Below are positions 1-36,789 of a DNA stretch of 36,789 nt, one piece after another (position 1 is the first letter of the stretch; every line of letters starts with the position of its first letter). Origin of the DNA: Terriglobia bacterium (lineage in GTDB: Bacteria; Acidobacteriota; Terriglobia; Terriglobales; Acidobacteriaceae); the NCBI GenBank assembly GCA_032252755.1, contig JAVUPY010000094.1:89181-125969 (forward strand), in the 5' to 3' direction. The notes beneath the pieces were generated by a model. That model ran no database searches. It was not told the origin of the DNA and worked only from the letters and a program-made list of their open reading frames with translations. Position numbers and translations under genes: made by a program.

Positions 1-11
1 GGAGCCAGAGA

Positions 12-1754
12 GTGGATTTGTCTCGGATTGTCCTGTTGGGCCGTCGCGCCAAGGCAGAAACAATAGATACCAATTGTGGACTATTGTTTGAGGCCGCGGA
101 CGATAGCTCTCTCGTCCCAAAATGCGCCGGCGAAACGATTCCCTGCAAAGAACTCCTGGGATCGCGAGAATGGGCGGAGGACCGCTCGGCAGAACTGCTC
201 TCGAAGTTGGTGGCCAATTCTCCTGAACATAAAAACATCAGGGTGCTCGAACTTTTCGAAGAGCAGATGATGCATGAACTTGTCGGCATCTTCCAGGCCC
301 TTCGGATCGATTCTTTTCTCCGGGATTCCGGTGTCGTTTCCTGCGAACTGCGTGGCGAGAGGAACTGGTTTGATCGACTGTTAGCCGTGCGCGAGATCTC
401 TGGCACGAAATATAGATTGGAATACAGAGACGGCGGCTCAGCGTCAGGTCGGACACTGAGACGGGAGTACGCTGGCTTCCGCCGGACGAACTGGCTTCAA
501 ATAGGAAAGCTCGCCGCGAGGCGCATCTCTCCGGTGTACGCGTCCTGGATTGAGGCACGCTTAAACAAGTCTGAACGCGTAGTTCCGGGTGGAATGTGGT
601 TCTTCGGTGCGGCTTACAACACAACGGCCATCGGAGTGGCATACTCGAGTGCGCTGCCTGGTCTGCAACATGTGTATGCCGATCCGCAGGAAAGCGGGAG
701 AAACTTAAGGGAATGCGGACTGCTCGGCGTGCCACTGTTCCGATTCGCCTCATGGAACAAGTTGCCCCGCAGGAGTGAACTTCGCGCGATTTCCGACTCG
801 ATCGTCTCCCGACTCAAAGCCGTCCCACTCTCTGGGCCTGGACAGCAGGTCAGGGACCTCTATCTTCGATCACCACGATTCAGCTACCTCTTGGATCGGC
901 TACTTCCGTGGGGAGCGCTTCTCATCTGCGCCGGCGAACGGATGCTTGAAGAAGTTCGACCCGAACTCATTGTCGTCGGCAATGCCGCGTTCGAACGTGC
1001 CTTGCTTTTGCTCGCCCTTCAGCACGGGATTCCGACGGTGATGCTGCAGCACGGAGTGATCCATCCTTATTATCGAGTGCTCGACCAGCCGGTAGATCAC
1101 TTCCTGGCACGGGGCGAGTTCTTTCGAGACTGCGTCGGTCCAATGCTCAAGGCGAAGACAGAAGTTCTGGATATTCCAGAGTCCAAAATTCCCAAGGAAG
1201 AGATTTCTACTGGCAAGGACTTGGTTTTCGTGACGAGTCCGGTTGAGGTGGAGGCCCGGTATGACGCCCGAGAAGTTCCTGAAATTCTCTTGATCCTATT
1301 AAAGGAAGCGTCTTCTTCGAAAAGGAAACTTGTCATTCGGGTCCATCCGACCGAAAACGTTTCCCTCTATGAGCGGATGGTCGAGGAACGACTCCCGAGT
1401 CTCGAGAATCGGCCGCAGGTTTCTTATTCACAGCGAAGTCCGATCGACGATGTGATAAAAGATGCAGCGGTTGTGGTCATGTTTCACTCGACATTGTTTA
1501 TGAAGTGCCTCGCTGCTGGTGTACCAATGGTCTCTCCGGGGTGGCACGATTTTCCCTTCAAGACTCGATACGCTGAAGAAGGCGTGTTCAATTTTGCGGA
1601 AGACATGGAAGATCTTCGAAGCCTGGTGCAACAGGGTGTACAAGGAAAGCTGCAGTGTCCGAGGCAGAAGTTGGGGTGCTTTGTGCGTCCGACTCAGACA
1701 GACGAAGTCGCTCGATTTTTCAATTCTATTCGTGAGATCGGACGCACCCGGTGA
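12..1754 (+). CDS. Surface-polysaccharide GT-B-like transferase (capsule/CDP-glycerol transferase type)
   Basis: The 580-residue product has no signal peptide and looks cytosolic. The C-terminal half has the features of GT-B-like polysaccharide enzymes: a buried strand ending in LQHGV (about residue 345), a VIRVHPTE segment (about 441-447), and FHSTLFMKCLAAGVP (about 490-505), which resembles the nucleotide-sugar-side donor loop of capsule and CDP-glycerol-transferase-type families. The N-terminal half (1-290) was not recognised. The start is taken as GTG at 12, with GGAG at 1-4 seven bases upstream, but the frame is open to the window edge and a longer protein cannot be excluded. The stop overlaps the next gene (GTGA), so the two are probably co-translated in a cell-surface glycan cluster extending to the left. 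Acceptor and sugar are unknown. Confidence 0.6.
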   Translation: MDLSRIVLLGRRAKAETIDTNCGLLFEAADDSSLVPKCAGETIPCKELLGSREWAEDRSAELLSKLVANSPEHKNIRVLELFEEQMMHELVGIFQALRIDSFLRDSGVVSCELRGERNWFDRLLAVREISGTKYRLEYRDGGSASGRTLRREYAGFRRTNWLQIGKLAARRISPVYASWIEARLNKSERVVPGGMWFFGAAYNTTAIGVAYSSALPGLQHVYADPQESGRNLRECGLLGVPLFRFASWNKLPRRSELRAISDSIVSRLKAVPLSGPGQQVRDLYLRSPRFSYLLDRLLPWGALLICAGERMLEEVRPELIVVGNAAFERALLLLALQHGIPTVMLQHGVIHPYYRVLDQPVDHFLARGEFFRDCVGPMLKAKTEVLDIPESKIPKEEISTGKDLVFVTSPVEVEARYDAREVPEILLILLKEASSSKRKLVIRVHPTENVSLYERMVEERLPSLENRPQVSYSQRSPIDDVIKDAAVVVMFHSTLFMKCLAAGVPMVSPGWHDFPFKTRYAEEGVFNFAEDMEDLRSLVQQGVQGKLQCPRQKLGCFVRPTQTDEVARFFNSIREIGRTR

Positions 1755-2857
1755 ACAAGATCAAGCGTGTGCTGGTGCCGCGGTTTACGGACGCCGTCAA
1801 CGTCAATGCGCAGAATCTGAATGCGAAGTCACTATTGACGCGCTTCCGAGATGAGGCTGCACGTTGGTCGGCGGTGCATTATTACTCTCCACAAGAGGAG
1901 GTCGTGCGGGCTCCCCAGGTTGAGCTGACGCCATTGCTGCCGAAACAGTTGTGGAAGCCACATCTTGCGTCGTGGTACCAGCGCGGGGCAGACGCGATCT
2001 TCTATCCGGGACCAACCTGGGCCGATGAATGGGGACTGCGAATTCGCACGATGACAGGTCGGAAAGTACCGCTCATCTCAACGCTCGAAGGGCTTGTCGG
2101 GACACCCGAACGCGAACGCCAATTGCGCAAGTGGGCGGGGCATCCGGTTTATTGCCAGGCGGTCAGCGAATTTCAACTGCGTCGACTGGATTACATTTAT
2201 CAGCTCTCGGACCACATCATCGCGATCAGTCCATTCCTTGCTCGCATGGGAAGCAAGCTCTACGGAGACAAGTTCTCAGTCCAGATGCTCGGAGTCGATG
2301 GAACAGTCTTCCGTCACGCGTCGCGAAGCAAGAGGGATCGCCCGCTCGTTATCAACGTGGCAAACTTGCGGTCGCACAAACGACCCGAGGCTTTTCTTGA
2401 ACTTGCCTCTCGTTGTCCAGCAGCTGACTTCGTTTGGTATGGCGACGGCGATAAGCGTGCCGCTCTATTACAGCAGGCCGAGGCACGCCGACTCGCAAAC
2501 CTCCGGTTTCCCGGAACGAGAACTCCTGTTGAACTAGCGGACGAATTTCGCTCGGCGACACTCTTAGCGATGCCTTCGCGGGCTGAAGGAGTTCCAAAGG
2601 TGACGCAGGAGGCGGCGGCGTGCGGACTTCCAATTGTGATCTTTGGCTATTATGAAAGCCCAACGGTCATTGATGGTCAGAACGGATTTGTTGTCTGGAC
2701 CGATGAAGAGTTCTTTCAGCGTATAGAAACACTTCTTTCGGATCCCAAACTAGCCGCGAACATGGGAGCGCGCAGTGCGGAGATGGCACGCGCCTGGAAC
2801 TGGGATACGCTGGCCCCCGAATGGGAAAGACAGATCCTACAGCAAATTTCCCACTGA
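1751..2857 (+). CDS. Glycosyltransferase family 4
   Basis: The 368-residue product is a retaining GT-B glycosyltransferase of the GT4/group 1 type. The second Rossmann half starts near NVANLRSHKRPE (about 199-210). The donor-binding EX7E motif is visible at Glu279 and Glu287 in RAEGVPKVTQEAAACGLP. A GVDGTVFR segment just before the second domain is typical of the family. The gene starts with GTG at 1751, overlapping the stop of the upstream transferase by four bases, which suggests translational coupling and a shared role in making a surface polysaccharide. It converges on the ABC operon at 2921, and no clear terminator lies in the 63-base gap. The sugar transferred cannot be told from sequence. 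Confidence 0.85.
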   Translation: MNKIKRVLVPRFTDAVNVNAQNLNAKSLLTRFRDEAARWSAVHYYSPQEEVVRAPQVELTPLLPKQLWKPHLASWYQRGADAIFYPGPTWADEWGLRIRTMTGRKVPLISTLEGLVGTPERERQLRKWAGHPVYCQAVSEFQLRRLDYIYQLSDHIIAISPFLARMGSKLYGDKFSVQMLGVDGTVFRHASRSKRDRPLVINVANLRSHKRPEAFLELASRCPAADFVWYGDGDKRAALLQQAEARRLANLRFPGTRTPVELADEFRSATLLAMPSRAEGVPKVTQEAAACGLPIVIFGYYESPTVIDGQNGFVVWTDEEFFQRIETLLSDPKLAANMGARSAEMARAWNWDTLAPEWERQILQQISH

Positions 2858-2920
2858 ATCGTTGTTTCTTATGCGACTCTCCGAACCGTCCTAAATCGTT
2901 CCTAGTTTGAAATTGCCAAG

Positions 2921-3772
2921 CTACTCCGCGGTGTAGCTGATCTCCAACGTCCTCACCCGCCAGCAGCAGAGCGCCAGCACGGCTGCGGTCAGCGACAGAA
3001 CGCCAGCGGTGGAGATCCATGCCGGGACCGGCTCGACATTTACTGTGAGCAATGCGAACAGGCCCTCCCCGGGAATCGTCACCGGCAACATGGGCCGGAG
3101 ATAGTAGGTAACGCTGAATTTCTGGAGAAATGCAGGCAGGATTGAACTGATGAATTCCCAGCCCATCAGCAGCAACGCCGCGGGCGTGGGATTCTTCATC
3201 AGCATGCTGAACAGCAGGAAGATCGCTCCATAGGCGAGGCAGGCAAGGACGGTGATTCCGAGATACGCGTAAATATACGTCTTTCCCGGTCCTTCAGAGA
3301 TAAATGCTTCTCCCGCCGCACCGTGTGGCAGATAGATGAAGAAGAACGACAGCAGCACTGCGCTGCCGAATAAAAGAATGGATCGGATCGCGCCGGCAAC
3401 GAATTTGCCGATCAACATTACTTCCCGGCGTACCGGCGACAGCAAGTAATAGTGCAGGCTTCGCTCGACCATCTCTCCGCGGATGAGCCGGGTGAAGATT
3501 CCGAGGCATCCGAAAAACATTGCGAGGCGCAGATAGTAGAACTGGAAGATAGCGGCCAGGACCTGTGTGTCCTCGTCCATCCTGGAATGCTTGTCCACGA
3601 GCGCGTGCAGCATAATGATCGCCGTCGGCCCGAAGGCCAGGAAATAGACCCAGAACGAGCGCCACGTGAACAGGTTGCGACGGCTCTCCAGAGCGACAAC
3701 GCTGCGCACCTGCCGGAACCAGAGGCGCCACGGCAAACCGTAAAACCGCTGCGATATCGAACTTGTGCTCAC
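2921..3772 (-). CDS. ABC-2-type transporter permease (second pair of the operon)
   Basis: The 283-residue protein has about six hydrophobic segments: near residues 38-58, 84-98, 130-150, 170-190, 195-215 and 255-272. This is the topology of ABC-2-type export permeases. RGEMVERSLHYYLLSPVRR before the third segment corresponds to the coupling region seen in this family. It starts with GTG at 3772, overlapping the stop of the upstream ATPase by four bases (GTGA), so the two are made together and very likely form one transporter. It is the last gene of the six-gene operon begun by the ECF sigma factor at 9610. The substrate is unknown; the ABC-2 fold suggests export of a lipid, peptide, drug or polysaccharide. 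Confidence 0.8.
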   Translation of the reverse strand: MSTSSISQRFYGLPWRLWFRQVRSVVALESRRNLFTWRSFWVYFLAFGPTAIIMLHALVDKHSRMDEDTQVLAAIFQFYYLRLAMFFGCLGIFTRLIRGEMVERSLHYYLLSPVRREVMLIGKFVAGAIRSILLFGSAVLLSFFFIYLPHGAAGEAFISEGPGKTYIYAYLGITVLACLAYGAIFLLFSMLMKNPTPAALLLMGWEFISSILPAFLQKFSVTYYLRPMLPVTIPGEGLFALLTVNVEPVPAWISTAGVLSLTAAVLALCCWRVRTLEISYTAE

Positions 3773-4710
3773 GCCGTTCCTCCGTTCGAGCCAATCAGGT
3801 ATTCGTAGATCGCGTTCGCGTCGTCATCGCTGGGAGAAATGGCGTCGATGCGAACCGCGCCTTCGCTCACGATCTTGTTGATGACCAGGTAGAAGTCGTC
3901 CACATCCGAAGTCCGAACGAGTACGCCACCGCCATCCGGATGCAGTTTCGCCTCGACGCAATGGTTCATCTCGAAGATGTGCGAAGCCAGCCGCGCCGGG
4001 TTATCGCAACGCACCAGTACCTGCATCGGCTTTTCGCGCACCTCTTGCCGGACCTCGTGGATATTTCCAACCGCGACGACGTAGCCGCCGGTCATCAGCA
4101 CCACCCGGTCGGAGATACGATCCACCTCTTCGAGAATATGGCTTGAGATCACAACGTGCATTCCCTTGGAACCCAGTTCGCGGAACAGCGCCAGCGATTC
4201 TGCTCGCGCCATCGGGTCGAGTCCGTTCAACGGCTCGTCCAGCACGAGCACCGAAGGATGATGCGCGATCGATTGTGCCAGCCTGATCTTTTGCCGCATA
4301 CCCTTGCTGTACCCGGCGATCTTTCGATGCGCCGCTTCGGTAAGGTTCACGCGGTCCAAGGCTTCTAAGGTGAGTTTCGCGGCCTGATCGCGGGTCATGC
4401 CGTGCAGTGTCAAGGCGTCAAAAATGAAGTTATAGCCGGTAATTCCACGCGGGAAGGAATCGAACTGTGTGCAGTAACCGACCGCGCGGAAAAAGTCAAA
4501 GGCATCGAGCGGATTCATTCCCATAACACCGATCGAACCGCGGGTTGGACGGATCAGACCGGTCATAAGGTTCATCAGGGTGGTCTTCCCGGAGCCGTTC
4601 GGCCCGACCAGGCTCGTGATTCCCGGCGGCAACGATAGCGAGATGCGGTTCACGCCCAGCACTTCGCCGTAAAATTTGGAGACGTCGTTGAATACGATCT
4701 GGTCGTTCAT
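3769..4710 (-). CDS. ABC transporter ATP-binding protein (second pair)
   Basis: The 313-residue product is a CcmA-type nucleotide-binding subunit. It shows Walker A GPNGSGKTT, a Q-loop region (YCTQFDSF), a signature-like YSKGMRQKIRLAQ, Walker B VLVLDEPLNGLDP and the switch His in VISSHILEEVDR. The C-terminal 90 residues form the accessory domain common in ABC-2 exporters. The start is ATG at 4710, because it overlaps the upstream permease stop as ATGA; an upstream in-frame start at 4767 would lie inside the previous gene and adds residues unlike the family. Partner permeases lie on both sides. Pairing with 2921-3772 is inferred from coupling, and a four-subunit heteromeric exporter is also possible. 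Confidence 0.88.
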   Translation of the reverse strand: MNDQIVFNDVSKFYGEVLGVNRISLSLPPGITSLVGPNGSGKTTLMNLMTGLIRPTRGSIGVMGMNPLDAFDFFRAVGYCTQFDSFPRGITGYNFIFDALTLHGMTRDQAAKLTLEALDRVNLTEAAHRKIAGYSKGMRQKIRLAQSIAHHPSVLVLDEPLNGLDPMARAESLALFRELGSKGMHVVISSHILEEVDRISDRVVLMTGGYVVAVGNIHEVRQEVREKPMQVLVRCDNPARLASHIFEMNHCVEAKLHPDGGGVLVRTSDVDDFYLVINKIVSEGAVRIDAISPSDDDANAIYEYLIGSNGGTA

Positions 4711-5594
4711 CCGCGCACCACTTCCCGCGCCCGAATACGGGCATTCAGCGCCATAACGCACAACCACATCATCACGGCAAGAGAGATTAACAGCGCGATA
4801 CTCGGAAGCTCATTCCTTACAAAGAAGCTGGGAACCTGTACCGCCAGCAACCGCCTCCACAGGGTGCTCATCATCAGCGGAATGTTGATAGCGTTCCCCC
4901 AGTTCGTTCGCATCACGGCGTCAAAGACTGTGCCCATTCCCGCGGGAACGAAGATCGCGGCGAAGATCATCCCGGTCGCTACGATGCGCCACTTCACCCA
5001 GGATGCGACTGCCAGCGCCAGCAGTGCGAGAAAGCTGATCCAAAGAACGCACCCGGCGAACATCCCGAGCAGGATCCGAATGTGGCCGGCGCCCCAGGGG
5101 ACAGCGGAAATATAGGACTGGAACAGGAAAAGCACGGTGGTCGGAATCACGGTCACTGCAGCAAGAAATGCCCACAATACGCTAACTTTAGCGAGCACGT
5201 ATTCCACCCTGGAAATAGGATGGCTGAGGATGATCGGCAGTGCGTCATTCGCTAAATCGCCGGAGATGACCTTCGGGCCGATCCAGGCAGTGAGAACTAA
5301 CGCCGGCCAGCACTGAGCCTGCAGGATTCCGTAAAAGAACCGCTCATTAATCGCGATTGGTGGCTGGGTGGGTCCGTGCCCGGCAGAGAGCAACATGCGT
5401 ACCACATCATTATTCATGATGTAGATAATCGCCAGCGAGATGAACGCGGGGACGAAGCAGAGGAGGAATATCATGCTCGTGATTCGAGAACTCCACAACT
5501 CTGCCGTCGCGTAGCGAACCAGGGTTCCGAATCGCGTATTCCGATTGGTTAGCGGACCTTCGTATCTTCGATACGAGCGTTTAAACACCGACAT
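4707..5594 (-). CDS. ABC-2-type transporter permease (first pair)
   Basis: The 295-residue protein begins with a basic YRRYEGPLT segment, then a first membrane helix (about 38-60), followed by at least five more hydrophobic stretches ending near residue 285. [18 protein letters not shown] between helices two and three matches the cytoplasmic coupling region of ABC-2 permeases. Its ATG at 5594 lies inside the end of the upstream ATPase gene (14-base overlap), and its TGA overlaps the start of the following ATPase gene (ATGA). It therefore sits between two ATPase genes and may serve either or both. Little sequence resemblance to the other permease (2921-3772) is apparent by eye, so the two may form a heterodimer or separate pumps. 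Confidence 0.8.
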
Positions 5595-6519
5595 GCGCCA
5601 CCCCCAGCCTGCTTTCCATCGCGTTCAGGAAGATATCTTCGAGTGAGTCGCGCCGGTAATTCATGCGACGTATCTGCACACCCTGCTGCGCCGCAATGGT
5701 ATAGAGATCGCGGATTTCGACGGTCTCCGGCATAACCAGCTTCCAGCGTCCACCGGGAAAGAACGCGCATTCGCAACCGAGCTGGCGGATCGCCGCACCG
5801 AAAGATTCGCTGGCGTGGACGGTTTCGAGTTCGATGAATCGCCGATTCGCCCGACGCTCCTCCTCAAGATTGCAGATGGAGGCCACGGCGCCATCCTTCA
5901 GAATCAGGACCTCGTCGCACGTCTCATCGATGTCGCGAAGCAGATGCGAGGAAATCAGCAGTTTCACCTCGCCGGCATCGCGAACATCTTGTATCAGGTG
6001 AATCATTCTTTGGCGAGCGACCGGATCGAGCCCATTTGTCGGCTCGTCTAGAATGACCAGCTTGGGACCATGAACGATCGCCTGCGCCAACTTCACCAGT
6101 TGCTTCATGCCCAGCGAATACGTGCTGATCTTGCGATAGCGAACTTCGCCAAGTCCCACATAGAACATCGCCTCATGCGCCCGTTCGAGCGCATGTGACG
6201 CCGGCACTCCGGCAAGCTCGGCCATGTAGCGAACGAAGTGGATGCCGCTGTAATTCCCGATGAAAGAGTCGTTCTCCGGCATATACCCTATGCCGGCGCG
6301 AATCTCGCGGCTCTGGGTTTTGACATTGAGGCCAAAGACGTGCGCCGTCCCAAAGGACGGCGCATGGAAGCCCAACAACGCATTGATGAGAGTCGACTTG
6401 CCGGAACCATTTGGCCCCAGGAGCCCTATTGATTTTCCGGCAAGATCGCCGTTCAGGCGTTTCAGAATGACCCTGCCGCCAAGCCGAACTTCGAGATTTC
6501 GCAGCTCAATAACTGCCAT
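5581..6519 (-). CDS. ABC transporter ATP-binding protein (first pair)
   Basis: The 312-residue nucleotide-binding subunit has Walker [10 protein letters not shown], a signature-like [13 protein letters not shown], Walker [14 protein letters not shown] and the switch His in [15 protein letters not shown]-terminal accessory domain of about 90 residues follows, as in CcmA/NatA-type exporters. ATG at 6519 lies eight bases after the stop of the FecR-domain gene, and the 3' end overlaps the next permease by 14 bases, placing it firmly in the sigma-factor operon. Walker and signature motifs are intact, so ATP hydrolysis is expected. The substrate is not evident. Confidence 0.88.
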
Positions 6520-6527
6520 GCCTACTA

Positions 6528-9080
6528 TTACGGCTTGGACCCATGCTTAGTTCCACGTTCCAACAGGCTTGCCATTGTAAGCCAGTCAAACCCAAGCAGC
6601 CGGCTGTTCGTAGAGGCTTCGATCTGGTTCTGCTCACCGCGGACGCAAATCACGCTCGGCTTTGAATCCGCCGCCAGTTCCTGCAGAGCCTTTGCTTGTT
6701 CTCCCGTGAGCCGCGAAAGCAGCGGCTGCAGGATAGGGCTGAGGTTCTGATAAGCAACAGCCGAGTAATTTGCGTTCTGGTCTTTCGGCAAAAGTCCTTT
6801 GAACTGAACCGAGCGGGCCAGAGATTCGCCAGAAGCCTGTGTACGTAGTGCGTTCATCAGAACAGCCCGATCCGGACCGAAGATCATGTAACCGGAGGCA
6901 AACGTGAAATACATCGGCTTCGCTCCAGTCTTCCGGCTCTGAACCGTGTAATAGAGTTGACCACCAACATTCTCGGACGTTAGCTCGATACCCGGTTTGC
7001 CCTTCTGCGTGGCCTCCTGGTTAATCGCCTTCACGACTTTGTCGATCGAAGTCATCAGACCGGTCGGATCATGCACTTCGACAATCAATTTCCACGACGG
7101 CGTGGGCAGTACCGGACCGTCGAGGGCGAAAGCGCCATCCCCGCCAAAGTGAGCCACCAGGTCTTCCTTGATCCGCAAGTTCAGTTTGGCCTGAGCTTCG
7201 GCCATTTCCGAATCCCTTTTCGCAGGATTGTCGGACGCCATGGCGAGAATGTCGTTCCACATGAGCGCGGGCTCTTTGATGAGGAATGACACAGCAATAG
7301 CGGCATTCGGGGATACGAAATCGAGAGAGCCCATCGGCCCCGGATTGGCCAGCCAGGACGCGATCCCCTTGCGCTCGCCGGCGAAATCCAACACCATGCG
7401 GTTATCGGGAACTCCGTTCAGCTCACGATGTTCGAGGATGAGATATCGCATGCCGGCGAACCCGGTGCGCTCGAAATCGCGATCCCTGCGATGCCTGCCT
7501 TTGTGCTGTTCATCCTGCAACATGATCTTGTGCAGGTCCGCCGCGAGCAAAAAGCCGGCTCCCCGGTCGTACGCCTTCTGGATCGTCTGCCCAAATTCAG
7601 TGCTTCCAAGGCCATCGTTTCCGGAATTGAGCTGGGCGTTGACCCGTTCCAGCGTGGCTCGATCCGCCCCAAAGATGACTTCATTCGGCCTGACGACAGC
7701 AATCAATGAATGGGCCTTCTCCGCCACGGAGTTTATCTGTTGCTCCGAAATGACCTGCACCTTCATGTCGTCGGAGGCAAACTGGGTGGAGAGGAACTGC
7801 GAGAGATCGCTCCGGTGCAGGGTCGCGACGGCGGCCACGCTGGTGTCCTTTCCGCCCAGCCCAACGATGTCGATTTCATCGCCCAGATAATTGCTCAACC
7901 CTCGGAGCTTCGAGATCAGCAGATCCATTTTGGCTTCCGAATTCGCGTCTCCATGAGTCCACCACTGTCGCAATTCCGGACTCTGCTGGATCTGCTCCTT
8001 CATGATCCGATGTGCATCCTCGAGCGCCTGCCCGGCATTCGGCAGACTGACGAAGAAGATCGCATCCGCAGGCATGCGCGCCGCAAGCGAGCTGTTGAAA
8101 CGCGGAGCGGGCAGGGGTACTTCGGCCAGCCGTCGCTGCAACTTCGAGAACTGTGCCAGTAATTCAAGGTGTTTCTCGCGGTCTTTGCTCCAGGAGATAT
8201 CCTCTGCCACGGGTATTGGAGACATGTTGTCTCCGGTAGAGACCTGGTCGCCCGCATGGAGAATGTTTTGTGACCCGTCGTGCGTTACATCAACCGTGCC
8301 CTCGATCACCGACACACGCGAGCCCTTCAGGCCGGAATCGACCGAGAATACAGTCCCCGTAACCGCAACCCGGCAATCTGGAGTTTTTACGTAGAGATGA
8401 CCTGAACTGCGCTTGGCGGCCTGCACCAGCACTGAACCGCGGTCGAGATTGATGCTGGCGTCTTTTCCGCGAGCCGTAACGGAGAATTCACTGCGCTCGC
8501 GCACTTCGACGATGGAGTCGTCCGCCAGTCGAACAAATGCGTGCCCGCCCGCGGCGGTTCGCAGCAGACTTCCCTGGTAGAGTTGTGCTCCGGCGATTAT
8601 CGGCCGGACGCCGTTTTCAGTCACGAGATACGCGGAGCCATCCACAGACTGAACCGTCGCTCGCGCTCCCGCGGGAACTGCGAAGTAGGCGTTATGAATA
8701 AAGAGAGCGGCAATCACCACAACGGCAGCCGCGGCTGCAACCCACAACCGATTCCACCGATGAGCCGGCACCGCTGCGGTTGTGGGGACCCAATTGGCAG
8801 CGGACGCGCGAGCGTCGATGCTCGACCTGCATTCCATGCATTCGCGCAGATGGGCTTCGACGACGAGCGCGCGGGCAGTAGGCAATTGGCCCGCCTTCAA
8901 CGCCGGAAGCAGCCGACGCACATCTTCGCAACCTTTGATTATTTCCGGTTCATCCGTAACGTCTTCGTTGGTGAGCTTTTGGAACAGCCGCCCAGTAGCG
9001 CCGCGAAGCTCTTCCGGAGAGGGTTCGTCAGCCCTCATCGCCTTGACCGCTTCATCCAAATCCGTATCTCTGTGCGTCAT
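6528..9080 (-). CDS. Zinc-finger anti-sigma / FecR-domain transmembrane protein with large exported C-terminal region
   Basis: The 850-residue protein probably restrains the sigma factor encoded just upstream. The cytoplasmic N-terminus carries a ZAS-type zinc motif, Cys51-x25-His77-x3-Cys81-x2-Cys84. One membrane helix follows (about 111-129), then a FecR-like domain outside the inner membrane (about 140-300, with [17 protein letters not shown] and [12 protein letters not shown]). A further 550 residues (about 300-850) contain repeated blocks beginning like [16 protein letters not shown], which resemble DUF3352-type proteins; that assignment is from memory and tentative. The ATG overlaps the sigma-factor stop (ATGA), typical of a sigma/anti-sigma pair. 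FecR domains usually relay surface signals in iron regulation, but no TonB receptor lies in this operon, so the signal is unknown. The exported tail is far longer than in classical FecR proteins. Confidence 0.82.
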
Positions 9081-9610
9081 CGTGTGCCTCGCATTTCTTT
9101 GCTGAGCCGGCTTCGTGCCTGATGGAGCGTAACAGCCACCACCGCTCTTGAGGTGCCAACCAGGGCAGCAATTTCCTGGTTGGTCAGGTCTTCAATGAAT
9201 CGAAGCACGAAGATTTCAGCAGAACGAGGACTAAGGGAAGCCAGGGCCTTGCGAAGTTGATCGCGCAATTCACCGCGCGAGAGTTGCCGCTCCGGAGAGC
9301 TTTCCGGCTCGGAACTTGCGACGTGAATAGCGGATTCCAGGCTGACCTCGCGGCACCTTTGGCGGCTGCGAATGAGATCGAGCGCGCCGTTGATTGCAGC
9401 CCGGTAGAGATAACTCCCCGCTGCCTCAACATTGCACTCGCCGGATTTCAGCAACCGCGCAAATACCGACTGTGCCACATCTTCGGCGTCCGCCATGTTG
9501 CCTGTGATCCGGTACACGGCGCGAAGAATACGCTGGTGATGAGCCCAGAACATCTGCTCCAGCCGAAGTTGTGATTCATGCTCCAAGGTCGTATTGCCGA
9601 TGGCGGCCAT
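9077..9610 (-). CDS. ECF-type RNA polymerase sigma factor
   Basis: The 177-residue product has only sigma regions 2 and 4. Region 2 (about 15-80) includes DAEDVAQSVFARLLK and ends with YLYRAAINGALDLIRSRQR. Region 4 (about 120-170) includes LSPRSAEIFVLRFIEDLTNQEIA and a helix-turn-helix around GTSRAVVAVTLHQARSRL. ATG at 9610 is preferred because GGGAG lies four bases upstream; an in-frame ATG at 9631 without a Shine-Dalgarno would add seven residues. It is the first gene of a six-gene operon and overlaps its putative anti-sigma partner. Autoregulation is likely by analogy with ECF systems, but no convincing -35/-10 pair was recognised upstream. Confidence 0.9.
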   Translation of the reverse strand: MAAIGNTTLEHESQLRLEQMFWAHHQRILRAVYRITGNMADAEDVAQSVFARLLKSGECNVEAAGSYLYRAAINGALDLIRSRQRCREVSLESAIHVASSEPESSPERQLSRGELRDQLRKALASLSPRSAEIFVLRFIEDLTNQEIAALVGTSRAVVAVTLHQARSRLSKEMRGTR

Positions 9611-9884
9611 GCGGCTCCCTTTGTCTCTCATACCGATGACGCTTCCGGAAGGCAGAAATTAACGCGCACAACAGAAAATACGCCAACCCAATCGGAAACG
9701 TTCCAACTGGGAGAAAAAAGGTCAGAAGTTCGAGATAGGGGGTCTTGTTGGAGCCAACCATAACGAAATTGCTGTCAATGAGTTAGAGAAGCCGGATTTG
9801 TCTCTTCACAGCATCCCGGCGTAGCATCCAGATATGCCGATGCCAGCCTCCTCATCGCAGGAGCGGCGGCACCAGGAGCAGCGG

Positions 9885-11039
9885 ATGATCACCTCGCCAA
9901 CCACCGTCAACGCGGAGAAGCTTTCGATCAAGCCCCCAAAGCGATTCCTCTATGGCCCCGGACCGTCGCAGGTTCATCCGCGGGTCTACGAAGCACTCTC
10001 GAAGCAGATTGTCGGCCATATGGATCCTTATTTCTTTGAAGTTTCGCAGGGGATTCAGAGCATGCTGCGCAACGTGTTTGGGACGGCGAACGACATCACG
10101 CTAGCAATCTCGGCGACCGGCAGTGGCGGCATGGAGACCGCGGTTTCGAACTTTGTCGAGCCCGGGATGAAAGTCGGACTCTTCTCCGCCGGTTTTTTTG
10201 CCGACCGGATCGGCGAGATGGCGAAGCGGCATGGCGGCAATGTTGTACGTTTCGAGAAGCCTTGGGGCGAAATCGCCTCCGATGATGAGGCGCGCGACTT
10301 CATCCGGCGCGAGCGGCCCTCCGTCGTTGCTTTCGTGCAGGCGGAAACCTCCACCGGAGCCTTCCAACCCAGTCGCTCGATCTGCGAAGCCGCACACGAG
10401 GTCGCTGCCATCGTCATCGCCGACTGCGTTACATCGCTCGGCGCCATGCCGGTTGAGTTGGACAAGAACGGAATCGACGTCGCTTACAGTTGTACGCAAA
10501 AAGGTTTGAGCTGCCCGCCCGGACTATCACCGGTGAGCTTGTCCCCCCGGGCGGTCGAACGTATTAAAGCCCGAACGCAGCCGAATCGAAGCTGGTATTT
10601 CGATTTGGCGTTGCTGCTGGAGTACTACGAAGGCGCGCACCGTTATCATCACACCGCGTCCGCAACTCTCTTCTACGCATTGCACGAAGCGCTTTCGCTA
10701 ATCGAGGAAGAAGGGGTGGAGAACCGATTTAGCCGCCATCACGCGGCCAATCGCGAGTTCGTAAAAGGCATCGAGAGTCTCGGCCTGCGGATGCACGTGC
10801 CCGAACAGCATCGCATTTGGAATCTCAGCACGCCGCGCGTACCTGCCGGGGTCGACGACGCGAAAGTACGCAGCTATCTGCTGTCAAAACACGGAATCGA
10901 AATCATGGGGGGCTTTGGTCCGCTCGCCGGCAAGGTCTTCCGCATCGGCATTATGGGACCGCTCGCCACGACCGAAGGCGTCAATTTCTTCCTAGGAGCT
11001 TTCGAGGAAGCACTCCACCAAGCCGAATATAAGCCGTAG
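9885..11039 (+). CDS. PLP-dependent alanine-glyoxylate / serine-pyruvate-type aminotransferase
   Basis: The 384-residue class V aminotransferase has the family opening FLYGPGPSQVHPRVYEALSKQ, the PLP-phosphate region ATGSGGMETAVSN, the cofactor-contacting Asp in VIADCVTSLGAMP, and Schiff-base Lys206 in SCTQKGLSCPPGLSPVS. The probable reaction is alanine or serine plus glyoxylate or pyruvate; the exact pair cannot be fixed. ATG at 9885 is chosen because AGGAG sits six bases upstream; an in-frame ATG at 9834 has no ribosome-binding site and adds a Ser/Arg/Gln-rich stretch unlike the family. It is monocistronic, facing away from the sigma operon, and is followed by a hairpin at 11055-11080. Confidence 0.87.
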   Translation: MITSPTTVNAEKLSIKPPKRFLYGPGPSQVHPRVYEALSKQIVGHMDPYFFEVSQGIQSMLRNVFGTANDITLAISATGSGGMETAVSNFVEPGMKVGLFSAGFFADRIGEMAKRHGGNVVRFEKPWGEIASDDEARDFIRRERPSVVAFVQAETSTGAFQPSRSICEAAHEVAAIVIADCVTSLGAMPVELDKNGIDVAYSCTQKGLSCPPGLSPVSLSPRAVERIKARTQPNRSWYFDLALLLEYYEGAHRYHHTASATLFYALHEALSLIEEEGVENRFSRHHAANREFVKGIESLGLRMHVPEQHRIWNLSTPRVPAGVDDAKVRSYLLSKHGIEIMGGFGPLAGKVFRIGIMGPLATTEGVNFFLGAFEEALHQAEYKP

Positions 11040-11054
11040 ATAGAAGCGGTAAGA

Positions 11055-11080
11055 GAGGGCTCCATGAGCAGGGAGCCCTC
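11055..11080. terminator. Hairpin between convergent genes
   Basis: GAGGGCTCC (11055-11063) and GGAGCCCTC (11072-11080) form a perfect nine-base stem with an eight-base loop. It lies 15 bases after the aminotransferase stop and 39 bases from the end of the convergent amidohydrolase gene. No U-tract follows directly on either strand, so it may pause or protect transcripts rather than act as a canonical intrinsic terminator. Confidence 0.5.
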
Positions 11081-11119
11081 GGCCGAACCACTCGTTTTCA
11101 AGTTATATGTGGAGCGTGG

Positions 11120-12466
11120 TTATTTTTTGAACACCACGCCGCCTTTCATCACGAAGCTGATCTTCTGCATCACCGAAATATCGGTGAGCGGATTTCCCTG
11201 TACGGCGATGATATCGGCGTTCTTGCCCGGCTCAACAGTTCCGATGTCGTTCTGCATGTCCATCAATTCCGCACCTCTGATTGTTATCGTATGGAGCGCC
11301 TGTGCCGGCGTCATACCCCATTTCACCATGGTTACCAGTTGCCGGGCGGGACTCATGTCCCACTCGAATGCGCCGACATCGGTCCCGAACGCTATCTTCA
11401 CGTTCGCCTGCAGCGCGCGCTTGAATGTGTCCTCCTCGATCTTTAGCCCCGGCGACTCCTGTGGCTGGGTACCCGCGCGCTCGGCTCGCCATTCGGCGTC
11501 ATATTCGGCGACATAGGGCGTGGGCACGAACCATATCCCTTTCGCGACCATCGTCTTCATATCCTCAGGCGCAATGTAGTTGCCGTGCTCGATGGTATCG
11601 ACGCCCGCTTCCACCGCATCATGCACGCCCATCAGTCCAGTGGCGTGCGCCGCGACCCGGTGATGCTCGCGGTGGGCCTCGTCGACGATCGCGCGCAATT
11701 CGTCCATCGTAAAAGTCGGGATCGTTTCCAGGACGTTGTCGTGAATCCTGCCGCTACGGTCGGCGTAGAGCTTGACCCAATCGGTGCCATGCGAGAGCTG
11801 TTCCCGCACTGCCTTGCGCGCTCCTTCCACTCCGTCCACAGTCTGAACGCCAATTGGCACCTTCACATCCCATGCGTAGGCAGGTTGCAGCGGATAAGAA
11901 CCGGTTACGTCCATCGCGCGTCCCACCACTTGCATGCGCGGTCCCCAGATCAATCCGCGGTTGATCGCATTGCGCACGTCAACGTCAGCGTAGCCTGCAC
12001 CCTCGGTTTCCAGGTCGCGAATCGTAGTGAATCCCCAATCCAGCGCAGCATGCGCTGCGGTTGTCGCCTCGATCGCACGGTATGCTATCGATTGCTTCAG
12101 CAGTTGTGCATCGTACTGGCCGGGCTTGCGGTCGCCCTGGAGGAAGACGTGGGTGTGTGACTCCACCATGCCAGGGAGACACGTCAGCTTTGTCAGGTCG
12201 ATGACTTGTGCGCCTGCCGGGGGTGAAAACTTTCCGGCGCGCGTGATCCGATCGTGCTCCACAACGATGGTCATATTGGGCTCGAGTTGGTCAGACCTGC
12301 CGTCGAATAGCGCCCCGCAACGGATGTAGACCGGACCGGCCGACGGCGTCGGCACCAGCTTCACCGGTCGCGGAGCATTGGCCGCCTCGTCCGCAATGTT
12401 CTGGGTAAGCGCAACTCCGGACAACACCACCAGGAAACAAAGATGAATTACGAGCCGTTTCATCAT
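11120..12466 (-). CDS. Secreted metal-dependent amidohydrolase (imidazolonepropionase/prolidase-like)
   Basis: The 448-residue protein starts with a signal peptide (about 1-22, ending ALTQ). It then has the amidohydrolase layout: a small beta-sandwich segment (IRCGALFDGRSD), the metal-binding HxH in VESHTHV, Lys in WVKLYADRSG, His in VAAHATG, His in DTIEHGN, and the catalytic Asp in AFGTDVGAFEW. The closing GTVEPGKNADIIAVQGNPL is typical of the family. This places it in the clade acting on imidazolonepropionate-like or Xaa-Pro dipeptide substrates outside the cytoplasm. ATG at 12466 is supported by AGGAG eight bases upstream. It stands alone, divergent from the PRC-barrel gene. The substrate is not determined. 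Confidence 0.86.
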   Translation of the reverse strand: MMKRLVIHLCFLVVLSGVALTQNIADEAANAPRPVKLVPTPSAGPVYIRCGALFDGRSDQLEPNMTIVVEHDRITRAGKFSPPAGAQVIDLTKLTCLPGMVESHTHVFLQGDRKPGQYDAQLLKQSIAYRAIEATTAAHAALDWGFTTIRDLETEGAGYADVDVRNAINRGLIWGPRMQVVGRAMDVTGSYPLQPAYAWDVKVPIGVQTVDGVEGARKAVREQLSHGTDWVKLYADRSGRIHDNVLETIPTFTMDELRAIVDEAHREHHRVAAHATGLMGVHDAVEAGVDTIEHGNYIAPEDMKTMVAKGIWFVPTPYVAEYDAEWRAERAGTQPQESPGLKIEEDTFKRALQANVKIAFGTDVGAFEWDMSPARQLVTMVKWGMTPAQALHTITIRGAELMDMQNDIGTVEPGKNADIIAVQGNPLTDISVMQKISFVMKGGVVFKK

Positions 12467-12635
12467 GGCTGCAACTCCTGAAAAGTATTTGGCGGGAATT
12501 CTATCGTGCTCGGGTAAAAACCGATAATTCTTGCTCTAACGACAACGAGCGCGGGCGCCCGGCCGCTCTGCTTTCACGGGCGCTTTTCCACGCATCTCAC
12601 CATTTTAGCCTTCACTTTCGACAAGGAGCAGCAAC

Positions 12636-13409
12636 ATGCCTCATCTCGGAACATTGCGCGAGTACAAATTCCAGGGAGACACCGACGACATTCGTGGCGC
12701 CAAAGTTCATGGCCCCGACAACGAAGTTCTCGGCGATATCGACGATGTCATCTTCGATCACGACACCGGACAGATTCGCTACGCGGTGATCGATACCGGC
12801 GGCTGGTTGACCAGCAAGAAATTCCTCGTGCCTGCCGATCGCATCCAGCAATTCAAGATCAACAGCGACGATTTTTACGTGGATCTCACGAAAGAACAGA
12901 TCCGAACGTTCCCAGAATACGACGGAAGTCTGCACGACAGTCCGGACCAGTGGCGAGACTACGAAGATCGTTATCGAGATACTTGGACCACGGAAGGCGG
13001 CATCCTGCATCGCGAGATCGGCCCCAACACGATCACACCGAACCCCGACGAACTTCCGCCGGTCCGTGGCGATGTCAGCGGCGACTTCACGCCCGAGCGC
13101 CTCGCCTCGACGTTCTCAGACCCCGCGCCGCAAGCCGGCAAACTTCGAATGCGTCCGTCGGGAACCGCGTCCCGCGCCGAGGACACGCGCAAGCCGGGAA
13201 CGTCGCAGGGAACCGAACGCGCCGGATGGGAAGAAGATAAGGCGATGGAGCGCGAGGTGAACCAGGAACTTGCCGAATCATCGAGCAATGATGTCGTAGC
13301 AGCGGAGAACCAGCGGTGGCGTGCTTTTGAAGATAATCTCCGGCGCAACCGTGTCGACATCACTGCCAGTTGCCGGTCTTGCGGCCCGGCCAAGGATCGC
13401 GCCGCATAA
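12636..13409 (+). CDS. PRC-barrel domain protein with charged tail and C-terminal CxxC
   Basis: The 257-residue soluble protein has a PRC-barrel domain at about residues 15-90 (IRGAKVHGPDNEVLGDIDDVIFD, then IRYAVIDTGGWLTSKKFLVPADRI). PRC-barrel domains occur in the photosynthetic reaction-centre H subunit, in RimM, and in many stress-associated bacterial proteins. The rest is hydrophilic and probably disordered, rich in Pro, Glu, Arg and Ser. It ends with a TASCRSCGPA segment whose two cysteines could bind metal or be redox-active. AAGGAG lies upstream of ATG at 12636. It stands alone, so the role cannot be inferred from neighbours. Confidence 0.8.
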   Translation: MPHLGTLREYKFQGDTDDIRGAKVHGPDNEVLGDIDDVIFDHDTGQIRYAVIDTGGWLTSKKFLVPADRIQQFKINSDDFYVDLTKEQIRTFPEYDGSLHDSPDQWRDYEDRYRDTWTTEGGILHREIGPNTITPNPDELPPVRGDVSGDFTPERLASTFSDPAPQAGKLRMRPSGTASRAEDTRKPGTSQGTERAGWEEDKAMEREVNQELAESSSNDVVAAENQRWRAFEDNLRRNRVDITASCRSCGPAKDRAA

Positions 13410-13432
13410 ACGGCAATTGAAGGAGCAACGGT

Positions 13433-13461
13433 CCCCATCCTGGCTGTTGGCTGGGGTGGGG
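13433..13461. terminator. Imperfect hairpin between convergent PRC-barrel and ligA genes
   Basis: CCCCATCC (13433-13440) can pair with GGGGTGGGG (13453-13461), giving an eight-base stem with one G-U pair, and is followed on the plus strand by a weakly T-rich GTTGTTCTG. It may terminate the PRC-barrel transcript. It could also be a diverged member of the palindromic repeat class seen inside ligA. Confidence 0.35.
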
Positions 13462-13551
13462 GTTGTTCTGTGGATCTGATGCTAATTTCGTGCACCCGTC
13501 CGCCGCGTCTGCTGGAGACGAGCGGTATATCCATGAGCCACCAACTGTCGA

Positions 13552-15687
<2,136 letters not shown>

Positions 15688-15722
15688 CTACAAGTTGGGG
15701 TCGGGTTAAAAACCCATGCGAT

Positions 15723-16418
15723 CTAGGCAAGGATAGCTTCAACTGCGGCGCGAACATGGATCTGGGTTGTATCAAGCAGGGGTATACCCGACGCGGAATC
15801 CGCTCTTAGAATTAGAGGCAATTCAGTACCCGCCAGAACCACCGCCTCAACGTCGTCACGCCGCTTCAGCGTGGCAATGATTTCCAGCAACCACTCCCTG
15901 GTCTCCGGTAAGAACGTTCCGCGCAAAAGTTCGCCAAGATACTTCTCGTGAATGTAAGCCCGCTCCTCGGGCGACGGCGGCACAAGCCCAATGCCGCTGC
16001 GTTCGAATACTTCCGGGTAGAATCGCCCGCCCATAGTGAATCCGGTACCGAGCAGTCCGACCTTCTTCAGCCCGCGCCGTTGAACCTCACTACACGTTGC
16101 TTCAACGATGCTGATGATGGGAAGCGACGAGTGCTGTCGCACACCATCGAAAACAATGTGCGGAGTATTCGCGGCCATTAGTCCGAAATCCGCACCCGCT
16201 GCCGCCAGTCTCCGGAAGCCCTCGGCCAGGTATTCGGTGAGCCGCTTCCAATCCTCGGTTTCAACCAGGCGAATCCCCTCATCGACGTCGAGGCTGTCAA
16301 TGATGATGTGCGGATAGCCGGCGTTATGGGTCCGCTCGCGAAAGAGCGTGATGATCGAGCGATAGTAATCAACCGTCGATTCGGGCCCGAGCCCGCCGAC
16401 GATGCCGAGGGTGTTCAT
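15723..16418 (-). CDS. Aspartate/glutamate racemase-family protein lacking both catalytic cysteines
   Basis: The 231-residue protein has the fold signatures of the Asp/Glu racemase superfamily: the opening LGIVGGLGPESTVDYY, AANTPH (residues 82-87) and VVLAGTELPL (193-202). In aspartate racemases two cysteines act as acid and base, one just before NT and one before TEL. Here these positions are Ala83 and Gly197. E. coli YgeA keeps one Cys (Thr83/Cys197). The protein may therefore not racemise by the usual two-base thiol mechanism, or may have another activity. ATG at 16418 gives a normal N-terminus. It lies between ligA and the sulfotransferase-like gene on the same strand; no functional link is evident. 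Confidence 0.8.
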   Translation of the reverse strand: MNTLGIVGGLGPESTVDYYRSIITLFRERTHNAGYPHIIIDSLDVDEGIRLVETEDWKRLTEYLAEGFRRLAAAGADFGLMAANTPHIVFDGVRQHSSLPIISIVEATCSEVQRRGLKKVGLLGTGFTMGGRFYPEVFERSGIGLVPPSPEERAYIHEKYLGELLRGTFLPETREWLLEIIATLKRRDDVEAVVLAGTELPLILRADSASGIPLLDTTQIHVRAAVEAILA

Positions 16419-16496
16419 CTGGATTCGTTACAGATTGTAGTGCGCCACACGAAGCGGGCCAAGACCACTCGGGACAAAGTGCGGCAGTGTTCAACC

Positions 16497-17711
16497 CTAC
16501 TGCAACCCCAGCACTGATCCCGGCACGTGTATCGCCCGATACACGATGTGGTTCACCTGCATCTCCAGCACCGTCTGTGGATTCGCATCCATTGTGACTT
16601 CCCGGATGATCGCTTTGTTATCGCTTACGCGCCCCGCATCGAACCAGACGTCGCCATTGTCCAGCACTTGCATATTGCCCACGGCAGAACTGAAGAATTC
16701 GAGTTTGTCACGCCATAGTACCGTCGCGGTGCGGTTCGCCTCATCAATCTGGAAGATCGGCACAGTGCTGTAGCACGCCGGCTGTCCGCTGTCGCCGCAT
16801 CTTGCGCCATTGCTGTCCATGATTCGGCTGTTACCGTTGTCGAACATACCAAGCTGGAACACGCCCGTTGTATTCGAGCTGAGGAAAATCGGCGCATGCT
16901 GACCGTAGAACCAATCTACTGGGCCGCCATTCGTCAGCGTGAAATCGCCCTGGTAGCCGAGTTTCCACAGGATCGCACCATTGCCGGCTCCGTTCTCATA
17001 ATCAATCTTGATAAGCCACGATTGCGCGCGCGAGGAGAAAATCAGGTTTCCGTCATCCTTGGAGTAAATCACCGCGTTCCCGTGAATCCAGTCCGGAAGC
17101 TTGAAATAAGGATGCCGGCTCGTATCCAGATGATCGAAAGTGTCCCAAACCCAAACCGGCTTATGGTTCTCATCGAGGTCGATGAGCACCGAGCCCTCCA
17201 GTTGCTGGCCGCCCACGTCCTTCACGTCGCTCGAGAGCACAATCACATGGCCGTTCGGCAATCCGATCGCGTCGTGACTCATTTGCCCAAGCTTTATGTT
17301 GTAGCCTGCGGCCGTCAGCTCATCCTCTAACTGCTGGTTCGTCAATTGCCAGATCAGTTTTCCGGAAACGTCGATTTCCGAGACGGTATTGAACTGCGCA
17401 CAGTCAGAGCATGGAGCAATGCCGGGGCCGGTTGCCGACTCAATAATGAGATCGCCATTCGGCAAGGGCTGGATCGGAATCGGGTGGTAAGAATTCGAAT
17501 GGGTGTCAAAGTTGTACTTCCACACGACTTTGCCGTTCAGGTCCGTCGCGATCGCCGGCGTCGAACCCTCGGCCGACATCAGCACATACCCACTAGCAGG
17601 GGTCAAAGTGCTGGATCTGGTGGTCGTGATTTGAATATCTGGATTCGCGCAACCGATGCAAACCACCGCCAACAACGCGGCGAGCGCAAATGACACCATA
17701 TTTAATTTCAT
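16497..17711 (-). CDS. Arylsulfotransferase (ASST)-like exported lipoprotein
   Basis: The 404-residue protein begins with a hydrophobic signal ending VVCIGCANPD; the last Cys (residue 21) is a plausible though atypical lipobox cysteine. The mature part has repeating propeller-like blades with motifs of the arylsulfotransferase group: LNGKVVWKYNFD, SHDAIGLPNGHVIVLSSD, DWIHGNAVIYSKDDGNLIFSSR, and FYGQHAPIFLSS. In this family conserved histidines in such motifs take part in 3'-phosphoadenylylsulfate-independent sulfate transfer between phenols. Whether this protein is active cannot be judged; many bacterial relatives are uncharacterised. ATG at 17711. Confidence 0.72.
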   Translation of the reverse strand: MKLNMVSFALAALLAVVCIGCANPDIQITTTRSSTLTPASGYVLMSAEGSTPAIATDLNGKVVWKYNFDTHSNSYHPIPIQPLPNGDLIIESATGPGIAPCSDCAQFNTVSEIDVSGKLIWQLTNQQLEDELTAAGYNIKLGQMSHDAIGLPNGHVIVLSSDVKDVGGQQLEGSVLIDLDENHKPVWVWDTFDHLDTSRHPYFKLPDWIHGNAVIYSKDDGNLIFSSRAQSWLIKIDYENGAGNGAILWKLGYQGDFTLTNGGPVDWFYGQHAPIFLSSNTTGVFQLGMFDNGNSRIMDSNGARCGDSGQPACYSTVPIFQIDEANRTATVLWRDKLEFFSSAVGNMQVLDNGDVWFDAGRVSDNKAIIREVTMDANPQTVLEMQVNHIVYRAIHVPGSVLGLQ

Positions 17712-17879
17712 GCTCGATCCACTCTGGTCCTAAAGTTCGAGGTAAATTGCGACAAGCAGGTTTTCTGAAAAGAACAAAAAAGTAAGCCCTTTGTCAGTTT
17801 CGCGATCCCCGGTCATTGTAACTGTGATCGCGTCCTCTTCTGTGTAAAAGCCGTGAAGATTGGCGGAGATGAAAATTTG

Positions 17880-18563
17880 CTAATTGTACTTCAGGCGAGC
17901 GTTCCGCATCCTTTCGGGCAGGCTCTGAAAGAGAAGAATAATGGGGGACAAGACTAACCACGCAGCGATGCTCGGTGCCCACATCATTGCAGCAATCAGT
18001 GGGTGTCGAATTGTCCTGCTCCCCAGAGGTTTGTGCCATGGCATCTTTGAAGAAAATCCTGCTCGACGTCGCACGGCTGAGAGGGAGGTGAATGATGGAA
18101 ATGGATAGGTTTCAGGAGCGGGATTACAAATGTTGCGCCGGCGATTCATCCAACTAATCGCCATTGATACCAGCCCGAACGGAATGAAGACTTCGAGCAG
18201 TTCAAGATTCAAGCCGACTCTTACCGACAGCCCTAGCACAAGGAGTAGGCAAATTCCAGGGAGAAACTGGCCGGTGTGCCACCGAAATTCATTTCGCCCC
18301 CCCCGTTCCAGTTCTGCATCCGATGACAGTAGCACCAAAACGCGATTGAAGTAGTTCCAAGTCTCTTTCGTTGCGACGACCTTGTGATCCTTTAGGTCGT
18401 CATAGCAGCCCCACAGGTCAGCCGCAATCAATTCCACTGTTTCGTCGTTCGGAAAGCGCCGAAAAGAATCGAGGCGCTCGTCCAACTGGAACGCTGTGAC
18501 CTCCTCTTTCATATACGAACGCAGAATGCTCGCAAGTTGCTCTCGTGCTTCTCTGTCCACCAT
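17880..18563 (-). CDS. Unrecognised membrane protein downstream of hipBA
   Basis: The 227-residue protein has a soluble, acidic N-terminus (1-95) containing ELIAADLWGCYDDLKDH and ETWNYFNRVLVLLSSDAE. Two close membrane helices follow (about 100-118 and 122-138), then a basic loop and a last hydrophobic helix (about 188-212) with a basic end. The pattern LW.cYDD..DH.v....ETW.yF.R.L.LLSSD resembles, from memory, a widespread family of uncharacterised bacterial proteins with an immunity-like look; no function is assigned. ATG at 18563 is 40 bases after the hipA stop on the same strand, so it may share the hip transcript. The real start is uncertain because the Shine-Dalgarno is weak. Confidence 0.65.
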   Translation of the reverse strand: MVDREAREQLASILRSYMKEEVTAFQLDERLDSFRRFPNDETVELIAADLWGCYDDLKDHKVVATKETWNYFNRVLVLLSSDAELERGGRNEFRWHTGQFLPGICLLLVLGLSVRVGLNLELLEVFIPFGLVSMAISWMNRRRNICNPAPETYPFPSFTSLSAVRRRAGFSSKMPWHKPLGSRTIRHPLIAAMMWAPSIAAWLVLSPIILLFQSLPERMRNARLKYN

Positions 18564-18603
18564 GTCTCATTCTGTCCGGGTTCGCGAAGCTGACTTGGGC
18601 ATT

Positions 18604-19839
18604 CTAACTTTTTTCAAACCGCAATGACATTCGCCCCTGCTCCCACTGTGCCAGTATTCCATGTGCGACGGAGGCGAACTCTGGATGCTCCGTGCTGTGG
18701 TTCTCGACGTCTCTCGTGGTGTCTGACAGTGCCTGACCAACGCGTTCAAGGATTTCGACCAACGCACGTCTTGTTCCGAGTGATCGCCCTTCTCCGAAGC
18801 GGATGAGGTCTTTCGCAGTCGGCCATTGATTCGTGCCGTTCAAGGTCAAAGCCATGCGATCTTGCGGCAAATAGACAGACGTAGTTACGAGGTCATAGAC
18901 AGGAGCTAGATGAGCCTCTCCCATGACATCGTCGTAAACGATTCCGAAATTCTTCAAGTGTGCGTCACCATTGCGAATGGCACAGTTCAATGCAATGAGT
19001 GTGAAGAGTTGGAGGCTCTCCTCCAATACCTTGGGTGAAATGGCAAATTGCTGGAACCTCTTCATCACGTTTGTTTCGTAACTGCCGCGATATTTCTCGT
19101 CCGTTCGACGAGCATTGAGCACGCAGAAATCTTCGAAGCCGCAATACGTTCCGTCCGGGCGCAAGTCGAAGCGCTCCATGACCAGCGCACTTCCGTCTTC
19201 AGCAAGCCTGTGTGATGGCACGGTTAAGCCGCAACGCTCCGCGGCTTTCAGGCAGAAGAATTCATTAGCCGCGAGTTGCGGAAACTCCGCTGGATCCCAG
19301 AATTTCACGATATGTGTCGCGCCTCTGAAGGACGGCGATAACGTCCGCTTCATGTCTTGATTCACGGCGAATGTTCCCTCATCGCGAACCAGAAACTTCG
19401 GCTGCACACCGCTGATTCCGGAATACGTCGCAAACTTTTCGAGCAGATAGCGATAAAGCTCACCACCCCTGCGGCTCGAAAGAATCTCATCGACCGACTG
19501 GAAAGGAACCCCCTCATCGAGTTGGTCATCCATTCCGGTAAAGCGTACGCGCCCAAGCTGAGAGCGACCGACAATACTCAGCAAGTCGAGATCATCGAAT
19601 GTGCCTGTGGCTTTCGCGAACGCCAACCGCAAGCGCTCGCGCAACGCGCCTTCCGGCAAGTTCATTTCAAAAATCGGAGCCACGCCCAGTGGTGTATTCC
19701 AGGACTCCAGACGAACAGGCATGGTCACAGAGACAGCACGCTCCGAGTCTGCGCCTGGTTCATAGACGAATGTACTTCCGCGCTGTCCGTTTCGATCCAG
19801 GACGCCTGCTGTGCGATTTTCCGTCCACACTCTAATCAT
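18604..19839 (-). CDS. hipA: HipA-family serine/threonine kinase toxin
   Basis: The 411-residue protein is a type II toxin kinase. In E. coli, HipA phosphorylates GltX and halts translation. The N-terminal subdomain (MIRVWTENRTAGVL...LPEGALRERL) is complete. The conserved loop GISGVQPKFL contains Ser143, the counterpart of the autophosphorylated Ser150 of E. coli HipA. Lys179 in HIVKFW is the ATP-site lysine, Asp292 and Asn297 lie in NGDAHLKNFG, and the metal-binding Asp316 lies in APVYDLVTT. All key residues are present, so it is probably active. It overlaps hipB by eight bases. The length is a little below E. coli HipA (440). Confidence 0.92.
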   Translation of the reverse strand: MIRVWTENRTAGVLDRNGQRGSTFVYEPGADSERAVSVTMPVRLESWNTPLGVAPIFEMNLPEGALRERLRLAFAKATGTFDDLDLLSIVGRSQLGRVRFTGMDDQLDEGVPFQSVDEILSSRRGGELYRYLLEKFATYSGISGVQPKFLVRDEGTFAVNQDMKRTLSPSFRGATHIVKFWDPAEFPQLAANEFFCLKAAERCGLTVPSHRLAEDGSALVMERFDLRPDGTYCGFEDFCVLNARRTDEKYRGSYETNVMKRFQQFAISPKVLEESLQLFTLIALNCAIRNGDAHLKNFGIVYDDVMGEAHLAPVYDLVTTSVYLPQDRMALTLNGTNQWPTAKDLIRFGEGRSLGTRRALVEILERVGQALSDTTRDVENHSTEHPEFASVAHGILAQWEQGRMSLRFEKS

Positions 19840-20092
19840 TCTCAGAGTCCTCTTTCAGAAGATCGTCGAGTGTGGGCCTTTGAGGCGAAACAGCCTGGAG
19901 CTGAAATTCCAACCCAAGAACAGAGAGAATCCGGGCAAGCCGTGAATACCCAATCTCCGCTGCGCGCCCGTTCTCGAGTAGATCAATGGTCGGTCGGCTG
20001 ACGCCCGCTCTGGTAGCAAGCTCGAGCTGGGTGAGCCTGCTCTCTTTGCGGCCAGAGGCGATGCGCTTACCAATCTCTTTCAGCCCAATCAT
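19832..20092 (-). CDS. hipB: HipB-like antitoxin, XRE/Cro helix-turn-helix
   Basis: The 86-residue DNA-binding protein has a canonical HTH_3 domain (about residues 5-65): IGKRIASGRKESRLTQLELATRAGVSRP and then TIDLLENGR as recognition helix. It should neutralise HipA and repress the operon. The last codons overlap hipA, the usual antitoxin-first order. The start is uncertain. ATG at 20092 gives the most family-like N-terminus; ATG at 20101 and TTG at 20110 are also in frame, and none has a Shine-Dalgarno. The AT-rich inverted repeat just upstream (20100-20141) is the likely operator. Confidence 0.88.
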   Translation of the reverse strand: MIGLKEIGKRIASGRKESRLTQLELATRAGVSRPTIDLLENGRAAEIGYSRLARILSVLGLEFQLQAVSPQRPTLDDLLKEDSEND

Positions 20093-20099
20093 ACATAAC

Positions 20100-20141
20100 A
20101 TATTATTCAAACATACATTTATAAGTCAAGTTAAATAATAT
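20100..20141. promoter_or_regulatory. Candidate hip operator: AT-rich inverted repeat
   Basis: ATATTATT (20100-20107) and AATAATAT (20134-20141) are perfect inverted arms separated by 26 bases, directly in front of hipB. The surrounding 60 bases (20092-20150) are strikingly AT-rich compared with the rest of the window and probably hold the hip promoter. Binding by HipB is inferred by analogy with hipBA autorepression; the arms do not match the E. coli HipB site. Confidence 0.5.
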
Positions 20142-20146
20142 ATTAG

Positions 20147-21505
20147 TCATTTTCCAATGCAGAATGTGGAAAAAATTCGGTTCAAGATATCGTCTGCGGT
20201 AGTCGCTCCCGTGATCTCGTCCAGAGGCCGCAACGTATTGTAGAGATCGAGAAGGATCATTTCATGCGGTGTTTTTGCGGATACCGCCTTGCTCGCCGCG
20301 TCTAGTCCCGCCAGCGCCTTCTGAACAAGGTCCTGCTGGCGAACGTTCGTCAAGAAACCAGATTCGATCTGCGTGCCATCGCCACCAATCTTCTGCAGGA
20401 TCAGTTCGCGTAGCCTCGGAATGCCTTCACCAGAAGTTGCCGATGTGCAGACTGCTGCCAGCGCACTGATCTCGCCGGAGCCAGCGGTCGCGAGGTCAAT
20501 CTTGTTTCCAACCGCAATTGCCGGGCGCTGTCCGAGATCGCGCAAAAGCTCGCGATCCGTCTCCTCCAACGGCTGGGAAGCATCCAGCACGACCAGCACG
20601 AGATCGGCATCGGCAAGCGCCTCCATCGACTTCCGGATCCCGATGCTCTCGGCTTCGTCCAGCGCCTGCCGAATCCCCGCAGTATCGATCAGCCGTACCG
20701 GAAGTCCGCCGATCGCGACTGTTTCAGTAACCAGGTCACGCGTTGTGCCCGGCGTCGCCGTGACAATGGCACGTTCGCGCTCAACCAGTCGGTTGAACAG
20801 GCTGGACTTTCCAACATTTGGCCTACCGACAATTGCCAGCGTGAGCCCTTCGTGTACAACCTTGCCGTAATCGAAGCTCGCGAGCAGTTGTTCCAGCGGC
20901 TCACGGACTATGGCGATGCGCGCGAGGATCTGCTCTCCCGGAATCACCGAGACGTCGTCTTCGGCAAAATCGATTCCCGCTTCCATCACCGCGATTAGCT
21001 CGATCAGCTTGTCCTTCGTCGGTTGCAGGCGGTGCGATACCGCTCCCTCCAACTGTTGCGCCGCGACCTTCGCCTGGTACAGCGTTTGCGACTCGATCAG
21101 GTCGCGAACCGCTTCCGCCTGCGTGAGATCGATTCGGCCGTTGAGGAATGCTCTCATCGTGAACTCGCCGGGTTCGGCCAATCGCGCGCCGCGCTTCAAT
21201 GCGAGCTCGACGACGTGGCGCAAAACGACCGGCGCTCCGTGGCAGGAGATCTCGACGATATCGTCGGTCGTATAGGAATGCGGCTTGGCAAAATACGTCG
21301 CGACTATTTCGTCAACGCGATCTCCGGTTTCCGGTTCTATCAACTCCCCGAAGTGTGCCCGCCCAGCCTCAAGTTGCTTGCCGCCGGCGAGACGCACCAG
21401 TCCCGAAGCCATCGCCTTCGACTCGGATCCGGCGATGCGCACCACTCCAATCCCTCCCCGTCCCGGCGGAGTGGCGATCGCGACGATGGTGTCGTCCAGT
21501 TGCAC
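20147..21505 (-). CDS. mnmE: tRNA uridine-5-carboxymethylaminomethyl modification GTPase MnmE
   Basis: The 452-residue GTPase works with MnmG to modify U34 of certain tRNAs. The N-terminus has DTIVAIATPPGRGGIGVVRI, followed by the helical domain with an inserted G domain: P-loop GRPNVGKSS, G3 DTAG and G4 NKID. It ends with the invariant FCIGK. GTG at 21505 is chosen because the family starts just before DTIVA and the length then equals that of E. coli MnmE (454); ATG at 21547 would add 14 basic residues. The stop lies only a few bases from the hip promoter region, so the hip genes immediately follow mnmE on the same strand. Confidence 0.95.
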   Translation of the reverse strand: MQLDDTIVAIATPPGRGGIGVVRIAGSESKAMASGLVRLAGGKQLEAGRAHFGELIEPETGDRVDEIVATYFAKPHSYTTDDIVEISCHGAPVVLRHVVELALKRGARLAEPGEFTMRAFLNGRIDLTQAEAVRDLIESQTLYQAKVAAQQLEGAVSHRLQPTKDKLIELIAVMEAGIDFAEDDVSVIPGEQILARIAIVREPLEQLLASFDYGKVVHEGLTLAIVGRPNVGKSSLFNRLVERERAIVTATPGTTRDLVTETVAIGGLPVRLIDTAGIRQALDEAESIGIRKSMEALADADLVLVVLDASQPLEETDRELLRDLGQRPAIAVGNKIDLATAGSGEISALAAVCTSATSGEGIPRLRELILQKIGGDGTQIESGFLTNVRQQDLVQKALAGLDAASKAVSAKTPHEMILLDLYNTLRPLDEITGATTADDILNRIFSTFCIGK

Positions 21506-21609
21506 GCAGCCATTGTAAAGCGCGCGTCGGCGAAGGCGCTTGCGCATCTATAATCATTGGTTCTGCGAACGCTTTGCGATCTACGATTCACGATCCACAA
21601 ACTACTCTT

Positions 21610-22455
21610 ATGCTTCGAATTACTCTTGGCGACTTCGAACTCACTCTGATAAACGATGGCGGCTATTACCTCGACGGCGGCGCGATGTTCGGCGTCGTGC
21701 CGAAGGTGCTGTGGGAGAAGAAGTTCGCGCCCGACGAGATGAATCGCCTCCACATGGAGCTCAACACGCTCGTAGTTCGGACCGGCGAGCGAACGGTGCT
21801 GATCGAGACCGGAATCGGCAACAAGCTCAGCGAGAAGCTGCAGCGAATCTACGGCAATCGCGCCCAGATGCTGACCCAACTCGAAGAGGCGAAGATCGCG
21901 CCCGACGAAGTCGATATCGTCATCAATACGCATCTTCATTTCGATCACTGCGGCTGGAACACGTACTACAAAGATGGACGCGCGGTCGCGACCTTTCCGA
22001 GGGCGAAGTACTACGTACAGCGCGGCGAGTGGGAACACGCGCAGGAGCAGCACGAACGCGATCGCGTCAGCTATATCAGCGACAACTACAATCCACTGAT
22101 CGAGTCCGGCCAGATGGAGTTGATCTCCGGCGATCGCGAGATCTGTCCGGGAATCTCTGTCCGCGTGCTTCCCGGACACACGCACCATCACCAGTCAGTC
22201 ATCCTGCGCAGCGGTGGCAAGAGTGCATGCTACATCGGCGATCTGATTCCAACCGCATCGCATCTTCCTCCGACTTGGGTAATGGGATACGACCTTGATC
22301 CGATCGGGTGCATCGACAACCGCCACAAGTTCTACGACGAAGCGGTTCCGCAGCAGTGGCTCTGCATCTTCACCCACGAGCCGCGAACGCCGATGATCTA
22401 TGTCACGCAGGACGAGAAGGGCGCATTCGTGGCGAATCCAACCCAGGGCTCGTAG
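21610..22455 (+). CDS. Metallo-beta-lactamase-fold hydrolase
   Basis: The 281-residue cytosolic protein has the MBL zinc motif HLHFDH (His108, His110, Asp112, His113), then LPGHTHHHQSVIL with the third-position His, and the bridging Asp in CYIGDLIP. The opening, FELTLINDGGYYLDGGAMFGVVPK, is like the lactonase/quorum-quenching and related hydrolase clade (AttM/AiiB-like), but that is only a resemblance. ATG at 21610 is chosen because it directly precedes the conserved first strand; the frame is open further upstream but overlaps mnmE antisense. It is divergent from mnmE. The substrate is unknown. Confidence 0.85.
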   Translation: MLRITLGDFELTLINDGGYYLDGGAMFGVVPKVLWEKKFAPDEMNRLHMELNTLVVRTGERTVLIETGIGNKLSEKLQRIYGNRAQMLTQLEEAKIAPDEVDIVINTHLHFDHCGWNTYYKDGRAVATFPRAKYYVQRGEWEHAQEQHERDRVSYISDNYNPLIESGQMELISGDREICPGISVRVLPGHTHHHQSVILRSGGKSACYIGDLIPTASHLPPTWVMGYDLDPIGCIDNRHKFYDEAVPQQWLCIFTHEPRTPMIYVTQDEKGAFVANPTQGS

Positions 22456-22494
22456 AGCGATTCAGTTATCGTCCAAAGTCCACGCAATCCGCGG

Positions 22495-22878
22495 TCAGGC
22501 TCGGACCATCGCTTCGCACATCCGCGTGATTTCCTGCTTCTGCGCGTCGGTGAGGTCGAGGAACTCGAGACCGTAGCGATGTCCGTCGCTGTTGCGGACC
22601 ACAGCGTGAAGGCGCAGCGGAAGGCGCGACTGCGGGAGTGTGAACTCGACTTCGAGGGGGTCGTCCTTGCGGAAGTCGAGGGGGACGAACATTGCCATTC
22701 CGCCTTCGCTCACGTCCTGTCCGCGTGCCAACGCCGACTGGTTCAGTCCGTTGCGGCGATAGATGACTTTCAATCGAAGGTCGAGTTTGTAGCGCGGAGT
22801 TCTGCGCTGATGCTCACCGGGAGTTTCCACCAGCATATCTTCGGCAATTCCGCCGAAATCCCGCGTGACGGAGATCAC
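22495..22878 (-). CDS. PilZ-domain protein (probable c-di-GMP receptor)
   Basis: The 127-residue protein is essentially one PilZ domain. The c-di-GMP-binding elements are present: RRTPRYKL (RxxxR) near residue 25 and DVSEGGM (D/NxSxxG) near residue 55, followed by the beta-barrel strands EVEFTLP and HAVVRNSDGHRYGLEFLDL. It probably binds c-di-GMP in the cytoplasm and relays it to an unknown partner. Two starts are possible: GTG at 22878, used here, or ATG at 22836 just before VETPGEHQRR; neither has a strong Shine-Dalgarno. It is followed by the convergently arranged MBL gene. Confidence 0.85.
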   Translation of the reverse strand: MISVTRDFGGIAEDMLVETPGEHQRRTPRYKLDLRLKVIYRRNGLNQSALARGQDVSEGGMAMFVPLDFRKDDPLEVEFTLPQSRLPLRLHAVVRNSDGHRYGLEFLDLTDAQKQEITRMCEAMVRA

Positions 22879-22910
22879 TTAAGTGCGTGCTGAAGGAAAG
22901 AGCCAATTCA

Positions 22911-23003
22911 CCACAGAGACACAGAGGCACAAAGGTTTGAAATCCAAAGCCCAAAATATAGGCTTTTATGATTCACCTTCTCTGTGGCGCTGTGCCTCGG
23001 TGG
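22911..23003. repeat. Dispersed palindromic repeat between pilZ and dus
   Basis: The left arm (22911-22935, starting CCACAGAGACACAGAGGC) is imperfectly complementary to the right arm (22976-23003, ending GCTGTGCCTCGGTGG), with a nested perfect six-base stem AAAGCC/GGCTTT (22946-22951, 22961-22966). CACAGAGACACAGAGG-type palindromes recur in many soil-bacterial genomes, as I recall. The element abuts the dus TAA at 23004-23006. It could act as a transcription boundary. Confidence 0.7.
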
Positions 23004-24080
23004 TTAGAGGACTTTGGACACTACCACCGGCTCCGGTGCTGCACTTGCGAGGCGCTCTTCGAAGAAGCGCTCGACTTCGCTCAGGATGGTGTGCTCGTCC
23101 CTGGCGTCGTAGATGACCTTGCGCAGGTGGCTTCCGTTCTGGACGCCGTGGGTGAACCAGGAGGCGAACTGCTTCATCTTTCCTGGAGCGTCCTTGTAGC
23201 CTTCCTGGATCAGCATGGAGAAGTAGCGGCGGATCATGGCATAGCGGTCGGCCTCGGTTGGGACATCGTAGGTTCCGGTCGCGGTGTACTGCTCGATCTG
23301 GCGGAAGATCCAGGGATTCGAGGCTGCCATTCGGCCGATCATTACGGCATTGCAACCGGTGTGCGCGACCATCGCCGCGGCGTCCTCGGGTGAGCGGACG
23401 TCGCCGTTACCGACGACGGGGATCGAGACAGCCTGCCTGAGGTCGCGAATCCAGTCCCAGTTGGCGTTTCCGCTGTAACCTTGCTCGCGGGTGCGCGCGT
23501 GCATGGCGATGGCGTTCAGTCCGCAGCGCTCGGCGAGTTTCGCGAGTTCGATGTAGACGAGTTCCTTGTCGTTCCATCCGGCGCGGAACTTCACCGTGAA
23601 GGGAATCGTCACCGCGGCGCGAACGGTTTCGAAGATTTTTCCAATGAGCGGGAGATCTCGGAGCAGCCCGGAGCCCCCGTTGCACTTCACGACCTTCTTG
23701 GCGGGACAGCCGAGGTTGAGGTCAACCAGGTCGAAGCCGAGGTCCTGGATCATCGCGGCGGCGTCGCGCAGGGTGTCGGGGTTGGAGCCGAACAGTTGCG
23801 CGGCGATGGGGTGCTCGTCCTCGTAGAAGTGGAGGTAACGTTTGGCCTTCTTGTCCTTCGAGCGCAGGACGCCGTCGGCGGAGGTGAACTCGGTCATCAT
23901 GAGTCCGCAGCCACCCATCTCGCGGATGAAGCGGCGGAAGACGGTGTCGGTGACTCCGGCCATTGGGGCGAGCACGGTAGCGGGACGGATGGTCAGGCCG
24001 CCAACGGTGTAGCCGGCGGGGACGCGCGCGCCTTCCGGCGCGGTACGTTCCATCGGATTGTCCCAGTGCTTATGACCCAT
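23004..24080 (-). CDS. dus: tRNA-dihydrouridine synthase (DusB-like)
   Basis: The 358-residue FMN enzyme reduces uridines in the tRNA D-loop. The TIM-barrel start LAPMAGVTDTVFRRF, the catalytic Cys125 in LNLGCPAKKVV, the FMN/RNA-contacting KFRAGW and MHARTREQGYSG, and VVGNGDVRSPEDA and MIGRMAASNPWIF are all present. The C-terminal helical domain contains MKQFASWFTHG. The order matches DusB more than DusA, but the paralogue is not certain. ATG at 24080 is used; ATG at 24053 (MERTAPEG) is an equally plausible start. The coding region ends against a palindromic repeat. Confidence 0.92.
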   Translation of the reverse strand: MGHKHWDNPMERTAPEGARVPAGYTVGGLTIRPATVLAPMAGVTDTVFRRFIREMGGCGLMMTEFTSADGVLRSKDKKAKRYLHFYEDEHPIAAQLFGSNPDTLRDAAAMIQDLGFDLVDLNLGCPAKKVVKCNGGSGLLRDLPLIGKIFETVRAAVTIPFTVKFRAGWNDKELVYIELAKLAERCGLNAIAMHARTREQGYSGNANWDWIRDLRQAVSIPVVGNGDVRSPEDAAAMVAHTGCNAVMIGRMAASNPWIFRQIEQYTATGTYDVPTEADRYAMIRRYFSMLIQEGYKDAPGKMKQFASWFTHGVQNGSHLRKVIYDARDEHTILSEVERFFEERLASAAPEPVVVSKVL

Positions 24081-24223
24081 AACTCATCGTGCGATCGAGC
24101 CATCGTGTCATCGGACTGCAACGGCTGCAATGACTCAATCGGAGCAAATACCTCACGTGCAAACCGCTGATTCCAGGGATAATCCGGTGGAATATCCCCC
24201 ACCCCCCATTTTGGCGAATATCT

Positions 24224-24268
24224 GTTTTCAAACACTTACGGAAATTTTCGTCGTAAAACTGTGAAAAC
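24224..24268. repeat. Two-tier inverted repeat upstream of dus
   Basis: Outer arms GTTTTCA (24224-24230) and TGAAAAC (24262-24268) and inner arms TTACG (24236-24240) and CGTAA (24252-24256) pair around an 11-base loop. It lies about 145 bases upstream of the dus start, in AT-rich DNA, and could be a regulatory or terminator-like structure. Confidence 0.45.
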
Positions 24269-24291
24269 AAAGGGCGAAATACCGATAAATA

Positions 24292-24321
24292 GGTGCCGGG
24301 TACCAGGTGCCGGGTGCCGGG
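24292..24321. repeat. Short direct repeats of GGTGCCGGG
   Basis: GGTGCCGGG occurs at 24292-24300 and 24306-24314, followed by TGCCGGG at 24315-24321, with TACCA between the first two. This resembles GC-rich repeats I recall in acidobacterial intergenic DNA. A few tens of bases later AATCGAAAGTCGAAAGT also repeats internally. Confidence 0.5.
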
Positions 24322-24550
24322 CCGCGGTCACCGGGGAAGTAGCAGTCGCAAATCGAAAGTCGAAAGTTAGAGACCACGACAGAAACGCCTGCACCAGAGT
24401 CTCGACCTCGGTCGCGCACCTCCCGCCAGCGAAGGCTCCCAACTTCCTCCCTATTTTCAGAATAGCAAATTGGGGTGGGGTGGTGTGACATCGGGGGCGA
24501 GACTTTATTACGAACGGAATCAGGAATTTGCGGCGGAATCCAGATTTGCG

Positions 24551-24592
24551 GGGGCTTGACAAGAATTTTCTCAAAGCGAGAAAGGCGGGGGC
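24551..24592. repeat. G-rich dispersed-repeat-like fragment with hairpin
   Basis: A block starting GGGGGCTTGACAAG contains a perfect six-base stem, TTTCTC (24567-24572) with GAGAAA (24578-24583), and ends in a further G-run. It resembles repeats I recall from related genomes; copy number was not checked. Confidence 0.35.
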
Positions 24593-25220
24593 CTAACGCG
24601 GATGATGCTGAGGACGCGGAGGTAAGCATCTCTACGGGCGCGAACTCGACGGAAGAACCTATGATGATGCGCCATCGCTGAGCCCCAACCCGATCCCGAT
24701 TGATTCGAAGCGATTGCACCTGATCGATGCCGCGGAAGCAGAAGCCGCGAGTTTCGTCTCAGTTTCGGCCCTTGCGGGAGATTAGGGCAAGCGAGAATCC
24801 TCCTCAGAAAAATGAGGCGAGCTTTCGCTCGCCGTGCCAAGCGATCACCTCCGGAACAGAGTTCGTGGGGACCCGGACTGAGGGCGGCTGGGCCTGCATC
24901 GAGGGGCACGTGCTCGGTTGCAGAAAAAGTCCTACCTGGCAAAATGCGCAATCGGGGCACGATGGGGGAGCGATCCAGAGTCGCTGATTATGAAATAGTA
25001 AATACGAACCCAGTCATAACGTAAATCTAATATTCAGAGTGACAGCGGTTTTGCAGCCCCGGTTCTCGTCTTCTACTAACATTTGTAAACATCTGTAAAC
25101 GTAAGCACTTAGGTTGTACACCTTACGTCGCGAAAGCGGGCCGAACGGGCACGTATTGGCGCGCCTCTTCGGTGGCGGTCCTACGACTTTTCGGATACCA
25201 CTCCAGAGTTGCACGATAGT

Positions 25221-25236
25221 GTTACTCTTAAGTAAC
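25221..25236. promoter_or_regulatory. Palindrome upstream of the TonB-dependent receptor gene
   Basis: GTTACT and AGTAAC form perfect six-base arms around CTTA, about 180 bases upstream of the receptor start codon. A regulator-binding site is possible, but no regulator is identified. Confidence 0.3.
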
Positions 25237-25413
25237 TAGTTTTCAAGAAGTTGTCGACGAGTTCTTTGGCCAACTTCGTGCCATTCTTCACCCCAAGAAT
25301 TGGCAGTGTGGGGATCAAGACCGGGCAGCCACACTCCCTTCTCTCCGTTCGCGTCGGCTGTCCGCGCAGCTCTCGTTGCGATCACATCACGGCCTGAAAC
25401 CTGGAGGAAAGGA

Positions 25414-28400
25414 ATGACCTCTAGACACTCCCTCGTGTTTAGGCGCTTTTCACTCTTTGCGTGCCTGCTTGTTACCGTTTTCCTGCTCGTTCCAAGTTCT
25501 TTGTTCGGACAGGCGACGATCCAGGCGGGCTCAATCTCAGGAACCATTACAGATCCTTCCGGCGCGGTAGTACCGAGCGCCACAGTCACCATCACGAACG
25601 TTGATACGGGCCAGAAGAAGACGCTGACCACGACATCTTCGGGCGCGTATAACTCAGGTCCGCTGTCTCCAGGCAACTACAAGGTGCGCGCGGAGAAGTC
25701 GGGTTTCGCGACGTCGGAGCTGAACACGGTCGTTTCCATCGGAAACATTGCCTCCGGAAATCTGAAAATGGGGGTTGCCGGATCGAACCAGACGGTGGAA
25801 GTACAAGCCGGCGTGGCGCAGGTGAACACGGAACAGGCTACGGTGCAGGGAGTGCTCACGAGCCGGCAGATCGAAAACCTGCCGATGAATGGACGCAACT
25901 TCCTGGCATCCGCGCAGCTTGAACCGGGGGTGCAGATACAGGACGCCAGCAACTTCGACCCCACGAAAACCGGTTACTTGGGCGTTTCGGTAGGTGGACG
26001 ACAGGGGCGCACGACACGCATCGAGGTCGACGGACTCGATATCAGCGATGAGACGGTGGGCAGCACGACTTATAACCCGCCGGCGGAATCGGTACAGGAA
26101 TTCCAGATCAGCCAGTCGTCGCTGGACTTTTCGACGGAGCTGACATCTTCGGGCGCGGTGAATATCGCGACGAAGAGCGGTACCAATACTTATCACGGCG
26201 ACGGTTTTTACCTGTTCCGCGATAAGCGAGCGGGAGTAGCGAATTTCCCCGGTGGGCAGGACAACTACTTCCAGCGCAACGACGTTGGCGGATCGCTGGG
26301 CGGCGCGATCATCAGGGATCGGCTGTTCTTCTTTGTTGCCGGCGAGCGCGTATTGCAGCACCTGTTCGCGCCCGTGACGTATACCGCGCCTTTCGATACC
26401 CTGGATGGCGGCTATCAGGCGCCGTTCCGGGAAAAACAGGTGACGGGACGTCTGGACTACAACCTGTTCGGATCGGCAAAATTGTTCTACAAGTTCACTT
26501 ATGACAACGCAACGGCGATCGGCAGCAACCTGCCGAACTACCAGCCTTACGCGAACCTGGACAATGTTCCATCACATGCCATTGGATTGGACTTCACGAC
26601 CGGGAGCTGGACGCACTCGATCCGTTTCGGGTACCTGAAATTCCAGAACCATATCAATGATGCGTCGGCGGCAGTGGGTGCTCCGCTGTCGGAGTGGCAG
26701 TGCGACTGCCGCATCGCCTTCACCAGCCCGGGTGTGCGCTGGGGCATTAACGACCTTGCGCCGCAGGCGACGTTCCAGCGGAACGAACAGATCAAGTATG
26801 ACGGCAGCAAGAGCTGGGGTTCGCACATCATCCGTTACGGAGTCAGCTTCAACTCGATTCTGGGCGGCGGATTCGCGTCGTTCATAGGTCTGGGTCCGAT
26901 CGTCGAAGGTCTGGGTGGCGATCCCGGGGCAGCTGCGGGACCGTTCCCGGGGGGCGAAGGGAATCCGTTGAACTATCCGACGGCGGTGATAGTCATGGGC
27001 AACGGCCAGGGCTTCAACACGGAGCGGCCGGCGTTCGGGTATCCCGCAGGTGGTCAATACGATCATCGCCTGTCGCTGTACATCGGCGACACATGGAAGA
27101 TCAAACCGAACTTCACGTTGACAGCGGGTCTTCGCTACAACCGTGACACTGGGCGGACGGACTCTGACCTGGCGGCGATTCCGTGCTCGGCGATCAACGC
27201 GGCGAACTTCGATCCGCAACCGCCGTGCAGCGGAAACCTGATGGACAACTTCGGCAATGGCAAGTACGGCGGGCGTGTAAACCAGCCCAACGCCAACTTT
27301 GGTCCAACGATCGGTATTGCATGGGACCCGACGCATACTGGCAAGATGGTGATTCGTGCGGGTGGTGGTTTGTATTGGGAAAACGCTGTCTTCAACAACG
27401 TTCTGTTCGATCGGCCCTACCGGTTACCGACCGGACTGTTCTTCAACGAATCCAATAACGGTGCCAACATTTGCCCCAAGGGTGTGGTCTCGTTCCCGGG
27501 TGGACAGTCTGTAACAACGACGCCGACCGGAAAGGACATTGCCACGCAGATCTGCGGTCAGCCGATTGGCAACGTGGCGGCGGACGTTGCGGCGCTGCAA
27601 GCGCAATATCAGCAGGCGGTTGCAGCGGCCGGGGTTACGACCAACCCGAGCTATGTCGGCGAAAATCTGTCAGCTTCGGGCATGTTCGCACCGAACTACG
27701 TCAGCCCGCGTTCGTGGCAGATGAACGTTGGAATGCAGCGGCAGTTGTGGAATAGCGCGGTGCTGTCGGTGGACTACATCCGCAACGTCAGCTTGCACTA
27801 CCTGGTAAATGTGGACACCAATCACGTGGGTGATTCGCGGTACCTGAATAAGACAGCGGCCCAGAACGCGATTGCGGCGACGCTATCTGACTGTGGCGTG
27901 TCATCCATACAGCAAGGGTTAGCCGGCTGTCCCGGTGGGTCCAACCCAGACACTGCCATAACCACGCCCCTCACAATAGATGACTTTGCCAACAGGGGTC
28001 TCGATTCTGGCGTCACCTACCTGGGCGGGTACCCCGCTGAGGCCTACGGACTTTCGCCGGATCAGGGAGCTGCATTCGCAGGCATCAACGACTACTACGG
28101 GTCGAATGGCATGTTCTTCCCGATTGGTCGCTCGGTGTACAACGCGTTGCAGGTTTCGTTCCGGCAGCAGTCGATGAAACTGGGCTTCCTGCCGAACACT
28201 TCGATCCAGGTCTCGTACTCGCTGTCGCGGTTCGACAGCCTCGGGGCCGATCAGGATTTCCTGCCGACCGCGACGGATCAGCGTAACCCGCTGCGTTTCT
28301 TCGGCCCGACTTCCTTTGATCGTACCCACCAGTTCACCTTCGGGACTGTGTTCAATCTGCCGCACGGTCCGCTCTTGAGCTTCATTGGGCACTTCAATTC

Positions 28401-28980
28401 GCCGTTGCCAGGAACGATCGTAATGGCCGACCAGTCCCGTCCCGGTGAAATCTTCCACACGGATTGGACAGGTGACGGAACGACGGGTGACGTCCTGCCC
28501 GGCCAGAACCTCGGTTCGTTCATGCGAGGAGTGAGTCCGAGTGGAGTCTCAGGCATGATCTCGGCCTACAACCAGAGTCACGTCAACGCCATTACTCCGG
28601 CAGGCCAGGCCCTGATCGACGCCGGATTGATGACGCAAGCGCAACTCGTAGCACTGGGAGCGACGATGGATACCTACGATCCCACCGCCGCCCAGGGAAT
28701 CGTGGGCAACGACTGGTTGAAGATTCTCGACGTGAAGTTCGCATGGCCAATCAAGGTCGGCGAGCACTTCGTGATCGAGCCCAGCGTGTCTGCGTTCAAC
28801 GTACTGAACTTCGCCAATTTTGCGATCTCTTCATCCACTGCGGTGGATACCTCGCTGCAACCCGGCGGAGCGTTTGGCACGAACTACGCGGGCCAGGCGA
28901 ACCGCGCGGGTTTGGGTAGCGGTATGTTCCAACTCGGCGCGCCACGGCAACTCGAGTGGGGATTGCGGCTCCAGTTCTAG
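25414..28980 (+). CDS. Oar-like TonB-dependent outer-membrane receptor
   Basis: The 1188-residue protein has a signal peptide (about 1-33, ending SSLFGQ). A carboxypeptidase-regulatory-like beta-sandwich follows (about 38-115: SISGTITDPSGAVVPSATVTI, LSPGNYKVRAEKSGFAT). A plug domain (about 125-245) has RQIENLPMNGRNFLASAQLEPGV and IEVDGLDISDE, and then comes a large beta-barrel ending in the aromatic LEWGLRLQF typical of BAM substrates. This architecture is greatly expanded in Acidobacteriota and is thought to import large or complex organic ligands. ATG at 25414 is chosen because GGAGGAAAGG precedes it and the signal peptide begins there. It is monocistronic, with a strong terminator at 29003. 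Confidence 0.93.
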   Translation: MTSRHSLVFRRFSLFACLLVTVFLLVPSSLFGQATIQAGSISGTITDPSGAVVPSATVTITNVDTGQKKTLTTTSSGAYNSGPLSPGNYKVRAEKSGFATSELNTVVSIGNIASGNLKMGVAGSNQTVEVQAGVAQVNTEQATVQGVLTSRQIENLPMNGRNFLASAQLEPGVQIQDASNFDPTKTGYLGVSVGGRQGRTTRIEVDGLDISDETVGSTTYNPPAESVQEFQISQSSLDFSTELTSSGAVNIATKSGTNTYHGDGFYLFRDKRAGVANFPGGQDNYFQRNDVGGSLGGAIIRDRLFFFVAGERVLQHLFAPVTYTAPFDTLDGGYQAPFREKQVTGRLDYNLFGSAKLFYKFTYDNATAIGSNLPNYQPYANLDNVPSHAIGLDFTTGSWTHSIRFGYLKFQNHINDASAAVGAPLSEWQCDCRIAFTSPGVRWGINDLAPQATFQRNEQIKYDGSKSWGSHIIRYGVSFNSILGGGFASFIGLGPIVEGLGGDPGAAAGPFPGGEGNPLNYPTAVIVMGNGQGFNTERPAFGYPAGGQYDHRLSLYIGDTWKIKPNFTLTAGLRYNRDTGRTDSDLAAIPCSAINAANFDPQPPCSGNLMDNFGNGKYGGRVNQPNANFGPTIGIAWDPTHTGKMVIRAGGGLYWENAVFNNVLFDRPYRLPTGLFFNESNNGANICPKGVVSFPGGQSVTTTPTGKDIATQICGQPIGNVAADVAALQAQYQQAVAAAGVTTNPSYVGENLSASGMFAPNYVSPRSWQMNVGMQRQLWNSAVLSVDYIRNVSLHYLVNVDTNHVGDSRYLNKTAAQNAIAATLSDCGVSSIQQGLAGCPGGSNPDTAITTPLTIDDFANRGLDSGVTYLGGYPAEAYGLSPDQGAAFAGINDYYGSNGMFFPIGRSVYNALQVSFRQQSMKLGFLPNTSIQVSYSLSRFDSLGADQDFLPTATDQRNPLRFFGPTSFDRTHQFTFGTVFNLPHGPLLSFIGHFNSPLPGTIVMADQSRPGEIFHTDWTGDGTTGDVLPGQNLGSFMRGVSPSGVSGMISAYNQSHVNAITPAGQALIDAGLMTQAQLVALGATMDTYDPTAAQGIVGNDWLKILDVKFAWPIKVGEHFVIEPSVSAFNVLNFANFAISSSTAVDTSLQPGGAFGTNYAGQANRAGLGSGMFQLGAPRQLEWGLRLQF

Positions 28981-29002
28981 ATTGCCCGCAAGGGCAGTCC
29001 TC

Positions 29003-29030
29003 GGCGCCGGCTTCGGCCGGCGCCTTTTTT
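29003..29030 (+). terminator. Intrinsic terminator of the TonB-dependent receptor gene
   Basis: GGCGCCGGC (29003-29011) and GCCGGCGCC (29016-29024) make a perfect nine-base stem closed by a UUCG tetraloop and followed by six T residues. It lies 22 bases after the receptor stop and is the clearest terminator in the window. Confidence 0.93.
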
Positions 29031-29097
29031 CTGTCGCAATGAAGTCCACATCCGCTGGCTGCAGCAGAGGTGGGGCGCGGAAGCGTTGTATCAAGGG

Positions 29098-29127
29098 AAA
29101 AAGCCTCACGCCCAGGAGCGAGAGGCT
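29098..29127 (-). terminator. Terminator of the outer-membrane barrel gene
   Basis: On the minus strand AGCCTC (complement of 29122-29127) pairs with GAGGCT (complement of 29102-29107), followed by a run of T. It lies about 50 bases after the stop of the barrel gene. The stem is short and the loop is 14 bases, so strength is moderate. Confidence 0.55.
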
Positions 29128-29177
29128 CTTCTTTTGATCTTTACGTCTACAAAGACCAGGCCGAACCGCGGGCCCAA

Positions 29178-29711
29178 TTAGAACTTCAACACGACACCGG
29201 CGGAATAACGGAAATTCTTGAAGTTGGTGCCTTCGAACCGTGTGCCGAGATAGTCGAACTGGCCGATACGGATGGCGAAGTTGCTGGACGCATTCACGTC
29301 AAGTCCGCCGCCAAAAGCATAGGAGAAGCCATTGCTAGTGGCGCTTCCGAAGCCGGTTTCAGTGAAACTGGCGTGTCCGCCACCAAACAGGGCATGCACG
29401 AACGGGGTCGCCCTATCCATGGGGACGCGAAGCGTCGGACCAAACATGTAGGTGTAAACCTTGGTGTCGACGCCAGAGATGGACTTGTAGGCGCCGGAGA
29501 AGTCGGCGGTAATGCCGAAGTTGTTATTGAAATAGCCGCTCACGGCAGCGTTCCAGCCGTTGAAGCTCTGACGGCCAATGCCGGAGCCCAGGTCGTCAAT
29601 GTTGGTGTACTGATAACCGCCGAACACTTCGGCCTTGTTGGTGTTGTCCTGGGCGACTGCGAACAGGCAGGATGCCAGAATGACCATGACCACTACAGTA
29701 ATCTTGCGCAA
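29178..29711 (-). CDS. Small outer-membrane beta-barrel protein
   Basis: The 177-residue protein has a signal peptide (about 1-20, LRKITVVVMVILASCLFAVAQ) and an OmpA/OmpW-like barrel of alternating strands: AEVFGGYQYTNID at the start, FNGWNAAVSGYFNNNFGI and YMFGPTLRVP in the middle, and a final strand ending YSAGVVLKF with C-terminal Phe. The start is probably TTG at 29711, because GGAGG lies eight bases upstream and the signal peptide begins there; the in-frame ATG at 29798 would add 29 residues that do not look like a signal peptide. It is divergent from the small regulator at 29915. Function unknown; probably structural or an uptake/adhesion barrel. Confidence 0.78.
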   Translation of the reverse strand: MRKITVVVMVILASCLFAVAQDNTNKAEVFGGYQYTNIDDLGSGIGRQSFNGWNAAVSGYFNNNFGITADFSGAYKSISGVDTKVYTYMFGPTLRVPMDRATPFVHALFGGGHASFTETGFGSATSNGFSYAFGGGLDVNASSNFAIRIGQFDYLGTRFEGTNFKNFRYSAGVVLKF

Positions 29712-29832
29712 CTTAATTGCCTCCAAATATGAAGCAAAGATTCGGCAACACGAATGTGCCGTCAATGAAATCATGCGTCCAGTAAGGGTTTCCGTCAAAG
29801 CACGGACGGGTACTCACCTTGGTGCTCGGGAA

Positions 29833-29847
29833 TATTACGGAGTAATA
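29833..29847. promoter_or_regulatory. Small palindrome in the divergent promoter region
   Basis: TATTAC (29833-29838) and GTAATA (29842-29847) are perfect arms around GGA, between the barrel gene and the regulator gene. It could be an operator for either. Evidence is the symmetry alone. Confidence 0.3.
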
Positions 29848-29868
29848 AACCCTCGATTTTTCTTCGAC

Positions 29869-29898
29869 TTGAAAAGTACCTAGGTACATAGGTACACT
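29869..29898 (+). promoter_or_regulatory. Promoter and AGGTAC operator-like repeats of the regulator gene
   Basis: TTGAAA (29869-29874) and TACACT (29893-29898) form a plausible -35/-10 pair with an 18-base spacer. Within the spacer lie the perfect palindrome GTACCTAGGTAC (29876-29887) and a further AGGTAC (29890-29895). The gene that follows encodes a ribbon-helix-helix-like protein, so autorepression through these repeats is likely but inferred. Confidence 0.55.
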
Positions 29899-29914
29899 AA
29901 ATGTGAGGAAGGAC

Positions 29915-30187
29915 ATGATCGAAATCGAGCGGGTACAGACGGGGGTTCGGCTGGAAAAGCGGCTGCTCAAGGTGCTGAAGGCGCTGGCGGAGCTGAAGGA
30001 TCTTACGCTGGGCGACCTGCTGGAGGGCATCGTGTTGCACGCCTTTGAAGGGAAGGCACCGTTCTCGAGACCAACGCTGGGGCAGATTGCGGAGCTGAAG
30101 CGGATTTACGGACTCGAGTTGCGCGCGAGCGACAGCCATCACCTGAAGGAGAGCAATACCCACCATTCGAAGGAGACGGCGGAATGA
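29915..30187 (+). CDS. Small ribbon-helix-helix-like DNA-binding protein
   Basis: The 90-residue protein has a short strand followed by two helices (VQTGVRLEKRLLKVLKALAE, then LTLGDLLEGIVLHAF), which fits a CopG/Arc-type ribbon-helix-helix fold at residues 8-45. The C-terminal part, after a Pro (GKAPFSRPTLGQIAELKRIYGLEL), is charged and ends in a His/Ser-rich tail. ATG at 29915 is chosen because AGGAAGG lies just upstream; a GTG at 29903 is less likely. Its TGA overlaps the next ATG, so it is co-translated with the membrane protein at 30184. Palindromic repeats in front of it suggest autoregulation. An antitoxin role is possible, but the partner does not look like a toxin. Confidence 0.6.
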   Translation: MIEIERVQTGVRLEKRLLKVLKALAELKDLTLGDLLEGIVLHAFEGKAPFSRPTLGQIAELKRIYGLELRASDSHHLKESNTHHSKETAE

Positions 30188-30759
30188 AAGGTGCAGGCGG
30201 GTTTGCGTTAGGACTGTTTGTCGGTGTGGCCGCGATCGTGGTGCCGAGGGTGGCGGGGATCGACGTTGTGGCTCACTTTCACCAGCACTTCGCCAGGCGG
30301 TCGGAGGATCCGATTGAACATACGGAGGCGAAGTTCGAGTTCGTCGCAAACGGTCCGATGGAAAAGGTTGCGCCGCTGATGGGCGCAGACCGCGAGCGGG
30401 TGTGGGCGCCGGGATGGAATCCACATTTTGTTTTTCCCAACCCGACGGCCGACCAAGAGGGGATGGTCTTTACCGTCGCGCACGGACCGTATCGGGTGCC
30501 ATGGGTGAACACGGAGTTCGATCTCAAAGCCGGGCGGGTGCAATACGTTTACGTGATTCCCGACACCCTGGTCACGGTGATCACGATCCGTTTGACGCCC
30601 GAGGGAGAGAAGACGAACGTTGCGGTGGAGTACGACCGGACGGCACTGAGCGCAGGCGCCAATAAGCATGTCCGGCAACTGGCGGAACACGATCGCGGCT
30701 GGGGACCGGAATGGCAAGAGCAGATCAATGCGTGGCTGGTGCGAGAAGGTTCCAGGTAA
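30184..30759 (+). CDS. SRPBCC-like domain protein with N-terminal membrane helix
   Basis: The 191-residue protein has an N-terminal membrane anchor (about 4-26, GGFALGLFVGVAAIVVPRVAG). A domain resembling the SRPBCC/polyketide-cyclase-like hydrophobic-pocket fold follows: AKFEFVANGPMEKVAPLM, then ERVWAPGWNPHFVFP, GMVFTVAHG, YVYVIPDTLVTVITIRLT, and a long C-terminal helix. Members of this superfamily bind lipids or other hydrophobic ligands. The start ATG overlaps the stop of the upstream regulator (ATGA), so the pair is co-translated, suggesting that the ligand-binding protein and the regulator work in one circuit. The ligand is unknown, and the family assignment is from motif likeness. Confidence 0.62.
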   Translation: MKGAGGFALGLFVGVAAIVVPRVAGIDVVAHFHQHFARRSEDPIEHTEAKFEFVANGPMEKVAPLMGADRERVWAPGWNPHFVFPNPTADQEGMVFTVAHGPYRVPWVNTEFDLKAGRVQYVYVIPDTLVTVITIRLTPEGEKTNVAVEYDRTALSAGANKHVRQLAEHDRGWGPEWQEQINAWLVREGSR

Positions 30760-30867
30760 ACCGAATGTTCAGAACCGGTAAGGCATTCGCCGCGAATATT
30801 CGCGCCGCGAGGTGAGTAGTGATACCCTGTCCAGTTTCCCAAGTCCTCTCAAGCCAAGGATGCCTCC

Positions 30868-32856
30868 ATGATCGCGTTTCGACGTGTGTCTCACGTTGTG
30901 GCCGGGATGCTTCTGTTGTTGTTCGTGCTCGCCGGCATGACCTCCGCGCAAGATCGGCCGACTCCGCCGCCGTTCGACGTAAAGGCGCACTACACGAAAT
31001 ATGAGTTCCGCATTCCCATGCGCGACGGCAAAAGGCTGTTTACTTCCGTTTATGTGCCGAAGGATACCTCGCACCCGTATCCGTTCCTGATGACACGTAC
31101 GCCGTACACGGTCGGTCCTTACGGCGAGGACAACTACCGGACGCGTCTCGGCCCGTCGGAGTCGTTCGACCGCGCCGGATACATCTTCGTGTTTCAAGAC
31201 GTTCGCGGGCGCTACATGTCGGAAGGTACGTTCATGGAGATGCGGCCACACATCGACCATCCGCAAACGAACCAGGATGTGGATGAGAGCACCGACACGT
31301 ATGACACGGTCGAGTGGCTGCTGAAGAACATTCCGAACAACAACGGCAAGGTCGGGATCTGGGGGATTTCGTATCCGGGATTCTTCACCTCGGCGAGCAT
31401 TATCGACTCACACCCGGCGATCAAGGCGGCCTCGCCCGAGGCTCCCATGACCGACCTGTTCTTCACCGACGACGGATACCACGGCGGAGCATTCCAGGTC
31501 GCGGCAAATTTCGGCTTCTACAGCGGGTTCAAGCCGCGCGATTCTGTAGCGTGCAGCACGCGGCCTTGCACCGGTACCGGTGGTGAGCCGCAACTTCCGC
31601 CGAAAGCAGGTGCGTTTCAGCCCTACGAGTACGGCACCAACGATGGCTACGCTTTCTTCCTGAAGTATCTGCCGACCTCGAAATTGAAACCGCTGATCAA
31701 CAACTGGCTCTTCAACGACCAGATGGACCACAACACCTACGACGCCTACTGGCAGGCGCGCGACCTCTCGCGGCACATGCACGGCGTCAAGTGCGCGGTG
31801 CTGGTCGTCGGCGGATGGTTCGACGCCGAAGACCTCAGCGGGCCATTCAAGACCTTCCACGCGATCGAGCAGCAAAGCCCGAATGCCTGGAGCGGGCTGG
31901 TCGTCGGGCCATGGGTACATGGCGGTTGGGCGTACATCCAGGGAGCGAGCCTTGGGCGCGTGCAATTCGATTCCGCGACCGGCGAATTCTGGCGCGAGCA
32001 CATCGTGTTCCCGTTCTTCGAGCAGTATTTGAAGGGCAACGTCGATGCCAAGCTGCCTAAAGCGTACATGTTCGAGACCGGGACCAACGTCTGGCGCAAG
32101 TACGACGAATGGCCGCCGAAAAACGCTGCGAAGAAGACACTGTACCTGCACGCGAACGGCAAATTGTCGTTCGATCGGCCCACGGAGAAGCAGTCGTTCG
32201 ACGAGTACGTGAGCGATCCGCTGCGTCCGGTGCCGTTCATTCCTTATACCGACCTGGGGCGGACGGAACAGGAATACATGGTGGCTGACCAGCGCACGTA
32301 CGCGCGGCGTCCGGACGTGCTGGTGTACGAGAGCGATCCGCTGGAAGAAGACGTGACCTTTGCGGGGCCGGTTTCGCCGCACCTGTTCGTATCCACCAGC
32401 GGAACCGATTCGGACTACGTGGTGAAGCTGATCGACGTTTTTCCGACGGACTACCCGGAGCCGGGGCAGCCAGCAGCCGGGCAGCATCCGCAGGAAAGGC
32501 AGCACCTCACCGACGTTCCAGTGCCCACGGAGAAAATGGGCGGCTACGAAATGCTGGTGCGAGGCGAACCGATGCGTGCCAAGTTCCGCAACAGCTGGGA
32601 GCATCCGGAGCCGATGAAACCGGGCAAGGTTGAGGCCGTGAACTTCGACATGCCCGACATCAATCACACGTTCCGGCGCGGGCACCGCATCATGATCCAG
32701 GTGCAAAGCTCGTGGTTCCCGCTGGCCGACGTCAATCCGCAGACCTTCACCGATATCCCCAACGCCAAGTTGTCGGATTTCAAGAAGGCCACGGAACGCG
32801 TGTATCACGACCAGGCAAGTCCATCCGGGGTGGTGGTGGGGGTTCTCGAGAAGTGA
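30868..32856 (+). CDS. Secreted CocE/NonD-family serine hydrolase (X-Pro dipeptidyl-peptidase-like)
   Basis: The 662-residue protein has a signal peptide (about 1-27, ending TSAQ). An alpha/beta-hydrolase domain follows: YEFRIPMRDGKRLFTSVYVPKD, QDVRGRYMSEG, the nucleophile Ser168 in GISYPG, Asp319 in GGWFDAED, and His351 in PWVHGGW, a complete catalytic triad. A C-terminal jelly-roll domain comes next (about 480-660). Family members cleave acyl-ester or amide bonds, as in cocaine esterase, alpha-amino-acid ester hydrolase and X-Pro dipeptidyl-peptidase. AAGGA precedes ATG at 30868. Signal peptide plus triad suggest an active periplasmic or extracellular enzyme; the natural substrate is not known. 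Confidence 0.88.
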   Translation: MIAFRRVSHVVAGMLLLLFVLAGMTSAQDRPTPPPFDVKAHYTKYEFRIPMRDGKRLFTSVYVPKDTSHPYPFLMTRTPYTVGPYGEDNYRTRLGPSESFDRAGYIFVFQDVRGRYMSEGTFMEMRPHIDHPQTNQDVDESTDTYDTVEWLLKNIPNNNGKVGIWGISYPGFFTSASIIDSHPAIKAASPEAPMTDLFFTDDGYHGGAFQVAANFGFYSGFKPRDSVACSTRPCTGTGGEPQLPPKAGAFQPYEYGTNDGYAFFLKYLPTSKLKPLINNWLFNDQMDHNTYDAYWQARDLSRHMHGVKCAVLVVGGWFDAEDLSGPFKTFHAIEQQSPNAWSGLVVGPWVHGGWAYIQGASLGRVQFDSATGEFWREHIVFPFFEQYLKGNVDAKLPKAYMFETGTNVWRKYDEWPPKNAAKKTLYLHANGKLSFDRPTEKQSFDEYVSDPLRPVPFIPYTDLGRTEQEYMVADQRTYARRPDVLVYESDPLEEDVTFAGPVSPHLFVSTSGTDSDYVVKLIDVFPTDYPEPGQPAAGQHPQERQHLTDVPVPTEKMGGYEMLVRGEPMRAKFRNSWEHPEPMKPGKVEAVNFDMPDINHTFRRGHRIMIQVQSSWFPLADVNPQTFTDIPNAKLSDFKKATERVYHDQASPSGVVVGVLEK

Positions 32857-32909
32857 CGGGCGGAAGCGGTGGGCTGCGCCACCGGTCGACAGCCCATCTA
32901 AAACGATTC

Positions 32910-32955
32910 CTGCGGCTGGCTCGGATCCTTTCTTATGGTTCGGAGCCAGCCGCAG
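32910..32955. terminator. Strong hairpin after the CocE-like gene
   Basis: CTGCGGCTGGCTC (32910-32922) and GAGCCAGCCGCAG (32943-32955) form a perfect 13-base stem with a 20-base loop, 54 bases after the hydrolase stop. No U-tract follows on the plus strand; a short TTTT lies on the minus-strand side. It may be a bidirectional terminator or a repeat. Confidence 0.5.
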
Positions 32956-33175
32956 TTCTGCCTTCGGCGCCTATCTTTAATTATTCAGTTGTCAATGAGC
33001 AACATTAGCCCGGACTTTGCCGGAACGGGAGTTCACACTCCGAAGGTTGTCAACACAGCAGAACCCGCAAACCTGCGAGCTGTAACGGGTACCGGTCATC
33101 CCGACCTGTATCCATGCGAAAATCCGACAGAACCGGCATTCCGACACGGCCGTTAGGCTTGTTCGTCCTTGCGAA

Positions 33176-33357
33176 ACCGACATCACCGACATTCCGACAT
33201 GCCGGTTACGCGGTGAATCCCGCCACTCCAGCCTCGGCGGAAATGGGTGGCGATCGCGCTGATGTCGCATACCTCGGTGGGAACATTAGGCCGGCTCCGT
33301 TGCGGTTTCCGATTGCGCAGGATCCGACAAACCGACATCACCGACATTCCGGCATGC
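33176..33357. repeat. Two copies of a 27-base repeat
   Basis: A 27-base sequence starting ACCGACATCACCGACATTCC is present at 33176-33202 and again at 33331-33357 with a single mismatch, 155 bases apart start to start. On the minus strand it encodes a CRNVGDVG-type segment in the frame of the remnant gene. Further CATTCCGACA fragments lie near 33137. Confidence 0.75.
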
Positions 33358-33654
33358 ACCGTCGGCCGATGGGGCGAGATTGCGGCATGCCTCGCAGCGG
33401 TCGGGTGCGGGCTCGAGGACCTCAAAAGATCGCGCCAGGCGGTGCAGCTGTTCCACAGTTGGAGGCAGGAGCATGAGGCCGCGCCCGATGCTGCTCAGGC
33501 GATGCGAACGCATCCCGAGCTGCTTCAAAGTGTGACCGATTTTTTCCGGCGACATAGGAGTTGAATCGGCTTGTTGCCGAAGCGACTCCGCGATTTGGGA
33601 CAGGTACAGGCGATCGTGGCCTTCAGGCGATAAGTGCCGAGCGTTCCTGCTCAA
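33286..33654 (-). pseudogene. Probable C-terminal remnant of a mobile-element primase-like protein
   Basis: The open frame gives about 120 residues. LYLSQIAESLRQQ, IGHTLKQLGMRSHRLSSIGRG, QLHRLARSFEVL and a CEAC pair resemble, from memory, the C-terminal ends of DUF3631-type or related primase/helicase proteins carried by mobile elements, which often have NVGDVG repeats behind them. There is an in-frame stop close upstream, no plausible start (TTG only, no Shine-Dalgarno), and the 3' side has a second decayed copy of the CRNVGDVG end in DNA down to about 33000. It is most likely a degraded fragment. A short expressed protein is less likely. Confidence 0.4.
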
Positions 33655-33943
33655 GCGGAATAACTAAAAGGACCTTCACGAGAGTGGATTGGGCGAGTCC
33701 AACGGACTGCGATTCATTATCCTCATTAGCCTCCGAATCGCCGACCACTGCCCATTATGACTTGCCCAGGTGCGGTGAGGATGAGTTGCAAGACAGGTCG
33801 CTGGCGGCGAACTGCCTTGCAACTTTGACCCTCCTTCAACCATCACTTGTGCCAGCCCGTGGTAATGTCGCGGTGTTTGTTGCCGCAGGAAAGTATCAAC
33901 GGGGTACAGTTGCGCAATTTATTGTTAACGAGGACTGGCAGGC
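33655..33943. other. 289-base stretch with no recognisable gene
   Basis: No family-like reading frame, strong hairpin or repeat was found between the pseudogene remnant and the end of the selenium-binding-like gene. Both neighbours point left on the minus strand, so this is downstream DNA of the latter. Confidence 0.5.
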
Positions 33944-35230
33944 TCAGTTGCCGCTAAATACTGCACCATGTGGCACGGCCGCTCCTGTTCCGCCATGCGG
34001 CCAGCGTTCTCTGGCAAATCGAATGCCAGCTTCGGCACCAGACTGGGCGTCATGAAAGTGGGAATCTATGGTGAGTTCGCCTTTGTCGCCAATGTTGATG
34101 ATCACCACCTGGTTCTGCAGGTTTTCAAAGCCAGTAAGCACGACGCGCTTACCGGTGGAGTCTACAGAAAGCCAATGCGGATAGTCCTGAGGACCCAGAT
34201 CCACCCTCCCGACCTCCACTGGCTTTGCCGGATCGCAGACGTCGAGCGCTACCACCGCATGAGACTCCTTGCCTTCCTGTGGTCCCATGGAATGACCGGC
34301 ATCGCCGCCCCCTCCCAGGTTGATCAGCGGCATTTGCGGTTTGCCGTGGCTTAATGTCTCGATCCAAAAATGTCCGGCGACCGCAGGAACCCCGCAAGCT
34401 GTGCCGACGCCGGCGTCATAGACCAGTTCAACTGATGGGTTATCGCTTCCGAGCCCCACGATGCGATAGAGGCCGCAGTTTTCCGCTTCGACCAGCACCG
34501 TTTTGCCATCCTGCAAGACACGTGGTTCCGCTGCGCTCGTTCCGTCGACTCTACCCGGTCCTATCGGCAGCCGGATGGTCTTGATGCGCTTCAGGTCCGA
34601 TAATCGCCACACCTGCAATACGTGACTTGTACCGGCGCCATACATGTCGGTGCTCGACGTCACCACCCGGTCGAGCGCAGGGACCACCGCCAGGCTGTAA
34701 GGACGGATAAAACTGTCAACCGCCGGATCAGCAGCGTCACTGTAACGCACTAGCTTGCCGTTGCCGTCTAATTCGACCAGCGCTCCCGGCATTTTATTCA
34801 TAAATCCTTTCATCTGGTAGGTTGCCAGTACGTGACCGTTCGCGAGATGAGCAAATGAGTGGGGATGTGAATAAGGTCCGGCATTGCCGAAAATTCCTAA
34901 CAGCTTAGGCGCAAGCGGATTGTGCAGATCGAAGCGGAACGTCAGGCCGGACGAATAATCATTGGCAAATAGAATTCCTCCCGCCGGCATTTCGTAATCG
35001 GTGTGGTGCGCAAGGTTCACCGGAACGCCGGTCGAGACGCTGCTAAGCACCTTGCCATATGTTGGGGAAGAAGGCGAAGCATCCACGACCGCGAGAAAAT
35101 CCGGCTGGCTTGTGTCTGCGGACCTCGCCCAGACGTACAAGTATCGGCTTGGTTGCGGAACGGTTTGCGCGAGAGCGGCCACGAGCGACACAAACAACAG
35201 GGTTATCAGAAGTCCTTTACGAGCGAACAT
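33944..35230 (-). CDS. Exported selenium-binding-protein / methanethiol-oxidase-like beta-propeller
   Basis: The 428-residue protein has a signal peptide (about 1-21, FARKGLLITLLFVSLVAALAQ). A seven-bladed propeller follows, with the conserved elements of the SBP56 family: YLYVWARSADTSQPDFLAVVD, VLSSVSTGVPVNLAHHTDYEMP, GPYSHPHSF, SFIRPYSLAVVP, and histidines in PHWLSVD and WPHG near the C-terminus. Bacterial relatives include methanethiol oxidase, but the metal and substrate here are unknown. ATG at 35230 is chosen because AAAGG lies five bases upstream and the signal peptide starts there; an earlier in-frame start at 35281 is less likely. It is divergent from the kinase gene. Confidence 0.8.
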   Translation of the reverse strand: MFARKGLLITLLFVSLVAALAQTVPQPSRYLYVWARSADTSQPDFLAVVDASPSSPTYGKVLSSVSTGVPVNLAHHTDYEMPAGGILFANDYSSGLTFRFDLHNPLAPKLLGIFGNAGPYSHPHSFAHLANGHVLATYQMKGFMNKMPGALVELDGNGKLVRYSDAADPAVDSFIRPYSLAVVPALDRVVTSSTDMYGAGTSHVLQVWRLSDLKRIKTIRLPIGPGRVDGTSAAEPRVLQDGKTVLVEAENCGLYRIVGLGSDNPSVELVYDAGVGTACGVPAVAGHFWIETLSHGKPQMPLINLGGGGDAGHSMGPQEGKESHAVVALDVCDPAKPVEVGRVDLGPQDYPHWLSVDSTGKRVVLTGFENLQNQVVIINIGDKGELTIDSHFHDAQSGAEAGIRFARERWPHGGTGAAVPHGAVFSGN

Positions 35231-35422
35231 GATTGCCTTTCTCACCATAGCGGATGGCTCACGCAATCGGCTAAGAACCAATTTGTACGGACGGAAAGTG
35301 TAACATTACGATTACTCTCTCCACTGGATCGCACCCACTCGAGGTCCGGGGTTGGCACGTTTTGGCTCATCGCGGCGTTCTCTTTTGGAGTAGAATCCGT
35401 CCACTCTTTCCGGGAGTGGGGA

Positions 35423-36789
35423 TTGGGGCTTTCCGCTGGAACTCGACTGGGTCCTTATGAAATCGTGTCGCCTCTCGGGGCCGGCGGCATGGGAGAAGTG
35501 TATTGCGCACGCGATACACGTCTGGACCGAACTGTAGCGGTCAAGGTGCTGCCGTCCAATCTCTCGGACAATCCCGATCTGAAGCAGCGGTTCGAGCGCG
35601 AAGCGAAGGTGATCTCGTCGCTGAATCATCCGCATGTCTGCACACTGTTCGATGTTGGCGAGCACGAAGGCATCGTTTATCTGGTGATGGAGCATCTGGA
35701 AGGCGAAACACTGGCCGACCGGCTCATACGGGGGCCGCTGAAGATCAACGAAGCGCTCGAACTCGCCTCCGACATAGCCGAAGCGCTCGATAAGGCCCAC
35801 CACGCCGGGATCATACATCGCGACCTGAAGCCGGCGAACATCATGCTGACGAGGTCCGGCGCCAAGCTGATGGATTTTGGGCTGGCGAAGCCCGCACTCG
35901 CCCTCGCCACCGGTGCCACAGGTGCGATCAGTCCAAGCACTCCAACGATGAGTTTGCAGGCCCTGTCAGCGCCGGCATCGCCGCTGACGCAAAAGGGAGC
36001 CATTGTCGGCACCTTCCAGTACATGGCACCGGAGGTCTTGCAGGGCGCAGAAGCGGATGCACGCAGCGACATCTTCAGCTTCGGGTGTGTGCTGTACGAG
36101 ATGGTCACGGGACGACGGGCGTTCGAGGGAAAGTCACAACTTTCGGTCGCGACGGCGATCCTGGAAAAAGAAATCGAGCCGATCACTTCTGAAAATCCGA
36201 ATGTTCCGCCCGTGCTGGCGCAAATCATTTCTACTTGCCTGGCCAAGAACCCCGATGAGCGTTTTGCCTGCTCGCATGACGTAAACCTGCAACTCAGGTC
36301 TGTTCCCATACGCGCGACGAACAATATCGGAAGCGTGAATCGCACCAGAGAAATGCTACTACTCGCCGCCTTGACCATCTTGGTCTTCGCAGCCGGATGG
36401 CTGGGCTACGAACGATGGCGGGACGCGCATAAGGCGGTCCAGGTGGTGCAATCCGAACTGGACATTTACGCGGCAGACGTTGTGGATCGCGCGTCAGGCG
36501 GTCAAGTGTCCGAACAGTTTGCGCTTTCCCCGGACGGCAGGGACTTGGCGTATGTGGCTCGCAAGCCAGGCGCCAGCGGAACCCAGCTCTGGATCCGACA
36601 TCTCAATTCCGGCGCGAGCACTGCGTTGCCCGGAACCGAGGAGGCACGCAGTCCGTTCTGGTCTCCGGATAGCCGCGCCATTGGCTTTTTTTCGTTCGGC
36701 AGGTTGAAGACGATTGTGCTCAGCACACAAACCGTAACCGATCTCTGCCAAGCGCGTTTTTATTGGGGCACATGGGGAAGCCGCGGCAC
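35423..36789 (+). CDS. Membrane-anchored Ser/Thr protein kinase with PD40-like propeller, partial (cut by window end)
   Basis: At least 455 residues are visible and the frame is open to the window end. The N-terminal Hanks-type kinase (about 10-285) has the glycine loop GAGGMGEV (19-26), Lys41, catalytic Asp134 in HRDLKPAN, Asp151 in DFG, GTFQYMAPE and a C-lobe ending near LAKNPDERF, so it should be active. A membrane helix follows (about 311-329), then an exported region opening with PD40/TolB-like repeats (FALSPDGRDLAYVARKPG, then PFWSPDSRAIGFFS). This layout is common in Acidobacteriota. The start is taken as TTG at 35423, with GGAG six bases upstream and the family-typical LSAGTRLGPYEI right after. 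The 3' end is unknown. Confidence 0.88.
   Translation, partial: MGLSAGTRLGPYEIVSPLGAGGMGEVYCARDTRLDRTVAVKVLPSNLSDNPDLKQRFEREAKVISSLNHPHVCTLFDVGEHEGIVYLVMEHLEGETLADRLIRGPLKINEALELASDIAEALDKAHHAGIIHRDLKPANIMLTRSGAKLMDFGLAKPALALATGATGAISPSTPTMSLQALSAPASPLTQKGAIVGTFQYMAPEVLQGAEADARSDIFSFGCVLYEMVTGRRAFEGKSQLSVATAILEKEIEPITSENPNVPPVLAQIISTCLAKNPDERFACSHDVNLQLRSVPIRATNNIGSVNRTREMLLLAALTILVFAAGWLGYERWRDAHKAVQVVQSELDIYAADVVDRASGGQVSEQFALSPDGRDLAYVARKPGASGTQLWIRHLNSGASTALPGTEEARSPFWSPDSRAIGFFSFGRLKTIVLSTQTVTDLCQARFYWGTWGSRG

Follow-up and report, generated by a model that had tools for sequence, protein, structure and literature searches.

A compact two-gene unit, in which a small regulator is followed by a protein with a ligand pocket, was found in a stretch of 36,789 nucleotides from a Terriglobia bacterium (GenBank assembly GCA_032252755.1, contig JAVUPY010000094.1, positions 89,181 to 125,969), which we refer to as the window. 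We consider it probable that this unit is locally autoregulated, with a ribbon-helix-helix (RHH) repressor acting on three tandem boxes ahead of its own gene and with repression being relieved by a small molecule. In the most likely reading, the regulator would act locally as a dedicated repressor of its own operon, through an 8-bp operator of MetJ-like design, and thereby control a small ligand-binding or detoxifying protein. The arrangement links a regulator of the RHH type with a protein of the START type. The features of the locus are collected in Table 1.

Table 1. Features of the RHH-START locus and its surroundings, in coordinates of the window.
Feature	Position	Strand	Remarks
Small outer-membrane beta-barrel gene	29178-29717	minus	divergent; Pfam OMP_b-brl, E 4.5e-10
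Possible sigma-70 promoter	29869-29898	plus	TTGAAA-18-TACACT, 9/12 letters; overlaps boxes; tentative
Operator-like array	29874-29897	plus	three tandem 8-bp boxes AAGTACCT AGGTACAT AGGTACAC
Alternative RHH start	29903	plus	in-frame GTG; would give 94 aa
RHH regulator gene	29915-30187	plus	90 aa
Codons for RVQTGVR, presumed DNA-reading strand	29930-29950	plus	residues 6-12
SRPBCC/START-fold partner gene	30184-30759	plus	191 aa
Hydrophobic N-terminal segment of partner	30196-30258	plus	about residues 5-25; low model confidence
SRPBCC/START domain	30310-30756	plus	residues 43-191; structural matches
CocE/NonD family hydrolase	30868-32856	same strand as pair	TIGR00976, E 1.7e-81
SBP56 selenium-binding-protein-like match	33944-35281	minus	weak, below cut-off, E 3.4e-6

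The open reading frames agree with the original prediction of a 90-residue protein whose stop codon (TGA, 30185-30187) overlaps the ATG of its partner at position 30184, and the proposed arrangement of both genes in one operon is supported. The alternative GTG is closer to the boxes than the annotated start, as is the case in many homologues. The array of boxes, with the consensus TGGTACCA and a GTAC core every 8 bp, contains the palindrome GTACCTAGGTAC (29876-29887) followed by another AGGTAC (29890-29895); both had been predicted to lie between plausible -35 and -10 elements and were located there, flanked by TTGAAA (29869-29874) and TACACT (29893-29898). Both repeats were thus present as described, although the array proved to be one box larger, comprising three boxes. 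The two hexamers constitute the only sigma-70-like match on the plus strand between 29600 and 31000, a region that holds two such matches on both strands compared to 0.5 expected from shuffled sequences. Across 77 loci, the hexamers yield 7.75 matches compared to 7.44-7.52 in controls with wrong spacing and, because they barely exceed these controls, the promoter assignment is tentative and the hexamers were rejected as a common feature of the loci.

The 90-residue protein is predicted to adopt an RHH fold. Its model, with a mean pLDDT of 89.6, aligns with residues 5-46 to CopG (2cpg_C; Z 4.9, 1.1 Å over 42 residues), followed among the structural matches by StnY, Arc, PutA and several antitoxins and including MatP and CdbA, and the CopG/Arc-like succession of a strand and two helices that characterizes the RHH superfamily extends over residues 4-48. 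The structure prediction thereby agrees with the DNA-binding fold that had been proposed for this protein. Foldseek alone provided no significant match for the model (best E 2.1, unrelated), which we attribute to the small size of the domain. On the level of sequence, the protein scores 19.3 bits with the RHH_4 profile (PF13467), below the curated cut-off of 25, and the same profile is matched by 74 of 76 relatives at E <= 0.1, with a best value of 8.3e-6. In RHH proteins generally, the strand reads the DNA, and by analogy the RVQTGVR segment presumably does so here. Its residues R6, Q8, T9, G10 and R12 are identical in all 76 rows of an alignment drawn from 81 loci, from which L056, L060, L066, L068 and the fusion L116 were dropped. 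Identical in all rows are also H42, F50 and H75, with Y65 and E79 being shared by 75 of the 76. Following the RHH domain, the model contains two further helices (52-65 and 71-76), which are mostly predicted with high confidence. Conservation extends to about residue 79, and only the last ten residues seem disordered.

The partner, which in the window finds no family match by sequence, is predicted to be an SRPBCC protein of the Bet v 1/START type (SRP in the following). The region starting with residue 43 is modelled well; from residue 41 onwards, each block of ten residues has a pLDDT of 83-99. The SRPBCC-like fold that had been suggested for the second protein was recovered in the structure prediction, with a best Foldseek E of 2.9e-7 for Bet v 1/START/SRPBCC proteins, Z-scores of 13.6-15.0 among the 50 matches listed, including Bet v 1, PYL and the TcmN aromatase/cyclase, and a helix-grip fold that covers the whole domain as expected for the SRPBCC/START superfamily. 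The Polyketide_cyc2 profile (PF10604) is unmatched by the protein of the window and found in 7 of 44 aligned relatives at E <= 0.1 (best 8.7e-7), with the AHSA1 profile being matched by a single one of the 44. This alignment comprises 44 of 48 SRP loci after removal of L042 with its long frame, L074 at the end of a contig and L080 and L109 with broken frames. In the latter two, both from Mesorhizobium, and in L042, the SRP match is spread over two frames, due to either decay or sequencing error.

The hydrophobic segment at the N-terminus of the partner may act as export signal or membrane anchor and, as judged from the aligned relatives, it does not appear to be kept throughout the family. A crude hydropathy test places a hydrophobic stretch near the N-terminus of 27 of the 44 SRP relatives, a rough count that includes one stretch inside the domain (L040) and misses some signal-like N-termini. 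Some of these segments resemble cleavable export signals, and the partners from Mesorhizobium, Afifella and a few other sources begin directly with the domain. Of the membrane-anchored ligand-pocket protein that was originally envisaged, the SRPBCC fold and the hydrophobic N-terminus thus stand, whereas this N-terminus is missing or export-like in many relatives. The same observations bear on the idea that a hydrophobic ligand, bound by a membrane-anchored partner, would be passed to the regulator or sensed through it. SRPBCC proteins often bind hydrophobic ligands, and the N-terminus found in the window and the presence among the fold matches of CoxG, which combines the SRPBCC fold with a lipid-anchoring end, would both suit such a circuit. 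However, the boxes remain unchanged where the N-terminus is missing or export-like, and a second partner family, introduced below as FHH, replaces SRP behind the same boxes. We also know of no route by which a periplasmic domain would reach a cytosolic RHH protein. The proposed feedback of a membrane-bound ligand on the regulator thus lacks support, and we regard it as very unlikely compared to autorepression with relief by a small molecule.

The pairing of regulator and partner extends far beyond the window. A GTDB-based scan identified at least 562 public genome stretches with a relative of the RHH protein, and the window combined with the best 80 of these provided 81 loci, which are related sequences chosen by their likeness to the RHH protein and not independent trials. 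Within this set, a partner gene directly follows the RHH gene in 65 of the 81 loci, which is SRP in 48 and FHH in 17, with the ATGA overlap being found in 41 of the 48 and 12 of the 17 cases, respectively. The remaining 16 loci, which contain neither partner in this position, include two with FHH upstream of the regulator (L078, L094), one with SRP upstream (L118), one with FHH on the opposite strand (L115), a fusion of RHH and FHH (L116), a locus with a DoxX-like frame (L083) and one that ends shortly after the RHH gene (L044).

A similar picture emerges in a sample that was not chosen by partner. RHH matches were identified in 55 of 399 genomes of the same class, always one per genome, with 47 of them being close and 8 distant, and in 9 of 61 genomes of a smaller set that includes the genome of origin. 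In the 47 genomes with a close match, to which the analysis of adjacency was confined by omission of the 8 distant places, a partner is found near the RHH gene in 39, with SRP encoded up to 1.5 kb downstream in 24, FHH in 15, both in none and neither in 8. In the reverse direction, where all SRP places but one (38 of 39) were covered along with the first 30 for FHH, the RHH gene is located upstream of 24 of the 38 and 15 of the 30, the latter being a lower bound because only these first 30 places were used. If confined to top places, by cuts that were set after the lists had been seen, the numbers amount to 22 of 25 for SRP and 15 of 19 for FHH. Weaker SRPBCC relatives also exist in genomes without an RHH gene, and the wider FHH family is present in 98 of the 399 class genomes, most of which lack a close relative of the RHH gene. 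The search for conserved co-occurrence that had been suggested as a check on the pair has thus found its partner adjacent in most loci and class genomes, and comparison of these sequences shows the adjacency to be conserved.

Loci in the phylogenetic tree originate from Acidobacteriota, Pseudomonadota, Myxococcota, Verrucomicrobiota, Planctomycetota and Zixiibacteriota, with many of the rows being metagenome-assembled genomes, where contigs can be misplaced. Relatives in records of named strains include those from Edaphobacter, Terriglobus, Granulicella, Mesorhizobium, Afifella, Steroidobacter and Paraliomyxa, and in the actinomycetote Nonomuraea an RHH gene is accompanied by an SRPBCC frame and a similar upstream sequence. 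In the tree of 76 RHH proteins, the SRP/FHH label requires three changes, and only 5 of its 72 inner branches carry a star, a poor resolution which renders the tree weak evidence for a co-inheritance of RHH and partner type.

The 81 neighbourhoods were compared at the level of frames of at least 100 amino acids, which leaves small genes outside the comparison. Four clusters, each with 34-56 of the 81 loci, are the largest and correspond to the RHH/partner position with opposite-strand frames included, and no other cluster of such frames exceeds 8 loci. The divergent outer-membrane barrel gene that had been noted next to the pair does exist but is absent from every cluster of at least four loci; it was therefore rejected as a member of the recurrent unit and looks incidental to the pair. 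The gene of the CocE/NonD hydrolase starts 108 bp downstream of the pair.

The array of boxes goes together with the regulator gene. Within the window, the palindrome pattern with up to one mismatch occurs twice, both times inside the array, which in itself is only mildly unusual since two occurrences are also reached in 4 of 100 shuffles. In the entire genome of origin, the three-box pattern is matched exactly at a single site. When three consecutive 8-mers are scored against TGGTACCA, the array of the window obtains 13.5, a score that all 1,620 control windows drawn from these 81 loci fall short of, and the upstream array exceeds the 99th percentile of these controls (10.5) in 77 of the 81 loci, composed of the window and the best 80 of at least 562. 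The four exceptions are a locus masked by N (L062), two with the array preceding a partner gene that comes first (L094, L118) and one with the array further upstream (L108). In L115, the FHH gene on the other strand carries an array just before its own start. The spacing is equally distinct, with exact pairs of GTAC at a period of 8 in 52 of 81 loci compared to at most one at any other period between 4 and 14, and looser three-base matches at this period in 73 loci compared to at most 6 at others.

On the scale of genomes, the near-exact pattern (one mismatch) was found at 26 sites in 25 of 39 RHH-positive genomes, with 25 of the sites lying 11-32 bases before the RHH match, compared to none for a reversed pattern and none in 39 genomes that are without RHH match in either genome scan. 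The 39 positive genomes were taken from the 47 described above by omitting G124, G149, G191, G196, G237, G251, G344 and G363, 7 of which have neither partner nearby, an omission that may favour our reading. Fourteen of the 39 contain no site at one mismatch, and the array thus varies. The only site away from the locus is found in G393 (L227, about 1500-1519), upstream of a YCII-family frame. A search of the genome of origin for a regulon with up to three mismatches gave 12+9 sites compared to 8+12 for the reversed control, with the exact match being found only at the RHH promoter, and a regulon was thus rejected. By this comparison of sequences, the array is near-exclusive to the RHH locus, and the operator-like repeats accompany the regulator gene as had been anticipated. 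The restriction to a single local site argues for a circuit that is dedicated instead of global.

From the end of the array onwards, the first in-frame ATG or GTG abuts the last box in 37 of 77 loci, as might be found if the repeats belonged to a leaderless start or were a signal for some other factor and not an operator of the RHH protein. This start is, however, 22-27 bases away in 5 of the 77 loci, the arrays also precede partner genes that come first or lie on the other strand, and no array was detected in the 39 RHH-negative genomes, which makes a signal of this kind extremely improbable. The RHH protein might instead be an activator or a DNA-architecture protein akin to MatP and CdbA, as could be suspected from the presence of both among its fold matches. 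Against such a role, the sites occur at little more than a single place per genome and are located in the start region of the operon, where in 37 of 77 loci box 3 is directly followed by the first in-frame start codon, a placement that suits repression, and we find it highly improbable.

FHH proteins are defined by the motifs F-x-H-x-x-H, YHETIT and NPDL with three invariant histidines, and their 18 members (17 FHH partners and L116) have no match in NCBIfam and none better than E 0.018 in Pfam. As a guess, they could possibly be small metalloproteins. The idea that FHH is a disguised relative of SRPBCC was rejected, as the comparison of profiles yields a probability of only 0.1 on the percent scale of hhalign. 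No convincing solved relative was found by sequence for the RHH, SRP or FHH families, and the best match to a solved chain, PLS9-PPR at E 0.0013, was taken for chance. In L116 (1209-1847), RHH and FHH are fused in a single frame of 213 residues. A DoxX-like gene, whose match to DoxX_2 (E 6.5e-5) lies under the cut-off, is placed between regulator and FHH in six genomes and between regulator and SRP in one, counting loci of the same genome once, and at least one of the 8 class genomes with neither partner, G397, has DoxX-like frames in the place of SRP or FHH. In the eight distant RHH relatives of the 399 class genomes (E 4e-18 to 4e-15), the RHH-like part belongs to another protein, and in 7 of them it is preceded in frame by a VOC-like domain, which in the single VOC-fused relative scanned matches Glyoxalase at E 2.9e-12. 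In L009 and L209-L214, it forms the C-terminus of VOC/glyoxalase-like proteins. In these fusions, the strand reads VDVPVR or similar and not VQTGVR, and none of the 7 upstream regions that could be scanned (all except L214) holds a box array, with scores of 8.5-10.0. The joint change of the strand and loss of the array indicate that boxes and reading strand go together.

Several traits of the unit also resemble a type II toxin-antitoxin module, in which an RHH antitoxin would bind an SRPBCC or FHH toxin. These include the operon of two genes with RHH first, as in the antitoxin-first order of such systems, the ATGA overlap, the operator-like array and the putative autoregulation, the alternative second genes and their fusion to RHH, and a patchy spread with a close relative in 47 of 399 genomes. 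The presence on plasmids and phages that is common in type II systems, although not obligatory, is not reflected in our data: a search of 50,697 phage records found nothing, and of 72,556 plasmid records a single one matched, which is a replicon of 11.85 Mb. In addition, RHH matches are found once per genome in 55 of 55 cases, the C-terminal helices of the regulator are confident and conserved, and many SRP partners have export-like N-termini and could thus not meet a cytosolic antitoxin. Four proteins tried in PADLOC and PHROGs had no match, and an origin in defence or phages was rejected. Together, we consider a toxin-antitoxin function unlikely and favour the local autorepressor.

In the mechanism that we infer, RHH dimers would bind side by side and cooperatively on the three tandem 8-bp boxes, thereby covering the promoter and start region of their own operon and causing repression. 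The operon also yields one small ligand-pocket protein, which is SRPBCC in the window and would in other lineages be FHH, sometimes together with a DoxX-like membrane protein. This partner may bind or convert a small and probably hydrophobic molecule, and an inducer, probably the compound that is handled by the partner or its product, would lift the repression. A bolder proposal, which we advance tentatively and regard as possible but doubtful, views these loci as cross-phylum cassettes with one site, one vocabulary of boxes and interchangeable SRPBCC, FHH or DoxX-like effectors (with YCII and VOC as outliers), whose RHH protein would sense the ligand via its conserved C-terminal part (H42, F50, Y65, H75, E79) and thus define a new class of ligand-sensing RHH repressors. 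If the general reading is true, a family of regulators found in at least 562 stretches from several phyla would acquire a defined operator and operon, along with a role as repressor that can be tested. Since partners naturally change while the array stays, these loci would offer a direct way to ask whether RHH repressors of this size themselves sense small molecules, and a three-box operator close to a start codon would make a compact genetic switch.

That the unit is not a described system, as stated in the original prediction, holds within the open text of PubMed Central, where no description of an RHH-START pair was found among the matches listed. CoxG, which appears among the fold matches (8uds), resembles the partner in its SRPBCC fold and association with the membrane at 16% identity, although in the available description its lipid anchor is found at the C-terminus instead of a hydrophobic segment at the N-terminus, and we know of no RHH partner of CoxG. 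MetJ dimers sit side by side on met boxes. With MetJ, the regulator shares the RHH fold and the tandem palindromic boxes, which in the met system are 8 bp long (PMC3274233) and here display GTAC pairs at a period of 8 in 52 of 81 loci, but the sequence of the boxes differs, no MetJ family is found among the Pfam matches of the 76 RHH relatives, and the single local site speaks against a regulon such as the methionine regulon that MetJ controls with SAM as corepressor. The Omega repressor of the omega-epsilon-zeta system similarly binds as RHH dimers to tandem repeats at its own promoter, which in the accessible part of its description are 7 bp long and are found in a toxin-antitoxin context (PMC4803016), compared to 8 bp here. 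The nearest described pairs among the matches listed, as far as covered by the available text of PMC2701414, are ArsR-COG3832 (START) and RHH-GNAT, for which resistance was judged more likely than a toxin-antitoxin function. RHH-GNAT pairs equally combine an RHH protein and a small effector in one operon (PMC2701414), but the effector here is not GNAT, and neither a phage copy nor a copy on an ordinary plasmid was found. ArsR-COG3832 (AHSA1/START) pairs share with the described unit a small regulator adjoining a START/SRPBCC protein and a patchy chromosomal spread, with the excerpted account reporting no detection in plasmids or phages and considering resistance the role that is most plausible (PMC2701414). 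They differ in their regulator, which is an ArsR-like HTH protein instead of RHH, and in their expansions (PMC2701414) compared to one match per genome, and in the unit described here one and the same array of boxes is followed either by SRPBCC or by FHH.
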